A program made the position numbers and the translations under genes. From Phascolarctobacterium sp. (GTDB lineage: Bacteria > Bacillota > Negativicutes > Acidaminococcales > Acidaminococcaceae), in the NCBI RefSeq assembly GCF_030531065.1, contig NZ_JAUNOQ010000005.1:1-64000 (forward strand): 64,000 nt of DNA. Direction: 5' to 3'. Shown piece by piece: positions 1-64,000 of this stretch (position 1 is its first letter; every line of letters begins with the position of its first letter). The notes beneath the pieces are model-generated. The model worked only from the letters and a program-made list of their open reading frames with translations. It did no database searches and was not told the DNA's origin.

Positions 1-60
1 ATATTAATTTATAGAAGCTGTTTTTTCGCTTCTGAATATATTATACGAGGAGGATACAGA

Positions 61-1383
61 ATGAAAATAGGTATGGTCAGCCTTGGCTGTCCTAAAAATC
101 TTGTGGATTCAGAGGTAATGCTGGGGCTTATCCGCGAAAAGCAGCTGGACATCACTAATGACCCGGCGGCAGCGGATCTGATTATCGTCAATACCTGCGG
201 CTTTATCGAAAGCGCCAAGGAGGAATCCATCGGCACGATTTTACAGATGGCAGAATATAAAAAGAACGGCAGTTGCCAATATTTGGTGATGACCGGTTGC
301 CTAGGCCAGCGCTATGCTGACGATTTGTTCGAGAGTATGCCGGAGGTGGACGCTATTGTCGGCACCGATTGCTTTACGGATATCGGCTGGGTTATCGACC
401 AGGTAATGCAGGGTAAACGCTTGAAGCACCTGCGCAAGCTGGAAAGCAAGAACGTACCGCTGCCGCCGCGTATGCTGACTACGCCCAGCTATATGGCATA
501 TCTGAAGATTGCCGAGGGCTGCGATAACTGCTGCTCCTACTGCATCATTCCCCAGCTGCGCGGCCCTTATACGTCCCGTCCTTACGAGGAGGTTATGGCG
601 GAGGCCAGAGCCCTGGCTGCCAGCGGCGTTAAGGAGCTTATCGTAGTGGCGCAGGATACTACGCGCTATGGCGAGGATTTATACGGCAAGCTGCTGCTGC
701 CCCAGCTGCTGCGCGATTTGAACGATTTGGAGGGCATCCGCTGGATACGGGTTATGTATCTGTATCCCAATAATTTTACCGACGAGCTTATCGACGCTTT
801 TGCCTCTTTGGACAAGGTGTGCAAATATATCGATATTCCCCTGCAGCACGCCAGCGATAATCTGCTGGCCAGCATGAACCGCTATGATACGCGGGCGCAG
901 GTGGAAACGCTGCTGCAAAAGCTGCGTACCCGCATACCCGGCATTACTATCAGGACGACCTTCATTGTGGGCTTCCCCGGTGAAACGGACGGGGATTTTG
1001 CCGAGCTGCTGGATTTTGTAGAGCGGCAGCGCTTTGAAAACGCCGGCGTGTTCCAATACTCCCAGGAAGAGGGCACGGTGGCAGGCGATATGGAAAACCA
1101 GATTGCGCCGGAAATTAAGGAAAGCCGCTATCACGAGCTGATGGCGTTACAGGCCGGTATTTCGGAGGAAATTCACCGGGAGAGGGAGAACGAGGTGCTG
1201 GAGGTTCTGGTCGAGGGCTTCGACGAGGAGCGTTTGGCCTATGGCCGCAGCCAGCACGAGGCTCCGGAAATCGACGGCACCATTTTTATTGAAAATGCCG
1301 GAGAGCTGGAGATTGGACAGATGGTAAAGGTTCGCATTTTACAGGGCTTTACTTACGAAATGGTGGCTGAGCAGGAGCAGTAA
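61..1383 (+). CDS. rimO: Ribosomal protein uS12 methylthiotransferase RimO
   Basis: A 440-residue protein of the MiaB/RimO family. These radical-SAM enzymes carry two [4Fe-4S] clusters; RimO methylthiolates an aspartate of ribosomal protein S12. The N-terminal UPF0004 domain has its first cluster cysteine at C10 in SLGCPKN, then NTCGF and TGCLGQR. The radical-SAM CxxxCxxC is C154, C158, C161 (EGCDNCCSYC). A TRAM-like domain ends the protein (about 375-440). The SLGCPKN start and compact length fit RimO better than MiaB. A strong GAGGAGG lies before the ATG. It is first in a plus-strand run with cinA 31 bases downstream. Methylthiolation consumes SAM and yields 5'-deoxyadenosine, a possible substrate for the deaminase at 37095. 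Confidence 0.93.
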   Translation: MKIGMVSLGCPKNLVDSEVMLGLIREKQLDITNDPAAADLIIVNTCGFIESAKEESIGTILQMAEYKKNGSCQYLVMTGCLGQRYADDLFESMPEVDAIVGTDCFTDIGWVIDQVMQGKRLKHLRKLESKNVPLPPRMLTTPSYMAYLKIAEGCDNCCSYCIIPQLRGPYTSRPYEEVMAEARALAASGVKELIVVAQDTTRYGEDLYGKLLLPQLLRDLNDLEGIRWIRVMYLYPNNFTDELIDAFASLDKVCKYIDIPLQHASDNLLASMNRYDTRAQVETLLQKLRTRIPGITIRTTFIVGFPGETDGDFAELLDFVERQRFENAGVFQYSQEEGTVAGDMENQIAPEIKESRYHELMALQAGISEEIHRERENEVLEVLVEGFDEERLAYGRSQHEAPEIDGTIFIENAGELEIGQMVKVRILQGFTYEMVAEQEQ

Positions 1384-1414
1384 AAGACGCTTCTTTACGG
1401 CTGGAGGGATGAAA

Positions 1415-2671
1415 ATGAGGGCAGAGATCATAACGACAGGAACTGAGCTGCTGCTGGGCGAAATTCTCAATACTAATGTGCAGTATCTTTCCCGCAGGCT
1501 GAACAGCATGGGCTTCGACGTTTTGTACCACACTACGGTGGGCGATAACCCGGAGCGTATGCAGGCGGTGCTGGAAAAGGCCATGGAGCGCGCCGATATT
1601 ATCATTACCAGCGGCGGGCTGGGGCCTACTCGAGGCGACATTACCAAAGAGATGGTAATGCGGGTGTGCCATACGGAAAGCTATCTCGATTTGGACACCT
1701 GGGGACGCATCGACGCTTATTTTACTAAGAAGGGCGTTGATCGCCCTGCTAATAACGATAAGCAGGCCTATGTGCCGTTGGGAGCGGAAATATTGCAGAA
1801 TGATGTGGGAACTGCGCCGGGACTGTGGCTGGAATATCAGGGCAAGCTTTTTATTCTGCTGCCGGGGCCTCCCTCCGAGTTGGTCGACGTGTGCGAAAAG
1901 CAGCTGTGGCCCCGCTTGCTGCGCCGCTTTGCAGACCATGGCGTGATTTTGTCCCGCACGCTGCATTTGCGCGGCTTGGGCGAATCGTTGGCGGCGGAAA
2001 AGCTGGACGCTTTAATTGTGGCCCAAAGCAATCCCACCATAGCCTTGTATGCCCGCTACGGCGAAATTTTGCTGCGCTTAACTGCTAAGGCTGCCGACGA
2101 AGCGCAGGCTAAGGCTATGCTGGACGTCTGCGAGCAGCAGGTGCGCCAGTATGTCGACGAATATATTTACGGCGTGGATGACGCCACCTTGGCTGCATGC
2201 TTGGGTCAGGAGCTGCTCAAGCAGGGCAAAACCATCGCTTTTGCGGAATCCTGCAGCGGCGGTCTGGCCAGCAGCCTGGTTACGGACGTGCCGGGCAGCA
2301 GCGAATACCTGCTGGGCAGCGTAGTGACTTATACCAATATGGCGAAAAACAAGCTCATCAACGTGCAGCAGGATACCTTGAATCGTTACGGAGCCGTAAG
2401 CAGGGAATCGGCCTGCGAAATGGCCGTAGGCGTGCGTCGTCTGCTGGGCAGCGATCTAGGCGTTAGCATTACCGGTAACGCCGGGCCCGGAGCCAGCGAG
2501 GGCAAGCCGGTGGGGCTTGTGTATATCGCCGTGGCTACGGAGGACGTGGTGTATTGTCAGGAGCATCGTTTCGCTTCAACGAGAACAGAAAATAAGCTGC
2601 GGATAGCGCTGGCCGCTATTTCCATGGCTATTGATAAATTAAAGGAAGAAAAGAAGAATAAGGAAGCGTAA
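1415..2671 (+). CDS. cinA: CinA-family NMN deamidase / competence-damage protein
   Basis: A 418-residue two-domain CinA. The N-terminal molybdopterin-binding-like (MoCF/COG1058) domain opens with AEIITTGTELLLGEI and carries SGGLGPT near residue 70. The C-terminal PncC domain (about 255-415) has the AESCSGGLASS active-site segment. In this family the C-terminal domain deamidates NMN to nicotinate mononucleotide and the N-terminal domain can act as an ADP-ribose pyrophosphatase. The start at 1415 is chosen over 1409 because GGAGG at 1403-1407 is only one base from 1409 but seven from 1415, and MRAEII matches the usual family start. pncB at 56973 feeds the same NAD recycling pathway. Confidence 0.92.
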   Translation: MRAEIITTGTELLLGEILNTNVQYLSRRLNSMGFDVLYHTTVGDNPERMQAVLEKAMERADIIITSGGLGPTRGDITKEMVMRVCHTESYLDLDTWGRIDAYFTKKGVDRPANNDKQAYVPLGAEILQNDVGTAPGLWLEYQGKLFILLPGPPSELVDVCEKQLWPRLLRRFADHGVILSRTLHLRGLGESLAAEKLDALIVAQSNPTIALYARYGEILLRLTAKAADEAQAKAMLDVCEQQVRQYVDEYIYGVDDATLAACLGQELLKQGKTIAFAESCSGGLASSLVTDVPGSSEYLLGSVVTYTNMAKNKLINVQQDTLNRYGAVSRESACEMAVGVRRLLGSDLGVSITGNAGPGASEGKPVGLVYIAVATEDVVYCQEHRFASTRTENKLRIALAAISMAIDKLKEEKKNKEA

Positions 2672-2696
2672 GCTTCTGAGCGGAGGAATTTTATTG

Positions 2697-4292
2697 ATGA
2701 CAACACAAAAAGAAATGTTTGGTGAACTGGAACTGGATAAAAAGGTCGTAGCGGCACTGACGGAAATGGGCTTTGAGGAGCCGTCTCCCATTCAGGCTGC
2801 CACGATTCCGCTGGTGCTGGAGGGTAACGACGTTATCGGTCAGGCCCAGACGGGTACGGGCAAAACTGCCGCCTTCGGCATTCCCCTGGTACAGTCCATC
2901 GATGATTTTAAGCATATTCAGGCTTTGATTATGTGCCCGACCCGCGAGCTGGCTATTCAGGTGGCCGAAGAGGTGGGCAAGATCGGCCGCACCCGCCGCG
3001 TGCGCGCGCTGCCGGTTTACGGCGGGCAGCCCATCGAACGCCAGATTCGTGCGCTGAAAAATAACGTGCAAATCGTCATCGGCACTCCCGGCCGTTTGAT
3101 CGACCATATTAACCGCGGTACGATTAAGCTGGACCACATTAAGTTTTTAGTGCTGGACGAGGCCGATGAAATGCTGGATATGGGCTTTGTGGACGATATC
3201 GAGGAGATTATGCGCGCGCTGCCGACGGAGCGTCAGACGCTGCTCTTTTCCGCAACCATGCCCCGTCCTATTTTGAGCCTGACCAAAAAGTACATGAAAG
3301 CGCCGAAGAATGTAACTATTTCCAAGGAAGAGCTGACCGTACCGCTGATCGAGCAGTATTATTTTGAAACTAAGGATAAGATCGAAGGCTTGTGCCGCCT
3401 GCTGGATGCGGAAATCGACGGCAAGCTGATTATTTTCTGCCGCACGAAGAAGGGCGTGGACGATTTATCCATCGCCTTGTCCAGCCGCGGCTATATGGCC
3501 GAGGGCCTGCACGGTGATTTGAGCCAGAACCAGCGCGACCGCGTAATGAAGAAATTCCGCGAGGGCGCAGTGGACGTGCTCATCGCTACGGACGTAGCCG
3601 CCCGCGGCATCGACGTGGATAATATTACCCATGTTATCAATTTTGATATTCCTCAGGATCCGGAAAGCTATGTGCACCGCATTGGCCGCACGGGCCGCGC
3701 AGGCAATACGGGCGTGGCGATGACCTTTATCACGCCGCGTGAATTCCGCCAGCTGAAGCTTATCGAGCGCATGGTCAAGACCAAAATTCAGCGCCGCCAG
3801 CTGCCGACTGCGGCTAATGTTATCGAGCGCCAGCGGGACCAGATTATCAGCAAGATGCAAACGGTGCTGGAGCTTAACGCTTATCACGATTACATGCCCA
3901 TTGCCGAAAGCCTGCTGGACGATTATTCCGCCGAGGAGGTTGCCGCCGCGGCTATTAAGCTGATGCAGGAGGGCAATAAGGCCTTGGAAGCGCCGCAGGA
4001 GGATACGCTGGCTATGGATTTGCAGAACACCGGCGGGCGTCCCGGCATGGTGCGCCTGTTTATGAATATCGGCCGCAGTCAGAAGATTATGGTCAAGGAT
4101 ATTGTCAGCACTATCGCCATCGAGGCGGATATTCCCGCCCGCGATATCGGCCTGATCAATATTTATGATAAATTTACTTTCGTCGAGGTGCCGGAGGACG
4201 TAGCGGAAAAGGTTATCGGCGCTATGCACAAGAACTTTATCAAGGGCTACAAGGTGAACATTGAGCCTGCGCGGGTAAGAGAGCGCCGCTGA
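2697..4292 (+). CDS. DEAD-box RNA helicase with C-terminal DbpA RNA-binding domain
   Basis: A 531-residue ATP-dependent RNA helicase, probably acting in ribosome assembly or mRNA turnover. Visible motifs in order are the Q motif (PSPIQ), Walker A QTGTGKT with K56, PTRELA, TPGRL, the DEAD box starting at D154, SAT, and the helicase C motifs DVAARGIDV and HRIGRTGRAG. The last 75 residues or so (from GGRPGMVRLFMNIG) match the DbpA RRM-like domain, which in DbpA and some DeaD/CshA proteins contacts 23S rRNA. ATG 2697 is preceded by GGAGG ten bases upstream; the adjacent TTG 2694 is an alternative. The symbol is left blank because deaD, cshA and dbpA cannot be told apart here. Confidence 0.9.
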   Translation: MTTQKEMFGELELDKKVVAALTEMGFEEPSPIQAATIPLVLEGNDVIGQAQTGTGKTAAFGIPLVQSIDDFKHIQALIMCPTRELAIQVAEEVGKIGRTRRVRALPVYGGQPIERQIRALKNNVQIVIGTPGRLIDHINRGTIKLDHIKFLVLDEADEMLDMGFVDDIEEIMRALPTERQTLLFSATMPRPILSLTKKYMKAPKNVTISKEELTVPLIEQYYFETKDKIEGLCRLLDAEIDGKLIIFCRTKKGVDDLSIALSSRGYMAEGLHGDLSQNQRDRVMKKFREGAVDVLIATDVAARGIDVDNITHVINFDIPQDPESYVHRIGRTGRAGNTGVAMTFITPREFRQLKLIERMVKTKIQRRQLPTAANVIERQRDQIISKMQTVLELNAYHDYMPIAESLLDDYSAEEVAAAAIKLMQEGNKALEAPQEDTLAMDLQNTGGRPGMVRLFMNIGRSQKIMVKDIVSTIAIEADIPARDIGLINIYDKFTFVEVPEDVAEKVIGAMHKNFIKGYKVNIEPARVRERR

Positions 4293-4344
4293 TTCTTGAT
4301 AGTTGGCTTTTTCGGCAGCGAGAAAATAGCATGGAGGTGCCGCT

Positions 4345-6171
4345 ATGGCACAGAATAATATTTACGGTAATCTGAAGGGCATCAGAAATTCCGTTATCGA
4401 AGAACTGAAAACTCTATATGAGCTGCGCCTGGACGCGGGGCAGCTGGTCACGGCGGAGCTGGCTCTGAAGCTAGCGGATATTACGGATTTTATCAACCGC
4501 GAGGTATCCGTTTACATCAGCCGCAGCGGCCAGGTGCTGGCCGTGGCCGTAGGCGACGACCAAAGCGTGGAGCTGCCGCCCATCGAGGGACGCCGCGGCG
4601 CCGGACGTTTAAGCGGCGTGCGCTGCGTTCACACCCATCCCAACGGCAATCCTGCCTTGAGCGGCGTGGATATTTCGGCGCTGAAAAATAACCGTTTCGA
4701 CGCTATGGTCGCCATCGGCGTTACTGCGCCGGACTTTGCCCAATCCACGCTGAGCTTCGGCATGATTACCAGCATGGACGATAACGAGCAGTACCAGACG
4801 GAATGCTACGGACCGCTGGCGCTGGAGCAGGCGGAGAGCATTTTCTTCCCCAATCTGGCGGCAATGGTGGAGCGCATTCTGGAAAAGCAAAGCGGCAGTT
4901 CCAGCCTGGCGCAAAGCGCGGAACGAGCCATTCTGGTAGGTATGGAATATGGCGGCGGCGTCAGCAGCATCGGCTGGACGGCGGAGGACTCCCTTGAGGA
5001 ATTGAAGCAGCTGGCAGATACTGCCGGGGCGCAGGTCGTGGCTAAATTTTTGCAGAAGCGGCCCAAGCCCGACCCGGCCTTTTTCATCGGCAAGGGTAAG
5101 GTGCAGGAGCTGGCGCTGTATGTGCAGCAGGAAAACGTCGACCTGTGCATTTTTGACGACGAGCTGTCGCCGGCGCAGCAGCGGAATATCGAGCAGGCTA
5201 TGGGCGTGCGCGTGCTGGACCGCACGGCGCTGATTCTGGATATCTTCGCGCAGAGGGCGCGTACCAACGAAGGCAAGCTGCAGGTAGAGCTGGCGCAGCT
5301 GCAATACACTCTGCCGCGCATTATGGGCAAGGGCTTGAGCCTGTCCCGTTTAGGCGGCGGCATCGGCACCCGCGGCCCCGGCGAAACCAAGCTGGAGGTG
5401 GACAGGCGGCGTATCCGCGACCGTATCGCTTATATTAAGGAGTGTATCGGCAAGGTGAAGAACGTGCGCACGCTGCACCGGGCAGGGCGGGCTAAGGCCA
5501 GCGTGCCTACGGTAAGCCTCGTAGGCTATACCAACGCCGGCAAATCCACGCTGCTCAATACGCTGACCAATTCGGATATTTACGCCAGAGACCAGCTGTT
5601 TGCTACCCTTGACCCTACGACGCGCCAACTGGAGCTGCCCCATAAGCAGCAGGCCATTCTGACCGATACCGTAGGCTTTATTCAGCGTTTGCCCCATCAG
5701 CTGGTGGCGGCGTTCCAGTCCACCTTGGAAGAAGTGGTGGAGGCCGACGTGCTGCTGCACGTTATCGACGTCAGCCACGAGCTGTACAAGGAGCAGAGCA
5801 ACGCCGTGTATCAGGTGCTGGACGAGCTGGGCGCCAGAGATAAAACCATCATTACCGTTTATAATAAAATCGATAAGCTGCCGGAGGGATCCGGTCTGCC
5901 GGAACGCCTGGCTAAGGAGGAAAACAGCGTCTGCATTTCCGCCAAGAGCGGCGTTAATCTGGATGTGCTGCTGGAGCTGATTGCCGAAAATCTGAAGCTG
6001 AAGGCAGTGGAAGCAAGCTTTTTGATTCCCTACAGCGATTCTGCCGCCGCTGCGCGTCTGCACGAGGCGGGCACGGTGCTGGAACAGGAATATCTGGCCG
6101 AGGGCACGCTGCTGAAGGTGCGTCTGGAGGCAGAGCAGGTAAGCGCATTTGAGCAATATCTGCAAAAATAA
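4345..6171 (+). CDS. hflX: GTPase HflX with N-terminal JAMM/RadC-like extension
   Basis: A 608-residue protein, about 180 residues longer than the core HflX of E. coli. The conserved HflX part starts near residue 195, followed by the HflX glycine-rich segment (LSRLGGGIGTRGPGE) and a G domain with GYTNAGKST (K400), DTVGF and NKID. HflX binds ribosomes and splits or rescues stalled 70S particles. The N-terminal 180 residues contain H96-x-H98-x10-D109 with S106 (HTHPNGNPALSGVD), the arrangement of JAMM metalloproteases and RadC, with a possible upstream Glu at E53. Long HflX forms occur in other Firmicutes; the role of the extension is not known to me. RBS GGAGGTG precedes the ATG. The next gene is the usual Firmicute partner ynbB. 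Confidence 0.92.
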   Translation: MAQNNIYGNLKGIRNSVIEELKTLYELRLDAGQLVTAELALKLADITDFINREVSVYISRSGQVLAVAVGDDQSVELPPIEGRRGAGRLSGVRCVHTHPNGNPALSGVDISALKNNRFDAMVAIGVTAPDFAQSTLSFGMITSMDDNEQYQTECYGPLALEQAESIFFPNLAAMVERILEKQSGSSSLAQSAERAILVGMEYGGGVSSIGWTAEDSLEELKQLADTAGAQVVAKFLQKRPKPDPAFFIGKGKVQELALYVQQENVDLCIFDDELSPAQQRNIEQAMGVRVLDRTALILDIFAQRARTNEGKLQVELAQLQYTLPRIMGKGLSLSRLGGGIGTRGPGETKLEVDRRRIRDRIAYIKECIGKVKNVRTLHRAGRAKASVPTVSLVGYTNAGKSTLLNTLTNSDIYARDQLFATLDPTTRQLELPHKQQAILTDTVGFIQRLPHQLVAAFQSTLEEVVEADVLLHVIDVSHELYKEQSNAVYQVLDELGARDKTIITVYNKIDKLPEGSGLPERLAKEENSVCISAKSGVNLDVLLELIAENLKLKAVEASFLIPYSDSAAAARLHEAGTVLEQEYLAEGTLLKVRLEAEQVSAFEQYLQK

Positions 6172-6191
6172 TTTATGTAAGGTGAAGTATT

Positions 6192-7436
6192 TTGATCGAT
6201 TATCAAGCACTTGAACAAGCGGCTCTGGCGGCGGTGGCTGAGCACACGCCGGAGCTGGAAGCGGCGGCGCTGTATAATACGGAAAAGGTTATCGCCGCTT
6301 TTCGTCATAATATGGTTTCCGATTATTATTTAAAGCCTACTACGGGCTACGGCTACAGCGACGTGGGCCGCGATAAGCTGGATCTTATTTACGCCGAGCT
6401 GTTTAAAACGGAAGCGGCTTTGGTACGCTCCCAATTTGTCAGCGGCACTCACGCTTTGGCGGTGGCGCTTTTGGGCAACCTGCGGGCGGGGGACGAGCTG
6501 GTAGCTGTTACCGGCGCGCCCTACGATACCATGCAGACTATTATCGGCTATCCAGTAAAAACTCCGGGCAGCCTGGTGGATTTGGGCGTGACCTATAAGG
6601 AGCTGCCTATGACGGGCGGCCATGTGGATTTAGAGGCTATGAAAAAAGCCGTGACCGACAAAACCACCATGGTGCATATCCAGCGTTCCTGCGGCTACAG
6701 CAGCGAGCGCAAAACCATCGACGTGGCGGAAATCGGCCGCATCTGTCAGGCAGCCAAGGAAGCTAATCCCAAGGTTATTTGCTTCGTGGACAACTGCTAC
6801 GGCGAATTTATCGAAAAGCAGGAGCCGACGGAGGTCGGCGCTGATTTGATGGCCGGTTCGCTGATTAAGAATTTGGGCGGCGGTCTGGCTCCTACCGGCG
6901 GCTATATCGTAGGCCGAGCAGATTTGGTAGAAAACGCCTCCTACCGTCTGACCGCTCCCGGACTGGGCGGCGAAATGGGCGCTACTTTGGGCGATACGGC
7001 GCGGGAATTTTATCAGGGACTCTTTTTAGCGCCGCATATCGTGGTGCAGGCCGTTAAGACCGCTATCTTCGCAGCGGCTGTTTTCCAAGGTTTGGGCTAC
7101 GCTGTAAAGCCGCTGCCCCAGGAACGCCGCAGCGATATCATTCAGGCTATTACGCTGGAAAGCAAGCAGCGTTTATGCGATTTTTGCGTAGCCGTGCAGA
7201 GCAATTCGCCGGTGGACGCCCATGTGGAGCCGGTGCCTTCGCCGCTGCCGGGCTATCAGGACGATATTATTATGGCGGCGGGTACTTTCGTGCAGGGCGC
7301 TTCCATCGAACTGAGCGCCGACGGGCCATGTCGCGAGCCCTATAACGTCTTTTTCCAGGGCGGGCTCACCTTTGAGCACGGCAGGCTGGCTATTATGGCG
7401 GCAGCTAAGCGGGTAGGGGAGAAAGCAGGCCTGTAA
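6192..7436 (+). CDS. PLP-dependent methionine gamma-lyase family protein (YnbB/aluminium-resistance family)
   Basis: A 414-residue fold-type I PLP enzyme of the family annotated as methionine gamma-lyase family or aluminium resistance protein (YnbB in Bacillus). The PLP lysine is probably K226 in GSLIKNLGGG, followed by the family's GGYIVGR and the N-terminal TTGYGY segment. The physiological substrate of the family is uncertain; a C-S lyase activity on sulfur amino acids is inferred from its relatives. TTG start with AAGGTG seven bases upstream; no ATG fits the alignment better. It follows hflX by 20 bases, the same order as in Bacillus (ynbA-ynbB). Confidence 0.85.
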   Translation: MIDYQALEQAALAAVAEHTPELEAAALYNTEKVIAAFRHNMVSDYYLKPTTGYGYSDVGRDKLDLIYAELFKTEAALVRSQFVSGTHALAVALLGNLRAGDELVAVTGAPYDTMQTIIGYPVKTPGSLVDLGVTYKELPMTGGHVDLEAMKKAVTDKTTMVHIQRSCGYSSERKTIDVAEIGRICQAAKEANPKVICFVDNCYGEFIEKQEPTEVGADLMAGSLIKNLGGGLAPTGGYIVGRADLVENASYRLTAPGLGGEMGATLGDTAREFYQGLFLAPHIVVQAVKTAIFAAAVFQGLGYAVKPLPQERRSDIIQAITLESKQRLCDFCVAVQSNSPVDAHVEPVPSPLPGYQDDIIMAAGTFVQGASIELSADGPCREPYNVFFQGGLTFEHGRLAIMAAAKRVGEKAGL

Positions 7437-7484
7437 GCTGCGCCGTGCGTATCTGAGAAATATGTTTATAAGAGGTTGATTGTG

Positions 7485-7955
7485 ATGAATAATATGACCG
7501 TCTGTAATTATATTGTGGGTTTGGCAGGAGCTGTTATCGGCGGGCTGATTATGCTGGCTGCTGCGGAATTTCCGCTGAGCTTTACCGAAAACGGGCCGGG
7601 GCCGGGTTTTTGGCCCTTCAGCCTGGGCTGCGCTTTGCTGGCGGCGGCAGTGGGCTTATTGCTGTACACTTTCAGCAACAAGACCGACCTGTCCGGCCAG
7701 CGGGTGAACCTGACGACCACGGCTAACAAGCGCGTCTATATGATGATGGGCTTGGTGGTAATCTTCTGCGCACTGATGAACCTGCTGGGCTTTTATCCGG
7801 CGGCTGCGCTCCTGATTGCCGCCGTTATGCGGCTGATGGATTACCGCAATAAGAAGGTTATCGCCCTGACGGCGGCGCTGACTTTGGTATTTATTTATCT
7901 TGTGTTCGGACTTTTGCTGCATACGTCCATGCCGCAGTCCGTATTTTTGGAATAG
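7485..7955 (+). CDS. tctB: Tripartite tricarboxylate transporter small subunit TctB
   Basis: A 156-residue small membrane protein with four hydrophobic segments (about 8-28, 42-62, 86-106 and 118-150) and the PGPGFWPF segment typical of the TctB family. With TctA it forms the membrane part of a TTT-type secondary transporter for citrate or other carboxylates. The start at 7485 is preferred because AGAGG (7471-7475) is nine bases upstream; TTG 7476 would have no spacing. The tctA start is 12 bases downstream, so the two are co-translated. No tctC solute-binding gene lies in the window. Confidence 0.82.
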   Translation: MNNMTVCNYIVGLAGAVIGGLIMLAAAEFPLSFTENGPGPGFWPFSLGCALLAAAVGLLLYTFSNKTDLSGQRVNLTTTANKRVYMMMGLVVIFCALMNLLGFYPAAALLIAAVMRLMDYRNKKVIALTAALTLVFIYLVFGLLLHTSMPQSVFLE

Positions 7956-7967
7956 GAGGTCATACTT

Positions 7968-9449
7968 ATGGGCGACGTTATTACTGCATTAAATATGATC
8001 TTCGTTCCTCTCAACCTGTTAGGACTTTTCTTCGGCGTGCTGGTGGGCATTGCTTTCGGCTGTATGCCGGGCCTCAGCGTGAATATGGGCCTGGCGCTGC
8101 TCTTTCCGCTGGCCTTTACCTTTCATGGCATCGGCGGGATTTTGATGCTTTTGGGCATTTATTGCGGCGCTATTTACGGCGGCAGCATCAGCGCCATTCT
8201 GCTCAAAACGCCGGGTACGCCCGCATCGGTGGCGACTACGCTGGACGGCTATCCCATGGCGACGAAAATGGGGCAGCCGGGACGCGCCTTAGGTTTATCC
8301 ACCATGGCCAGCACCTTCGGCGGCGTGTTCAGCACCGTGTGCTTGATTTTATTGGCGCCCCAGCTGGCGAAGGTAGCGCTGCAATTTTCCAAACCGGAAT
8401 ATTTTGCGCTGGCGATTTTTGGCTTGAGCATTATTACCAGCGTATCCTCCGGCAGCGTCATCAAGGGCATTATGGGCGGCCTTATCGGCCTGTTTCTGGC
8501 TACCGTCGGCATTGATGATATGACGGGAACGATTCGCTTTACGTTGGACACCACCTATCTCTTGGGCGGCGTATCCTTTATTCCCGTGCTTATCGGCGTT
8601 TTTGCCTTTGCCCAGGTGTTGGGCAGCATCGAAGAATATTACCACCACGAGCGCAGCGAGCAGCATATGCTTATCGACCGCGTGCTGCCGTCGTTGGCGG
8701 ATATTAAGCGCGTTTTTACGACGCTGCTGCGGTCTTCGGCCATCGGTACCTTTATCGGCTGCGTACCCGGTACGGGCGGCGACATCGCCTCCTTTGTGTC
8801 CTATGACCAGGCTAAGCGCTGGTCCAGGCACGGCAGTAATTTCGGCAACGGCGAACCGGAAGGTATTGTGGCGTCCGAAGCGGGGAATAACGCCGTATCC
8901 GGCGGCGCATTTATACCCGTGCTGACGCTGGGCATTCCCGGCGACGGCGCGACAGCCATTATGATGGGTGCGCTGATGGTGCAGGGCTTGCAGCCCGGAC
9001 CGCTGCTGTTTGTGGAAAAAGCGCCGGACGTGTACGCTATATTCATCGGCCTGCTGCTGGCCAACCTGATTATGGGCTTGATGGGCTTCAGCCTGATTCG
9101 CCTGTTTACCAAAGTAGTCAACGTGCCGATTCATATCCTGCTGCCCATTATCGTGATGATGACCTTTGTGGGTACTTATTCCTACAATAATTCCGTCAAC
9201 GACGTGTACTTAATGGTGGTCAGTGGCTTTATCGGCTATTTCCTCAATAAGCTGGGCTTTTCCATGTCGGCTATCATCATCGGTATCATTTTAGGCGGCA
9301 TGGCGGAGCAGAATTTTGTCGGTTCGCTGATTATGAGCGACGGTAGCTTCAGTATCTTTTACGAGCGGCCTCTGTGCCTGTTCTTCCTGGCTGCTGCGGC
9401 CCTGTCGCTGCTGTCGCCGGTGTTGGGCAGACTGTTTAAAAAAGCTTAG
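7968..9449 (+). CDS. tctA: Tripartite tricarboxylate transporter permease TctA
   Basis: A 493-residue polytopic membrane protein with about ten to twelve hydrophobic segments. It has the TctA signatures GCMPGLSVNMGLALL, the GIYCGAIYGGSISAILL repeat near residues 65-80, and the inverted copy GIPGDGATAIMMGAL near 320. It is the large transport subunit, energised by a cation gradient, for a tri- or dicarboxylate or another organic acid. RBS GGAGG precedes ATG 7968. The stop falls directly at the edge of the HEPN remnant (9451), so sequence has been inserted or lost right behind this gene. The missing TctC may be encoded elsewhere. Confidence 0.9.
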   Translation: MGDVITALNMIFVPLNLLGLFFGVLVGIAFGCMPGLSVNMGLALLFPLAFTFHGIGGILMLLGIYCGAIYGGSISAILLKTPGTPASVATTLDGYPMATKMGQPGRALGLSTMASTFGGVFSTVCLILLAPQLAKVALQFSKPEYFALAIFGLSIITSVSSGSVIKGIMGGLIGLFLATVGIDDMTGTIRFTLDTTYLLGGVSFIPVLIGVFAFAQVLGSIEEYYHHERSEQHMLIDRVLPSLADIKRVFTTLLRSSAIGTFIGCVPGTGGDIASFVSYDQAKRWSRHGSNFGNGEPEGIVASEAGNNAVSGGAFIPVLTLGIPGDGATAIMMGALMVQGLQPGPLLFVEKAPDVYAIFIGLLLANLIMGLMGFSLIRLFTKVVNVPIHILLPIIVMMTFVGTYSYNNSVNDVYLMVVSGFIGYFLNKLGFSMSAIIIGIILGGMAEQNFVGSLIMSDGSFSIFYERPLCLFFLAAAALSLLSPVLGRLFKKA

Positions 9450-9450
9450 C

Positions 9451-9724
9451 CAGCAGGCTGCCGAGAAAGCGCTAAAAGCTATTATAATAGCGAAAGAAAG
9501 CCAAGGCGGAATTCCAAAGATACATGATTTAGAATTTTGTTGAATCAAATGAAAAAGTATACATCCATAAAAGATGAATTTTGGGATTATGCAGATATGT
9601 TAACACCGTATGGGGTAAATGTTCGCTATCTTGGTGAATGGCATATTACAGAGCAGCAAACTGTAAAAGCTTAAAAAGTGCTCAAGCGCTGTTTGATTGG
9701 GCTGTATCTGAAATTGGAAAATAA
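9451..9724 (+). pseudogene. Remnant of a HEPN-domain protein gene, two frameshifts and no start
   Basis: Reading 9451 onward gives QQAAEKALKAIIIAKES then IPKIHDLEF, the HEPN family core. After a one-base loss near 9537-9540 the frame moves and continues with LTPYGVNVRY to about 9670. A second one-base loss restores ALKSAQALFDWAVSEIGK and a stop at 9724. The family's RYP and final helix with W are recognisable. HEPN proteins of this size usually pair with an MNT nucleotidyltransferase as a toxin-antitoxin module; neither the partner nor the HEPN N-terminus is present. It is clearly decayed and abuts the tctA stop codon. Confidence 0.72.
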
Positions 9725-9742
9725 AATAAAAATCTAAACTCT

Positions 9743-9796
9743 AAAACTCGATGACGAACTTCTCTGATAGCAGGGAAGCGGTCATCGAGTTTTTTG
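9743..9796 (+). terminator. Hairpin terminator after tctA/HEPN remnant
   Basis: A 13-bp perfect stem, AAAACTCGATGAC (9743-9755) with GTCATCGAGTTTT (9781-9793), ending in a run of six T. It is the first terminator-like structure after the rimO-tctA run and probably ends that transcription unit. The upstream A-rich arm could also serve the opposite strand. Confidence 0.7.
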
Positions 9797-10280
9797 CGTT
9801 TTGGATTAATTGCTTTTGTAGTTTGCTGTTAAGGTATATGAAAATGGTGTGGACGAGGTTTAGTGTGCAGAGGGCGCTGAAAAAATAAATATACAGGAGA
9901 AACCTAAAGGGTCTTGTGGGGGGGTACAAGTATGATACAATAACGATATAGTGACGAAGTGCAGGTGTATTTTTTACTAAAGAGTTCTACCGAATGTTAG
10001 TGCGTTTTAATTCACTTCTTTGGATGGCCAAAGAAGTGACAAGAAAGCCACTCGCTTTTGAAAAGCGAGGTAAACAACGCTTTTTTCACCGCCGCAAAAA
10101 GCGAGGCAAAAAAGGCTGGTTAAGGGGAAAGTTCTTTATTTGTAAGCGGACAATGCAATAATGTTGCAAGCACGCAGCCCAATATCATTTGAGCTGCAAG
10201 AGGGTTAGCCGTTAATAGTAGGTCAGGCATTTTTAAGCTGCTGACCACACATATAAAAATTTTTATGAGGAAAGGGTTGG
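9797..10280. other. 484-base non-coding stretch before the autotransporter
   Basis: No convincing gene is present. It contains a G-run with flanking CTTGT/ACAAG near 9913-9930 followed by TACAAT. Two hairpins follow: CACTTCTTTGG (10013-10023) with CCAAAGAAGTG (10028-10038), and CTCGCTTTT (10051-10059) with AAAAGCGAG (10061-10069). A partial dyad GGTCAG...CTGACC lies near 10221-10247. The hairpin block resembles decayed repeat or mobile DNA. No clear -35/-10 pair for the autotransporter was found. Confidence 0.5.
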
Positions 10281-13200
10281 ATGTACATGAAACGAAAACA
10301 AATTTTAGCGAAAGCTATAACCTTGGGCTTGCTGCTGGCGATGCCGTGTAGCGCGTGGGCATACGATGTGGTTAGTAGTGATACTCCTTTGACAGAAAAT
10401 AAAACCTATACAGACGGATTGAACGTAAATAACAGTGCTGCGTTAGATGGTGCAGGATATGATATCAGCGTTAAAGGAAATACTAATGATAGCGGAGGAA
10501 ACGCTTACGGCGTTATCAACTACGGCAAAATAGAAAATGTGGTTAATTTTACTGCTGAGAATTTAGTTTTAAATTCAGGTAGCGGAGCTGTAATATCTAT
10601 TCAAGAAGGAGAATTTACAGGTGCGTTTAGGAATGATGAGGAAGCTACATTAAAAATAAATGGTGACACGAGCTTTTCGGGGACTACTCAAGTTGCTAAT
10701 TATACTTATTCATCATTATATAATGCAAATGGCGCTAAGATAGTTATTGCTGATGGCGTTACTGTTACGGTTGCTAATGGCTTTACTAATGGTTATATGA
10801 AAACTCCGGGAGGAACACTGGAGGCGGGACAAGCTTCTTTTGTTATAGGTAAAAATGGCGGATTTGAAAATAATTCTGGCCTTGCTGAAGTAGGGTCAAT
10901 TACTGGCGGTGACAATAATTTTGTGATAGTTACAACTACAAACAATGCACAGCTTATTGTTAATAATGAATTAAAAACTTCGGTTTATAATACTGGTGAA
11001 TTAACTTATAATGGCACAGCGTCAATAGGTGGTAGCCTGCAAAACACGGGTACTATATATGCAACAAAAGGGTTTTTAAAAATAGATAAGGACTTAACTT
11101 TATCGACTGCTAACGCTGCTATTTGGAAGAATGAAAATAAAGGTTTGGCAGATATAGATGTAGTTGGAATTTTGACTTTGGATAATAATTACTATTATGG
11201 TCAGTCTGTTTTAACTGCAAACGAACTTGTGGCTGGATTTATTGATAATAGAGGACATATAAAAGCAGATAAAATAGTTGCTAAGGAAGGTTTTGTGTCT
11301 TACTACATTGAGAATGGAGAGAGTACCATTGAAGTTAATGAATTAGTTATTGGTAATTATGTTGATGATAGTGGTAATAGTTGGGCAAGTATTATAGGTG
11401 AAAAGGATTCGGGAGCGAGCGGATACGGAAATTCTGTCGTTACGGTTCATAAAAAGTTAATTTTTGATTCTTCTAATGGTATGCCGATTTTTGAAAATAG
11501 GGACCGTTTATTCTTGGATAGTTTAGATGGCGAGGCAATCGTAATTGAGGGTGATGGACAACTTGTAAATCAGGTGATTACCAGCAGTTATAGCGGTGAG
11601 TCTGTTGGCATTATGGCTAAAAATGCAGAAAAAGAAACTATCGAAAATCTGATAATTAACTCTGAATTTGTTAATCAGGGTGAACTTTATGCTACAAACC
11701 TTGCTGTTTTAAATGGTGTGGATGGTATTGAACAAACAGATGGCACTTTCAAAGAAAGTCGTGGCTTTAATGTAGAGAATCTGACTGTATTGTCTGATGG
11801 CGATTTCGCTTTGAAAAATACAGAATATGAATTTACCAGCGTCGGCGTGGGCGCTGGCGCCGCACTTTCTACTAATGCTGATACTGTTTCTGTCGAAAAA
11901 GCAATCGCTTTGGATAAATCCGCAAGCTTTACCGCTAACGACGTAAGCGCGAGTGTAATTTCTTTGGCGGACAGTTCTAAGTTTACCGCAAAAGATGTCA
12001 GCGGTACGGAAGCCGTCGCTTTAGGCGCAGCCGCTGCTTTTAAATCTGAAACTTTAGCTATGACCGAGGGCGGTACGGTAGTCAGCGACGGCGGTTCTTT
12101 GTCCACAACGACTATGAGCGGCGAAGAACTGACCTTCGCTTTGCAGTCCGGTAAGGAAAAACAAATTGCGGTTCAAGAATTTACCGGCAATGATTTAAAA
12201 ATCAATGTAGCCTCTTTGACGCCGGAGCAGGTGGTTATCGATAAAATGGACGGCAGCGGCGTGACCGTTACCGGCGACAGCCAGCTGACGGACACCTTTG
12301 AGGTTGATAATGTGGAAGCAGGCTTGCAGGCTTTGGCTTATACCGCATCTGTGAACAGCACGCAGAACGGCCAAAGCAAAACCGTTATTGCGCCTGCCGG
12401 TAAAATTTTGGGCGCTTTGTACGGCGAAACCGACGGTGCTAACCATATTATTACTGCCAGTGTAAAAGAAGGCGTTAACAATTCCAACCAAGGTATCAGC
12501 GAGATGGCGTCTATCGCCCTCATGACCTGGCGGCAGGAGAATAACGATATGAATAAGCGTCTGGGAGAGCTGCGCGACAGCGCCGGCGAGCACGGCGTGT
12601 GGGTGCGCATGACCCGCGGCGAAAGCAAATACGGCAACCAAAATATTAAGAACCAGTACAACGCTTATCAATTAGGCTACGATGAAAAGCTGAGCAGCGA
12701 CAAGCACTGGACAGTGGGCGCAGCGCTGACCTATACGGACGCCGAAAGTAGCTTCCGCAGCGGTAAGGGCGAAAACAAACATAAGGGCTTGGCGGTTTAC
12801 GGCAGCCGTCTGAACGACGACGGCAGCTTTATCGACCTCATCGCCCGCTATGCGCGTTTGGAACACGAGTATGAAGTATACGGTGGCGCGGGTAAAGGCG
12901 ATTTCGATACCAACGGCTATAGCCTGAGCGCGGAATACGGCAAGCGCTTTACGCAAAAGAGCGGTTTGTGGATAGAACCGCAGGTGGAACTGACTTACGG
13001 CAGAGTAAGCAGTGGCGAATATCTTACGAATAACGGTGTCAGGGTGCGTCAAGATGGCATGGACAGCTTGGTAGGGCGTTTGGGCTTCGCTTTAGGCAAA
13101 AATTTGGCTAAAAACAAAGGCAACGTCTACCTGCGGGCATCCTATCTGTACGATTTTGACGGCGAGACCGACGTGCGCTACAGCTACGGTCGGCAGAACA

Positions 13201-13364
13201 AACGCTTTGAGCAAGACCTCGGCGGCGGCTGGTGGGAGGTCGGCGTCGGTACGAACATCAACTTCAGCGAAGCGGCGCATTTGTATTTTGATATAGAAAA
13301 AACCTACGGCGGCGACGTGGCAACGCCGTGGCAGTGGAACGCAGGCGTGCGCTGGAGCTTCTAA
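10281..13364 (+). CDS. Autotransporter (type Va) outer-membrane protein
   Basis: A 1027-residue secreted protein. A Sec signal peptide ends at about residue 28 (hydrophobic LGLLLAMPCSAWA). A passenger of roughly 740 residues, rich in N, G, T, S and V, has the repetitive look of a beta-helix. The last 255 residues or so (from VWVRMTRGESKYGNQN) are an autotransporter beta-barrel, with alternating hydrophobic strands and a terminal WSF, the aromatic residue recognised by BAM. Function is probably adhesion or surface display; no protease motif is seen in the passenger. The first half (to about 11830) is markedly A+T-rich with relaxed codon use, while the rest matches the genome. GAGGAAAGGG lies upstream; ATG 10287 is an alternative start. 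Confidence 0.9.
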   Translation: MYMKRKQILAKAITLGLLLAMPCSAWAYDVVSSDTPLTENKTYTDGLNVNNSAALDGAGYDISVKGNTNDSGGNAYGVINYGKIENVVNFTAENLVLNSGSGAVISIQEGEFTGAFRNDEEATLKINGDTSFSGTTQVANYTYSSLYNANGAKIVIADGVTVTVANGFTNGYMKTPGGTLEAGQASFVIGKNGGFENNSGLAEVGSITGGDNNFVIVTTTNNAQLIVNNELKTSVYNTGELTYNGTASIGGSLQNTGTIYATKGFLKIDKDLTLSTANAAIWKNENKGLADIDVVGILTLDNNYYYGQSVLTANELVAGFIDNRGHIKADKIVAKEGFVSYYIENGESTIEVNELVIGNYVDDSGNSWASIIGEKDSGASGYGNSVVTVHKKLIFDSSNGMPIFENRDRLFLDSLDGEAIVIEGDGQLVNQVITSSYSGESVGIMAKNAEKETIENLIINSEFVNQGELYATNLAVLNGVDGIEQTDGTFKESRGFNVENLTVLSDGDFALKNTEYEFTSVGVGAGAALSTNADTVSVEKAIALDKSASFTANDVSASVISLADSSKFTAKDVSGTEAVALGAAAAFKSETLAMTEGGTVVSDGGSLSTTTMSGEELTFALQSGKEKQIAVQEFTGNDLKINVASLTPEQVVIDKMDGSGVTVTGDSQLTDTFEVDNVEAGLQALAYTASVNSTQNGQSKTVIAPAGKILGALYGETDGANHIITASVKEGVNNSNQGISEMASIALMTWRQENNDMNKRLGELRDSAGEHGVWVRMTRGESKYGNQNIKNQYNAYQLGYDEKLSSDKHWTVGAALTYTDAESSFRSGKGENKHKGLAVYGSRLNDDGSFIDLIARYARLEHEYEVYGGAGKGDFDTNGYSLSAEYGKRFTQKSGLWIEPQVELTYGRVSSGEYLTNNGVRVRQDGMDSLVGRLGFALGKNLAKNKGNVYLRASYLYDFDGETDVRYSYGRQNKRFEQDLGGGWWEVGVGTNINFSEAAHLYFDIEKTYGGDVATPWQWNAGVRWSF

Positions 13365-13394
13365 GCAAAAAAACAGGAGACGTCGCAGACAGCA

Positions 13395-13610
13395 TTGACG
13401 CAGGCGCGGGAGCAGTCGGCGGAGCTGACGCGGCAGCTGGAAGAATTGAAACTCAGCTCGCGAGCGCAGGAGACCTTATTGCAGACTGCCAACGCATCGT
13501 TGCAGACGTTCGCCGCAGAGCAGCAGCGGACGCAAAGTAGGATTAGGCGGCAGCGAAATTTAGCTTGGTGCGTTGCTGGAGCGGTTCTTGTTTACGCAGT
13601 AAATCGTTAA
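13395..13610 (+). CDS. Small coiled-coil/membrane protein, phage-like fragment
   Basis: A possible 71-residue product starting at a TTG. It is a heptad-rich, Q/E/R-rich helix (about residues 1-48) followed by a short basic linker and one hydrophobic segment (LAWCVAGAVLVYAV). This layout recalls spanin- or holin-associated proteins of Negativicutes prophages. The frame stays open back to the autotransporter stop (same frame), AGGAG at 13375 is about 15 bases from the TTG, and no true N-terminus is visible, so it is probably a 5'-truncated remnant. I do not recognise a specific family. Confidence 0.35.
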   Translation: MTQAREQSAELTRQLEELKLSSRAQETLLQTANASLQTFAAEQQRTQSRIRRQRNLAWCVAGAVLVYAVNR

Positions 13611-13628
13611 AAATACTGTCTAAAAATG

Positions 13629-13649
13629 GGGGGCAACGTGGGGGCAACG
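13629..13649. repeat. Direct repeat GGGGGCAACG x2
   Basis: GGGGGCAACG occurs at 13629-13638 and again at 13640-13649, an 11-base period. Short G-rich tandem repeats of this kind are often found next to phage integrase genes and attachment sites. It lies between the phage-like fragment and the tRNA cluster. Confidence 0.5.
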
Positions 13650-13705
13650 GAAAGAAAAAACACTCTAAAAATCAATTAAATTAGGTTATTGTGAAAAGTG
13701 CTTTA

Positions 13706-13756
13706 GAAAACAGAAAAACCCTTGAAAGCCGCTGTACACGGTGCTTTCAAGGGTTT
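13706..13756 (-). terminator. Terminator of the tRNA operon
   Basis: A perfect 14-bp inverted repeat (13716-13729 with 13743-13756) followed, in the minus direction, by a T-rich run. It sits seven bases beyond the 3' end of tRNA-Arg and so ends the minus-strand tRNA transcript. Confidence 0.85.
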
Positions 13757-13762
13757 GCTTAC

Positions 13763-13839
<77 letters not shown>

Positions 13840-13846
13840 AAAAAAT

Positions 13847-13920
13847 TGGAGCGGGCGATGGGAATCGAACCCACAACATCAGCTTGGAAGGCTGAGGTTT
13901 TACCACTAAACTACACCCGC
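13847..13920 (-). tRNA. tRNA-Gly (anticodon TCC)
   Basis: A 74-base cloverleaf on the minus strand. Acceptor GCGGGTG pairs with CGCCCGC, anticodon loop CTTCCAA lies between TCAGC and GCTGA, the T loop is TTCGATT, and CCA is encoded. It is the middle gene of the tRNA operon. Confidence 0.96.
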
Positions 13921-13927
13921 AGTCTGC

Positions 13928-14004
13928 TGGTCGGAGTGGCAGGATTCGAACCTGCGACACCCTGCTCCCAAGGCAGGTGCGCTACCAAACTGCGCTACAC
14001 CCCG
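13928..14004 (-). tRNA. tRNA-Pro (anticodon TGG)
   Basis: A 77-base cloverleaf on the minus strand. Acceptor CGGGGTG pairs with CACTCCG, anticodon loop CTTGGGA lies between CCTGC and GCAGG, the T loop is TTCGAAT, and CCA is encoded. First gene of the operon; the second proline tRNA (GGG) is at 24086. Confidence 0.96.
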
Positions 14005-14016
14005 AACACAAAAAAT

Positions 14017-14045
14017 ATTTTACCATAGAGCTTTGCTTTAGTCAA
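14017..14045 (-). promoter_or_regulatory. Promoter of the tRNA operon
   Basis: On the minus strand, TTGACT (14040-14045) and TAAAAT (14017-14022) are separated by 17 bases. The -10 ends 13 bases before tRNA-Pro. It is a near-consensus sigma-70 promoter, divergent from the alaS promoter. Confidence 0.85.
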
Positions 14046-14153
14046 GAAATTTATCATATGTGGCGAAGCCGTTATATCGTAATAACGGCTTAGCGCAATA
14101 AGCTGTTGCCGACGGCAGTTCCTTTATTGTAACATGAATACAAGATTTTAGCG

Positions 14154-14182
14154 TTGACTTTAATCTGTAAAAACTATATAAT
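14154..14182 (+). promoter_or_regulatory. Promoter of alaS
   Basis: TTGACT (14154-14159), 17 bases, TATAAT (14177-14182). It predicts an alaS leader of about 80 bases, with no T-box signature seen in it. An 8-bp inverted repeat GCCGTTAT/ATAACGGC (14068-14089) lies upstream between the two divergent promoters. Confidence 0.85.
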
Positions 14183-14270
14183 TTTTTATATGCGTTGTTA
14201 TATTTTAGGCTGAAGTCAACGGCTTGGCAAGCCTTGGCTGATTATTTAATGAAGGAGCGAAGAAAAGATT

Positions 14271-16889
14271 ATGAAATACATGACTGGCAACGAAATCCGC
14301 GAAAGATTTTTAAAATTTTTCCAGGACAGAGGTCATTTAATGCTGCCGAGCGCGTCCCTTATTCCGCAGGACGACCCGACGCTGTTGATTATTGGCGCAG
14401 GTATGGCGCCCTTTAAGCCATTTTTCACCGGCAAGATGAAGCCGCCATCTCCGCGTATTACTACCTGTCAAAAATGCGTGCGCACCGGCGATATTGAAAA
14501 CGTAGGCCGTACTGCCCGCCATCATACTTATTTTGAAATGCTGGGCAATTTTTCCTTTGGCGATTATTTTAAGAAGGAAATTATTCCCTGGAGCTGGGAA
14601 TTTTTGACTAAAGAATTGGAATTGCCAGCCGATAAGCTGTGGATTACCATTCACACTGAGGATGACGAAGCCTATGAGCTGTGGCGCAGCGTAGGCGTTC
14701 CCGATGAGCGCATTGTACGTTTGGCTGATAACTGGTGGGAGATTGGCAGCGGTCCCTGCGGTCCGGACAGCGAAATCCATATCGACTTAGGACCCGAGCG
14801 CGGCTGCGGCAAGCCGACCTGCGGGCCAGGCTGCGATTGCGACCGTTTCCTAGAGCTGTGGAATTTGGTGTTCACCCAATTTAACCAGATGCCCGACGGC
14901 ACCTATCCGCCGCTGAAAAGCAAGAACATAGATACCGGCGCGGGCTTGGAGCGCTTAGCCAGCGTTATTCAAGGCAAGCCCTCTAATTTTGAAACCGATT
15001 TGATTTTCCCGATTATTGAATATGCCTGCAAGGTGTCCGGCGTGGAGTATGGCAAGGATAAGGATATCGACGTATCCTTGAAGGTTATTGCCGACCATGC
15101 GCGCAGCATGACCTTTATGATTGGCGACGGCATTCTGCCTTCCAACGAGGGCCGCGGCTACGTATTGCGCCGCATTCTGCGCCGCGCGGTACGCCATGGC
15201 CGTTTGATCGGCATTAACGATAAGTTCCTGGCTGGCGCTGTGGATGTGGTTATCGGCATGTTCGGCCACGTTTACACCAATCTGGAAGAAAAACGCGATT
15301 ATATCCAAAAGGTTATCGACATGGAAGAAACCAGCTTCCTGCGTACCTTGAAGCAAGGTTGCGAGCTGCTGAACGAAGAAATTGCCAAGCTGAAGGAAGC
15401 AGGCAAAACTGAATTGGACGGCGCTACTGCCTTTAGATTAAATGATACATTCGGCTTTCCGTGGGAGCTGACGGAAGAAATTTTGGAGGAGCAGGGCCTG
15501 ACTATGGATAAGGCAAGCTTTAACGCAGCTTTAGAGGTTCAGCGCCAGATGGCTCGCGACGCCCGCAACGATAAGGCCGGTCGTCCCGTGGTTTATAATA
15601 CCAACGGTATCGACGTGCCAGCTTTGAAGGTGGACGAAAGCGCAGCTGCGGCTAGAATCGTTAAACTGTATCCTGCCCATGATGCGCAGCCCATCGCCAG
15701 CGCTGAGGACGGAACAGAGGTGGCAGTTATCTGCGACGTTACCGCGTTCCACGCCGAGGGCGGCGGCCAGCTGGGCGACGTCGGCACCATTACTGCTCTT
15801 ACCGGCGTTATCGACGTAACCGTTACGAAAAAGCTGCCCGACGGCGCAGTTATTATGGTGGGCCAGGTAACGGAAGGCGTTGTTGCCGAGGGCGACGAGG
15901 TAAGCTTTGCCGTAGATAAAGCGCGTAAGATGGATATTGCCCGCAACCATACGGCAACCCATTTGCTGCACGCCGCTTTGAAGCAGGTTTTGGGCAGCCA
16001 TGTCAACCAGGCCGGCAGCTATGTTGGGCCGGACCGTCTGCGCTTCGATTTCTCCCACTTCTCCCAGGTTACGGACGCTGAATTGAAGGAAGTGGAAAGC
16101 ATCGTCAACGAGCAGATTTTGGCAGGCAAGACTGTGGAAATAGAAGAGCTGCCCATCGAGGAAGCCAAGAAGAAGGGCGCAATGGCGCTTTTTGGCGAAA
16201 AATACGGCAAGATTGTGCGCGTAGTTACCGTGCCGAGCTTCTCCATGGAATTCTGCGGCGGCAGCCATGTAAGCAATACGGCTCAGATTGGCGTGTTCAA
16301 GATTGTCAGCGAGGGCAGCAGCGGCGCAGGCGTGCGCCGCATCGAGGCTGTTACCGGTCATGGCGCTGTGGCGCATATTGACTCTATAGAGGACATGGTT
16401 AAAGCCCTGGCGGCAGATTTGAAATGCCGCTGCTGTGATGTGCCCGACCGTCTGGCGGCGCTGCAATGCGAGCTGAAGGCCACTCAGAAGAAGGCCGAGG
16501 AATTGGCTGCTGAAATTGCCAAAGCGCAGGTAAGCAGCGTGGCAGACCAGGTACAAACAATTAAGGGCGTGCCCGTGCTGGTACAGAAGGTGCAGGCCGA
16601 CAGCGTTGACGCACTGCGCAGCCTGGGCGATAAAATGCGCGATAAGGTTGGCGGCGTAGTGGTTTTGGCTGCTGTGATGGGCGAGAAGGTAAGCATTCTG
16701 ACTATGGCTACCAAAGATGCCATCGCTCAGGGCGCGCATTCCGGCAATATCGTTAAGGCTGTGGCTAAGTTGTGCGGCGGCGGCGGTGGCGGCCGTCCCG
16801 ATATGGCTCAGGCCGGCGCTAAGGACGTGGCTAAGCTGGACGAAGCTTTGGCTGCGGCAGCCGGTATCGTTGAAGGTATGTTGAAATAA
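14271..16889 (+). CDS. alaS: Alanyl-tRNA synthetase
   Basis: An 872-residue class II synthetase that charges tRNA-Ala. The catalytic core starts at the family's KYMTGNEIRERFL and contains motif 2-type residues (NVGRTARHHTYFEMLGNFSFGDYF, seen in part). The editing domain has HTATHLLH near residue 565 and CGGSHV near 662, the zinc/editing ligands. The C-Ala domain ends with GGGGGGRPDMAQAG. Length is normal. GAAGGAG lies a little far (13 bases) from the ATG; ATG 14280 would place it even further away. It is a single-gene unit with its own promoter and a terminator at 16904. Confidence 0.97.
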   Translation: MKYMTGNEIRERFLKFFQDRGHLMLPSASLIPQDDPTLLIIGAGMAPFKPFFTGKMKPPSPRITTCQKCVRTGDIENVGRTARHHTYFEMLGNFSFGDYFKKEIIPWSWEFLTKELELPADKLWITIHTEDDEAYELWRSVGVPDERIVRLADNWWEIGSGPCGPDSEIHIDLGPERGCGKPTCGPGCDCDRFLELWNLVFTQFNQMPDGTYPPLKSKNIDTGAGLERLASVIQGKPSNFETDLIFPIIEYACKVSGVEYGKDKDIDVSLKVIADHARSMTFMIGDGILPSNEGRGYVLRRILRRAVRHGRLIGINDKFLAGAVDVVIGMFGHVYTNLEEKRDYIQKVIDMEETSFLRTLKQGCELLNEEIAKLKEAGKTELDGATAFRLNDTFGFPWELTEEILEEQGLTMDKASFNAALEVQRQMARDARNDKAGRPVVYNTNGIDVPALKVDESAAAARIVKLYPAHDAQPIASAEDGTEVAVICDVTAFHAEGGGQLGDVGTITALTGVIDVTVTKKLPDGAVIMVGQVTEGVVAEGDEVSFAVDKARKMDIARNHTATHLLHAALKQVLGSHVNQAGSYVGPDRLRFDFSHFSQVTDAELKEVESIVNEQILAGKTVEIEELPIEEAKKKGAMALFGEKYGKIVRVVTVPSFSMEFCGGSHVSNTAQIGVFKIVSEGSSGAGVRRIEAVTGHGAVAHIDSIEDMVKALAADLKCRCCDVPDRLAALQCELKATQKKAEELAAEIAKAQVSSVADQVQTIKGVPVLVQKVQADSVDALRSLGDKMRDKVGGVVVLAAVMGEKVSILTMATKDAIAQGAHSGNIVKAVAKLCGGGGGGRPDMAQAGAKDVAKLDEALAAAAGIVEGMLK

Positions 16890-16903
16890 AATAGGGATTA
16901 TTT

Positions 16904-16946
16904 ATAGCCTCATCTGTTGTTAAGAACGGATGAGGCTATTTTCTAT
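16904..16946 (+). terminator. Terminator of alaS
   Basis: Inverted repeat ATAGCCTCATC (16904-16914) and GATGAGGCTAT (16929-16939) followed by TTTTCTAT, 15 bases beyond the alaS stop. Confidence 0.88.
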
Positions 16947-17103
16947 ATCTTTTGTTTGTTGGCGCCTTTGACGGCAATAATTTGTAATCCAACACTTTTG
17001 CTTTTAGTAAAACAGATAAAGTATGCGGCTCTTTACAAGACTATGGAAATTACAGGCAATATATGATATAATTTAATGACGATTTGTTTCTCAAGGGATT
17101 ATT

Positions 17104-17157
17104 ATGCGATTTTTTAGCTGGTTTACGGGCTTTTACGCCCTGGCCGGCAGCTTGTAA
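17104..17157 (+). CDS. Short upstream ORF (17 codons) before the DUF512 gene
   Basis: ATG 17104 with AAGGGA five bases upstream encodes MRFFSWFTGFYALAGSL, an aromatic and hydrophobic peptide, and stops 11 bases before the next ATG. The RNA over it can fold: AGCTG/CAGCT encloses GGGC/GCCC. A -10-like TATAAT is at 17067-17072 without a good -35. It could be a leader peptide coupling translation to the next gene, or chance. There is no homology evidence. Confidence 0.35.
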   Translation: MRFFSWFTGFYALAGSL

Positions 17158-17168
17158 TAGGAGTTGTC

Positions 17169-18452
17169 ATGGTAGGACTTATTAGTGGCGTGCGCAAAAA
17201 CAGCTTGGCAGAGCAGGCCGGTATTCAGCCCGGCGATAAGCTGCTTACTGTGGACGGCGTACAGGTTAAAGATATTATTGAATTAAGCTTTTATACTTCT
17301 GACTATGCTGTGGAGCTGGAGCTGGAAGGCTCCGACGGCCAGCGCCGTCAGCTGCATATTGATAAATATCCTGATGAGGATTTGGGCTTGGAGTTTGAAG
17401 CGGCAGTTTTTGACAAGGTTAGCACCTGTTATAACAAGTGCCTCTTTTGCTTTGTCGACCAGATGATTCCCGGTATGCGTCCCGGTCTGTATGTGCGCGA
17501 CGACGATTACCGCCTGTCCTTTTTATACGGCAATTTTATTACGCTGACCAACATGCGGGACGCTGATTTTGAGCGTATTATCAGCACCCATATGACGCCT
17601 TTATATGTATCGGTGCATGCTACCGACCCGGCAGTGCGCTGTCAGATGATGAAGAATCGTTTTGCCGGTGAGCTGATGCCCAAGCTGCGGCGTTTATTTG
17701 ACGCCGGTATTCAGGTGCATACGCAGATCGTTTGCTGCCCAAGCTACAATGATGGGGAAGTATTGGCTAAAAGCTTTGCCGATTTATACGCTTTGCATCC
17801 TTCGGTATTGACGATGGCGGTCGTGCCGGTAGGCTTGACAAAGCACAGGGAAGCGCTGCACCCCCTGCGTACTTTTACGAAAGAGGAAGCGGCGGCAATT
17901 GTAGACCAGGCTGCTCTTTGGCAAAAGCAATGCCGGGAAGAAACGGGCAAGTCCTTTATTTATCTAGGCGACGAATTTTATCTTCTGGCAGGCAGGGAGG
18001 TGCCTCCTGCCGCATGGTACGACGGCTTTCCGCAGCTGGAAAACGGCATTGGCCTGACCCGCAGCTTTGTGGACGAATGGCACGAGGAGTGCGGCAAGCT
18101 GCGTGGCTGGAAGCCTACGGCTCCGGCGGTAATTCCTGTGGGCGAGAGCGCTTATCAGGTGCTGCAGCCGCTGATGGAAAAGTTTAACCGCAGTTTCGGC
18201 GCTCAGCACCGTTTTGCGGCCGTGCCTAATTTATTCTTTGGCGGTAAGGTTAACGTCACCGGCCTGCTGACTGCGGGCGATATCTTAAACGCCGTACAGG
18301 AGCAGCGTATTATTTTGCCCGCCGTGGTTTTAAATAACGATCAGCTGTTTTTAGACGATAAATCCTTGGAGCAGTTCAAGCAGGCCTATCCCGGCAGGGT
18401 GGAGCTGGCTAAGGGCGCCAGGGAGCTTTTGCATTTACTATTGGAAAGATAA
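17169..18452 (+). CDS. DUF512 protein: PDZ domain plus radical-SAM-like Fe-S domain
   Basis: A 427-residue protein found next to der in many Firmicutes. The N-terminal PDZ-like domain (about 1-65; GVRKNSLAEQAGIQPGD) is followed by a cysteine cluster C-x3-C-x2-C (CYNKCLFC, residues about 86-93) resembling a radical-SAM site. DUF512 then runs through the rest, including the conserved GNFITLTN and SVHATDP. The family has no established reaction as far as I know. RBS GGAG is five bases from the ATG. The next gene cobO begins 9 bases downstream. Confidence 0.82.
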   Translation: MVGLISGVRKNSLAEQAGIQPGDKLLTVDGVQVKDIIELSFYTSDYAVELELEGSDGQRRQLHIDKYPDEDLGLEFEAAVFDKVSTCYNKCLFCFVDQMIPGMRPGLYVRDDDYRLSFLYGNFITLTNMRDADFERIISTHMTPLYVSVHATDPAVRCQMMKNRFAGELMPKLRRLFDAGIQVHTQIVCCPSYNDGEVLAKSFADLYALHPSVLTMAVVPVGLTKHREALHPLRTFTKEEAAAIVDQAALWQKQCREETGKSFIYLGDEFYLLAGREVPPAAWYDGFPQLENGIGLTRSFVDEWHEECGKLRGWKPTAPAVIPVGESAYQVLQPLMEKFNRSFGAQHRFAAVPNLFFGGKVNVTGLLTAGDILNAVQEQRIILPAVVLNNDQLFLDDKSLEQFKQAYPGRVELAKGARELLHLLLER

Positions 18453-18461
18453 GGTGGTACT

Positions 18462-18971
18462 ATGCTGCAGGTATATACAGGTACTGGCAAGGGCAAGACT
18501 ACTGCCGCTTTAGGCGTGGCGCTGCGGGGCGCAGGCTACGGCTTAAAGACGCTGATGCTGTCCTTTCTTAAAGACGATCCTGCCTACGGCGAGGCCAGAG
18601 CGGCGCGGCTGCTGCCGGGCTTTACCTTGAAGCAGGTAGGACGCGACGCTTTCGTTAATTTCCGCAATCCCGATCCTGTGGATTTGCAGCTGTGCCGTGC
18701 AGGCTGGGAGGAAGCCAAAAACGCTATTGCCCAAAGGGCGGCCGATATTGTTATTCTGGACGAGCTGAACATCGTGCTGGCGACAAATATGCTGCCGGTT
18801 GGCGAAGTCTGCGAATTTCTGCGGCAACACAGCCATACGCTGGAGATTATTGCTACTGGCCGCGGCGCACCGGCGGAGCTGCTGAAAATTGCCGATTTGG
18901 TAACGGATATGCAGGAGGTCAAGCATTACTTCCATAAGGGGGTTGCTTCGCGCAACGGCATCGACCACTGA
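18462..18971 (+). CDS. cobO: Corrinoid adenosyltransferase (CobO/BtuR family)
   Basis: A 169-residue ATP:co(I)rrinoid adenosyltransferase. The P-loop GTGKGKTTAALG begins at residue 6, and VILDELN in mid-protein is the family's second motif. The C-terminus with YFHKGVASRNGIDH is of the short CobA/CobO type. It transfers the adenosyl group of ATP to cobalt(I) corrinoids, making coenzyme B12 from synthesised or salvaged cobamides. Start ATG 18462 with AAGGTGG upstream. Co-transcribed with the DUF512 gene. No other cobalamin gene is in the window. Confidence 0.88.
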   Translation: MLQVYTGTGKGKTTAALGVALRGAGYGLKTLMLSFLKDDPAYGEARAARLLPGFTLKQVGRDAFVNFRNPDPVDLQLCRAGWEEAKNAIAQRAADIVILDELNIVLATNMLPVGEVCEFLRQHSHTLEIIATGRGAPAELLKIADLVTDMQEVKHYFHKGVASRNGIDH

Positions 18972-18974
18972 TTT

Positions 18975-19076
18975 CAGACTGAAAGTAAAGCATTATATAT
19001 TTCGTCAGGGCTCCCAGGAGTATTATTATACGCCGTCGTCGCCCTTCCTCGTCTCTAACGCTTTCTTTTCAGTCTG
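18975..19076. repeat. Long inverted repeat between cobO and der
   Basis: CAGACTGAAAGTAAAGC (18975-18991) pairs with GCTTTCTTTTCAGTCTG (19060-19076) over 17 positions with one mismatch and one G-U, enclosing 68 bases. The inner part has its own GGGC...GCCC pairing. No T-run follows, so it is not an ordinary terminator. It could be a structured RNA or a small palindromic element. Confidence 0.6.
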
Positions 19077-19146
19077 TATAACAAAGATTTTACATTACTT
19101 TGCTGGATAGATTACGAAATTTATATTATTATGGAGGAAACGTATT

Positions 19147-20475
19147 ATGGGAAAACCTATTGTTGCGATAGTAGGACGTCCTAATGTTGGCAAATCGACT
19201 TTGTTCAATATTTTTGCCAACAGCAGGATATCCATTGTGGAGGATACGCCGGGCGTTACCCGCGACCGTTTGTATGCGACGGCCGAATGGCTGGACCACG
19301 AATTTATGATGGTGGATACAGGCGGCATCGAGATTATGAACGCCGACGCTATCGCCGTGTCCATTCGCCAGCAGGCGCAGATCGCTATTCAGGAGGCGGA
19401 CGTTATCCTGTTCGTCTGCGACGCCCGCAGCGGCATTACTACTGAGGACGCCGACGTGGCGCGTATGCTGCGTCAATCGAAGAAACCAATTGTTTTGGCC
19501 GTTAATAAGTCTGATTCTCCCAAGCAGGAGATGAATACTTTTGAATTTTACAATCTGGGCATTGGCGAACCGATTCCGGTGTCCGCGTCCAACCATTTGG
19601 GCTTAGGCGATTTGCTGGATGCAGTGGTCGCTAAGTTCCCCAGTAATAAGCTGCAAAGCGAGCTGGACGATGAGGACGAAATCAAGGTAGCGCTTATCGG
19701 TCGTCCCAATGTGGGCAAATCCTCTATTTTTAATGCGCTGGTAGGCGAGGAGCGCTCCATTGTCAGCGATATTGCCGGCACTACCCGCGACGCAATCGAT
19801 ACTCCCGTAGTACGCAATGGGCAGAAATATCTTTTTATCGATACTGCCGGTATGCGCCGGAAGGCCAAGGTGGACGAACCCATTGAAAAATACAGCGTTA
19901 TGCGTTCTCTGCGCGCTGTTGACCGCAGCGACGTAGTGCTCATGGTTTTCGACGCCGTAGAAGGCGTTACCGAGCAGGACAAGCGTATCGTAGGCTATGC
20001 CCATGAGGCAGGCAAGGCCATTATTCTGGTGGTTAATAAGTGGGATTTGTATGAAAAGGATAACAGTTCTACCCTGCGCTATACGGAAACCTTGCGCAAG
20101 GAGCTGGTATTTTTGCAGTACGCGCCCTGCGTTTTCGTTTCCGCCGTTACCAGGCAGCGTATCCACCGCCTGCCGGAGGTTATTTCCTATGTGGCCGAGC
20201 AAAACGCTATGCGTATTTCTACCAGCATTCTTAATCAGGTTATCGAGGACGCTGTGGCTATTAACCCGCCGCCGACAGAAAAGGGCAAGCGCTTGAAGAT
20301 TCTTTATGTAACGCAGGTTAAGATTAAACCGCCCACATTCGTTATCTTCGTCAACGAGCCGGAGATTATGCATTTTTCCTATCAGCGTTATTTAGAAAAC
20401 AAGCTGCGCGAAGCCTTTGGTTTTGAGGGTACGCCGATTCAAATGATCATTCGCGGCAAAAACGAGGACGAATAA
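19147..20475 (+). CDS. der: Ribosome-assembly GTPase Der (EngA)
   Basis: A 442-residue tandem GTPase required for 50S subunit assembly. Two G domains are visible: [10 protein letters not shown] at residue 9, DTGG and NKSD, then [10 protein letters not shown] near residue 184, [10 protein letters not shown] and NKWD. A C-terminal KH-like domain (about 355-442) follows. The length is typical. RBS GGAGG precedes ATG 19147. plsY follows 23 bases after the stop. Confidence 0.97.
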
Positions 20476-20498
20476 CGGCTAAAGACAGGTGATTTTTA

Positions 20499-21128
20499 AT
20501 GTTTAATGAAGTAGGGGTTGTCCATTATTTAATGGGCTTTGTGCTGGGACATTTATGCGGCTCTATTCCCAGCGGCCTATGGCTGGTGCAGGCCATTCAT
20601 GGCATTGATATACGCGAGTATGGCAGCAAAAATATTGGCACGACCAATGTGTTTCGCACCGTAGGCCCGCAGACAGCTGTTTTGGTGCTGCTGTGCGATA
20701 TGCTCAAGGGTATAGCGGCAGTAGCTCTGGTAAGCTATTTGTTTCATAATCCGGTGTTGGATGTGGCGACGGCCCTGGGCGCGCTCTTAGGACATAATTA
20801 TTCGGTTTTCCTGGGCTTTAAGGGCGGCAAGGGCGTGGCTACGGGTTTGGGCCTGTTAGTATTTTTGATGCCTAAGGTAGCGGGCACGGTCTTTCTCATC
20901 TGGCTGGCGTTGGTGCTGGTAACGCGCTACGTTTCCCTGGGCTCCATTGTAGCCGCGGTATGTACGCCCGTTATGGCCTGGTATTTTGTCTATCCGTCGG
21001 CCTACATAGCTTTAGGCGCAATTGCAGGCTTTTTTGTGGTGCTGCGGCATAAGGAAAACATCGGGCGCTTGCTGTCCGGTACAGAAAGCAAGATTAAACC
21101 GGGCAACGCCAACAACCTGAAAAAGTAA
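20499..21128 (+). CDS. plsY: Glycerol-3-phosphate acyltransferase PlsY
   Basis: A 209-residue integral membrane acyl-phosphate:glycerol-3-phosphate acyltransferase, the first step of phospholipid synthesis. It shows the three family motifs: CGSIPSG near residue 20, GSKNIGTTN with R at about 41-51, and FKGGKGVATGLG near 106-120. Five or so membrane segments and the usual length. Downstream of der, with a terminator behind it. Confidence 0.95.
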   Translation: MFNEVGVVHYLMGFVLGHLCGSIPSGLWLVQAIHGIDIREYGSKNIGTTNVFRTVGPQTAVLVLLCDMLKGIAAVALVSYLFHNPVLDVATALGALLGHNYSVFLGFKGGKGVATGLGLLVFLMPKVAGTVFLIWLALVLVTRYVSLGSIVAAVCTPVMAWYFVYPSAYIALGAIAGFFVVLRHKENIGRLLSGTESKIKPGNANNLKK

Positions 21129-21144
21129 CTTTAATCGTAAAATC

Positions 21145-21191
21145 AAGACTGACAGAGAGATGCTGAGTACATCTTTTTGTCAGTCTTTTTT
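21145..21191 (+). terminator. Terminator after plsY
   Basis: AAGACTGAC (21145-21153) pairs with GTCAGTCTT (21179-21187) and is followed by further T residues to 21191. It ends the transcript that includes der-plsY. Confidence 0.85.
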
Positions 21192-21203
21192 CACAAAAAA
21201 CCT

Positions 21204-21233
21204 TTGTACTTTTCACACAAACAGTGCTATAAT
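21204..21233 (+). promoter_or_regulatory. Promoter of the ACT protein-hom-thrB unit
   Basis: TTGTAC (21204-21209), 18 bases, TATAAT (21228-21233). It lies 37 bases before the first gene's start and directly behind the plsY terminator. Confidence 0.75.
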
Positions 21234-21270
21234 AAACAAAGAGTTCTGCGTAAAGAAGGGAGACAGGATT

Positions 21271-21714
21271 ATGTCTGAAAAATCTACATTTTATTTAGTT
21301 CGTGAAGAAATTCTTCCGGAAGCTATTAAAAAGACTATTAAGGTAAAAGAGATTCTCAAGAGAGGCGAAATCAAGACGATTAACGAGGCTGTAGAAAAAA
21401 TGGGTCTCAGCCGCAGCGCTTATTATAAGTACAAGGATTTTGTTTTTCCGTTTTATGAAGCCAGCAAAGAAAAGATTATTACCTTGTCCCTGCTGCTGGA
21501 GCATAAATCTGGCGTACTGTCCAAGGTTCTGAATACCGTAGCCGACGAGTCCGGCAGCATTATGACCATCAACCAGGGGATTCCTTTGCAGGGCGTGGCC
21601 AATACCACTATTTCCATTGAAACCAAGCATTTGACCGTTGATCTGGAAGCCTTGCTGGATAAGCTGCGCATGATTGACGGCGTAAAGCGCCTGGAAGTAT
21701 TGGGTCAGGTATAA
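21271..21714 (+). CDS. ACT domain protein of the UPF0735/PheB family
   Basis: A 147-residue protein. The N-terminal half contains a helix-turn-helix-like stretch (INEAVEKMGLSRSAYYKYKDFVFPF); the C-terminal half (about 70-147) is an ACT domain with LLLEHKSGVLSKVLNTVADE, a fold that binds amino acids. The family is commonly found upstream of homoserine dehydrogenase or chorismate genes and is thought to be regulatory, but its ligand is unproven. Start at ATG 21271 (GGGAGAC upstream), not at the longer in-frame start at 21160, which lies within the preceding terminator. Confidence 0.85.
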   Translation: MSEKSTFYLVREEILPEAIKKTIKVKEILKRGEIKTINEAVEKMGLSRSAYYKYKDFVFPFYEASKEKIITLSLLLEHKSGVLSKVLNTVADESGSIMTINQGIPLQGVANTTISIETKHLTVDLEALLDKLRMIDGVKRLEVLGQV

Positions 21715-21759
21715 TCAGCCTGAAAGAAGCTGTAATATTATGAAGCTGGAGGGGAAGCT

Positions 21760-23064
21760 ATGAAGGATTTTATCAATGTCGGTCTTTTAGGAGCCGGTAC
21801 CGTGGGCGGCGGCGTTATTAAAGTATTAGAGAAAAATGCTGCGGCTATTACACAAAAAGTAGGCAAACCTATTCGCATTACAAAAATTTTGGATAGAAAC
21901 GTAGAAGCGCGGCAAAAGGAATTCGGCGATCAATATATCTTTACCGATGCGCCGGAGGAGGTACTGAACGATAAGGATATCGATATTATCGTCGAGCTGC
22001 TGGGCCGTGAGCATCCGGCCAAGGAATATATCGCGCAGGCCTTTGAAAACGGCAAGCACGTAGTTACAGCCAACAAGGACGTATTGGCGCGTTACGGCTC
22101 CGAGCTGTTTCCTCTGGCTGAAAAGCATCATTGCGATTTTATGTTTGAAGCAAGCGTTTGCGGCGGCATTCCCATTATCGAACCGCTCAAAACCAGTATG
22201 GCCGCTAATACTATCCATTCTGTTATGGGCATTGTCAACGGCACTACCAACTATATGCTGACGAAAATGTCCAACGAACACTTGGAATATGAGGATGTAT
22301 TGAAGGAAGCGCAGGAAAAGGGCTATGCCGAATCCGACCCCACCGCTGACGTAGGCGGCCTTGACGCGGCGCGTAAGATCGTTATTCTGGCCTCCATTGC
22401 TTTTAATACCCGCATCAGTCTGGACGATGTGCTGGTAGAGGGCATCGAGAGCATTGAAGCCAGCGATATTAAGTATGCTCAAAATTTAGGCTATGCCATC
22501 AAGCTTTTGGCTATCGCTAAAAATGATCCGGAAAACGGCGTAATGGCTTGCGTTAAGCCTACCATGCTGCCGTTAAGCCATCCTTTGGCAGGCGTCAACG
22601 GCGTATATAACGCAGTTTTCGTCAACGGCGACGCTATCGGCGAAGCCATGTTCCTGGGTCTGGGCGCAGGACGTTTGCCTACGGCCAGCTCCGTTTGCGG
22701 CGATATTATCGAAATTGCCCGCAATATGCAATATCATTCCAACGGACGTATCAGCTGCACCTGCTTCAAGGAAAAGAAGCTGTGCCCGCCGGAGAAAATG
22801 TCCGCGCCTGCATATATCCGCTTGCAGGTTCTGGACCAGCCTGGCGCTTTAGCGGCTATCGCCGCCGCTTTCGGCGCACAAAACGTCAGCCTGCGCAATG
22901 TTTTGCAGACCAATGGCGTATTGGGACAAAAGGCCGAGGTCGTTGTTGTTACTCACAGCGTATCGGAATCTAATCTGCAAATGGCGCTGCAAATTCTGCA
23001 AGTACTGCCGGTAGTGGAGAAGGTGAGCTGCGTAATCCGCGTTGAGGACAGCAGCTTATCCTAG
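21760..23064 (+). CDS. hom: Homoserine dehydrogenase
   Basis: A 434-residue NAD(P)-dependent homoserine dehydrogenase, converting aspartate semialdehyde to homoserine. The N-terminal Rossmann motif is GLLGAGTVGGGV. The catalytic domain carries GIVNGTTNYMLTKM and the ADPTADVGGLDAARK-type segment. A C-terminal ACT domain (about 350-430; LQVLDQPGALAAIAAAF) suggests threonine feedback control. RBS GGAGGGG precedes the ATG. It lies between the ACT protein and thrB; threonine synthase is not in the window. Confidence 0.95.
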   Translation: MKDFINVGLLGAGTVGGGVIKVLEKNAAAITQKVGKPIRITKILDRNVEARQKEFGDQYIFTDAPEEVLNDKDIDIIVELLGREHPAKEYIAQAFENGKHVVTANKDVLARYGSELFPLAEKHHCDFMFEASVCGGIPIIEPLKTSMAANTIHSVMGIVNGTTNYMLTKMSNEHLEYEDVLKEAQEKGYAESDPTADVGGLDAARKIVILASIAFNTRISLDDVLVEGIESIEASDIKYAQNLGYAIKLLAIAKNDPENGVMACVKPTMLPLSHPLAGVNGVYNAVFVNGDAIGEAMFLGLGAGRLPTASSVCGDIIEIARNMQYHSNGRISCTCFKEKKLCPPEKMSAPAYIRLQVLDQPGALAAIAAAFGAQNVSLRNVLQTNGVLGQKAEVVVVTHSVSESNLQMALQILQVLPVVEKVSCVIRVEDSSLS

Positions 23065-23073
23065 AGGTGCGGC

Positions 23074-23988
23074 ATGATGAAGAAAGTAACGATTCAGGTT
23101 CCGGCTACCTCTGCCAACTGCGGTCCCGGCTTCGATACGTTGGGGCTGGCATGTACTCTGTATAACGAAGTAACTTATGAAATAACGGATACCAAGGGCT
23201 TTCAGCTGTCCGTAACAGGCGAGGGCGCGGATTATCTCAAGCCTTTCGGCCGTAATTTAGCCTTTGCCAGCTTTCTGCGCGTATGGAATAAGGCTGCCAA
23301 TAGCCAGCGCATTGGCCTTAAAGTAACTATGCATAACCGCATCCCCATGTCCCGCGGTTTAGGCAGCAGCTCCAGCGCCATTGTCGCCGGCTTGTACGCT
23401 GCCAATTGCCTGTGCGGCAATTATTATACCAAGGACGAGCTTCTGGGTATAGCGACGGATATCGAAGGCCACCCCGATAATGTGGCTCCCGCTATTTACG
23501 GCGGCTTTACCATCAGCTATATGGATAACGGCAAGGCTCATTCCTTGCGCCTGCTGCCCGCCAGACCTTTAAAATTTATCGCCGTAGTGCCTGACAGCAA
23601 GCTGCCCACGGTATTGGCGCGTCAGGCTATTCCGGCTAATATCGCTCATAAGGACGCTGTATTCAACACCTCCAGGGCTTCGCTGCTGGTAGGCGCGCTG
23701 CTGAGCGGTAATTACCAGTATTTAGGAGCGGCGCTGGAGGATAAGCTGCACCAGCCGTACCGGGCGCATTTGATACCGGGTCTGGGCGATGTCTTCGCCG
23801 CTGCCAAAGAAGCTGGAGCCTATAACGCCATTATTAGCGGCGCAGGCTCCACGGTTATGGCGTACGCTGCGCCGGAAGCTGATTGTCAGGCTATTGCAGA
23901 AGCTATGGTGCGCGCTTTTGCCGCTAAAGGGGAACATTGCGTATACCATATACTTGATTTAGATACTGACGGCGTAAAAGCTATTTAG
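23074..23988 (+). CDS. thrB: Homoserine kinase
   Basis: A 304-residue GHMP-family kinase phosphorylating homoserine for threonine synthesis. Motif 1 is PATSANCGPGFDTLG at residue 10, the ATP loop is RGLGSSSSAIVAG near residue 91, and the C-terminal motif is SGAGSTVMAY near 260. GAGG lies six bases before ATG 23074; ATG 23077 is equally possible. The stop is followed by the tRNA-Pro promoter, with no terminator seen. Confidence 0.94.
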   Translation: MMKKVTIQVPATSANCGPGFDTLGLACTLYNEVTYEITDTKGFQLSVTGEGADYLKPFGRNLAFASFLRVWNKAANSQRIGLKVTMHNRIPMSRGLGSSSSAIVAGLYAANCLCGNYYTKDELLGIATDIEGHPDNVAPAIYGGFTISYMDNGKAHSLRLLPARPLKFIAVVPDSKLPTVLARQAIPANIAHKDAVFNTSRASLLVGALLSGNYQYLGAALEDKLHQPYRAHLIPGLGDVFAAAKEAGAYNAIISGAGSTVMAYAAPEADCQAIAEAMVRAFAAKGEHCVYHILDLDTDGVKAI

Positions 23989-24017
23989 ATAATCTGAAGA
24001 TTTTTACTTGTAAAGTA

Positions 24018-24046
24018 TTGACAAAAGCATTTTAATGCAGTATAAT
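24018..24046 (+). promoter_or_regulatory. Consensus promoter of tRNA-Pro(GGG)
   Basis: TTGACA (24018-24023), 17 bases, TATAAT (24041-24046): a perfect sigma-70 consensus, 39 bases before the tRNA. Confidence 0.93.
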
Positions 24047-24085
24047 CTTATTCGTTGCTAAGATATGGCAACAACCCAAAGTAGT

Positions 24086-24162
24086 CGGGGCGTGGCTCAG
24101 TTTGGTAGAGCGCTTCCTTGGGGTGGAAGAGGTCGTGGGTTCGAATCCCGCCGCTCCGACCA
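24086..24162 (+). tRNA. tRNA-Pro (anticodon GGG)
   Basis: A 77-base cloverleaf. Acceptor CGGGGCG pairs with CGCTCCG, anticodon stem CTTCC/GGAAG encloses TTGGGGT (anticodon GGG), the T loop is TTCGAAT, and CCA is encoded. It is a single-gene unit with its own promoter and terminator. With TGG at 13928 it covers proline codons. Confidence 0.96.
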
Positions 24163-24174
24163 TGTCGGATCTAT

Positions 24175-24204
24175 AGCCTTTACGTTTGCGTAAAGGCTTT
24201 TTTT
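24175..24204 (+). terminator. Terminator of tRNA-Pro(GGG)
   Basis: AGCCTTTAC (24175-24183), six-base loop, GTAAAGGCT (24190-24198), then T-run to 24204. Confidence 0.92.
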
Positions 24205-24229
24205 ACGTTTATTTTTGGAGGCATTACCC

Positions 24230-24802
24230 ATGATTCGTACTTTAGAGCTCATTTGCAGCGAATGCGGCAATACCTTTGTGCCTGATGGAAAATTGTATTA
24301 CCGCGACAACTTTTTGACTACGAATATCCGCGATACTAAATTTATCTGCCAGGAATGTATTGCTAAATGGCAGGCTAAATGGCAGATTAAAAGCGCCAGC
24401 TTTACCGAAAAGGATTACGTGCTGACCGTGGATATCGAGCTGGAGGACGGCAGCGTTTACCATAATATGGACTGCACGCCCATTGAAGAAACGGGAACTG
24501 TAGTTGTAGGCGAGGATATCCCCGTTGAGGCGCAGCGTAGGCTGTATGCCGTTTACGACGCCTGGGACAAGGAGCGTAAGGCTCATTATCTGAAGGATTG
24601 CATTTTTACGGACGAATTTATGCGTACCTCCTTTACCTGTGAAACCTATGGCGGGGAAAAGTTCGACAACGTGGCCTTTCGCGTGACTGTGCGCGGAGAG
24701 CTGCAGACGGAAATACCCGTACCCGATTATATCAAAAAACAAATTCTGGAAGCCTACAAATTATACGAGGCGCAAAATATGGAAGAAACTATTGAGGATT
24801 GA
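24230..24802 (+). CDS. Hypothetical protein with N-terminal zinc ribbon
   Basis: A 190-residue cytoplasmic protein of unknown function. Two CxxC pairs (CSECGN near residue 8 and CQECIAKW near residue 40) form a probable zinc ribbon. The remainder is acidic and mixed alpha/beta, without a motif I recognise. Start ATG 24230 with GGAGG nine bases upstream (24216-24220). It lies 12 bases before prfC, so the two are probably co-transcribed. Confidence 0.7.
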   Translation: MIRTLELICSECGNTFVPDGKLYYRDNFLTTNIRDTKFICQECIAKWQAKWQIKSASFTEKDYVLTVDIELEDGSVYHNMDCTPIEETGTVVVGEDIPVEAQRRLYAVYDAWDKERKAHYLKDCIFTDEFMRTSFTCETYGGEKFDNVAFRVTVRGELQTEIPVPDYIKKQILEAYKLYEAQNMEETIED

Positions 24803-24814
24803 TAGGGGGATCTT

Positions 24815-26425
24815 ATGCAGGAACTATTAGAAAAAATTGAAAAACGGCGAACTTTCGCCATTATTTCTCACCCTGACGCCGGTAAAACCACCTTAACGGA
24901 AAAGCTGCTGCTGTACGGCGGCGCTATTCATCTGGCCGGTTCCGTCAAAGCCAGAAAAAGCAATAAGCATGCTGTGTCCGACTGGATGGAAATTGAAAAG
25001 CAGCGCGGTATTTCCGTAACTTCCTCCGTATTGCAATTTGATTACGACGGCTACCGCGTTAATATTCTGGATACTCCCGGTCACCAGGACTTTTCCGAGG
25101 ACACCTACCGTACGCTGATGGCTGCCGACAGCGCCGTTATGCTGATCGACGCTGCCAAGGGCGTAGAGCCGCAGACGAAAAAGCTCTTCTGGGTCTGTCA
25201 CCGCCGCCATCTGCCGATTTTTACCTTTATCAATAAGCTGGACCGTTACGGCCGCAATCCCTTCGACCTGATGGACGAGCTGGAAAAGGTTTTAGGCATC
25301 CGCGCTTATCCTGTCAACTGGCCCATAGGCATCGACGGCCATTACAAGGGCGTGTACGACCGTCTGCAAAATACCATCGAACTGTTTGAGGACGATACCA
25401 GCCACGGTTCTAACAAACTGAAATCTACCACCGGTTCTCTGGACGACCCTAAAATCAAGGAGATGCTGGGGGAGGAGCTGTACGAAAACCTGTGCAACGA
25501 TATCGAGCTGCTGGATATGGCGGGCGACACCTTCGATTTGGCTAAGGTCAACGCAGGCGAGCTGACGCCCATGTTTTTCGGCAGCGCTATGACCAATTTC
25601 GGCGTGCAGAGCTTTTTGGAAAAATTTTTGGAATTGTCTCCCAAGCCACAGCCTAGAACGCTGCAAGATGGTACAATAATAGAACCGGACAACGAAAAAT
25701 TCTCTGCTTTTGTTTTCAAAATCCAGGCCAATATGAATCCTGCCCACCGTGACAGAATTTCTTTCATGCGTATTTGCTCCGGCGTCTTTGATAAGGGCAT
25801 GAGCGTTTATCATAAGCAGTCTGGCAAGCTGGTGAAGCTGGCGCAGCCGCAGCAATTTTTAGCGCAGGAACGTACCATCGTCGAAAAGGCTTATCCCGGC
25901 GATATTATCGGCGTTTTTGACCCCGGTATTTTCGGTATCGGCGATTCCCTGAGCGACAATAGCTTAAAACTGCAATTTGAGGATTTTCCGGTATTCCCGC
26001 CGGAAATTTTCGCCCGTGTGCAGCCCAAGGATTCTCTCAAGCGCAAGCAGTTTGAAAAGGGTATTGTGCAGCTGTCCCAGGAAGGCGCTATCCAGGTGTT
26101 CCGCCAAAAAGGCGTAGGCTTGGAAAGCTACATCGTCGGCGTAGTCGGCGTATTGCAGCTGGAAGTGCTGGAATACCGCCTGCTTAATGAATACAGCGCG
26201 CAGCTGCTGATGAACCAGCTTCCTTATTCCGTGGCCCGTTGGGTATATGCGGAAGATAAAAAGCTCATTGACAATATTAAAGGCCTGGATAACGGTATGC
26301 TGGTGTACGATAAAAAGGAACGGCCCGTAATCCTCGTAAGCAACGAATGGTCTTTGAATTGGATTTTGGAGCGTAATCCCGGAATACAGTTTTTGACGGT
26401 GCCTGCAGATGTGGAAAAAATTTAA
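24815..26425 (+). CDS. prfC: Peptide chain release factor 3
   Basis: A 536-residue translational GTPase that recycles RF1/RF2 after termination. The G domain has SHPDAGKTTLTEKLL, the RF3-specific SDWMEIEKQRGISVTSSV, DTPGHQDF and NKLDR. Domains II and III follow (MNPAHRDRISFMRICSG; FPPEIFARVQPKD). RBS AGGGGG precedes the ATG. Its last 17 bases overlap the start of the sensor kinase. Confidence 0.95.
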   Translation: MQELLEKIEKRRTFAIISHPDAGKTTLTEKLLLYGGAIHLAGSVKARKSNKHAVSDWMEIEKQRGISVTSSVLQFDYDGYRVNILDTPGHQDFSEDTYRTLMAADSAVMLIDAAKGVEPQTKKLFWVCHRRHLPIFTFINKLDRYGRNPFDLMDELEKVLGIRAYPVNWPIGIDGHYKGVYDRLQNTIELFEDDTSHGSNKLKSTTGSLDDPKIKEMLGEELYENLCNDIELLDMAGDTFDLAKVNAGELTPMFFGSAMTNFGVQSFLEKFLELSPKPQPRTLQDGTIIEPDNEKFSAFVFKIQANMNPAHRDRISFMRICSGVFDKGMSVYHKQSGKLVKLAQPQQFLAQERTIVEKAYPGDIIGVFDPGIFGIGDSLSDNSLKLQFEDFPVFPPEIFARVQPKDSLKRKQFEKGIVQLSQEGAIQVFRQKGVGLESYIVGVVGVLQLEVLEYRLLNEYSAQLLMNQLPYSVARWVYAEDKKLIDNIKGLDNGMLVYDKKERPVILVSNEWSLNWILERNPGIQFLTVPADVEKI

Positions 26426-28070
26426 GGAAAAATTTATTGCTTTTAAATTTAATAAGAAAGTTTCCTTGTCCCAGCAAATCGTCATCCTAATCAGTCTTGT
26501 GGTTTGCGTAGCGCTGCTGCCTGCGTCCTTATTTACTACATATCGCGTGTCCAAGGTAATTTACGACCGCGTCAGCATCAACGCCGTAAGTATCAACAAC
26601 ATTTTGTGCAATTCTGAGGAAATTCAGTCCAGCCTGGTGCAGCAGAACGCCAGCCGTAACCCCAGTGCGGCAACAGACGCTTATATGACAGCTTATGTCA
26701 ATGATGTGGACCACTCTGACGAAGCGGGCGTAGCCATTTATGATAAGCATCATAATCTACGCGTTATGTATAACCCAGGTAATCTGCCTAATTTTGAGGA
26801 AAGCGCCCGCAGCCTGATGGAGAGCTACGCCTTGCGCGGTACGATTAACTGGCGCGAAAATTATAACATTCCTAATAAAGCTCTGGGCTTTGTGCGCGAT
26901 GCAAATAACGAAACCATCGGCTATGTCGTTACGGGCTATTCGGACGACATTCTCAATAATTCGACCATCGACGCCGTTATGTTTTTATTGCTGACCACCT
27001 TATTCGGGTTAATTGTGGGCATTGTAGGCGCGGTATTTTTAGCCGGGCGCATCAAAACGGTCCTGTTCGGCTACGAGCCGGAGGTAATCGCCCGCTTGCT
27101 GCAGGAGCGTAATATCATTTTGAACTCGGTACGCGAAGGCATTATCAACGTCAACAGCAACGGCATTATTACCGTAATCAATTCGGAAGCGCGCGAGCTG
27201 CTGCGGCAGGCAGGCATAGCCGACATCAACAGCCTGCAAGGCAAATATGCTACGGATGTATTGAAACATATTTCATTAAATGATATTATTAAAGATGGCA
27301 AAATAGTAGTCGACGCTACCGCTAAATTTGGCAATATCGTCTTTGTCTTTACAGCCGTACCGTTAATTTCTGGCAACCGTATTTTAGGCGCTGTTATTAC
27401 TTTCCGCAAAAAGTCGGTAGTAGAGAAAATGGCCAATCAGCTGACCGGCTTTAAGAATTATGCAACGGCGCTCCGTGCGCAGACCCATGAATTCATGAAT
27501 AAAATGCACGTCATCATGGGACTTATCGATATGAAGGCTTACGACGAGCTGAAAAATTATACGCAGGAGATTGCGCATAACAGAAATTCCGAAGTCTCCT
27601 ACGTCGTTACCCGCTTGAAGGATATTACTTTATCAGGCTTTATCCTAGGTAAGATGAGCCGCAGCCGCGAGCTGGACATCGATTTTACGCTGACGGAGGA
27701 AAGCGAACTGCGCGGCGATCTGGAAGTTCCGTCCGTACATGATTTGGTGTTGATTGCCGGTAATATCATTGAAAATTCTTTTGACGTTCTCAAAAATTTC
27801 GACGGCGAGCGCATCGTCAATTTGTCCATTTTGGATTTTGACAAGGAAATTGTTATCGTGGTCGAAGATTCCGGCCCCGGTATGAACGAGGAAACCATCA
27901 AGAAGATTTATCAGCGCGGCTTCAGCAGCAAGAACGACAGCGGCCATGGGTTCGGCCTGTTCCTGGTTAAGCAAAATATCGATAATCTTAACGGTACTAT
28001 TACAGTTGAATCAGCAGAGGGTGAAGGCACTACCTTTACCGTACGATTGCCCGTCAAGAAGGAGGACTAA
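26409..28070 (+). CDS. Sensor histidine kinase of the CitA/DcuS family
   Basis: A 553-residue membrane kinase. TM1 (about 20-42), an extracytoplasmic PAS-type (PDC) sensor domain (about 43-175), TM2 (about 180-205), a cytoplasmic PAS domain (about 215-325), then a Spo0B-like dimerisation segment with H360 in QTHEFMNKMHVIMGL and an HATPase domain with N box IIENSFD, DSGPGM and GHGFGLFLV. CitA/DcuS relatives sense citrate, C4-dicarboxylates or malate. The ATG lies within the 3' end of prfC without an obvious Shine-Dalgarno, so translation may depend on coupling. The regulator starts two bases after its stop. Confidence 0.9.
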   Translation: MWKKFKEKFIAFKFNKKVSLSQQIVILISLVVCVALLPASLFTTYRVSKVIYDRVSINAVSINNILCNSEEIQSSLVQQNASRNPSAATDAYMTAYVNDVDHSDEAGVAIYDKHHNLRVMYNPGNLPNFEESARSLMESYALRGTINWRENYNIPNKALGFVRDANNETIGYVVTGYSDDILNNSTIDAVMFLLLTTLFGLIVGIVGAVFLAGRIKTVLFGYEPEVIARLLQERNIILNSVREGIINVNSNGIITVINSEARELLRQAGIADINSLQGKYATDVLKHISLNDIIKDGKIVVDATAKFGNIVFVFTAVPLISGNRILGAVITFRKKSVVEKMANQLTGFKNYATALRAQTHEFMNKMHVIMGLIDMKAYDELKNYTQEIAHNRNSEVSYVVTRLKDITLSGFILGKMSRSRELDIDFTLTEESELRGDLEVPSVHDLVLIAGNIIENSFDVLKNFDGERIVNLSILDFDKEIVIVVEDSGPGMNEETIKKIYQRGFSSKNDSGHGFGLFLVKQNIDNLNGTITVESAEGEGTTFTVRLPVKKED

Positions 28071-28072
28071 AC

Positions 28073-28777
28073 ATGATCAACGTATTGGTTGTTGAAGACG
28101 ATCCAATGGTAGCCCAGCTTCATGAGCATTATCTCAGTCAGATTAAAGGCTATCAGCTGTGCGGTATTGCCAGTAACGGAGATATGGCCCTGAAGCTTTT
28201 GGCAAACAATAGCTACGACCTGCTCATTTTGGATATTTTTATGCCGACTATGGACGGGCTGCAGCTGTTGGCCAAAATACGCGATAACGCCTATGACGTG
28301 GACGTTATTATCGTTTCTGCCGCAAACGATAAGGATAAGATTAAGCAGGCGTTGCGTTTAGGCGCAGTAGACTATATTATCAAGCCTTTTGAATTTGAAC
28401 GCTTTAATCTGGCGCTGAACAATTATCTGAAGCGCTATCATATCGTAGAAGATCAGAACATTATCGAGCAGTCCGATTTGGATCAGACTATTATCCGGCA
28501 GGAGGACCAGGTGCTTGTCAGTCTGCCAAAGGGACTCGATAAAAATACTTTAGGCACGGTATGGGAGTGCATCCGCAGCATCGACGGCATGTTTACTACG
28601 GAAGAAGTAGCCGTTAAGGTGGGCATTTCCCGCGTATCCATCCGCAAATATCTGGAATTTTTGAAATCCCTGCATTTGCTGAAGCTGGATCTGCATCGCG
28701 GCTCCGTGGGCCGTCCGGTATATAAATACTTATGTCTGGATAAACATAGCGATGTTCTGAAGGCCTATATTCAATAA
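28073..28777 (+). CDS. Response regulator of the CitB/DcuR family
   Basis: A 234-residue regulator. Receiver domain 1-120 with acidic pair EDD near residue 9, phosphoacceptor D54 (LILDIFMPTMDG) and K in DYIIKPF. The C-terminal part (about 165-225) is a helix-turn-helix with TTEEVAVKVGISRVSIRKYLEF, the CitB/DcuR arrangement. Partner of the kinase directly upstream. The likely targets are organic-acid transport or fermentation genes; no such gene is adjacent, but tctBA, madLM and cstA are within the window. Confidence 0.9.
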   Translation: MINVLVVEDDPMVAQLHEHYLSQIKGYQLCGIASNGDMALKLLANNSYDLLILDIFMPTMDGLQLLAKIRDNAYDVDVIIVSAANDKDKIKQALRLGAVDYIIKPFEFERFNLALNNYLKRYHIVEDQNIIEQSDLDQTIIRQEDQVLVSLPKGLDKNTLGTVWECIRSIDGMFTTEEVAVKVGISRVSIRKYLEFLKSLHLLKLDLHRGSVGRPVYKYLCLDKHSDVLKAYIQ

Positions 28778-28793
28778 AAGTGAGGCTATAAAA

Positions 28794-29522
28794 ATGCAAG
28801 AGCCAATAAAAATTTTAGGCGTTCCCGTACATCCTCTGACCATGCGGCAATCGGTGGATTTTCTGGAGCAGCGTATGCTGGCCAGGGAGCAAACTTTCGT
28901 TGTCACCGCTAACGCCGAAATCATTATGATGTGTCAGGAGGATGCAGGCTACAATAAAATCGTCAGCCAGGAGGCTGAGCTGGTGCTGCCTGACGGCGCG
29001 GGCGCTGTTTGGGCAGGGCGCTATTTGGGCTATCAGGTGCCGGAGCGCGTGGCAGGTTTCGATCTGTTTAATCATTTATTGGCTTTGGCTGCAAAAAAAG
29101 GCTATAAGGCGTTTTTCTTCGGCGGCTCGCCCGGCGTAGCAGAAGCCGCTAAAGCAAAATCTGAAAGCCTGTATCCGGGAGTGCAGGTAGCAGGCTGCCA
29201 CAACGGCTATTTTACGGAAGCGGACGAGCCTGCGATTATCGAGGCCATTAACGCTTCCGGAGCAGATATGCTTTTTGTCGCTTTAGGCGCGCCTAAGCAG
29301 GAGAAATGGCTGCTGCAGCACAGGGCGCAGCTGCGTCCGCGCATTTTAATGGGCATCGGCGGCAGCTTCGACGTGTTTGCCGGTAAAATGGAGCGGGCGC
29401 CTAAATGGATGCAGGACGCTTCGCTGGAGTGGGCCTTCCGCCTGTATAAACAGCCCAGCCGCTTTATCCGTATGCTGGCTTTGCCTAAATTTGTACTCAA
29501 GGTAATTTTTTCCGGCAAATAA
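28794..29522 (+). CDS. WecG/TagA/CpsF-family glycosyltransferase
   Basis: A 242-residue membrane-associated sugar transferase. Members add N-acetylmannosamine(uronate) to undecaprenyl-linked GlcNAc in enterobacterial common antigen or teichoic-acid linkage synthesis. It carries TANAEIIMMCQED, the LPDGAGAVWAGRYLG segment and the late GAPKQEKWL and GIGGSFDVFAGK motifs. In a diderm Firmicute it may work on a surface polysaccharide. RBS GTGAGG is 8-9 bases upstream. It follows the response regulator by 16 bases. Confidence 0.86.
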   Translation: MQEPIKILGVPVHPLTMRQSVDFLEQRMLAREQTFVVTANAEIIMMCQEDAGYNKIVSQEAELVLPDGAGAVWAGRYLGYQVPERVAGFDLFNHLLALAAKKGYKAFFFGGSPGVAEAAKAKSESLYPGVQVAGCHNGYFTEADEPAIIEAINASGADMLFVALGAPKQEKWLLQHRAQLRPRILMGIGGSFDVFAGKMERAPKWMQDASLEWAFRLYKQPSRFIRMLALPKFVLKVIFSGK

Positions 29523-29523
29523 G

Positions 29524-29568
29524 ATTTAACATAAATCTGCTTGCTTTTTGGCGTTATTTATGTTAAAT
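29524..29568. repeat. Perfect 13-bp A+T-rich inverted repeat
   Basis: ATTTAACATAAAT (29524-29536) and ATTTATGTTAAAT (29556-29568), immediately after the wecG-like stop. No T-run follows; it may be a weak terminator or a protein-binding dyad. Confidence 0.5.
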
Positions 29569-29583
29569 GTTTAACGGTTATCA

Positions 29584-29612
29584 TGGACAAAAATTATATC
29601 GTGTATTATAAT
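29584..29612 (+). promoter_or_regulatory. Promoter of psd-pssA
   Basis: TGGACA (29584-29589), 17 bases, TATAAT (29607-29612), giving a leader of about 85 bases before psd. Confidence 0.75.
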
Positions 29613-29705
29613 TAAGTGATGGAATGAGCTTTGTCGCAAAGGCCGCCATCACTTTTTGTATATTTATGATACGTTTATATAAAGCTAGAGAAAGCGAGGC
29701 TGTTT

Positions 29706-30335
29706 ATGTTTATTGTCAAAGAGGGATACCCCTTTATTATTGCATCTTTGGTTGTAGCCGTGATCGTGTATTATCTGTTCGGCGCGGTATGGGCCGTTAT
29801 TCCTATCGTGCTGGCGTTGTACTTTGCTTACTTCTTCCGCGATTTTCACCGCAGTATGCCCTATGACCCTGATATTTTATATTCTCCGGCCGACGGTACG
29901 GTCATGGGCGTGGAAGAAATTTACGACGACGAATATTTAAACGAGCCCGCTTTAAAGCTGACGATTTTCCTTTCCGTTTTCAACGTGCATACTAACCGCA
30001 GTCCCTTGGACGGCGAAATTAAATATCAACGCTATACCTGCGGTCAATTTGTTCCGGCTTACGAAAAATCGGCCTCTTTTGAAAACGAGCGCCACGCTAT
30101 AGGCATCGACAACGGCCGTATGCGTTTTCTGGTTATTCAGGTAGCAGGTCTTTTGGCGCGCCGCATCGTATCCTGGGTAACGGTAGGGCACAAGCTTAAA
30201 CAGGGCGAAACCTATGGCATGATTAAATTCGGCTCCAGTACGGAGCTGATAGTGCCGCGCAATGTGGAGATTACCGTGAAAAAGGGGCAGACCGTCGTCG
30301 GCGGCGTGACCGTAGTAGGGAGGATCAAGGCATAA
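29706..30335 (+). CDS. psd: Phosphatidylserine decarboxylase (short form)
   Basis: A 209-residue proenzyme of the short, single-domain Psd type. One hydrophobic region at 7-40 anchors it to the inner membrane. The C-terminal KFGSSTEL contains the Gly-Ser cleavage site where the pyruvoyl group forms. It decarboxylates phosphatidylserine to phosphatidylethanolamine. Its stop overlaps the start of pssA by one base, matching the sequential reactions. Confidence 0.92.
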   Translation: MFIVKEGYPFIIASLVVAVIVYYLFGAVWAVIPIVLALYFAYFFRDFHRSMPYDPDILYSPADGTVMGVEEIYDDEYLNEPALKLTIFLSVFNVHTNRSPLDGEIKYQRYTCGQFVPAYEKSASFENERHAIGIDNGRMRFLVIQVAGLLARRIVSWVTVGHKLKQGETYGMIKFGSSTELIVPRNVEITVKKGQTVVGGVTVVGRIKA

Positions 30336-31018
30336 TGAACTACCGTCGTCTTATACCCAACAGTATCAGCTCCGCCAGCTTGATTTTTGGCATACTGTCC
30401 ATTTTTAAAACTATTCAGGGCGATTTTTTCTATGCGCCCATCTTCATAGTAATAGCCGTAATTTTTGATTCTCTGGACGGTCGTGCCGCCAGAGCCTTAG
30501 GCGTGGGCGGCGGCGACTTTGGCAAGGAAATGGATTCCTTATGCGATATGTGTTCCTTCGGCGTAGCTCCGGCTATTATGATTTACCAGTTTGGCTTGCA
30601 GGAGCTTGGCGTATTGGGACAGGTTATCGCAGCCCTGTTTGCCGTAGGCGGTTGTTTGCGTTTAGCCCGTTTTAACTGTAATACGGGCGTTGTCCACGGT
30701 TATTTTCAAGGCATGCCCATTCCTGCGGGCGCTTGCTTTTTAGCGGCTTATGTATTGAGCGGCTATCAATTCAGCGCTGCGGTAACGGCGGCAATGACGC
30801 TGGTCATCGCGGTCATTATGTACAGCAATGTCCGCTTCCCAGATTTTAAAGGGAAGGGCAATCCAATGTATAAGCTTCCCGTTATTATCGCGCTGGCTAT
30901 CGGCGCAGTAATGCTGTTCGAACGCCCCGGCGCCTGGCCCTTTGTTTGTATGTTTACTTATACCGTTGCCGGCATTATCAACCACGTTTATCGTGCCGTA
31001 ACCGGAAAAAATAAGTAA
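30335..31018 (+). CDS. pssA: CDP-diacylglycerol-serine O-phosphatidyltransferase
   Basis: A 227-residue integral membrane CDP-alcohol phosphatidyltransferase making phosphatidylserine. The motif D-x2-D-G-x2-A-R...G-x3-D-x3-D is visible as DSLDGRAAR (near residue 48) and GKEMDSLCD. About six to eight membrane segments. It overlaps psd by one base (TAATG). Confidence 0.93.
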   Translation: MNYRRLIPNSISSASLIFGILSIFKTIQGDFFYAPIFIVIAVIFDSLDGRAARALGVGGGDFGKEMDSLCDMCSFGVAPAIMIYQFGLQELGVLGQVIAALFAVGGCLRLARFNCNTGVVHGYFQGMPIPAGACFLAAYVLSGYQFSAAVTAAMTLVIAVIMYSNVRFPDFKGKGNPMYKLPVIIALAIGAVMLFERPGAWPFVCMFTYTVAGIINHVYRAVTGKNK

Positions 31019-31063
31019 AAAATGTGGCGGCGCAAAACTTTTAGGGAGTAAAGGAGCCTTTTC

Positions 31064-32356
31064 ATGTACACCTATTTTGATATAATCATGATACCATTGC
31101 AGATTTTGATTATATTTTTTACCGTTTATTATTTCTTCGTTTCGTGGTTCGGCTTGTTCGGCAAAAAAAAGGAAGTAAAGATTTACGACGAAAGCAAAAC
31201 CTTCGCGTTGGTGGTCTGCGCTCATAACGAGGCGAGAGTAATCGCGCAGCTGGTGGATAACCTGCGCAGGCTGCATTATAATAACGCTTTATACGACGTT
31301 TTCGTGGTAGCTGATAATTGTACCGATAATACGGCGCAGGTGGCCCGCGAGGCCGGCGCCTTAGTGCATGAGCGCTTCAGCGAAACAGGCAAGGGTAAGG
31401 GCTTTGCTTTGGCCTGGATGTTTGAGCGTTTGTTCAGAATGGAGCGCCAATACGACGCCGTTTGCGTTTTTGACGCCGATAATTTGGTGCATCCAGATTT
31501 TCTGAAGGAAATGAACAGCCGCTTGTGCCACGGCGAAAAAATAATTCAGGGCTACATCGACGCGAAAAATCCTACGGATACCTGGGTGTCCGGCGTATTT
31601 GCCATATCCTTCTGGATTGTCAACCATGTATGGAGCCTGGCAAAATATAATATGGGCTTGAGCTGCTGCCTGGGCGGTACCGGTATGTGCTTCGATACGC
31701 AGGTATTAAAGCGTTACGGCTGGCGTGCAACCTGCCTGACGGAGGATATGGAATTTACTATTCAGGCTATGATGGAAAATATCCCCACGACCTGGGCTCA
31801 CGACGCTATTATTTACGACGAAAAACCCTTGACCTTTAAGGCTTCGTGGAATCAGCGCAAGCGTTGGTCCCAAGGACATTTTGACGTGGCCGACCGCTAT
31901 CTGCTGCCCATGCTGAAAAAGGCTTTCAGGGAGCGCAACATCGTAATGCTGGACTGCTCCGTTAATTTAATTCAGCCCTACTTTTTGATGGTGTCTACCT
32001 TTTTCGTGCTATGCAGTTATATCAACAGCATCGAGCCTTTTTACACTAATATTTTGTACAAGGTTATTCCCTTGGAGGTTTGGACGATTATCGGCTTCGG
32101 CCAGTATATTTTCCCGGTAGCAGTGCTGTGGAAAATCCGCGCTTCCTTGAAATCCTGGCTGTATCTGCTGCTGTATCCCTTGTTTATTTACAGCTGGGTG
32201 CCGATTACAGCTTTGGGCTGGTGGCACCGCCACGATCATGAATGGAACCATACGCTGCATACCCGCGGCATCAGCTTCGACGACGTTATTATTCCGGAGG
32301 ATGCGGTGAATGAGGGACCAAAGGAAGTAGTGTTCGCCAAAGAAAAAGAGAAATAA
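31064..32356 (+). CDS. Membrane-bound family 2 glycosyltransferase
   Basis: A 430-residue processive-type GT2. One N-terminal membrane segment (about 8-30), then a catalytic domain with VVCAHNEA, DNCTDNT, the DxD-like FDADN, TEDMEF and QRKRWSQGH (the Q-x-x-R-W signature of polymerising synthases). Three or four C-terminal membrane segments follow. Substrate is unknown; surface glycan or glycolipid synthesis is likely. It follows pssA by 45 bases with its own GGAG, and is ended by the terminator at 32368. Confidence 0.84.
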   Translation: MYTYFDIIMIPLQILIIFFTVYYFFVSWFGLFGKKKEVKIYDESKTFALVVCAHNEARVIAQLVDNLRRLHYNNALYDVFVVADNCTDNTAQVAREAGALVHERFSETGKGKGFALAWMFERLFRMERQYDAVCVFDADNLVHPDFLKEMNSRLCHGEKIIQGYIDAKNPTDTWVSGVFAISFWIVNHVWSLAKYNMGLSCCLGGTGMCFDTQVLKRYGWRATCLTEDMEFTIQAMMENIPTTWAHDAIIYDEKPLTFKASWNQRKRWSQGHFDVADRYLLPMLKKAFRERNIVMLDCSVNLIQPYFLMVSTFFVLCSYINSIEPFYTNILYKVIPLEVWTIIGFGQYIFPVAVLWKIRASLKSWLYLLLYPLFIYSWVPITALGWWHRHDHEWNHTLHTRGISFDDVIIPEDAVNEGPKEVVFAKEKEK

Positions 32357-32367
32357 ATTGTTAGCTG

Positions 32368-32396
32368 GCTCCGCAGTAAAGGCTGCGGAGCTTTTT
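32368..32396 (+). terminator. Terminator after the GT2 gene
   Basis: GCTCCGCAG (32368-32376) pairs with CTGCGGAGC (32383-32391), followed by five T. Confidence 0.93.
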
Positions 32397-32582
32397 GTAT
32401 GCGAGCAGAAATGTTGCAAATTTTTCATACTTACAACAGTTTTGCTAATGGATAATGCAGTTTTTGGCAGGCATTGGACAGTAAAAATGTGCTATAATTA
32501 TTATGTATAAAATTACGCTACTTAATTTTAAGTCAGTGCTTCATATGCTCGCAAAAATGTGCTGAAATACGGTTCTGATTTA

Positions 32583-32591
32583 TGATATAAT
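32583..32591 (+). promoter_or_regulatory. Probable extended -10 promoter of the MTA/SAH salvage operon
   Basis: TGATATAAT is an extended -10 element 35 bases before the first gene. A second one, TGCTATAAT (32490-32498), lies upstream. The ten bases AAAATGTGCT are repeated at both sites (about 32484 and 32554). Neither has a good -35. No SAM riboswitch or T-box was seen in 32397-32625. Confidence 0.5.
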
Positions 32592-32625
32592 TATAAGAAT
32601 AGAACTCGTTTAAAGGAGCTTAATC

Positions 32626-33294
32626 TTGATTAAAGGGATTCTTTTTGATTTTGACGGTACCTTGGCTAACACTATCGATTTGATCGTAGCCTCGTTTGAA
32701 TACAGCTGCCAAAAGGTGTTAGGGCTAAAGCCTGCAAGAAAGAACATCATCAACACTATCGGTCTGCCCTTGGTAGACGCATTTATTGTGCTGACGAATG
32801 CTCCCGATAAGCTGGAGAAGCTGCGCGCCGCTTACAGTCTTTTTAACCGCGAACACCATGATTTGATGATTGAGCCCATTCCCGGAGTGAAGGCGCTGCT
32901 GGCCAATTTGAAAAAACGCGGCTTTAAAATTGCCGTCGTTACTTCCAAAAAGCCGCCCATGCTGCAGCGAGGGCTGGAGTGTTTAGAGTTGTCGCAGTAC
33001 ATTGACGCTCAGGTTACAGTGCTGGACACGGAATTTGGCAAGCCGCATCCTGCTCCCGTACTTTTGGGTTGCCAGCGTCTGGGCTTAAAGCCGCAGGAGT
33101 GCATTTGCGTAGGCGACAGCCCTTACGACATGCAAAGCGGTAGAGCGGCCGGTACGGTAACGGCTGCCGTCAAATATACGGCCTTTGCTTTGGATAAAGT
33201 ATTGCTGGAGGGCGTTCCCGATTTTGTCATCGACGAGCCTGAAGCTTTACTGAATCTTATAGAACATTTAAACAGAACGGAGGAAGATGATTGA
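32626..33294 (+). CDS. HAD-family phosphatase (PpaX/Gph-like)
   Basis: A 222-residue haloacid-dehalogenase hydrolase. Motif I is DFDGTLANT at residue 8, motif II VVTSKK near residue 105, motif III K with motif IV GDSPYDM near residue 164. The four-helix cap between motifs I and II places it with pyrophosphatase PpaX and phosphoglycolate phosphatase. The substrate is not determinable. TTG start with AAAGGAG 7-8 bases upstream. Its stop overlaps the next start (TTGA), tying it to the salvage operon, where it might dephosphorylate a pathway intermediate. Confidence 0.85.
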   Translation: MIKGILFDFDGTLANTIDLIVASFEYSCQKVLGLKPARKNIINTIGLPLVDAFIVLTNAPDKLEKLRAAYSLFNREHHDLMIEPIPGVKALLANLKKRGFKIAVVTSKKPPMLQRGLECLELSQYIDAQVTVLDTEFGKPHPAPVLLGCQRLGLKPQECICVGDSPYDMQSGRAAGTVTAAVKYTAFALDKVLLEGVPDFVIDEPEALLNLIEHLNRTEEDD

Positions 33295-34094
33295 GTATGC
33301 GTAAAATTGCTATTATTGGCGGCACCGGTATTTACAGCCCCGAAGCCTTGAACGGCTTTGAACAAAAAATAGTAGAAACTCCCTATGGTCAGGCTTTATG
33401 CAATATCGGCCACATGGCAGGCAATCAGGTAATTTTTATTACCCGTCATGGAGTGGGGCATAAAACGCCGCCGCATAAGGTAAATTACCGTGCTAATATT
33501 TGGGCGCTGAAAAGCCTGGGCACCGAAGAAATTTTTGCTACCACGGCTGTGGGCAGCCTTAATCCTGAAATGAAGGCCGGGGATTTTGTCGTTTGCGACA
33601 ATGTGCTGGATTTTACCAAAAGCCGTATCAACACCTTTTACGACACGCCGGAGCGCGGCGTAGTGCATGCGGATTTTTCTTATCCGTACTGCCCGGCGCT
33701 GCGGGAAAAGGTTATCAAATGCCTGGAAAAAACCGATATTTCTTTTCATAAGCATGGCGTTTACGTTGCAACGGAAGGCCCGCGCTTTGAAAGCGCTGCT
33801 GAAATTAAAATGTTCGCCATGCTGGGCGGCGACGTCGTGGGCATGACCAATATGCCGGAGGCTATTTTAGCCCGCGAGGCGGAAATGTGCTACACTAACT
33901 GCTCCATCGTAACCAATATGGCGGCAGGCATTTCGCCTACGCCTTTATCTCACAGCGAGGTAGTGGAGGCCATGGGCAAGAGTATTCAAAATATGGAAAA
34001 GCTGATTACCGCCTTTATCGCTTACAATGAGCCTGCCACGGTCAGCTGCGGCTGCGCGGAAGCGCTCAAGGAATTTGGCGGCTTTAAGCTGTAA
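33291..34094 (+). CDS. MTA/MTI phosphorylase family enzyme, probable S-methyl-5'-thioinosine phosphorylase
   Basis: A 267-residue nucleoside phosphorylase of the MtnP/PNP trimeric family. It contains IIGGTGIYSP (phosphate loop), TRHGVGH, TTAVGSL and GMTNMPE. In adenine-specific MTA phosphorylases the purine is read by Asp in a TDYD segment; here the aligned segment is TNMAAG with N209, the Asn that in 6-oxopurine phosphorylases contacts O6. That residue plus the MTA deaminase in the operon suggests cleavage of methylthioinosine to hypoxanthine and methylthioribose-1-phosphate. TTG 33291 has GGAGG seven bases upstream; ATG 33297 is an alternative. The substrate assignment is inference. Confidence 0.85.
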   Translation: MSMRKIAIIGGTGIYSPEALNGFEQKIVETPYGQALCNIGHMAGNQVIFITRHGVGHKTPPHKVNYRANIWALKSLGTEEIFATTAVGSLNPEMKAGDFVVCDNVLDFTKSRINTFYDTPERGVVHADFSYPYCPALREKVIKCLEKTDISFHKHGVYVATEGPRFESAAEIKMFAMLGGDVVGMTNMPEAILAREAEMCYTNCSIVTNMAAGISPTPLSHSEVVEAMGKSIQNMEKLITAFIAYNEPATVSCGCAEALKEFGGFKL

Positions 34095-34104
34095 GGAGCC
34101 TGCG

Positions 34105-35157
34105 ATGGTAGAAACGATGCGTTGGCAGCAGGGGGTGCTGAATCTTTTAGACCAAACCAGGCTGCCGCAGGAATGTATATTTATTGCCTGCCGTGATTAC
34201 GAACGGGTGAAGCTGGCTATTCAGCGGCTGGAGGTTCGCGGTGCGCCGGCTATCGGCGCTGCGGCCGCCTTTGCCATGGTACTGGGTGCGCGTCAGCTTG
34301 CCGATAAGCCCGACTTTTTAGGAGCGCTGGACGCTGTGCGCGCCGATCTTATTTCCGCCCGGCCTACGGCTGTCAACCTTTCCTGGGCTGCGGAAAAGCA
34401 GTACCGGCTGGCAGTAAAGCTGCACGAGCAGGATTACGCGCCCTGTAAAATTATCGGCGAGCTGGAAAAGGCCGCTGTAAAAATTTATAATGAGGATATT
34501 GCCCGCAATAAAAAAATGGGCGAGTACGGCGCCGCCGTCCTACCGCAGGACGCAGTGGTGCTGACCCACTGCAACGCCGGAGCTTTGGCTACCTGCGGCT
34601 GGGGTACGGCCTTAGGCGTACTGCGCACCGCCCATGCGCAGGGCAAGCTGCGCAGGGTTTACGCCGACGAAACGCGCCCGTTATTGCAGGGAGCGCGCCT
34701 GACGGCTTACGAACTTTGCGAGGACGGCCTGCCTGTGACGTTAATAACGGACAATATGGCGGCCTGGACTATGAAAACCAAGGGCGTCAACGCCGTGGTT
34801 GTGGGAGCCGACCGCATTGCGGCCAACGGCGACGCGGCTAATAAGATAGGTACCTACGGCGTGGCCTTGGCGGCGAAAGCCCATGGCATTCCCTTTTATA
34901 TTGCCGCTCCGGTAAGCACCTTCGATTTTTCGCTGACCAGCGGCGAACAGATTCCCATTGAGGAGCGGGCTGCGCAAGAGGTCAGAAGCTTTCGCAGCGA
35001 GCAGACTGCGCCGGACGGCGTGGACGTTTTTAACCCGGCCTTCGATGTGACTCCGTCGGAGCTGATAGCCGGTATTATTACGGAATATGGCGTGATTCGC
35101 GTGCCCTATATAGAAAATATTCAAGAGCTGCATAAGCAGAGCAAGGAGGATTTTTAG
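34105..35157 (+). CDS. mtnA: S-methyl-5-thioribose-1-phosphate isomerase MtnA
   Basis: A 350-residue aldose-ketose isomerase of the eIF2B-like family, converting methylthioribose-1-phosphate to methylthioribulose-1-phosphate. Visible are RGAPAIGAAAAF, the catalytic Cys region THCNAGALAT, DNMAAW and GADRIAANGDAANKIGTY with the catalytic Asp. Start ATG 34105 with AAGGAG six bases upstream; a longer frame reaching back to 34027 overlaps the previous gene and lacks the family N-terminus. It takes the product of the upstream phosphorylase. Confidence 0.95.
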   Translation: MVETMRWQQGVLNLLDQTRLPQECIFIACRDYERVKLAIQRLEVRGAPAIGAAAAFAMVLGARQLADKPDFLGALDAVRADLISARPTAVNLSWAAEKQYRLAVKLHEQDYAPCKIIGELEKAAVKIYNEDIARNKKMGEYGAAVLPQDAVVLTHCNAGALATCGWGTALGVLRTAHAQGKLRRVYADETRPLLQGARLTAYELCEDGLPVTLITDNMAAWTMKTKGVNAVVVGADRIAANGDAANKIGTYGVALAAKAHGIPFYIAAPVSTFDFSLTSGEQIPIEERAAQEVRSFRSEQTAPDGVDVFNPAFDVTPSELIAGIITEYGVIRVPYIENIQELHKQSKEDF

Positions 35158-35160
35158 TAC

Positions 35161-36405
35161 ATGGAAAGCATCATTAAGGATATTAAGCTGGCGCCTTTAG
35201 GCCATCAGCGCATTGCCTGGGCCAAGGAATATATGCCCCTGCTGAATATTTTGAATGAGGAATACAGCAAGACGAAGCCCTTTAAAGGCTTGAACATGGT
35301 CGTAACCATTCACTTGGAGGCTAAAACCGCATATTTGGCGCTGGTGCTGAAAAATGCCGGCGCGAACGTAGTCGTAACCGGCAGCAATCCTTTGTCCACC
35401 CAAGACGAGATTGCCGCAGCCCTGGTCGACAGCGGCGTTACCGTTTTTGCAACTCACGCCTGCACTAATGAAGAATACGATATGTATTTGCGCGAAGCCC
35501 TGAAGGTAGAGCCCGACTTGATCATCGACGACGGCGGCGATTTAGTAAATATGCTGCACGGCGAACGCCGCGATTTGATTGGCAAGCTGCTGGGCGGCAG
35601 CGAAGAAACCACCACCGGCGTACATCGTTTAAAGGCGCTGGCTGCCGCCGGCCATCTGGCTTTCCCCATGATTGCCGTCAACGACGCTTACTGCAAGTAT
35701 CTGTTCGATAACCGTTACGGTACCGGTCAATCCTCCTGGGACGGCATTATGCGCACTACTAATTTGTCCGTAGCGGGCAAGACCGTGGTCGTAGCCGGTT
35801 ACGGCTGGTGCGGTAAGGGCGTGTCCATGCGGGCTAAAGGCATGGGCGCTAACGTAATCGTTACCGAGGTCGACCCCATCAAAGGCATCGAAGCGGTATT
35901 CGACGGCTTCCGCGTAATGCCCATGCAGGAAGCTGCAAAGTACGGCGATATCTTCGTTACCGTAACGGGCTGCAAGGACGTTATCACCAAGGAGCATATG
36001 AAGGTAATGAAGAACGGCGCTGTTATGTGCAATGCCGGTCACTTTGACGTGGAAGTCAATAAGCATCATCTGGAGGAGCTGTCCGTTGTTGCTCCCTACG
36101 AGGTGCGCAAAAATATTATGACCTATACCATGGCCGACGGTCGCAAGCTGAATCTGCTGGGCGAGGGCCGCTTGGTAAATCTGGCCTGCGGCGACGGTCA
36201 TCCCATCGAAATTATGGATTTGTCCTTCGCTATGCAGTTCCTGGCGATGAAGTATCTGCTGGAGCACAAGGGCGCTATGGAAAATAAATTGTATGTGCTG
36301 CCGGAAGAGCTGAACACGGAAATTGCCGCCTTGAAGCTGCACGCTATGGGCGCGGGCATCGATACGCTCACCGAGGAGCAAAAAGCCTATCTGGCCGCCG
36401 AATAA
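35161..36405 (+). CDS. ahcY: Adenosylhomocysteinase family protein (short form; possible S-inosylhomocysteine hydrolase)
   Basis: A 414-residue NAD-dependent SAHase. The NAD site is VVAGYGWCGKG near residue 205. The substrate domain has VTIHLEAKT, GGDLV, ETTTGV and NDAYCKYLFDN with the catalytic Lys/Asp pair, and the later HFDVEVN and LGEGRLVNLACGDGHP. It ends at LTEEQKAYLAAE, without the C-terminal KPDHYRY tail of longer bacterial and eukaryotic SAHases. It hydrolyses SAH to homocysteine and adenosine. Because an MTA/SAH deaminase is two genes downstream, the true substrate may be S-inosylhomocysteine, as reported for a methanogen homologue; that is inference. Confidence 0.92.
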   Translation: MESIIKDIKLAPLGHQRIAWAKEYMPLLNILNEEYSKTKPFKGLNMVVTIHLEAKTAYLALVLKNAGANVVVTGSNPLSTQDEIAAALVDSGVTVFATHACTNEEYDMYLREALKVEPDLIIDDGGDLVNMLHGERRDLIGKLLGGSEETTTGVHRLKALAAAGHLAFPMIAVNDAYCKYLFDNRYGTGQSSWDGIMRTTNLSVAGKTVVVAGYGWCGKGVSMRAKGMGANVIVTEVDPIKGIEAVFDGFRVMPMQEAAKYGDIFVTVTGCKDVITKEHMKVMKNGAVMCNAGHFDVEVNKHHLEELSVVAPYEVRKNIMTYTMADGRKLNLLGEGRLVNLACGDGHPIEIMDLSFAMQFLAMKYLLEHKGAMENKLYVLPEELNTEIAALKLHAMGAGIDTLTEEQKAYLAAE

Positions 36406-36407
36406 CG

Positions 36408-37082
36408 ATGGATAAGTATTTATCTGCCAACGAAGCCCGTGCCGCTATTGTGGAAATGGGGCACAGGCTGATAGAAAAGCGGTTGGTAGCGGGCTCTTGG
36501 GGCAACATCAGCTGCCGCGCAGGCCAGCAGACCATCGCTATTACGCCGTCCGGGCGCGGTTACGAGCATTTAGCGCCCAGCGACGTAGTGCTGCTGGATG
36601 ATACGGGCCGCGTTATCGACGGCGAACGCATTCCGTCTTCGGAGAGCAAGCTGCATGTAGCAATTTATGCAGCCTGTCCTGAAGCGCAGGCCGTAATTCA
36701 TACTCACAGTATTTACGCCAGCGCTTTAGCCGCCATGCATCGTCCCGTTCCTGCCATCATTGAGGATATCGTACAGATTTGCGGCGGCAGCGTTAACTGC
36801 GCCGAATACGCCTTTCCCGGTACGCAGGAGCTGGCCGACGCCGCGGTGAAGGCTTTGGCCGGACGCAAGGCGGCGTTGCTGGCAAATCACGGCGCGGTGT
36901 GCTGGGGAAAATCTCTTGACGACGCGCTTGTTGTCGCCGAAATTTTGGAAAAAGCGGCGCAGATAGCCGTTATCTGCTCCAGCTGCGGCGGCAAGGTGTA
37001 CGAACTAGACGAAGCCGACGCCGCGGCAATGCACAGCTTTTACGAGCAGCATTATTCCAAGCGGCAAATGGGCGAAGAATAG
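36408..37082 (+). CDS. Class II aldolase, probable methylthioribulose-1-phosphate (DHAP-shunt) aldolase
   Basis: A 224-residue zinc-dependent class II aldolase/adducin-family protein like fuculose-1-phosphate aldolase. It has GSWGNISCR, the phosphate-binding TPSGRGY, catalytic Glu in SSESKLH, and zinc ligands HTH (near residue 100) and NHG (near 161). Relatives cleave methylthioribulose-1-phosphate (and 5-deoxyribulose-1-phosphate) to DHAP and an aldehyde. MtnB dehydratase is in the same superfamily, but no mtnC/D/E/K/W gene is nearby and the later steps of that route need oxygen, so the aldolase role is preferred. It starts two bases after ahcY. Confidence 0.8.
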   Translation: MDKYLSANEARAAIVEMGHRLIEKRLVAGSWGNISCRAGQQTIAITPSGRGYEHLAPSDVVLLDDTGRVIDGERIPSSESKLHVAIYAACPEAQAVIHTHSIYASALAAMHRPVPAIIEDIVQICGGSVNCAEYAFPGTQELADAAVKALAGRKAALLANHGAVCWGKSLDDALVVAEILEKAAQIAVICSSCGGKVYELDEADAAAMHSFYEQHYSKRQMGEE

Positions 37083-37094
37083 AGGAGTGATATT

Positions 37095-38378
37095 TTGAGC
37101 AAGCTGCTGATTAAAAATATCGAGCTTTTACATACTCCCAATGGGCAAATGCACTGCATTGCCGTGGAGAACGATAAAATTACCTACGTAGGCGCTGAAC
37201 TGCCTGCGGATACGGAGGATGTCGAAATTATCGACGGCAGGGGCAAGCTGGCTACCGCCGGTATGGTCAACACCCACGGTCACGTTTCTATGACGCTGCT
37301 GCGCAGCTATGCCGACGATATGGCGCTAATGGACTGGCTGGAAAATAAGATTTGGCCTGTCGAAGCTAAAATGAACGCCAACGATATTTACTGGGGCGCT
37401 ATGCTGGGCATTGCGGAAATGCTGAAAAGCGGCACGACCTGTTTTGCCGATATGTACGGCCCCGCTATGGAGGAGGTAGCCCGCGCTTGCTCGGAAACAG
37501 GCATTCGCGCCAACTTGTGCCGCGGGCTAATCGGACTGGCGCCGGATAAGGACGCGAAGCTGGCGGAAAACGACGCCTTGGCCGAAAACTGGCAGGGGCA
37601 CGACAACGGGCGCATTCGCGTTACTTACGGCCCCCACGCGCCGTACACCTGCCCGATAGATTATTTGGAGAAGGTTATCAACGCGGCGGCGGCGCATAAA
37701 GCGGAAATACAAATGCACCTGTGCGAAACCAAATTTGAGGTGGAAAGCTGCCTTAAAGAGCACGGCGTAACGCCCATCAAGCTGATGGACAGCCTGGGCA
37801 TGTTCGAGCTGGGCACTATCGCCGCGCACTGCGTACACCTGACCGACGAGGATATGGATATTATGTCCGCAAAAAAAGTGCGCGTAGCGCATAACCCGCA
37901 AAGCAATTTGAAGCTGGCCAGCGGCATCGCACCCGTACCGGCCATGCTGCGAAAAGGTATTTGCGTTGGCCTGGGCACCGACGGCGCGTCCAGCAATAAT
38001 AATCTGGACATGCTGGAGGAATGCCGCGCCGCCGCTATGCTGCACAAGGCTACTACCTTCGATCCTCTCGCCGTTCCGGCGTCCAAAGCCTGGGCTATGG
38101 CTACGGAGGATGGTGCCAAGACACTGGGCTTTACGCAGCTGGGCCGCTTAGAGGCAGGACAGCTGGCGGATATTGTGCTGTGGGATATGCACAAGCCCTA
38201 CTGGTACCCGCGCCACAACAAGCTGTCCCAGCTGGTTTACGCAGCTAACAGCAGCGACGTGGACACCGTTTTCGTCGCCGGTAAAAAGGTTGTAGAGCAG
38301 GGCAGACTGCTGACCTTCGACGAGGAAAAAATTTACGCCGAGGCTGAAGCCTGCGCGCAAAGGCTGATCAATAAATAA
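37095..38378 (+). CDS. mtaD: 5-methylthioadenosine/S-adenosylhomocysteine deaminase
   Basis: A 427-residue amidohydrolase. Metal ligands are visible as NTHGH near residue 57, MHLCET near 215, AAHCVHL near 245 and GTDGASSNNNLDM near 297, the MtaD pattern. It deaminates MTA, SAH and often 5'-deoxyadenosine to the inosine forms. TTG start with GAGGAG nine bases upstream; no ATG nearby. It sits between the aldolase and nfnA, in the same tight operon as the phosphorylase and ahcY. Confidence 0.92.
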   Translation: MSKLLIKNIELLHTPNGQMHCIAVENDKITYVGAELPADTEDVEIIDGRGKLATAGMVNTHGHVSMTLLRSYADDMALMDWLENKIWPVEAKMNANDIYWGAMLGIAEMLKSGTTCFADMYGPAMEEVARACSETGIRANLCRGLIGLAPDKDAKLAENDALAENWQGHDNGRIRVTYGPHAPYTCPIDYLEKVINAAAAHKAEIQMHLCETKFEVESCLKEHGVTPIKLMDSLGMFELGTIAAHCVHLTDEDMDIMSAKKVRVAHNPQSNLKLASGIAPVPAMLRKGICVGLGTDGASSNNNLDMLEECRAAAMLHKATTFDPLAVPASKAWAMATEDGAKTLGFTQLGRLEAGQLADIVLWDMHKPYWYPRHNKLSQLVYAANSSDVDTVFVAGKKVVEQGRLLTFDEEKIYAEAEACAQRLINK

Positions 38379-38402
38379 GAGCATCATACGAGGAGAAATA
38401 TT

Positions 38403-39245
38403 ATGGCAAAAATCATCACCAAGGAAAATATCGCTCCCGCTGTCTACGAGATGGTCGTGGAAGCGCCGCTGGTTGCGCATAAGTGCCAGCCCGGGCAATT
38501 TGTAATCGTGCGCACCGATGAATACGGCGAGCGCGTACCGCTGACCATCGCCGATTTTGACAGAGAGCAGGGCACTATTACGCTGATTATCCAAGCTGTT
38601 GGCAACAGTACGAAGCATATGTGCGAAGATTTTAACGCGGGCGATGAAATTCTGGACGTAGTAGGGCCTTTGGGCCGTCCGTCGGAAATGGGCAAATTCG
38701 GCACTGTGGTAGTCGTCGGCGGCGGCATCGGCGTAGCGCCGGTCTATCCTATCGCTCGCGCATATCACGAGCTGGGCAATAAGGTAATCGCTATTATCGG
38801 CGCACGCAATAAGGATTTAGTGATTTGGCAGGATAAAATGGCGGCCATCAGCGACGAGCTGATCGTTACCACCGACGACGGCAGCGCAGGCCGCAAGGGC
38901 TTCGTTACCGACCCGCTGCGCGAGATGCTGGAAGCCGGCGAAAAAATCGATTTAACTCTGGCTATCGGCCCCGTTATTATGATGAAAAATGTAGCCGCAG
39001 TAACCAAACCCTTTGGCGTCAAAACGACCGCCAGCCTGAACACCATCATGGTGGACGGCACCGGTATGTGCGGCGGCTGCCGCGTTATGGTAGGCGGAGA
39101 AAATAAATTCGCCTGCGTCGACGGGCCGGAGTTTGACGCGCATCAGGTAGATTTCGCTAATCTGGTAATGCGCCAGCAAATGTACAAGAACCAGGAAGCA
39201 CTGGAATATAGCTGCGGAGGTCATTGCAAATGCGTGGAGGAATGA
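38403..39245 (+). CDS. nfnA: NfnA-like FAD/NAD-binding subunit (NADH-dependent ferredoxin:NADP oxidoreductase)
   Basis: A 280-residue protein of the PyrK/sulfide dehydrogenase beta-subunit family. FAD domain with ERVPLTIADFD near residues 45-55, NAD(H) site VVVGGGIGVAPVYPIA near 103, and a C-terminal [2Fe-2S] site with Cys in GTGMCGGCRV and FACVDGPEFDAH. Together with the next gene it should form the electron-bifurcating NfnAB complex that makes NADPH from NADH and reduced ferredoxin. RBS GAGGAG precedes the ATG. It overlaps nfnB by 16 bases. Confidence 0.88.
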   Translation: MAKIITKENIAPAVYEMVVEAPLVAHKCQPGQFVIVRTDEYGERVPLTIADFDREQGTITLIIQAVGNSTKHMCEDFNAGDEILDVVGPLGRPSEMGKFGTVVVVGGGIGVAPVYPIARAYHELGNKVIAIIGARNKDLVIWQDKMAAISDELIVTTDDGSAGRKGFVTDPLREMLEAGEKIDLTLAIGPVIMMKNVAAVTKPFGVKTTASLNTIMVDGTGMCGGCRVMVGGENKFACVDGPEFDAHQVDFANLVMRQQMYKNQEALEYSCGGHCKCVEE

Positions 39246-40618
39246 GAAACCCGATGCCGGAGCAGCCGGCTGATGTTCGCAATAAAAATTTTGAAGAGGT
39301 AGCCTTGGGTTATACCGAGGAAATGGCTGTGGACGAGGCGCAGCGCTGCCTGAATTGTCCCAAGCCGCGCTGCGTTATGGGCTGCCCCGTAAACGTAGAA
39401 ATTCCGGCGTTTATCCACGCCGTCGCTCAAGGAGATTTTGCCGAGGCCTTTAAGATTCTGAAACGCAAAACCACGCTGCCCGCTGTCTGCGGTCGCGTGT
39501 GCCCCCAGGAAAATCAGTGCGAGGGCAAATGCGTTTTAGGCATTAAGGGCGAGCCTGTGGCTATCGGCCGCTTGGAGCGCTTCGTAGCGGATTACGCACG
39601 CGAGCATGGACTGGACGCCGTGAGCGAAGCTATGCCGGAGCGCAAGGGTAAAAAGGTAGCCATCGTCGGCAGCGGCCCCAGCGGCTTGACCTGCGCAGGC
39701 GATTTAGCTAAGCTGGGCTACGACGTGACCCTGTTTGAAGCCTTGCACGCGCCCGGCGGCGTGCTGATGTACGGTATTCCTCAGTTCCGTCTGCCGAAGG
39801 AAATTGTGCAGCACGAAATTGCAGCGCTCAAACAAATGGGCGTTAAGATTGTGGTCAACGCCGTTATCGGCCGTACCTTCACTATCAAAGAGCTGATGGA
39901 GGAGGAAGGCTTCGACGCCGTTTACGTTGGTACGGGTGCAGGCCTGCCGCACTTCATGCATATTCCCGGAGAAAATTTAAACGGCGTTTATGCGGCCAAC
40001 GAATTTTTGACCCGCGTAAATTTGATGAAGGCTTATCAATTCCCCCATGTAGCGACTCCCGTTTATGTGGGCAAGCGCGCCGCTATCGTCGGCGCAGGCA
40101 ACGTGGCTATGGACGCTGCGCGTACTGCCAAGCGTTTGGGTGCGGAAGAAGTTTACATTGTTTACCGCCGCAGCAAGGAAGAAATGCCCGCCCGCAAAGA
40201 GGAAATCGGCCACGCCGAAGAAGAAGGCATCGAGCTGCGCCTTTTGAATAATCCTGTAGCCATTGTCGGCGACGATAAGGGCTGGGTAAAGGGCCTGCAA
40301 TGCGTAAAAATGGAGCTGGGCGAGCCTGACACCAGCGGCCGCCGCAGTCCCGTAGCTATCCCCGGCAGCGAATATGTGCTGGACGTGGATATGGTGGTTA
40401 TGGCCATCGGTCAGGGGCCGAACCCGCTGATTAAGGATACCACTCCCGATTTGGAGGTCAACAAGCGCGGCAATATCGTAGCCGACGCGGCAGGGGCGAC
40501 ATCTATCCCCGGCGTTTTTGCCGGCGGCGATATCGTTACCGGCGCAGCTACCGTTATTTCGGCTATGGGCGCAGGCAAGAAGGCTGCCGCGGCTATCGAC
40601 GAGTATTTGAACAAATAA
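39230..40618 (+). CDS. nfnB: NfnB / glutamate-synthase small-subunit-like flavoprotein
   Basis: A 462-residue GltD-family protein. N-terminal [4Fe-4S] cysteines in CLNCPKPRCVMGC and CGRVCPQENQCEGKC, then FAD site VAIVGSGPSGLTCAGDLA, NADP site AIVGAGNVAMDAARTAKRLG, and C-terminal GVFAGGDIVTGAATVI. No glutamate synthase large subunit is present and it is adjacent to nfnA, so NfnB is the better call. ATG 39230 is chosen since GGAGG is nine bases upstream; TTG 39224 and ATG 39242 are in frame. Last gene before the terminator at 40641. Confidence 0.9.
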   Translation: MRGGMRNPMPEQPADVRNKNFEEVALGYTEEMAVDEAQRCLNCPKPRCVMGCPVNVEIPAFIHAVAQGDFAEAFKILKRKTTLPAVCGRVCPQENQCEGKCVLGIKGEPVAIGRLERFVADYAREHGLDAVSEAMPERKGKKVAIVGSGPSGLTCAGDLAKLGYDVTLFEALHAPGGVLMYGIPQFRLPKEIVQHEIAALKQMGVKIVVNAVIGRTFTIKELMEEEGFDAVYVGTGAGLPHFMHIPGENLNGVYAANEFLTRVNLMKAYQFPHVATPVYVGKRAAIVGAGNVAMDAARTAKRLGAEEVYIVYRRSKEEMPARKEEIGHAEEEGIELRLLNNPVAIVGDDKGWVKGLQCVKMELGEPDTSGRRSPVAIPGSEYVLDVDMVVMAIGQGPNPLIKDTTPDLEVNKRGNIVADAAGATSIPGVFAGGDIVTGAATVISAMGAGKKAAAAIDEYLNK

Positions 40619-40640
40619 ATAATATTTTGTTACATACAAA

Positions 40641-40676
40641 AGCTCCCGCTTCGCAATGAAACGGGAGCTAAATTTT
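40641..40676. terminator. Bidirectional terminator between nfnB and cstA
   Basis: AGCTCCCG (40641-40648) and CGGGAGCT (40662-40669) form the stem. T-rich sequence follows on the plus strand (AAATTTTTG), and AAAA precedes it, giving TTTT on the minus strand. It separates two convergent genes. Confidence 0.85.
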
Positions 40677-40690
40677 TGATTTTATTTTCC

Positions 40691-42310
40691 TTACGCTTTA
40701 GAACTTCCGAACAAGCTCTTGCGAGCGGTGAAGAAGAGGGCGATTGCTAGGATAAAGAGGACAGTGCCCAGAGCGGCGGTGATAATATGCGCAGCCATAT
40801 TAGCGGCGATAATCTGCACCAGAGCCACCAGCGTTACGCAGAACATAAAGATCATGGGGATAACAACCATCAGATTGTTTTTGCCCACGCTCTTCAGCCA
40901 TACGCCAACGGCCAGCAGGGACAGAGCAGCCAACAGCTGGTTTGCAGCGCCGAAAATCGGCCAGATAGTCAGGTAAGAGCCCAAGGACATATAACCGGAC
41001 AGAACAACGGTAATAGCGGTAGCTACATACGGATTAGTCAGCATGCTGCCTTTTGCTTCGCCGCTTTCAGCTTCAATTTTAGTGAACAGCTCCTGGAAGA
41101 TAAAACGGCCCAAGCGGGTAGAGGTATCCAGAGTAGTCATAGCGAATGCGGAAATAGTCAGAGCCACAAAGCCTTTGGCAACGCCGAAGGAAAAGCCCAA
41201 AGTAGTCATGAAGGTACCAACGCCGTCGGCAAATACGTTTACCGGGCCGCCGGCCTTGAGCAATTCAGTCAGCTTTTCGCCGCCTACATAACCAACGGCT
41301 ACAACAGAAACCACGGCCAGCACGCCTTCCAGCAACATGGAGCCGTAACCGATCAGACGGGCGTTGCCCTCGCTATCCAGCTGCTTAGAGGTGGTACCGG
41401 AGGATACCAAGGAGTGGAAGCCGGAAATAGCGCCGCAGGCAACGGTTACGAACAGCATGGGGAACATGGGGTTACTGCCATTGCCGGAGGGGTCAAAGGT
41501 AGTGATTGCAGGCAGCTGCATGGTGGGCTGATACAGGATAATACCAACCAGTGCAAAAGCTATGCAGGCATACAGCAGGAAGGAGTTCAGATAATCGCGT
41601 GGCTGCAGCAGAATCCATACAGGCGCGATAGAAGCGATAAAGATATAGGCCATCAGAATGCATACCCAAGTGTTTTTAGTCAAAACCAGCGGGAACATGT
41701 TGCCCAAAGCGATGCACACAACCAGCAGGATAACGCCGGCTACAGTACCGATTTTAAAGCTCAGGCCGCCGCGGTATACTGCCAGGCCAAAGGCTACGGC
41801 CAGCACGATAAAGAGCATGGAAGCGGTGGCAGCCTGCGGGCTGGCCACGAAGGTAGCGGCTACGATATTGGCGAAAGCAGCGATTACTACCAGCAGCGTT
41901 ACATAAGCGAAAATGGAGAAGAGGAACTTGCCGCTCTTGCCCAGAGTAGCTTCGATGATTTGGCCGATGGTTTTGCCGTCAAAACGAACGGAAGCGAACA
42001 AAGAACCAAAATCATGCACGCCGCCAAAGAAAATGCTGCCGAATAAAATCCACAGCATAACAGGAACCCAGCCGAATACAGCTGCGGTAATGGGGCCGAC
42101 GATAGGTCCAGCGCCTGCGATAGAGGAAAAATGGTGACCCATCAGCACTGCCGGAGGCGTAGGCATGTAGTCTACATCATCGCGCAATCTTTCAGCCGGC
42201 GTTTTGCGCGTGGGGTCGATGCCCCATTGCTTACACAACCAGGCGCCGTAAACAGTGTAGGCAATGAAGAAAATAATCATTGAGCCTACTAATAACATAA
42301 AACCACTCAT
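40691..42310 (-). CDS. cstA: CstA-family carbon starvation protein / peptide or pyruvate transporter
   Basis: A 539-residue membrane protein with about 15 hydrophobic segments. It begins with LLVGSMIIFFIAYTVYGAWL and has the family's HHFSSIAGAGPIVGPI near residue 50, GGVHDFG near 90 and the late TTLDTSTRLGRFIFQE. The CstA/BtsT family imports pyruvate or peptides. This is the shorter class (about 540 residues). Start MSGFMLL at 42310 has AAAGG nine bases upstream; a longer frame from 42346 overlaps that ribosome-binding site. A single-gene unit with promoter at 42406. Confidence 0.92.
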   Translation of the reverse strand: MSGFMLLVGSMIIFFIAYTVYGAWLCKQWGIDPTRKTPAERLRDDVDYMPTPPAVLMGHHFSSIAGAGPIVGPITAAVFGWVPVMLWILFGSIFFGGVHDFGSLFASVRFDGKTIGQIIEATLGKSGKFLFSIFAYVTLLVVIAAFANIVAATFVASPQAATASMLFIVLAVAFGLAVYRGGLSFKIGTVAGVILLVVCIALGNMFPLVLTKNTWVCILMAYIFIASIAPVWILLQPRDYLNSFLLYACIAFALVGIILYQPTMQLPAITTFDPSGNGSNPMFPMLFVTVACGAISGFHSLVSSGTTSKQLDSEGNARLIGYGSMLLEGVLAVVSVVAVGYVGGEKLTELLKAGGPVNVFADGVGTFMTTLGFSFGVAKGFVALTISAFAMTTLDTSTRLGRFIFQELFTKIEAESGEAKGSMLTNPYVATAITVVLSGYMSLGSYLTIWPIFGAANQLLAALSLLAVGVWLKSVGKNNLMVVIPMIFMFCVTLVALVQIIAANMAAHIITAALGTVLFILAIALFFTARKSLFGSSKA

Positions 42311-42405
42311 ACATAACATCCTTTCTTTTTTCTTGCATCCTTGCAATAAAGTTATGAGAAAAATAAGAGCGTATCAGCACTATATATTGTGCCAAACATA
42401 GCAAT

Positions 42406-42433
42406 AGTATAGCACATTTCAGCGTTTTGTCAA
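42406..42433 (-). promoter_or_regulatory. Promoter of cstA, with downstream dyad
   Basis: On the minus strand TTGACA (42428-42433), 16 bases, TATACT (42406-42411). Just downstream, 42377-42392 reads GCAC-N8-GTGC, an A+T-centred imperfect palindrome near the expected transcription start, possibly an operator. Confidence 0.8.
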
Positions 42434-42482
42434 CGAAATAGTCAGAAAGTCTTTAAATAAAAATGCCGGAATGAGAGAAAAC

Positions 42483-42527
42483 AAAAAAAGCTGTTAAGAT
42501 AGATACAGAACTATCCTCTTAACAGCT
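42483..42527 (-). terminator. Terminator of the 42539 gene
   Basis: AGCTGTTAAGA (42489-42499) pairs with TCTTAACAGCT (42517-42527); in the minus direction seven T follow. It is 12 bases beyond the stop. Confidence 0.92.
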
Positions 42528-42538
42528 GGTAGTGTATA

Positions 42539-43033
42539 TTAATGAGGAAAATCGAAATAGGCGGCCGTTTTGCGTCCGGCCTTATTATATGAAAGCTGCC
42601 GGTTCGGCAGGTCTGCAATAAATACGGCGAGGTCCGACCAGCCCTTGAGGGAAAAGCAATAGTCCTTGTGATATTTGAATGTAGTCAGCTCCTGCTGCAC
42701 CGACGGCTCCAGACCTTTTTCACAAACAAGAACCAAAGCGAACAGGCTGTTCATATGCTCCGTCGTCGTAACTAAATTCTGCATTTTTTGCCGCAGATAG
42801 TTTAAATAGGGCTGCACCATAGCCATAGTCAGCGGCTGCTCAAAGCGCTGCACATAAAGGTATTCGTTATGCTGCACGCTGTAGGTTTTAATGCTTGGCA
42901 CAATAAAATAGCCCTCGTCCGCCGCGTTCAGCTCCGCAACAAGTGCAAAGGGCAGCTCTTCCGGCGTTGGCTTGCAGTCAAAATAGCGCTGGAGCCGCTG
43001 CTGCAAAAGCTGTAAATAGGCTTGTCCGTCCAT
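42539..43033 (-). CDS. Hypothetical protein
   Basis: A 164-residue soluble protein with no signal peptide or membrane segment and no family I recognise. Visible are an N-terminal amphipathic helix (QLLQQRLQRYF), a central beta-rich part with YLYVQRFEQPL, and a C-terminus ending AGRKTAAYFDFPH. Start ATG 43033 is chosen because AAGGAC lies about ten bases upstream; ATG 43051 has no ribosome-binding site. A hairpin (AAGCGTG/CACGCTT, about 43060-43078) is in the 5' leader. It is a single-gene minus-strand unit between cstA and pduL. Confidence 0.7.
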   Translation of the reverse strand: MDGQAYLQLLQQRLQRYFDCKPTPEELPFALVAELNAADEGYFIVPSIKTYSVQHNEYLYVQRFEQPLTMAMVQPYLNYLRQKMQNLVTTTEHMNSLFALVLVCEKGLEPSVQQELTTFKYHKDYCFSLKGWSDLAVFIADLPNRQLSYNKAGRKTAAYFDFPH

Positions 43034-43248
43034 CTTTATACCGTCCTTCATTTATAAATAAGCGTGTTGGCCACGCTTTTCTTTTATGCTTCTTTAGTAT
43101 ACGCTATCAGCGTCCGCTTGTCCATAGACGGCCGCAAAAACGCTTCTTAGTGTGAAGAATATGCTAATTTTGTTTTGTATACAACATATAAAGATATTTT
43201 TATGATATACTATAGCTATCCTGATAAAATTTATACGAGGTGAGATAC

Positions 43249-43824
43249 ATGCAATTTCCAATCGTTTTGGGCGTCAGCGCCCGTCATGCGCACCTGTGCC
43301 GCGAGCACATGGATATTCTTTTCGGTAAAGGCAGCGAGCTGCATCCTAAAAAAGCTATCGGTCAGCCCGGGCAGTATGCTTCCGAAGAACAGATTACTAT
43401 GGTAACGCCTAAGGATTCTATGAAACTGCGCATTATCGGCCCGCTGCGTCCGGAAACGCAAATCGAACTTTCTTTAACTGATGCCCGCAAGGTAGGGCTC
43501 AACGCGCCTATTCGCAACAGCGGCGATATTGCAGGCTCGGCAGGCGCTAAGCTTATTGGCCCGGCAGGCGAGCTGGAGCTGAAGGAGGGCATTATTATTG
43601 CGGCCCGTCATGTGCATCTTTATCCTGAAACAGCCGCTAAGTACGGCCTCAAGGACGGCGATATCGTAGATATCCAGACAGAAGGTGAACGCAGCCTGAC
43701 GCTGCATAACGTGTTAGTGCGCGCAGGCGTGAAGCATGCCGACGAGGTGCATATCGATACGGACGAAGCCAACGCCTGCAATTTAGACAGCGGCGTCATG
43801 GTAAATATCGTTTATCAAAAATAA
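43249..43824 (+). CDS. pduL: PduL-type phosphate acyltransferase
   Basis: A 191-residue zinc-dependent phosphotransacylase, interconverting acyl-CoA and acyl phosphate (propionyl or acetyl). The two copies of the metal-binding motif are VSARHAHLC near residue 8 and ARHVHLYPE near 121. It lacks an N-terminal encapsulation peptide, so it is probably a free cytosolic enzyme serving as a general Pta rather than a microcompartment part. Start ATG 43249 with GAGG eight bases upstream. No acetate kinase gene is nearby. A secreted protein gene follows 28 bases later. Confidence 0.92.
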   Translation: MQFPIVLGVSARHAHLCREHMDILFGKGSELHPKKAIGQPGQYASEEQITMVTPKDSMKLRIIGPLRPETQIELSLTDARKVGLNAPIRNSGDIAGSAGAKLIGPAGELELKEGIIIAARHVHLYPETAAKYGLKDGDIVDIQTEGERSLTLHNVLVRAGVKHADEVHIDTDEANACNLDSGVMVNIVYQK

Positions 43825-43852
43825 AACAGTAATCGGCAGGGGAGGGTTGACA

Positions 43853-45358
43853 ATGAAAAAAAGTGCAGCGTTAGCGGCAGTATTTCTTTTGTGCGCCAGT
43901 CAGGCTTGGGCCTACGACAATTTGCAGGCAGGCTACAGCGTACAAGATAAGGAACCGTTCTACAAAATGGTCAGCAGTAAGCTGTACGCTTATTCCAGCT
44001 TTGGGGCGGCTTCCGTTGATAAGCTGGAGCGTATGAATCAGGCCAGCGTGTATTTAATCAATTATTATACCGCCGATGAAATGGAAAGTATTTTAGGGGA
44101 AAAGTTCAGTACGGCTTATTTTGATAAGCAGTACGAGCAGATGGCTTTGCTGCAGCGTTCCGAACTGGACGTGCGCACAGTTCCCAGCCCTCTGGTGGAT
44201 ATGGAGCGTTATGCGGCTCATGAAAACAAAAACAATGTTGTGCCTTTGGAGCAGAAGCTGTTTAAGGACCAATTGCAAAAACTCAAGCCCATTATTAGCG
44301 TAAGTAAAATCAGCAGCCGCAAAGCCGTCAATATTTCCTATTTATATAAGCAGGGCGACGGCCTGGTAGCGGTGGATACCAGCCTGTTATCGGCTAACGA
44401 CCGGCTGTATATGTTGTCGACGGTAACTATCGACGAGCAGGCGCTGGCGAAAAAACAGCCGACCGATAACTCTGCTGATGCAGAACAGGAAGATACAGCG
44501 AAAACCGATTCTAAAAACGGCAAAACTACGGAAGCAGGCATGAGCTCCGGTAAATTCAGCGAAGCCTTAGCCAAAGCTATGCAGGTTGAAAACGTCAACC
44601 CTGCCGATATTGATAAAAGTACGCTTAAAAATTTTGCTAAGGCACATAATAAGCTTGTCAAAAGCTTCAAAACGATGGCTCCGATTGAAGCTGCAGCCCC
44701 GGTAAGCTTTACCGACGCAACGGCGCAGAAAACGATGACGCTGCCGCAGGATTGGTTTTACGGCCAAATCCAATTTAAGGAAAAGGAAGCCGCAGGCACA
44801 TTTACTATGGCCGCCTCTCTGCCGGTAATGCAAAAAATTGCCAACGATTTTGATTATCAGGGCATGTTTGCTTTATTTGCGGCGGATAACGCAAACAGCG
44901 ACGAAATGTCCATATTAACGGCAGTGGATAAAACTACCAATAAATATGAGCCTCTTCGGGATAAGGCTAAGGAAGAAGTACGCAAGGTATTAAATAATTT
45001 GGACGCTTTGCTATTAGCCTGCAGCATTAAATCTAAAGATGAAGATTTTAAGCATATGTTATCGATGTCTTTAGATACAGAATTGATTACGCGCGAAACG
45101 CTGCACCAGCTGCAAAGATTTGAAAACGATTATTTCTCTTTACAAAAGTATTCTTATGGCGTAAGCTATAAGCAAGGCAAAGCGGCGTACATTAACATTC
45201 ACAGCAAAATTAATCTGCTGCAGGATTTTGCTTTCGATAATCTCCTGCGCATCGCTCCTGTGTCAGATGATACGGGCAGCATATTATTTTACTTGTACAA
45301 AAGCGATATAACGCCGGATGAACAAATTACTAAAGACATTGATAAATGGCAATTTTGA
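43853..45358 (+). CDS. Secreted protein of unknown function
   Basis: A 501-residue protein with a clear Sec signal peptide (KKSAALAAVFLLCASQAWA, cleavage near residue 20) and no lipobox or later membrane segment, so periplasmic or exported. A central low-complexity, charged linker (about 195-235; SADAEQEDTAKTDSKNGKTTEAG) separates two globular parts rich in K, D and Q. I recognise no domain. RBS GGGGAGGG is seven bases upstream of ATG 43853. It shares direction with pduL and ends before the terminator at 45473. Confidence 0.72.
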   Translation: MKKSAALAAVFLLCASQAWAYDNLQAGYSVQDKEPFYKMVSSKLYAYSSFGAASVDKLERMNQASVYLINYYTADEMESILGEKFSTAYFDKQYEQMALLQRSELDVRTVPSPLVDMERYAAHENKNNVVPLEQKLFKDQLQKLKPIISVSKISSRKAVNISYLYKQGDGLVAVDTSLLSANDRLYMLSTVTIDEQALAKKQPTDNSADAEQEDTAKTDSKNGKTTEAGMSSGKFSEALAKAMQVENVNPADIDKSTLKNFAKAHNKLVKSFKTMAPIEAAAPVSFTDATAQKTMTLPQDWFYGQIQFKEKEAAGTFTMAASLPVMQKIANDFDYQGMFALFAADNANSDEMSILTAVDKTTNKYEPLRDKAKEEVRKVLNNLDALLLACSIKSKDEDFKHMLSMSLDTELITRETLHQLQRFENDYFSLQKYSYGVSYKQGKAAYINIHSKINLLQDFAFDNLLRIAPVSDDTGSILFYLYKSDITPDEQITKDIDKWQF

Positions 45359-45436
45359 TTGCGCTTGAGTAATTGGCGTGAAGGGAAAATATCATGGATT
45401 GACAAAAGCGTTTGTGAGAAAAAGCAAAAATTTTAC

Positions 45437-45450
45437 ATAATGTACATTAT
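45437..45450. repeat. 14-bp perfect palindrome
   Basis: ATAATGTACATTAT, within the 115 bases between the secreted protein gene and its terminator. It may be an operator or a chance A+T-rich dyad. Confidence 0.4.
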
Positions 45451-45472
45451 CGGACGTAAAAAGAAATATTTT

Positions 45473-45521
45473 TAGGAGGCATTGAGACCGCGTTTGCAAG
45501 TCTTCATTGCCTCCTATTTTT
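45473..45521 (+). terminator. Terminator after the secreted protein gene
   Basis: TAGGAGGCA (45473-45481) pairs with TGCCTCCTA (45508-45516), followed by TTTTT. Confidence 0.85.
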
Positions 45522-45572
45522 ACGACAGCTCTTTTAATTTAAAGGCCTGCCTCAATTTGACTTTTCATATAA

Positions 45573-45701
45573 TTAAATATGAAACATTCCGACTATCGCT
45601 AGAATCATAATACCGCTTGCTAAAATAGTCCATTTTTTGCTTAAAGCGTACATGGCAAGCATGCTGGGAAGAATCACGATTAAGGTTTGTTTAGTCAACA
45701 T
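45573..45701 (-). CDS. Small membrane protein, 42 residues
   Basis: A short reading frame on the minus strand, MLTKQTLIVILPSMLAMYAL followed by SKKWTILASGIMILAIVGMFHI. It has two hydrophobic stretches (about 6-20 and 26-41) separated by SKKW, a two-helix hairpin topology. AAGGAG lies about ten bases before the ATG. A fitting promoter is upstream (45754-45783). No similarity is recognised. It is divergent from the LysR gene, so it could be a regulated small protein, a type I toxin-like peptide, or the surviving end of a lost transporter. Confidence 0.55.
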   Translation of the reverse strand: MLTKQTLIVILPSMLAMYALSKKWTILASGIMILAIVGMFHI

Positions 45702-45753
45702 ATCTAACACACTCCTTTTTTTGTTTTCAGGAAGAATTCCTTTTGATGCTTTT

Positions 45754-45783
45754 ATTATACAATTATTTTCATAACAGGTCTAA
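45754..45783 (-). promoter_or_regulatory. Promoter of the 42-residue ORF
   Basis: On the minus strand TTAGAC (45778-45783), 18 bases, TATAAT (45754-45759). Confidence 0.6.
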
Positions 45784-45836
45784 TATAGATAGATTCATAA
45801 ATCAATAACGCAAAAGTTATATATCATCGGTTTCGC

Positions 45837-45869
45837 ACGCTTGCTTTCTCAAGCGTCGAGTTATATAAT
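45837..45869 (+). promoter_or_regulatory. Promoter and dyad of the LysR gene
   Basis: TTGCTT (45841-45846), 17 bases, TATAAT (45864-45869). The -35 is embedded in the inverted repeat ACGCTTG-N6-CAAGCGT (45837-45856), a plausible autoregulatory binding site. Confidence 0.65.
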
Positions 45870-45904
45870 GAAAATAATGAAAAAAACACTTTTACGAGGT
45901 TATT

Positions 45905-46597
45905 ATGAATATACACCAAATGGAATATTTTCATGTTATCGCTACCATTGGCAACATGACAAAAGCTGCAGAATATTTGCATGTAGCTCAACCGGCTTTA
46001 TCCAGCGCTCTTGCAAGAATCAGCGAGGAGGTCGGTTATCCCCTGTTTGTAAAACGAGGAAGAAATATCGTTCTCTCTTCTCAAGGTGAAATTTTTTTAA
46101 GACATATTACCAAGATACTAGAAGAATATAACGCGGCTTTATATGAAATGCAGGAAGTTGATTTTCAGGCGCAAAAGACTTTACGATTAGGAGTTACTGG
46201 CACTAGTTTTTCCCGTAACTACCAAAAAAGTTTTCACGAAGAATTTCCTAACATTACTATAAGTCAAACCTTAATCCCTTCAAACAAAATTGCTGAAGCG
46301 TTATTTGATAAACAAGAGCTAGATTTTGTGTTTTGCAGTACAGAAATTGAACGCGCTGATATATCATCTTTGATTATAGAATACGAGCCGCTTTACTTAG
46401 AAGAAAATCTTGGCATTGCTTTGATTAACAAAACAGCTATTCAAACTGGTATGTATAATAAGGGGTGTAGAGTAATTCCTATAACAGAACCTAGGTGCGA
46501 ACGACCAATATCCTTGCTATGGCGCAGAGACAAGAAAATGTCTCCAGTTGCCAAGCAATTTTATGAATTTGTAAAGCATAATTTATGTAAACTCTAA
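45905..46597 (+). CDS. LysR-family regulator with shortened effector domain
   Basis: A 230-residue protein; LysR regulators are usually about 290-300. The N-terminal winged HTH is intact (MEYFHVIATIGNMTKAAEYLHVAQPALSSALARI, quoted in part as TKAAEYLHVAQPALS). The effector domain begins normally (LRLGVTGTSF; AEALFDKQELDFVF) to about residue 163, then jumps from EPLYLEE to NLGIALINKTAIQ, which normally lies about 60 residues further on, and finishes with the usual RPISLLWRRDKKMSPVAKQF. This looks like an in-frame deletion of part of the effector domain. It may be an altered regulator or a non-functional one. It lies upstream of madLM in the same direction. Confidence 0.8.
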   Translation: MNIHQMEYFHVIATIGNMTKAAEYLHVAQPALSSALARISEEVGYPLFVKRGRNIVLSSQGEIFLRHITKILEEYNAALYEMQEVDFQAQKTLRLGVTGTSFSRNYQKSFHEEFPNITISQTLIPSNKIAEALFDKQELDFVFCSTEIERADISSLIIEYEPLYLEENLGIALINKTAIQTGMYNKGCRVIPITEPRCERPISLLWRRDKKMSPVAKQFYEFVKHNLCKL

Positions 46598-46621
46598 ACA
46601 TACTTATTTGCTAAATCGCTC

Positions 46622-46672
46622 AAAAGCTACAGCATAGATAACTATTTAGTTATTGATGTTGTAGCTTTTTCT
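46622..46672 (+). terminator. Terminator of the LysR gene
   Basis: AAAAGCTACAGCAT (46622-46635) pairs with ATGTTGTAGCTTTT (46656-46669) with one G-U, followed by T residues. Confidence 0.85.
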
Positions 46673-46717
46673 TATATGTAGTTTATATGAATTTTATATA
46701 ATTAAAGCTTTATTGAT

Positions 46718-46806
46718 TAGCAATCTATTTGCTATTAGACAACAGTGGATATAATTCATATACTATAACCATAACCTAGAGTACTCAACGTTATGGTTAT
46801 TATAGT
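46718..46806 (+). promoter_or_regulatory. Probable madLM control region: LysR-type dyad, -10 and leader hairpin
   Basis: TAGCAA-N5-TTGCTA (46718-46734) is a clean dyad of the kind bound by LysR regulators. TATAAT follows at about 46750-46755 with a poor -35. A leader hairpin pairs ACTATAACCATAAC (46762-46775) with GTTATGGTTATTATAGT (46790-46806), ending 33 bases before madL and followed by a T-containing stretch, so it might act as an attenuator. Confidence 0.5.
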
Positions 46807-46839
46807 GTTTTCTAAATTTTTGAAGGTGGTGTAAAAATT

Positions 46840-47187
46840 ATGATTATTAAAGGTGTAGCTTTGCTAGCTGCATGTTTTCTTTCAGGATTATATATTGGCG
46901 ATATTCTGGGTCCCCTGCTGGGCGTTAAAGCTAATGTGGGCGGCGTAGGTTTTGCCATGCTTTTCCTAATACTCTTAACTAACCATGGTACTAAATATGG
47001 TTGGCTAGATAGCAAATCGGCTAGCGGCATTGATTTTTGGGCTGCTATGTACATTCCTATTGTTGTAGCTATGACGGCGTCTCAGGATGTAGTTGCTGCC
47101 GTAACAAGCGGGCCTTTAGCAATTATTGGCGGTGTTTTAGGCGTATTGGCAGGGTTTGCGCTCATTCCTATTTTGGCGAAATTGTGA
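46840..47187 (+). CDS. madL: Malonate transporter subunit MadL
   Basis: A 115-residue membrane protein with about four hydrophobic segments. The N-terminal GVALLAACFLSGLYIGDILG and LLGVKANVGGVGFAMLFL are characteristic of MadL, one half of the two-subunit MadLM malonate:Na+ symporter known from Malonomonas. RBS GAAGGTGG precedes ATG 46840. madM begins nine bases after its stop. No malonate decarboxylase gene is present in the window, so the substrate is by family only. Confidence 0.85.
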   Translation: MIIKGVALLAACFLSGLYIGDILGPLLGVKANVGGVGFAMLFLILLTNHGTKYGWLDSKSASGIDFWAAMYIPIVVAMTASQDVVAAVTSGPLAIIGGVLGVLAGFALIPILAKL

Positions 47188-47196
47188 GGTGTTATT

Positions 47197-47964
47197 ATGG
47201 ATTTAGCAGCGATTTTGTCTAAACTGTTAATAAAGAATGGTTTAATTTGTGCGTTTTTAATTGTTGGAATAACAACACATATTGCATATACTATTGCCGG
47301 TAAACTAAATAAAAAGCCTTATGCATCGGCTCTAGCTATCTTTTTCGGTTTGATTTTGGCGTATATTGGCGGCATAACTACCGGTGGGCATAAAGGTTTG
47401 GCGTCAATACCTATGTTTGCAGGCATCGGCTTTATGGGCGGCGGTATGCTTAGAGATTTTGCTATCACAGCGACAGCTTTCGGCGTAGAATTAAAAGAAA
47501 TAAAGAAATGCGGTTTTGTTGGCGTATTAGCATTGTTTCTTGGCATAATATCTTCTTTCGTCGTTGGTGTAATTTTAGCTTTTCTTTGGGGATATACGGA
47601 CGTAGTATCCTTGGTAACAATCGGTGCTGGCGTTGTAACTCTAATTGTTGGTCCTGTTACCGGCACTGCTCTTGGAGCTTCGTCAGAAGTCATTACTTTA
47701 AGCGTTGCTGCTGGTGTTGTTAAGTCTGTTGCTATTATGATATTAACTCCCCTGTTGGCTAATGTTTGTGGAATCAATAATCCTAAATCAGCTATGGTAT
47801 ATGGCGGGCTTTTAGGTTCAACTTCCGGTACTTCTGCTGGTATGGCCGCCGTAAATCCCAAACTTGTACCTTACGCAGCAATGTGTGCAACATTTTATAC
47901 TGGTTTAGGATGTCTCATGTGCCCGTCAATACTATTTTTAGCTACTAAAGCTATCTTTGGTTAA
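47197..47964 (+). CDS. madM: Malonate transporter subunit MadM
   Basis: A 255-residue membrane protein with eight or so hydrophobic segments, the larger partner of MadL. It contains the family's IGGITTGGHKGLASIPMFAGIGFMGG (seen near residues 50-75) and the C-terminal GGLLGSTSGTSAGMAAVNPKLVPYAAMCATFYTGLG. GTGAGGTG lies before ATG 47197. It forms an operon with madL, ended at 48075. A 12-codon ORF with its own ribosome-binding-like sequence (48012-48050) between madM and the terminator may be a vestige of a third gene. Confidence 0.87.
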   Translation: MDLAAILSKLLIKNGLICAFLIVGITTHIAYTIAGKLNKKPYASALAIFFGLILAYIGGITTGGHKGLASIPMFAGIGFMGGGMLRDFAITATAFGVELKEIKKCGFVGVLALFLGIISSFVVGVILAFLWGYTDVVSLVTIGAGVVTLIVGPVTGTALGASSEVITLSVAAGVVKSVAIMILTPLLANVCGINNPKSAMVYGGLLGSTSGTSAGMAAVNPKLVPYAAMCATFYTGLGCLMCPSILFLATKAIFG

Positions 47965-48074
47965 GAATTGAAATATAATTATATTATAAAGAACTAAGTT
48001 AGGTGGTAGTAATGCTTGTAGTAAACTGTATATACCAATACTTTTACTAGAAAGCAACACTATAAATAACCATT

Positions 48075-48116
48075 ATATAGAAAAAGCAGGAGCAAAACGC
48101 TTCTGCTTTTTCTATA
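48075..48116 (+). terminator. Terminator of madLM
   Basis: TATAGAAAAAGCAG (48076-48089) pairs perfectly with CTGCTTTTTCTATA (48103-48116). The T-run is inside the 3' arm. It may work in both directions. Confidence 0.82.
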
Positions 48117-48159
48117 TGCAAACTACATCAACATAAGAAGCATTTTATCGCACTACTGT

Positions 48160-48188
48160 TTGACGAAATTAATTTTATCTGTTATAAT
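48160..48188 (+). promoter_or_regulatory. Promoter of lexA
   Basis: TTGACG (48160-48165), 17 bases, TATAAT (48183-48188). No GAAC-N4-GTTC type SOS box is seen between 48117 and 48231. Confidence 0.85.
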
Positions 48189-48231
48189 GGAGTTACAGTA
48201 AATCATAAACACTTGATTGGAGGTTCTGAAT

Positions 48232-48897
48232 ATGGGTAGAAGAAAAGCGCTTCCCCCTGATTTTGATGGCAATTATACCGAAGATATGCTCTCAGAGCGC
48301 CAGCGTCATATTTTGAAATTTGTCCGCGACTTTATCAATCGCAAGGGCTATCCTCCCGCAGTACGTGAGATTGGCGCTGCTGTCGGCTTGTCTTCCAGCG
48401 CCAGCGTGCATAACCATTTAAAAAGATTGCAGGAGTTTGGCTTTATTCAGCGCGACGCAGCTAAACCGCGCGCTTTGGAATTAATGTCTGAAAGCGACGC
48501 TTGGAGAAATAAGCTGTTGGTTCCCGTACCGTTGGTTGGTAAGGTTACGGCAGGCGTTCCGATTTTGGCGGTAGAAAATATCGAAGAAACCTATCCCATT
48601 CCCCGCGACCTGATTGGCTGCGACGACGACGTATTTATGCTTTCCGTTTGCGGCGACAGTATGATTAACGCCGGTATTTTAGATCATGACTATATTATCG
48701 CCCGCAAGCAAAATTTTGCCAATAACGGCGATATCGTAGTCGCTTTAATCGACGGCGAAGAAACTACTGTTAAGCGTTACTTCCGCGAGCTGCGCAGCGT
48801 GCGTCTGCAACCTGAAAACGACAAGTATCAGCCCATCGTAGGCTCCGATAATATTCAGGTACTGGGTAAGGTTATCTCCGTTTTCCGTATGCTGTAA
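48232..48897 (+). CDS. lexA: SOS repressor LexA
   Basis: A 221-residue repressor/autoprotease. A non-conserved N-terminal tail of about 22 residues precedes the winged HTH (PAVREIGAAVGLSSSASVHNHLKRL). The self-cleavage site is Ala-Gly in VTAGVPI near residue 110. The catalytic Ser is in CGDSM and the Lys in ETTVKRY. RecA-stimulated cleavage derepresses DNA repair genes. Start ATG 48232 with GGAGG eight bases upstream. The operator is not recognised, so this group may use a divergent LexA box. Confidence 0.95.
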   Translation: MGRRKALPPDFDGNYTEDMLSERQRHILKFVRDFINRKGYPPAVREIGAAVGLSSSASVHNHLKRLQEFGFIQRDAAKPRALELMSESDAWRNKLLVPVPLVGKVTAGVPILAVENIEETYPIPRDLIGCDDDVFMLSVCGDSMINAGILDHDYIIARKQNFANNGDIVVALIDGEETTVKRYFRELRSVRLQPENDKYQPIVGSDNIQVLGKVISVFRML

Positions 48898-48968
48898 TTT
48901 TACAGACAATTTGCCGTTGAAATAATGATATAGTGACGCTATAATGACATTATTATTACGTCAAAATT

Positions 48969-48998
48969 AAAAGGCAGCTCTCAAAGAGCTGCCTTTTT
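48969..48998. terminator. Bidirectional terminator between lexA and codY
   Basis: AAAAGGCAGCTCT (48969-48981) and AGAGCTGCCTTTT (48985-48997), a 13-bp stem with a three-base loop and T-runs on both strands. Confidence 0.94.
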
Positions 48999-49034
48999 GT
49001 ATCTGTATATTAAATTTGTCTTCTGAACTAATTC

Positions 49035-49811
49035 TTATCTTTTCTTATTATTTTTTAATTCTTCAAATAACAACTCGTTAAGCACGCGTATATAAGTACC
49101 TTTCATACCTAAAGATTTAGTTTCAATTAAGCCTGCGCTTTCAAATTTACGCAAAGCGTTGACAATAACAGAACGGGTAATGCCTACACGATCAGCAATT
49201 TTAGAAGCGACCAGCAAGCCTTCGTTGCCATTCAGCTCGCCTAAAATATTAACGATAGCTTCCAATTCAGAATAAGACAGCGTGGAAAAAGCAATCTGTA
49301 CCATCGCTCTTTTGCGAATTTCTTCAGCTACCTGCGCTTCGCGGTCATGCAGAATTTCTACTCCTAATACAGTGGCGGCATACTCTGCCAGTAATAAGTC
49401 TTCATCGTTAAATTTATCATTATATTTAGCAACAATCAATGTACCAATACGTTCGCCTTTACCGTAAATAGGTACTACAGTCGTCATTTTATCTTTAAAA
49501 ATACATTTAGTAGCAGAAACAAAGGAGCAATTTTGATCTTGATGCGGAATATTAGCTATAGTTTCCTTTACGCTCATAATAAAATCCAAGTAATCAGCAG
49601 GAAAGCGTTTATTATCCAGTACCTGCTCACGCATAATATCGCACTCGAACTCATGAATTAAAGCGTATCCCTTAACCCCACCTTTTCGTCCTACGATATA
49701 GGTATTAGCCTGAATAATATCGCACAGCAATTTTGCAATAGCGTTAAACTCTACTTTATCGCCACTTTGTAATAATTTATTGATTTTTCTTGTTTTTTCT
49801 AATAACTCCAT
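49035..49811 (-). CDS. codY: GTP- and branched-chain-amino-acid-responsive repressor CodY
   Basis: A 258-residue global nutritional regulator. An N-terminal GAF-type domain (about 1-155, starting LLEKTRKINKLLQ) binds isoleucine, leucine and valine. The C-terminal winged HTH contains ASKIADRVGITRSVIVNALRKFESAG. GTP is the second signal in most species. Start ATG 49811 has GGAGGGG about seven bases upstream. It follows xerC by 22 bases in the common Firmicute order trmFO-xerC-codY, here without hslVU in between. Confidence 0.96.
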   Translation of the reverse strand: MELLEKTRKINKLLQSGDKVEFNAIAKLLCDIIQANTYIVGRKGGVKGYALIHEFECDIMREQVLDNKRFPADYLDFIMSVKETIANIPHQDQNCSFVSATKCIFKDKMTTVVPIYGKGERIGTLIVAKYNDKFNDEDLLLAEYAATVLGVEILHDREAQVAEEIRKRAMVQIAFSTLSYSELEAIVNILGELNGNEGLLVASKIADRVGITRSVIVNALRKFESAGLIETKSLGMKGTYIRVLNELLFEELKNNKKR

Positions 49812-49833
49812 AATTTACCCCTCCTATTTTCCA

Positions 49834-50742
49834 CTATGCTCTTGGATGATTTTTTTTGTAAACAGCGGCTATTCTCTCCGTTGTTACATGCGTGTAAATT
49901 TGCGTAGTAGCTAAATTCGCATGGCCTAAAAGTTCCTGGACAGCGCGCAAATCGGCGCCGTGAGCTAAAAGATGTGTAGCAAATGAATGACGGATAGTAT
50001 GCGGACTGACATTTTTGCGAATTGCCAGTTGAGAAATATACTTATCCAGAATACGGCGCACGCTGCGGTCTGTCAAAGCGCCTCCCCTGCTATTGACAAA
50101 TACATAATCATGTTCTGCCGTCCTATATTTTTGCATCAGCATAGCTCGTATTGTATAATAACGGCTTAATGCTTCACAGCAGGTGTGCCCCAACGGCACC
50201 ACTCTTTCCTTATTGCCCTTGCCTAATAAAATGACGTACCTGTTGCCTAAATCGATACGAGTCAGCGTCAATCCGACAAGCTCAGATACGCGGCAGCCTG
50301 TAGCGTATAACAGCTCTAATACCGCCTGATCCCTGCGTCCTAAAGCGTCATTATCCGGCAATTCTAAAAGCTCGCTGATTTCAGCTTCATCTAAAAAGGT
50401 CGGCAGTTTTTTATCAAGCTTAGGAGAACGAATCTTGTCCAAAGGACTGGCTTCCAGAATATTCTCCCGCACCAGGTACTTATAAAAAGAGCGTAACGCC
50501 GAGATCCTGCGAGCTACAGTACGCCTGGCATACTGCTTATCGTTTAAATACGCCAGATAAGCGCGAATATCCAACGCTCCTACCCGCTCCCACCGTAAAG
50601 TACTCTTCTGCTTTTGCTGCCAAAAATCGACAAAAGCTTTTAAATCCTTGCCATAATTGGCTACTGTCAGCGGCGAGCAATTTTTTTCAACTGTCAGATA
50701 TGTTAAAAATCTTTCAGGATACTGGGCTGCGGTAGCAGGCAT
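49834..50742 (-). CDS. xerC: Tyrosine recombinase XerC
   Basis: A 302-residue site-specific recombinase resolving chromosome dimers. The SAM-like N-terminal domain has FLTYLTVEKNCSPLTVANYGKDL-type sequence. The catalytic residues appear as R in ATGCRVSELVGL, H-x-x-R in HTIRHSFATHLL, H in LLGHANLATTQ and the nucleophile Tyr in TTQIYTHV. Start at 50742 with AAGGAG ten bases upstream; an in-frame ATG at 50775 lies on the promoter's -10 element. XerC is favoured over XerD from the conserved gene order. Confidence 0.92.
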   Translation of the reverse strand: MPATAAQYPERFLTYLTVEKNCSPLTVANYGKDLKAFVDFWQQKQKSTLRWERVGALDIRAYLAYLNDKQYARRTVARRISALRSFYKYLVRENILEASPLDKIRSPKLDKKLPTFLDEAEISELLELPDNDALGRRDQAVLELLYATGCRVSELVGLTLTRIDLGNRYVILLGKGNKERVVPLGHTCCEALSRYYTIRAMLMQKYRTAEHDYVFVNSRGGALTDRSVRRILDKYISQLAIRKNVSPHTIRHSFATHLLAHGADLRAVQELLGHANLATTQIYTHVTTERIAAVYKKNHPRA

Positions 50743-50765
50743 ATACTCACATCTCCTTGTTAAAT

Positions 50766-50794
50766 ATCCTATCACAAACTTCAGTTAAGAGCAA
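50766..50794 (-). promoter_or_regulatory. Promoter of xerC-codY
   Basis: Minus strand TTGCTC (50789-50794), 17 bases, TAGGAT (50766-50771). The xerC ATG lies about 23 bases downstream. Confidence 0.65.
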
Positions 50795-50841
50795 GATAAT
50801 TTTTCTATTCTTCTCAATTTTCAAATAGATTTATAAATTAC

Positions 50842-50876
50842 AAAAAAACAGTGCTCATCATAATGCGGCACTGTTT
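50842..50876 (-). terminator. Terminator of dprA-topA-trmFO
   Basis: AAACAGTGC (50846-50854) pairs with GCACTGTTT (50868-50876); in the minus direction more T residues follow to 50842. Confidence 0.88.
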
Positions 50877-50973
50877 CTTCATTGAATCAGCAGTAAGAAT
50901 TTTTACAAAATATATAATAGCGTAAATTTTCTGCTTTGTCAAGCATTTTGCCTGAACGGCAAAAGCAAATATT

Positions 50974-52287
50974 TTATTTTTTTAGAAGCGTTTGAAAAGT
51001 CTCCAATGCCTCTAAGGCTCTGGCAGCAATTTGCGCGTTCTTCTCTTTCTTCTTACGGATACGCACTGTCAGCGGCGGAATCAAGCCGAAATTTATATTC
51101 ATGGGCTGGAAGTTTTCTATCGCAGGATTGCTGATGTAATTAGCCAAAGCGCCGTGAGCCGTTTCCGCAGGGAACTCTGCTTCCGGAAGCTCCAAAGCCG
51201 CCCGCGCTGCGGCAATGCCTGCCATCAGCCCCGACGCCGCCGACTCCACATAGCCCTCTACGCCTGTCATCTGCCCGGCAAAATAAAAGCGCTTATCGCT
51301 GCGCAGGCAGAAATGCTTATCCAAAAGCTGCGGCGAGTTAAGATAGGTGTTTTTATGCATTACGCCGTAACGCACAAATTCGGCTTTTTCCAAGCCGGGA
51401 ATCATGCCGAATACGCGGCGCTGCTCCGGCCATTTCAAATGCGTCTGAAAGCCTACGATATTATACAGCGAAGCGGCGGCATTGTCCTGACGCAGCTGTA
51501 CTACCGCATAGGCTTCCTTACCGGTACGTGGATCAATCAAGCCCACTGGCTTCAGCGGGCCAAAGCGCATGGTGTCCTCGCCACGGGCAGCCATTTCCTC
51601 AATAGGCATGCAGGCCTCAAAGACATCGTGCTCAAAATCCTTAACCGGCGCGCTTTCGGCAGCGCATAAAGCCTGCCAAAAAGCCACATACTCCTCTTTG
51701 GTATAAAAGGGACAGTTAAGATAATCCGCCCCACCTTTATCGTAGCGAGAAGCGCGGTACACTTTATCATAATCCAGCGAATCGGCAGTTACTATAGGAG
51801 CCGCCGCATCAAAGAAGTGAAAATATTCCTCGCGCAGCATCTCCTTAATATTAGCAGAAAGAGCGTCGGAGGTCAGCGGCCCGCTGGCCACAATGACGAT
51901 ACCCTCCAGACTCTGTAAGTCGGTTACCTCCTCATGCACAACGGTAATCAAAGGATTATTGCGCACGGCCTCTGTTACGCCTGCGGCAAAGCCGTCGCGG
52001 TCGACGGCCAGGGCTCCGCCCGCCGGCACCTGATGCTTGTCTGCCTGCTCCATAATCAGCGAGCCTAATCGGCGCATTTCCTCTTTTAGCAAGCCTACGG
52101 CATTTTCAATATTTCCAGCGCGCAGACTGTTACTGCATACCAGCTCGGCAAAATAAGCCGTTTTATGTGCGGCGTCGCTTTTGAGCGGACGCATTTCGTG
52201 CAGAATAACGGGAATACCTCTTTTAGTAAGCTGATTGGCGGCCTCGCAGCCTGCCAGGCCAGCGCCTATTACATGAACCGGTTTCAT
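50974..52287 (-). CDS. trmFO: Methylenetetrahydrofolate-tRNA-(uracil-5-)-methyltransferase TrmFO
   Basis: A 437-residue FAD protein that makes ribothymidine at tRNA position 54 using methylene-THF. FAD site [15 protein letters not shown] at residue 4, the family's LVCSNSLR with the catalytic-region Cys, and the late [20 protein letters not shown]. The start overlaps the topA stop by four bases (ATGA). Last gene of the dprA-topA-trmFO unit. Confidence 0.95.
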
Positions 52288-54431
52288 TTAGCAGCCTTCT
52301 TTCTGCCGCCGCGGGCGATTTTCTTAGGCGGTTCCTGCTCCTTAACGGCAGCAGGCCGTACAGGGCGCGCGTCAACGCATTCAGGATTGCTGCAATATTT
52401 ACGCTTGCGCCCGCTGCGTTCCGTGTGCTCTACCAGCATATGGCCGCATTTGGCGCATTTTTCCTGCAAGGGCAAATCCCAGGTAGTATATTCGCATTCA
52501 GGATACTTTTCGCAGCCGTAAAAGGTTTTGCCTGTCTTTGTTTTGCGTTCGATAAGCTCGCCGCCGCATACGGGACAGGCTACGCCTATCTTTTTCAAAA
52601 TCGGCTTGGCGTTGCGGCAGTCGGGGAAGCCCGGGCAAGCCAAAAACTTGCCGAAACGTCCTTCCTTGATTACCATCATGCGGCCGCATTTTTCGCAAGG
52701 AATGTCTGTTACCTCCACCGGCAGGTCAACTACGGGTATTTCCTCGTTAGCTCTTGCCAAATCCTTAGAAAAGGGCTCGTAAAAATTATGCAGCACCTGC
52801 TCCTTGGAGATTTTATGCTCGGCAATCTCGTCCAGCTGCCCCTCTAATTCTGCGGAAAAAGGAATATTAATCAAATCCTTGAAGTATTCCGTCAGCATAT
52901 CGATGGTCAGCAGGCCCAGCTCCGTTACCAGCAGCTTTTTACCTTCCTTCACCACATAGCCGCGGCTGATAATAGTGACGATAGTAGGAGCATAGGTGGA
53001 AGGGCGGCCAATGCCCTTTTCCTCCAGTTCCTTAATCAGCGTCGCTTCGGTAAAATGAGCAGGCGGCTCGGTAAAGTGCTGCTCGGCCGGCAGCAGCTTA
53101 TGCAGCATCAGCTTGCTGCCCGGCTCGATATACGGTACGGTCTTATCCTTTTCCTCGTCGGCGCTCCTGCCGCCGTTCAGCTCTAAAAAGCCGGCAAAGC
53201 GCAGAATGGAGCCGCTGGCGCGCAGCTGATAATCGCCGGCGTCGATAAGCAGCGTAGTCACGTCATAAACGGCGTCGCTCATCTGACTGGCAACGGCGCG
53301 TTTCCAAATCAGCGTGTACAGCTTCAGCTGGTCGCCTGTTAAATGGCTGGCGACCTCGCTGGGGGTTCGCAGTACGCTGGTAGGACGAATAGCCTCGTGA
53401 GCGTCCTGCGCGTTCTTTTTGGCGCTGTAATGATTAGGCTTAGGCGAGCAAAACTCCTGCCCCAGGCTATCCTTGATATAATTGCGAATTTCGTCGACGG
53501 CTACGTCGGCCAGACGCACAGAATCCGTTCTCATGTAAGTTATCAAACCAACGGACGCCTTGCCCAAAGAAACGCCTTCATAAAGCTGCTGGGCTACCAT
53601 CATAGTTTTCTTAGCGGAAAAATTCAGCTTCTTGTTGGCTTCCTGCTGCAAATTAGACGTGGTAAAGGGCGGCAGCGGATGACGCTTGCGCTCCTTGCGT
53701 TCCGCCTTGCTGACGATATAAGAAGCGTCGGCTAAGGCGGCTTCAGCGGCGTGAGCCTGCTCCGCCGAGGTCAGCTCCAGCTTTTTACCCTTGTATTTTA
53801 CCGTTTCCGCTTCAAAAATCGGCGCTTTGGCATGCTCCCGCAGCTTAGCGTTCAGCGTCCAGTACTCCTGGGGCACGAAGGCTTCGATTTCCTTATCGCG
53901 GTCGGCTACAAGCTTTACGGCTACGGATTGCACACGGCCCGCGCTCAAGCCCTTGCGTATTTTGCGCCATAGCAGCGGGCTCAGCTGATAACCGACGATG
54001 CGGTCTAAAATACGCCGCGCCTGCTGCGCATCAACCATATCCATATCGATGGCCCGCGGATGCTTAATCGCATCCTTTACCGCGCTGCTGGTAATTTCGT
54101 GAAACTCAATACGGCAGTTCTTATCCTCCTCCAGGCCAAGAATATGTGCCAAATGCCAGCTGATTGCTTCTCCCTCGCGGTCAGGGTCAGTCGCCAGATA
54201 AACCTTATCCGCTTTTTTGGCCATAGTTTTGAGCTCTTTAATCAGCTCGCCCCTGCCGCGTATATTGATATACTTAGGCTCAAAGTCCTTCTCCACATCT
54301 ACGCCGAAGGTGCTTTTCGGCAAATCGCGCAAATGCCCCATAGACGCTTTGACCTTATAATTTCTTCCTAAAAATTTTTCAATAGTCTTGGATTTCGTGG
54401 GAGATTCCACGATAACCAAATTCATAGCCAT
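52284..54431 (-). CDS. topA: DNA topoisomerase I
   Basis: A 715-residue type IA topoisomerase that relaxes negative supercoils. Toprim domain begins [18 protein letters not shown] with DPDREGEAI near residue 112. The active-site Tyr is in [10 protein letters not shown] near 305. Three C-terminal zinc ribbons (CEKCG...CPGFPDC; CPVCG...CEKYPEC; CAKCG...CSNPEC, about 585-690) and a basic tail follow. RBS AGGAGG is seven bases before ATG 54431. dprA ends 11 bases upstream. Confidence 0.96.
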
Positions 54432-54442
54432 TCCTTTTCCTC

Positions 54443-55567
54443 CTACCTGCGGTAGTATCGCTGAGCCTGATCGACGTCTGCCAAACCGGCCGCTTGCAGC
54501 TCAAGCAGCTCCATGCTAACGGCGGCAAAATCTGCGCCGCTTCGTTCCGTCAGCTCCTCCAGCGTACAGGCCCCTCCCTGCAAAACCTGCAGCAGCCTGC
54601 CGCCCAGCTCAGTTACCGGCACCGCAGGCGCGTCCTTTTCAAGCTTTACTGCGTCAAAAATCGTCGGCTGGCTGACGTGCCGCCGCATATGCAGCTCCCA
54701 GCCGTCCTTATCCTCTAAAATATCCTGGGGCGTATCCACTAGCTTAGCGCCTGTACGAATCAAATCGTGGCAGCCAACACTGGTATGGTCAAAAATATTA
54801 CCGGGAACACAATAAACCTCGCGCCCCTCGTCAGCCGCTATATTAGCCGTAATCAGTGCGCCGCTGCGCCTTGCGGCCTCCGCCACCAGCACGCCCTGGG
54901 ACATACCCACGATAATTCTGTTGCGCGCGGGGAAATTAGCGGGCAGAGGCGCTACGCCCGGCGGATATTCCGTTACCAGCGCTCCCTGCTGCCGCACAAT
55001 ACGGCGAAAAAGCGCGCTGTTTTCCGGCGGATAATCCATATCCAGACCGCAGCCCATAACAGCCACAGTCCGCCCGCCTGCTGCCAGACAGCCCTCATGC
55101 GCGGCAGTATCGATGCCGCGGGCGCCGCCGCTGATAATAGGTATACCCTGTCTGGCCAACGCACCTGCAAAATAAGACGCCGCCCGTTCCCCGTAAGCCG
55201 TACAATCCCGCGAGCCCACTACGGCCAGGCAGTAATCAGTACGCGGCAGCTCTCCCTTAACATACAGCACCGGCGGAGGATCGGAGGCCTGCCGCAAAGC
55301 GCTCGGGTAATCCTCGTCGCTTACGGCGACCAGCCTCACGCCCTCCTGTTGGCAGAAATAAGCTATTTTCTGCGGCCACACCGCGCTGCGGTTGGCAATA
55401 AAATTTTCCACGGCCGCCGCCCTTACCAGCCTTGTTGCCCGCAAAGCTTCCGCATCAGCTTCAAATACGGCGCGAGCGCCGCCTAAGCGCTGCGTCAGCT
55501 TTACTATCTGTTTGCGGCCCAGGCCGGGCACAACGGCGCATAAAGCGGCTAAATATAGATTGTGCAT
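54443..55567 (-). CDS. dprA: DNA-processing protein DprA
   Basis: A 374-residue protein that loads RecA on incoming single-stranded DNA in transformation. N-terminal SAM/HhH-like region (1-70), then the Rossmann-type core with VVGSRDCTAYG, SGGARGIDTAAH, VMGCGLDMDYPPEN and SALITA. The C-terminal winged-helix-like region (about 310-374) follows. AGGAGGG is ten bases from ATG 55567. First gene of the dprA-topA-trmFO unit. Confidence 0.94.
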   Translation of the reverse strand: MHNLYLAALCAVVPGLGRKQIVKLTQRLGGARAVFEADAEALRATRLVRAAAVENFIANRSAVWPQKIAYFCQQEGVRLVAVSDEDYPSALRQASDPPPVLYVKGELPRTDYCLAVVGSRDCTAYGERAASYFAGALARQGIPIISGGARGIDTAAHEGCLAAGGRTVAVMGCGLDMDYPPENSALFRRIVRQQGALVTEYPPGVAPLPANFPARNRIIVGMSQGVLVAEAARRSGALITANIAADEGREVYCVPGNIFDHTSVGCHDLIRTGAKLVDTPQDILEDKDGWELHMRRHVSQPTIFDAVKLEKDAPAVPVTELGGRLLQVLQGGACTLEELTERSGADFAAVSMELLELQAAGLADVDQAQRYYRR

Positions 55568-55653
55568 GAAAGCAGATCCCTCCTGTAAATCATTCTATTA
55601 TGCAGTCAGGACCAACTTCACGCCACAGCCTTCATAATATGTAATTTTCTCTC

Positions 55654-55682
55654 ATTATAATGAAGAAAGCAACAACGGTCAA
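55654..55682 (-). promoter_or_regulatory. Promoter of dprA-topA-trmFO
   Basis: Minus strand TTGACC (55677-55682), 17 bases, TATAAT (55654-55659), about 85 bases before dprA. Confidence 0.85.
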
Positions 55683-55685
55683 GCA

Positions 55686-56819
55686 CTATTTTCTGATAAC
55701 GCCGCTCTCTCCTTGGTCGTAGCTGCGTATTTTAGCCAAAATATAGCGGCAAATCTGTTGCGCCGCCTGCGGATGCGCGTGCTGCCGCCGCAGCTGCGTC
55801 GCTTCGCCGGACCTCCTGCTCCGTACCAGTCGCATCAGCTCCTGTACGTTATCCGCTACTCTGACGTCGCAATACTGCTGCAAAAAGAGCGCGTTGCCCT
55901 GCTCCTGTCCCGGCAGTGGCTTATATACCAGAAAGTCCAAATCGGACGCCAGCACCTCCGCCGACGTCAGCCCGCCGGCCTTGGTAATAATCATATCCGC
56001 TGCGGCCATCAGCTGCGGAACATCCTCCCGAAAGCCATAAACCTCCATGCTGCTGCCAAAACGGCGGCGCAGCCTGTCCGCCAGTCCGGCGTTGCGTCCG
56101 GTCACAGCGATCACCCGCAGCCCGGCAATTTGCTCCCGCTGCAGCGCTTCCATAATTTCTTCCATGGGCAGCAGGCCCTCGCCGCCGCCCATCAGCAGGC
56201 ACACCCGCTCGTCCGCGCCCCAGCCGAAGCCTTGACGGCACATTTGCTTATCGTGCTGCCAAAACTGCCTGCGCACCGGAATCCCCAAGGGCTGCACATC
56301 AGCTGGCAACGTAATTTTACTGCGCAGCAGCTCGTCGGCAATAAAATAAGTATCCACGCCCTCGCACAGCCACCAGCGGTGAATAGTAAAATCCGTTACT
56401 ACTGCGCCCAGCCATAAATCAGGCCGCCGCTTTTTATAGCAGGCTACGATACCGGCCGGAGTAGCGTGGGTAGCCACCACCGCGTCAGGCTGCACACGGT
56501 TTAAATAGCCGCGCCCCAGCCGGGCCAGCGCACTGTTAAGCAAGCTGCGCAGCCACAGCGAACCTCCCTGCCTGTCGCCCCATTTATAGGCCAGCGCATA
56601 CAGCCAGGGACAGCGCTCTAAAATCCACAAATAGCTGCGCAGAAAAGCGCTCCCCAAACAGCGCGGAAAAAAGTCGAAGATATTGCCGTGGACGACCCGC
56701 ACTCCAGGCGTGCGCAGAAGCTCCTGCTCCAGGGCTTCTGCCGCCAGCTTGTGTCCCGACCCAATAGGTGCGGACAGCAGCAGTACGGTAATCTTTTTTT
56801 CTTCTATCTGCATAAGCAT
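55686..56819 (-). CDS. UgtP/MGDG-synthase-like glycosyltransferase (GT28 family)
   Basis: A 377-residue GT-B enzyme of the diacylglycerol glycosyltransferase/MurG-like group. The MGDG-synthase N-terminal motif SAPIGSGHKLAAEAL is at residue 15. VVATHATPAG and VVTDFTIHRWW lie in the acceptor half; LLMGGGEGLLPMEEI and the C-terminal nucleotide-sugar site with ITKAGGLTSAEVLA are also visible. It probably glucosylates or galactosylates diacylglycerol at the membrane. Start ATG 56819 has only a weak GGTGA; ATG 56813 is an alternative. It ends four bases from the dprA promoter. Confidence 0.84.
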   Translation of the reverse strand: MLMQIEEKKITVLLLSAPIGSGHKLAAEALEQELLRTPGVRVVHGNIFDFFPRCLGSAFLRSYLWILERCPWLYALAYKWGDRQGGSLWLRSLLNSALARLGRGYLNRVQPDAVVATHATPAGIVACYKKRRPDLWLGAVVTDFTIHRWWLCEGVDTYFIADELLRSKITLPADVQPLGIPVRRQFWQHDKQMCRQGFGWGADERVCLLMGGGEGLLPMEEIMEALQREQIAGLRVIAVTGRNAGLADRLRRRFGSSMEVYGFREDVPQLMAAADMIITKAGGLTSAEVLASDLDFLVYKPLPGQEQGNALFLQQYCDVRVADNVQELMRLVRSRRSGEATQLRRQHAHPQAAQQICRYILAKIRSYDQGESGVIRK

Positions 56820-56879
56820 TCACCATTATCAGTCAATCGCAAAAGTCCGTCGTAAAAAACGATTTTTTTGTAAAATCAC

Positions 56880-56908
56880 TTGAATAACAAACGCTATTAT
56901 TGTATCAT
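56880..56908 (+). promoter_or_regulatory. Promoter of pncB
   Basis: TTGAAT (56880-56885), 17 bases, TATCAT (56903-56908), 64 bases before the GTG start. Confidence 0.6.
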
Positions 56909-56972
56909 ATTTTCAATAACATTCAATCACAGAAATGTTTAATTACTGAAAAATTTTTGGGAGGTTCTCAAA

Positions 56973-58025
56973 GTGACTAAAAGAATACCCGTAGAAAAAT
57001 TTAACTTTCCTGTAGAAGAAATCAAATCCGGTTATTATACCGACGCTTATTTTCTGCGTTCTGAAGAAATTTTAAACGGCGATAATTATCACCCCCGCGT
57101 ATTGATGCAGGTATTTGCCCGCGATAACGTAGTAGTCTGCGGTACCGACGAGGTCATTGCCCTGATCAAGACCTGCGCCTTCCATCCTGAAGACATCGTT
57201 ATCCACTCCCTGCGCGACGGCGAAGAGGTCAGCGAATGGGAAACCGTTATGACTATCGAAGGCGATTATGCCGATTTTGCCCATCTGGAAACTATCTATC
57301 TGGGTATTTTGGCGCGCCAGAGTCGCATCGCTACCAATGTTCGCCGCGTGGTTAAGGCAGCCAACGGCAAGCCAGTCCTGTTCTTCCCCGCCCGCTATGA
57401 TATATACCAAACCCAGGAAACCGACGGCTATGCAGCTATGGTCGGCGGCATCACCGGCTTTTCCACGGACGCTAACGCCCGCGCTTACGGCGGCAAAGGC
57501 TTAGGCACTATTCCTCATGCGCTCATCGCTTCTTACAACGGCGATACCGTAGCGGCGACGGAAGCCTTCGACAAATACGTTGATCCTTCCATCGCCCGCA
57601 TCGCATTGGTCGATTTCGACAACGACTGCGTAAACACCTCTTTGGCCGTAGCCCGCAAGCTGGGCAAAAAGCTGGCAGGCGTGCGCCTTGATACTTCCGG
57701 CAGCATGGTGGATAAAAGCCTGTGGACCCAAATCGGCACCTTTAAGCCCACCGGCGTCTGCAAGGAGCTAGTCTGCAACGTGCGCAGGGCCTTGGATGCG
57801 GAAGGCTTCAACCACGTTAAAATTATCGTATCCGGCGGTTTTGACGCTGCCCGCGTAGCGGCCTTTGAAGAGCTGGGCGTACCCGTAGACACCTACGCCG
57901 TAGGCTCCTCCTTCTTCGACGGCAATATCAATTTTACCGCCGATATCGTAAAGGTCAACGGCAAGGAATGCGCTAAAGCAGGCCGCAAGTATAATCCCAA
58001 TCCCAAACTGGAATTGGTGGATTAA
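56973..58025 (+). CDS. pncB: Nicotinate phosphoribosyltransferase
   Basis: A 350-residue short-form NAPRTase converting nicotinate and PRPP to nicotinate mononucleotide for NAD salvage. Visible are SGYYTDAYF near the N-terminus, FPARYD, GTIPHALIASYNGD with the active-site His, ARIALVDFDNDC, GVRLDTSGS and IIVSGGFDAARV with the phosphate-binding loop. GTG start with GGGAGG eight bases upstream; no in-frame ATG is near. Single gene, terminator at 58085. Confidence 0.93.
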   Translation: MTKRIPVEKFNFPVEEIKSGYYTDAYFLRSEEILNGDNYHPRVLMQVFARDNVVVCGTDEVIALIKTCAFHPEDIVIHSLRDGEEVSEWETVMTIEGDYADFAHLETIYLGILARQSRIATNVRRVVKAANGKPVLFFPARYDIYQTQETDGYAAMVGGITGFSTDANARAYGGKGLGTIPHALIASYNGDTVAATEAFDKYVDPSIARIALVDFDNDCVNTSLAVARKLGKKLAGVRLDTSGSMVDKSLWTQIGTFKPTGVCKELVCNVRRALDAEGFNHVKIIVSGGFDAARVAAFEELGVPVDTYAVGSSFFDGNINFTADIVKVNGKECAKAGRKYNPNPKLELVD

Positions 58026-58084
58026 AACCTGCCGTTGCGCAAGCTTTCGCCTACTTCCGCGTTTATCAGGAATTCAGGAATTTT

Positions 58085-58115
58085 AAGCACTGGGGCTTGT
58101 TCCTCAGTGCTTTTT
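58085..58115 (+). terminator. Terminator of pncB
   Basis: AAGCACTG (58085-58092) pairs with CAGTGCTT (58105-58112), followed by TTT. Confidence 0.85.
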
Positions 58116-58146
58116 GTCTATACGGCTCTTTGAAGGAGGTAATCTT

Positions 58147-59373
58147 ATGAGCTTGAATACTACTCCCACTGCGGAACGTACCCATATCGGCATCTTCGGA
58201 CGGCGCAACGCAGGCAAATCCAGCCTTATAAACGCTCTTACCAGTCAGGATCTGGCCATAGTCAGCGAGCAAAAGGGCACTACCACCGACCCTGTTTATA
58301 AAGCTATGGAGCTTTTGCCCTTAGGACCCGTTATGCTAATCGACACTCCGGGTATCGACGACGAAGGCCAGCTGGGCCGCCAGCGCATCGACAAGGCTTA
58401 TCAGGTGCTTAACAAAACCGATATCGCTCTGTTGGTAGTCGACGCCGCCGCAGGCCTGGCCCGGGAAGATAAGGAGCTGTGGCAGCAAATACAACGCAAG
58501 TGCCTGCCTGCAATTTTGGTACTCAATAAAATGGAAGCGCTGGAAGAAATGCAGCAGGCTATCGTCACCGCCAGCGCCCTTACGCTGACCAAAAGCTGCT
58601 TTCTGGTCAGCGCCAAAACAGGCCAGAACATCCGCGAGCTGAAAGAAGCCATCGCCGCCCTCAAGCCTAGGGAAACGGAACGCCAGCTGGTAGGCGATTT
58701 GCTAAAGCCCCTCGATACAGTAATCCTGGTAACGCCTATCGACAGCGCCGCGCCCAAAGGCCGCCTGATACTGCCACAGCAGCAGGTGCTGCGCAATGTT
58801 CTGGACAATAACGGCGTCGCCATGGTCGTACAGGAAACGGAGCTGGCTCAGGCGCTGCTCAAGCTGACAGAGCCGCCGCGCCTGGTAATTACCGACAGTC
58901 AGGCCTTTGCCAAGGTCAGCCAGATCGTGCCTCCCAGCGTTCCCCTCACCTCCTTTTCCATACTTATGGCTCGCTATAAGGGCAGCCTGCATAACGCCGT
59001 CAAGGCAGTCCGGGCGCTGGACAGTATTGCCGACGGCGACACAATCCTCATCAGCGAAGGCTGTACCCACCACCGCCAGTGCCAGGATATCGGCACCGTG
59101 AAAATGCCCAACTGGATACGCGCCTACACCAAGGCAGAGCCTCAATTTGTTTTTACCAGCGGTACAGAATTCCCCAGGGACCTCAGCCCTTACAAGCTGG
59201 TAGTTCACTGCGGCGCCTGCATGCTTAACGAAAAGGAGATGCAGTACCGCAATAAAACAGCCTTGGAGCAGAACGTTCCCATGACAAACTACGGCATTGC
59301 CATAGCCTATATGCACGGCATCTTAAAGCGCACCGTCGCGCCCCTGCCAGACATTGCAAAGCTGCTGGAATAA
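58147..59373 (+). CDS. hydF: [FeFe]-hydrogenase maturation GTPase HydF
   Basis: A 408-residue scaffold protein on which the 2Fe subcluster of the H-cluster is assembled. G domain with GRRNAGKSSLINAL, DTPGIDDEG and NKME. A C-terminal cluster domain carries C306-x-H308 and H354-C355-x2-C358, the CxH-x(44-53)-HCxxC HydF signature. GAAGGAGG lies before ATG 58147. HydE, HydG and the hydrogenase are not in the window; its presence predicts them elsewhere in the genome. Confidence 0.95.
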   Translation: MSLNTTPTAERTHIGIFGRRNAGKSSLINALTSQDLAIVSEQKGTTTDPVYKAMELLPLGPVMLIDTPGIDDEGQLGRQRIDKAYQVLNKTDIALLVVDAAAGLAREDKELWQQIQRKCLPAILVLNKMEALEEMQQAIVTASALTLTKSCFLVSAKTGQNIRELKEAIAALKPRETERQLVGDLLKPLDTVILVTPIDSAAPKGRLILPQQQVLRNVLDNNGVAMVVQETELAQALLKLTEPPRLVITDSQAFAKVSQIVPPSVPLTSFSILMARYKGSLHNAVKAVRALDSIADGDTILISEGCTHHRQCQDIGTVKMPNWIRAYTKAEPQFVFTSGTEFPRDLSPYKLVVHCGACMLNEKEMQYRNKTALEQNVPMTNYGIAIAYMHGILKRTVAPLPDIAKLLE

Positions 59374-59415
59374 AGCATATATGGACGGATTTGCCCGCGG
59401 CAAGACGCTTGCCAT

Positions 59416-59455
59416 AAAAAAGCCATCGCCTCTTTACGGAAGCGATGGCTTTTTA
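59416..59455. terminator. Bidirectional terminator between hydF and purL
   Basis: AGCCATCGC (59421-59429) and GCGATGGCT (59442-59450) with A-run before and T-run after, serving both convergent genes. Confidence 0.93.
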
Positions 59456-59464
59456 CTTTACTGT

Positions 59465-62400
59465 TTATTTAAAATAATTTACGCCGCTCTTGAACAGCTT
59501 CTGGTCCTTTTCGCCGCAAATATTGCGGAACAGGCCGGGCGCAAAGCGCTCGCTGTGGCCCATCTTGCCCAGAATGCGTCCGTCGGGGCTGGTGATGCCT
59601 TCGATGGCGTACAGGCTGCCGTTAGGATTATACGGCGTGTTCATAGTGGGAACGCCCTGCATATTTACATACTGGGTCGCCACCTGACCGTTGGCAAACA
59701 GCTCCTTGATAACGCTTTCCGGCGCATAGAAGCGGCCCTCGCCGTGGGATACGGCAATAGCGTGCTCCTCGCCCGGCTCGCAGCAGCTGAGCCACGGGGA
59801 TTTATTGGAAACGACTCTGGTCGTCACGATTTGCGAAACATGACGGCCGATATTGTTAAAGGTCAGCGTAGGCGATGCGGCGGACAAATCGCGGACTTCG
59901 CCGTAAGGCACCAGACCCAGCTTAATTAACGCCTGGAAGCCGTTGCAGATGCCCAGCATCAGGCCGTCGCGATTTTCCAGCAGGTCGCTAATGGCTTCTT
60001 TAATGCGCGGATTGCGGAACATGGTAGCGATAAATTTACCGCTGCCGTCGGGCTCGTCCCCAGCGCTGAAGCCGCCGGGAATCATCACGATTTGCGCGTT
60101 CTCGATATATTTAACCATGGCTTCTACGGATTCTTCGATAGCAGCCGCAGTCAGATTGCGTACAATAAAGGTATCGGCCACTGCGCCGGCCGCTTCAAAA
60201 GCGCGGGCGCTGTCATATTCGCAGTTGTTGCCGGGGAACACCGGAATAAATACCCGCGGTTTAGCAATATTTACCGGCGCAGTCAACGACAGCTCCGCTT
60301 TATACAGAGGCATATCGATATCGGCAGGCTCCTCTGCTTCCGGCAGGCGGTCCGGGAAAATAGTCTGCAACGGCGCGCGGTAAGCGGCCAGAGCCCTATC
60401 TGCGGCGATAACCGTATCGTTGATGGCAATACCGGCCCGCTCCGTCGTATGACCTAAGAGCATATAGTCCAGGCCGTCAAACAGCTCCTCAGGCTCCGCG
60501 TCGTCGGCCAGCTCCAAAACCATACCGCCGGGCTGCAGCGTAAACAGGCTGTCCGTATCGTGGAAGGGCTTAATAAACTCAAAGCCCAGCTCGTTGCCCA
60601 TAGCCATGGTCGTTACCAGCGCCGCGATACCGCCCTCTTTTACGGCTGCGGCTGCGGCGATTCTGCCGTTTTCCATAGCCGTATGCACGGCCGCTAAATT
60701 TTTGCGCAGAGCGGCAAAATCCAACACCTCCGCATTATCGCGCGGGCAGGACAGGAATACGACCTTATGCCCCGCCGCCTTAAATTCTGCGGACACGGCC
60801 TTATTGCCGTCGATTACGCCTACGGCAAAGGATACCAGCGTCGGCGGCACCGTCTTATCCATAAAGGTACCGCTCATGGAATCCTTGCCGCCGATGGCAG
60901 GCAGATCCAGGGCGTCCAGCGTAGTGAACGCGCCAAGCAAAGCGCTGAAGGGCTGACCCCAGCTGTTAGCATCGTGCAGCTTCGGGAAATACTCCTGCAA
61001 GGTCAGGCGCAGCTTAGCCGGGTCTGCGCCCAAAGCTACGGCACGGACTACGGATTCCGTTACCGCGTACATTGCGCTGTGGAAGGGGCTCCAGCAGGCC
61101 ACGGCAGGATTATAGCCGCAGGCCATAACCGTAGCGGCGCAAGTATTGCCGTGCAGCACCGGAATGCGTCCTACCATGCCCTCGCTGGGCGTAAGCTGTG
61201 TTTTGCCGCCGAAGGGCATCAGTACAGTACCGCGGCCGATAGTGCTGTCAAAGCGCTCGGACAGACCCTTTTGGCTGCACACGTTCAGGCGGCCCAAATT
61301 ATTGAGCCAGGCAGCTTCCAAATCTTTTGCCTTCTGCGCTTCTTCCGGCACATGCTCAAAGACGTTATCCTGCCGCTCCTCGCTTACGACCACATTGGTA
61401 TGCTGCGCCACGCCGTTGGTATCTAGGAAAGCGCGGGACAAATCAACGATTTTATCGCCGCGCCAGTACATCACCAGACGCGGGTCGGCAGTAACCTCGG
61501 CTACAACGGTAGCCTCAAGGTTTTCCTCATCGGCATATTTTATAAAGGCGTCGCGATTAGCGGCTTCGATAACCACCGCCATGCGCTCCTGAGATTCGGA
61601 AATAGCCAGCTCGGTACCGTCCAGACCCTCGTACTTCTTCGGCACCTTATCCAGGTCGATTACCAGGCCGTCGGTCAGCTCGCCGATAGCCACGGATACG
61701 CCGCCTGCGCCAAAGTCGTTGCAGCGTTTAATCATAGCCGTAACGGCAGAATTGCGGAACAAGCGCTGAATCTTGCGCTCCGTCGGCGGATTGCCCTTCT
61801 GTACCTCTGCGCCGCAGCTCATCAGGGAATCTACGGTATGCTCTTTAGAGGAACCGGTTGCGCCGCCGCAGCCGTCGCGGCCGGTTTTGCCGCCCAACAG
61901 CACTACAATATCGCCGGCGGCGGGACGTTCACGGCGCACGGCGCTGCGCGGAGCCGCACCCATAACGCCGCCGATTTCCATACGCTTAGCGACGAATTTT
62001 TCGTGGTAATATTCCTGTACGTGGCCGGTAGCCAGGCCAATCTGGTTGCCGTAGGAGCTGTAACCCGCGGCGGCGCCGATAGTAATTTTACGCTGCGGCA
62101 GCTTGCCCGGCAAGGTTTCGCTGACGGGAGTACGCGGATCGGAGCAGCCCGTTACGCGCATAGCCTGATAAACGTAGGAACGACCGGACAGCGGATCGCG
62201 GATTGCGCCGCCCAAGCAGGTAGCGGCGCCGCCAAAGGGTTCTATTTCCGTAGGATGGTTATGGGTTTCGTTCTTAAACATCACCAGCCAATCCTCCTGC
62301 TTACCGTCCACCTCAATGGGAACGACGATGGAGCAGGCGTTAATTTCCTCGGATTGGTCAAGATCGTCCAGCTTGCCCTCTTTACGCAGCTTTTTCATGC

Positions 62401-63241
62401 CGATAACGGCAATATCCATCAGCGTTACAGGGCGTTCGGTATTTTCGCCGTAAACCTCGTCGCGGGCAGCCATGTATTTATCATAAGCCTCCTGAACCGG
62501 CTTGGTATAGGTTCCGGGAATAATTTCCACATCCTCTATTTGGGTCATAAAGGTAGTATGACGGCAGTGGTCGGACCAATAGGTATCCAAAACGCGAATC
62601 TCCGTAATGGTAGGCTCGCGGCGTTCTTCATTAAAATATTTCTGACACCACAGCAAATCCTCCAAACTCATAGCCAGGCCCATTTCCTTGCGCAGTCCCT
62701 CTGCTTCTTCCCTGGTCATGGTCAAAAAGCCTGCCACGCTCTTTACCCGGGCTGGCTCCTCGCAGGCGCTGATTAAGGTCTCCGGCTTAACCTGCTCAGC
62801 TTCGCGTGCTTCGATAGGGTTAATGCAGTAAGCCTTAATTTTAGCCACAGCGTCCGCGTCCAGTTGTCCTTGCAAAATATATACCTTGGCGGCGGCTACC
62901 GTCGGGCGTTCCTTTTGGGTAATCAGCTGTATGCACTGCTCGGCAAAATCCTCTCGCTGGTCGTACTGACCGGGCAGCAGCTCCACGGCAAAGGCCTGCT
63001 CGCCTTCCGCCAGGGGCAGCTCCTCCTCCATTACCGTATCCACCGGCGGCTCGGACAGCACTAAAGCCTTAGCCATGGCAAATTCCTCGTCGCTCAAGCC
63101 CATCACATCGTAGCGATTAACAATGCGGATATTCTGCAGGCCGCTCATTCCCAGATTATTGCGCAGGTCTGCCAGCAAACCATGGGCCTCAACGGCAAAA
63201 GCGTCCTTTTTCTCCACAAAAATTCTTCTGATATTACTCAT
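59465..63241 (-). CDS. purL: Phosphoribosylformylglycinamidine synthase, single-chain (PurL)
   Basis: A 1258-residue FGAM synthase, fourth step of purine synthesis, with synthetase and glutaminase fused as in the clostridial clade. The N-terminal PurS-like region is followed by LSVEDLLW-type linker and DTYWSDHCRHTTF. The ATP domain contains NETHNHPTEIEPFGGAATC and GAGGVSVAIGEL. The C-terminal glutaminase (about 1000-1258) has PGNNCEYDSARAFE, the nucleophile Cys in GICNGFQAL and the His/Glu region GHSERFAPGLF. ATG 63241 has GGAGG eight bases upstream; the frame opens to 63256. No other pur gene is adjacent. Confidence 0.95.
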   Translation of the reverse strand: MSNIRRIFVEKKDAFAVEAHGLLADLRNNLGMSGLQNIRIVNRYDVMGLSDEEFAMAKALVLSEPPVDTVMEEELPLAEGEQAFAVELLPGQYDQREDFAEQCIQLITQKERPTVAAAKVYILQGQLDADAVAKIKAYCINPIEAREAEQVKPETLISACEEPARVKSVAGFLTMTREEAEGLRKEMGLAMSLEDLLWCQKYFNEERREPTITEIRVLDTYWSDHCRHTTFMTQIEDVEIIPGTYTKPVQEAYDKYMAARDEVYGENTERPVTLMDIAVIGMKKLRKEGKLDDLDQSEEINACSIVVPIEVDGKQEDWLVMFKNETHNHPTEIEPFGGAATCLGGAIRDPLSGRSYVYQAMRVTGCSDPRTPVSETLPGKLPQRKITIGAAAGYSSYGNQIGLATGHVQEYYHEKFVAKRMEIGGVMGAAPRSAVRRERPAAGDIVVLLGGKTGRDGCGGATGSSKEHTVDSLMSCGAEVQKGNPPTERKIQRLFRNSAVTAMIKRCNDFGAGGVSVAIGELTDGLVIDLDKVPKKYEGLDGTELAISESQERMAVVIEAANRDAFIKYADEENLEATVVAEVTADPRLVMYWRGDKIVDLSRAFLDTNGVAQHTNVVVSEERQDNVFEHVPEEAQKAKDLEAAWLNNLGRLNVCSQKGLSERFDSTIGRGTVLMPFGGKTQLTPSEGMVGRIPVLHGNTCAATVMACGYNPAVACWSPFHSAMYAVTESVVRAVALGADPAKLRLTLQEYFPKLHDANSWGQPFSALLGAFTTLDALDLPAIGGKDSMSGTFMDKTVPPTLVSFAVGVIDGNKAVSAEFKAAGHKVVFLSCPRDNAEVLDFAALRKNLAAVHTAMENGRIAAAAAVKEGGIAALVTTMAMGNELGFEFIKPFHDTDSLFTLQPGGMVLELADDAEPEELFDGLDYMLLGHTTERAGIAINDTVIAADRALAAYRAPLQTIFPDRLPEAEEPADIDMPLYKAELSLTAPVNIAKPRVFIPVFPGNNCEYDSARAFEAAGAVADTFIVRNLTAAAIEESVEAMVKYIENAQIVMIPGGFSAGDEPDGSGKFIATMFRNPRIKEAISDLLENRDGLMLGICNGFQALIKLGLVPYGEVRDLSAASPTLTFNNIGRHVSQIVTTRVVSNKSPWLSCCEPGEEHAIAVSHGEGRFYAPESVIKELFANGQVATQYVNMQGVPTMNTPYNPNGSLYAIEGITSPDGRILGKMGHSERFAPGLFRNICGEKDQKLFKSGVNYFK

Positions 63242-63297
63242 ATACACAGCCTCCAATCAAAAATTTCGAGGTTCATACTTATCGTTTCGTATACTAT

Positions 63298-63326
63298 ATT
63301 GTAGCATATTTCCGCAGCATATCCAA
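63298..63326 (-). promoter_or_regulatory. Promoter of purL
   Basis: Minus strand TTGGAT (63321-63326), 17 bases, TACAAT (63298-63303), about 55 bases before purL. No purine riboswitch is apparent in the short leader. Confidence 0.7.
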
Positions 63327-63377
63327 TATCATGCCTAAAGAATATTAACCGGGCCTTACGCTAAAAGCAGCAGGAAT

Positions 63378-63410
63378 GCAAAAACCCCTGCCATACTGCA
63401 GGGATTTTTG
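63378..63410 (-). terminator. Terminator after thiE
   Basis: CCCTGC (63386-63391) and GCAGGG (63398-63403) flanked by A and T runs; in the minus direction TTTTTG follows. It separates thiE from purL. Confidence 0.78.
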
Positions 63411-63475
63411 TAAAAATTATACGTTAAATCAATTCACAAGATATAAAGCCTTTAAGCCAGGCAGTCTGGCATAAT

Positions 63476-64000
63476 TTATTTGCGGTACAAATCGCGTATG
63501 GCCGCTATTTGACGCACTCTTGCTGTAATATCGTCCGCCGCCAGAATGCCGCTGATAAGCGCCGCTCCGTCGGCTCCCGTCTGCAGCACCTGCTCGTAAT
63601 TAGCAGCCGTAACGCCGCCAATGCCCACCATAGGTACTTTACTAACCTGACGGATAGCCCGCAGGTTAGCCAGGCCCAGCTCCTGTACGTCCTGCTTGGT
63701 GGCGCTGCCAAAAACCGCGCCGCAGCCCAGGTAATCGGCGCCGTCGGCAATGGCCTGCAATGCTTCCTTGGGATTGTGGGCAGAAACGCCGATAACGTAA
63801 TCATTTCCCATAAGCTTACGGGCGACGGCGCAGGGCAGATCGTCCTGCCCCAAATGCACGCCTGCCGCTCCTATCGCCATGGCCAAATCCACCCGGTCGT
63901 TAATAATCAGCGGTACGCCGCAGCTGTCGCACACGGCTTTCAGTTCTATGGCCTCCGCATACATGGGGCCGCCGTCGTTATGCTTGCTGCGGTACTGCAC
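63476..64000 (-). CDS. thiE: Thiamine-phosphate synthase ThiE (5' end cut by the window)
   Basis: The C-terminal 174 residues or so of a TIM-barrel ThiE, which joins HMP-PP and HET-P to thiamine phosphate. Visible are VQYRSK at the window edge, PLIINDRVDLAMAIGAAGVHLGQDDLP, IGVSAHN, YLGCGAVFGSATK and the phosphate-binding GIGGVTAANYEQVLQTGADG. The family's first 30-40 residues lie beyond 64000, so the start codon is not in the window. Other thi genes are probably upstream. Confidence 0.92.
   Translation of the reverse strand: MQYRSKHNDGGPMYAEAIELKAVCDSCGVPLIINDRVDLAMAIGAAGVHLGQDDLPCAVARKLMGNDYVIGVSAHNPKEALQAIADGADYLGCGAVFGSATKQDVQELGLANLRAIRQVSKVPMVGIGGVTAANYEQVLQTGADGAALISGILAADDITARVRQIAAIRDLYRK

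Follow-up and report, generated by a model that had tools for sequence, protein, structure and literature searches.

A predicted JAMM/MPN+ domain at the N-terminus of the ribosome-splitting GTPase HflX in Phascolarctobacterium and related bacteria

Introduction

Why should a gene for the ribosome-splitting GTPase HflX encode, ahead of its usual domains, some 190 residues bearing the signature of a metalloprotease? JAMM zinc enzymes remove ubiquitin tags in human cells. The question arises from the 64,000-nucleotide stretch of Phascolarctobacterium sp. analyzed here, hereafter the window (NZ_JAUNOQ010000005.1, positions 1 to 64,000, forward strand). A short N-terminal extension of mycobacterial HflX touches uL16 and helix 38 of the 23S rRNA, where it drives the disordering of rRNA; the review that describes it also records, in its available text, extended HflX proteins from certain Clostridium and Paenibacillus but names no domain in them (PMC12493154). 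HflX is mentioned nowhere in the available text of a 2006 survey devoted to the JAB domains of prokaryotes (PMC1779556), and our literature search found no published link between HflX and a JAMM, JAB, Prok-JAB or MPN domain.

Results

The hflX gene occupies positions 4345–6171 (+ strand; 608-aa ORF), with a purine-rich GGAGGTG stretch on its 5′ side. Judged from its sequence, the identity of the product as HflX is certain: the equivalog model TIGR03156 scores 492 bits against a cut-off of 217 over residues 214–550. The closest named relative, from Phascolarctobacterium, shares 89% protein identity. Pfam recognizes the HflX N-terminal domain (PF13167, 4984–5250), the middle/helical region (PF16360, 5254–5490, containing SRLGGGIGTRGPGETKLE) and the GTPase domain (5512–5868), all on the + strand and from residue 214 onward, and about 190 residues precede this usual HflX. 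The G motifs GYTNAGKST, DTVGFI and NKID are intact, as they are, small variations aside, across all 98 distinct long HflX proteins (122 long HflX minus rows with identical last 400 residues); the JAMM-bearing protein should therefore still work as HflX, and by homology would split ribosomes. Solved chains of canonical ribosome-bound HflX resemble the whole core (approximately residues 190–605), whereas their matches begin at residue 188 or later and lack the extension.

The extension itself (approximately residues 1–190; 4345–4914, + strand) had been ascribed in a preliminary description to the JAMM/RadC type, an assignment that the predicted fold, its structural neighbors and the register of the RadC profile match all bear out, no unrelated fold having been encountered. 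The AlphaFold2 model of residues 1–202, built from 20 aligned sequences, reached a pLDDT of 84.4 and a pTM of 0.80. In it, E53 (GAG codon, 4501–4503, + strand), the putative catalytic glutamate, precedes strand 54–59, the HxH of HTHPNGNPALSGVD (residues 96–109, comprising H96, H98, S106 and D109; 4630–4671, + strand) closes strand 92–98, and D109 lies in the first turn of helix 107–116; an HxH at the end of a strand followed by an aspartate in the first turn of a helix is what we take to be the JAMM arrangement. The best Foldseek matches were chains of CSN5, RadC, proteasome Rpn and BRCC36 (best E 2.9e-3). VIA-align placed PfJAMM1 first (Z 7.8, below the caution line of Z 8 and thus not decisive alone; rmsd 3.5, 110 of 129 residues aligned), followed by PfJAMM1 with SAMP2, RadC, CSN5 and AF2198, and almost all its 50 rows were JAMM, MPN or RadC entries, one row (2kks) having an uninformative title. 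The part matching solved JAMM folds spans residues 31–170. On the strength of these models, the N-terminal extension of about 190 residues is a genuine JAMM/MPN+ domain. Residues 191–213 (4915–4983, + strand) connect it to the HflX core, with low pLDDT at 185–190 and 206–208 in the full-length model (pTM 0.55), where the placement of the JAMM domain relative to the core is of low confidence. The poor order of the stretch 185–213 would suit a JAMM domain that cleaves HflX itself between its two parts and so sets its activity, but no conserved cleavage sequence was noticed there, and we regard this reading as highly improbable.

By sequence, RadC is the closest family among those compared. Profile–profile alignment of the domain with six RadC domains in hhalign gave 97.0% (E 8.6e-11), pairing E53, H96, H98, S106 and D109 with the corresponding RadC residues, all in register, while 60 column shuffles reached at most 17.5% and the reversed profile 0.2%. 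Masking residues 95–110 lowered the value to 33%, so most, though not all, of the RadC signal sits in the motif region. Single-family models saw less: Prok-JAB scored 15.8 bits on the window's domain, below its curated cut-off of 25, no Pfam match to that domain reached its cut-off, and neither UPF0758_N nor the RadC JAB family was found by the Pfam scan of the window's HflX protein. This sub-threshold score is a limit of the model, not a defining biological feature; Prok-JAB matched 35 of 73 members (E ≤ 0.1, best 5.6e-5) and the RadC family 13 of 73, both mostly weakly. The profile built from these 73 sequences (A3) also reached the AMSH-type protease Sst2 (E 0.0046), again pairing the motif residues in register, next to weak unrelated matches such as ribosomal protein S19. 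RadC (PF04002) thus shares with the HflX domain the JAB fold and the aligned Glu, HxHP, Ser and Asp, yet it has an N-terminal domain of its own (UPF0758_N), an HNHPSGDPxPS motif and no tie to a GTPase, and it co-occurs with JAMM-HflX in nearly all the same genomes. The JAMM deubiquitinases and their relatives (PfJAMM1, AF2198, AMSH/Sst2, Rpn11, CSN5, Cap3) share the fold and the H-x-H-P-x6-S-x2-D spacing, but their structural identity to the HflX domain is only about 10–15%, and JAMM-HflX differs from them in being fused to a ribosome GTPase, with no ubiquitin-like partner recognized nearby.

The bare HxHx10D pattern was common: four occurrences in the six-frame window against 2.06 expected, which is not significant. 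This could favor a chance resemblance within an unrelated domain. More specific forms were rarer, HxHx7SxxD occurring twice against 0.075 expected and arising in 9 of 20,000 shuffles of the HflX protein, and HxHPx6SxxD once in the window and in none of 200 shuffles. The second HxHx7SxxD match, HGHVSMTLLRSYAD (37275–37316), lies in another ORF, is not of the HxHP form and looks like either chance or an amidohydrolase metal motif. What decides the matter is conservation. Among the 98 distinct long HflX proteins E53 was kept in 93, H96 in 92, H98 in 93, S106 in 92 and D109 in 92; the motif was present in all 57 extension-bearing loci of one search set and in 60 of the 66 loci L068–L133; and, six rows without the motif having first been removed, the five residues were invariant across the 73 rows of alignment A3. 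With the fold, the RadC profile match and the shuffles pointing the same way, we consider a chance motif ruled out, its probability being close to nil. The earlier proposals that the JAMM His and Asp would be conserved across long HflX proteins, and that E53 is the equivalent of the catalytic Glu, thus hold: the former are kept in 92–93 of 98 sequences rather than lost in most orthologs, and E53 is aligned with an invariant RadC glutamate.

The domain was detected in 57 of 63 genomes of the order and, at E ≤ 0.001, in 88 of 120 genomes of the class, one of these 88 matches being a 204-aa ORF (E 1.3e-4) that is probably RadC. Of 398 genomes drawn from the phylum, 305 carried HflX, and profile A3 matched 116 of the 398 at E ≤ 0.01 (72 at E < 1e-9 and 44 weaker). 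All 72 strong matches sit at HflX loci, and no strong standalone copy of the domain was seen in this profile search of the 398 genomes; among the far weaker next matches, the seven ORFs scanned were six RadC and one helicase, part of which resembles the JAB domain of RadC. This helicase (L191, 3–1451, − strand) is of the DEAD type, its RadC-like stretch reads HNHPSGNLSPSQPD and lies close to the N-terminus, and in that genome the JAMM site of HflX is lost. Within the same draw the domain was present in all nine HflX-bearing genomes of the window's class, and the eight members of that class that lacked the domain gave no HflX match either. These counts hold for the phylum, genomes outside it having been covered by a single contig scan with patterns favoring near relatives.

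The site has also been lost in at least two lineages. A single-sequence search found the domain in 65 genomes, 59 with the motif and six without; the profile added seven genomes, all of one genus, and in the four of these inspected the motif was lost, while two further HflX proteins (L180 and L181) hold weak remnants of the domain. Across 12 motif-less sequences, H96, H98, S106 and D109 were each kept in none and E53 in six; as the 12 rows were picked for missing the motif, the informative part is the joint loss of the four residues, not the loss itself. R60, G62 and E193 were kept in 12 of 12, with the rest of the domain recognizable, and the motif-less profile aligned over its full length with the intact one (99.85%), whereas against RadC it fell to 8% and no longer matched. 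A search of the PDB with the motif-less profile (A4) returned only weak histone H4 matches, which were taken as chance. The basic loop RR..RLSG.RC (in the window RGAGRLSGVRC, residues 84–94; 4594–4626, + strand), which we suppose may bind rRNA, was kept in several of the inactive versions. By analogy with MPN-minus proteins, the domain probably persists in the site-less lineages as a docking or regulatory module. One could extend this to the whole family and take the domain to be chiefly an MPN-minus-like module for ribosome binding, structural or regulatory in its role, whose metal site is merely stabilizing: the retention of the domain without the site in 12 sequences, its full-length alignment with the intact form and the survival of the basic loop all agree with that. 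The complete catalytic set, including Ser106 and Glu53, in 92–93 of 98 long HflX proteins goes, however, beyond the needs of a structural zinc, and we find this extension rather unlikely.

The history of the fusion was approached through a tree of the HflX core with 103 rows (66 intact, eight degenerate, 29 extension-free), which left out L062, L067, L102, identical rows and rows more than 85% identical. On this tree, extension versus none required four changes, and all three states six. With a root among extension-free HflX proteins, the tree would fit a single gain of the domain, roughly three losses and two or more inactivations, to be read with 36 of the 100 inner branches of this quick tree being weak and the phylum's extension-free rows having been drawn from the best-scoring HflX loci.

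The surroundings of hflX are conventional, with ordinary-looking neighbors in 24 loci (judged mostly by eye rather than by family scan; L052 gave no HflX ORF). In the window, the gene upstream (2694–4292, + strand) encodes a DEAD-box helicase that carries a DbpA RNA-binding domain and is also likely a 50S factor, and a methionine gamma-lyase family gene lies downstream (PF06838, 6192–7436, + strand), with members of its sequence cluster beside hflX in several other loci too; further along, positions 10281–13364 encode a protein of 1027 aa that bears an autotransporter beta-domain. In three loci (L053, L202, L213) a gene from a single cluster, YigZ/IMPACT-like by eye, stands at most four genes downstream of hflX. 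In five genomes of family f51 HflX continues in frame into a tRNA-dihydrouridine synthase (Dus). The fused loci are L141, L142, L145, L150, L161, L218, L219 and L220; L220 holds a complete 746-aa HflX–Dus ORF (Dus E 3.2e-94), and the others end within the frame, the start of Dus being seen by eye.

The domain could instead be a real hydrolase acting off the ribosome, for instance in the manner of RadC or with a sulfur-carrier or ubiquitin-like protein as its substrate, the fusion then reflecting shared regulation. RadC is its nearest sequence relative, and two ThiF-family genes score above cut-off in the window's genome; but RadC itself occurs in 394 of 398 genomes, the 24 hflX neighborhoods, inspected mostly by eye, showed no recognizable gene for a ubiquitin-like or E1 partner of a shared tag system, and strong profile matches in the 398 genomes were HflX fusions only. 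We consider such off-ribosome action very unlikely. Replacement of RadC was also rejected as a role, the four RadC-less genomes (G179, G259, G266 and G432) not being among the 72 carriers, as was trimming of bL27 in place of Prp, since the window's genome has its own Prp and a second enzyme is unneeded. Neither bL27 nor the neighboring genes thus yielded a substrate candidate.

Discussion

The reading that we favor, and hold to be fairly likely, is that a JAMM metallohydrolase carried by HflX is brought to the intersubunit face and cuts an amide bond in a ribosome-associated protein during splitting. The HflX of this lineage appears to be an ordinary one fused to a JAMM/MPN+ metallohydrolase domain, and would take that domain to the intersubunit face, on its 50S side; there the domain would probably cut a peptide or isopeptide bond of such a protein as stalled or vacant ribosomes are split. 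The zinc, the catalytic activity and the substrate of JAMM-HflX are putative, and the proposal in the preliminary description that ribosome rescue could be coupled to removal of a protein tag is plausible.

Its position on the ribosome is suggested by the mycobacterial extension: like it, the JAMM domain would lie at uL16 and 23S helix 38. The latter is attached to the same end of HflX and acts at the ribosome interface, although it measures 39–58 residues and the available text of the review describes no JAMM domain in it (PMC12493154). An amide-hydrolyzing zinc site at that position is the most economical reading. A more specific form of it, which we consider doubtful, makes JAMM-HflX a ribosome-coupled protease: GTP-driven splitting of stalled ribosomes would set the JAMM active site over a protein on the 50S face that is stuck or covalently modified, and remove that protein, a bacterial parallel to the proteasome's coupling of an NTPase to tag removal by Rpn11.

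If the domain is active, bacterial ribosome splitting would be tied to proteolysis, with a defined active site open to test, and the naturally inactive versions of the domain offer built-in controls.
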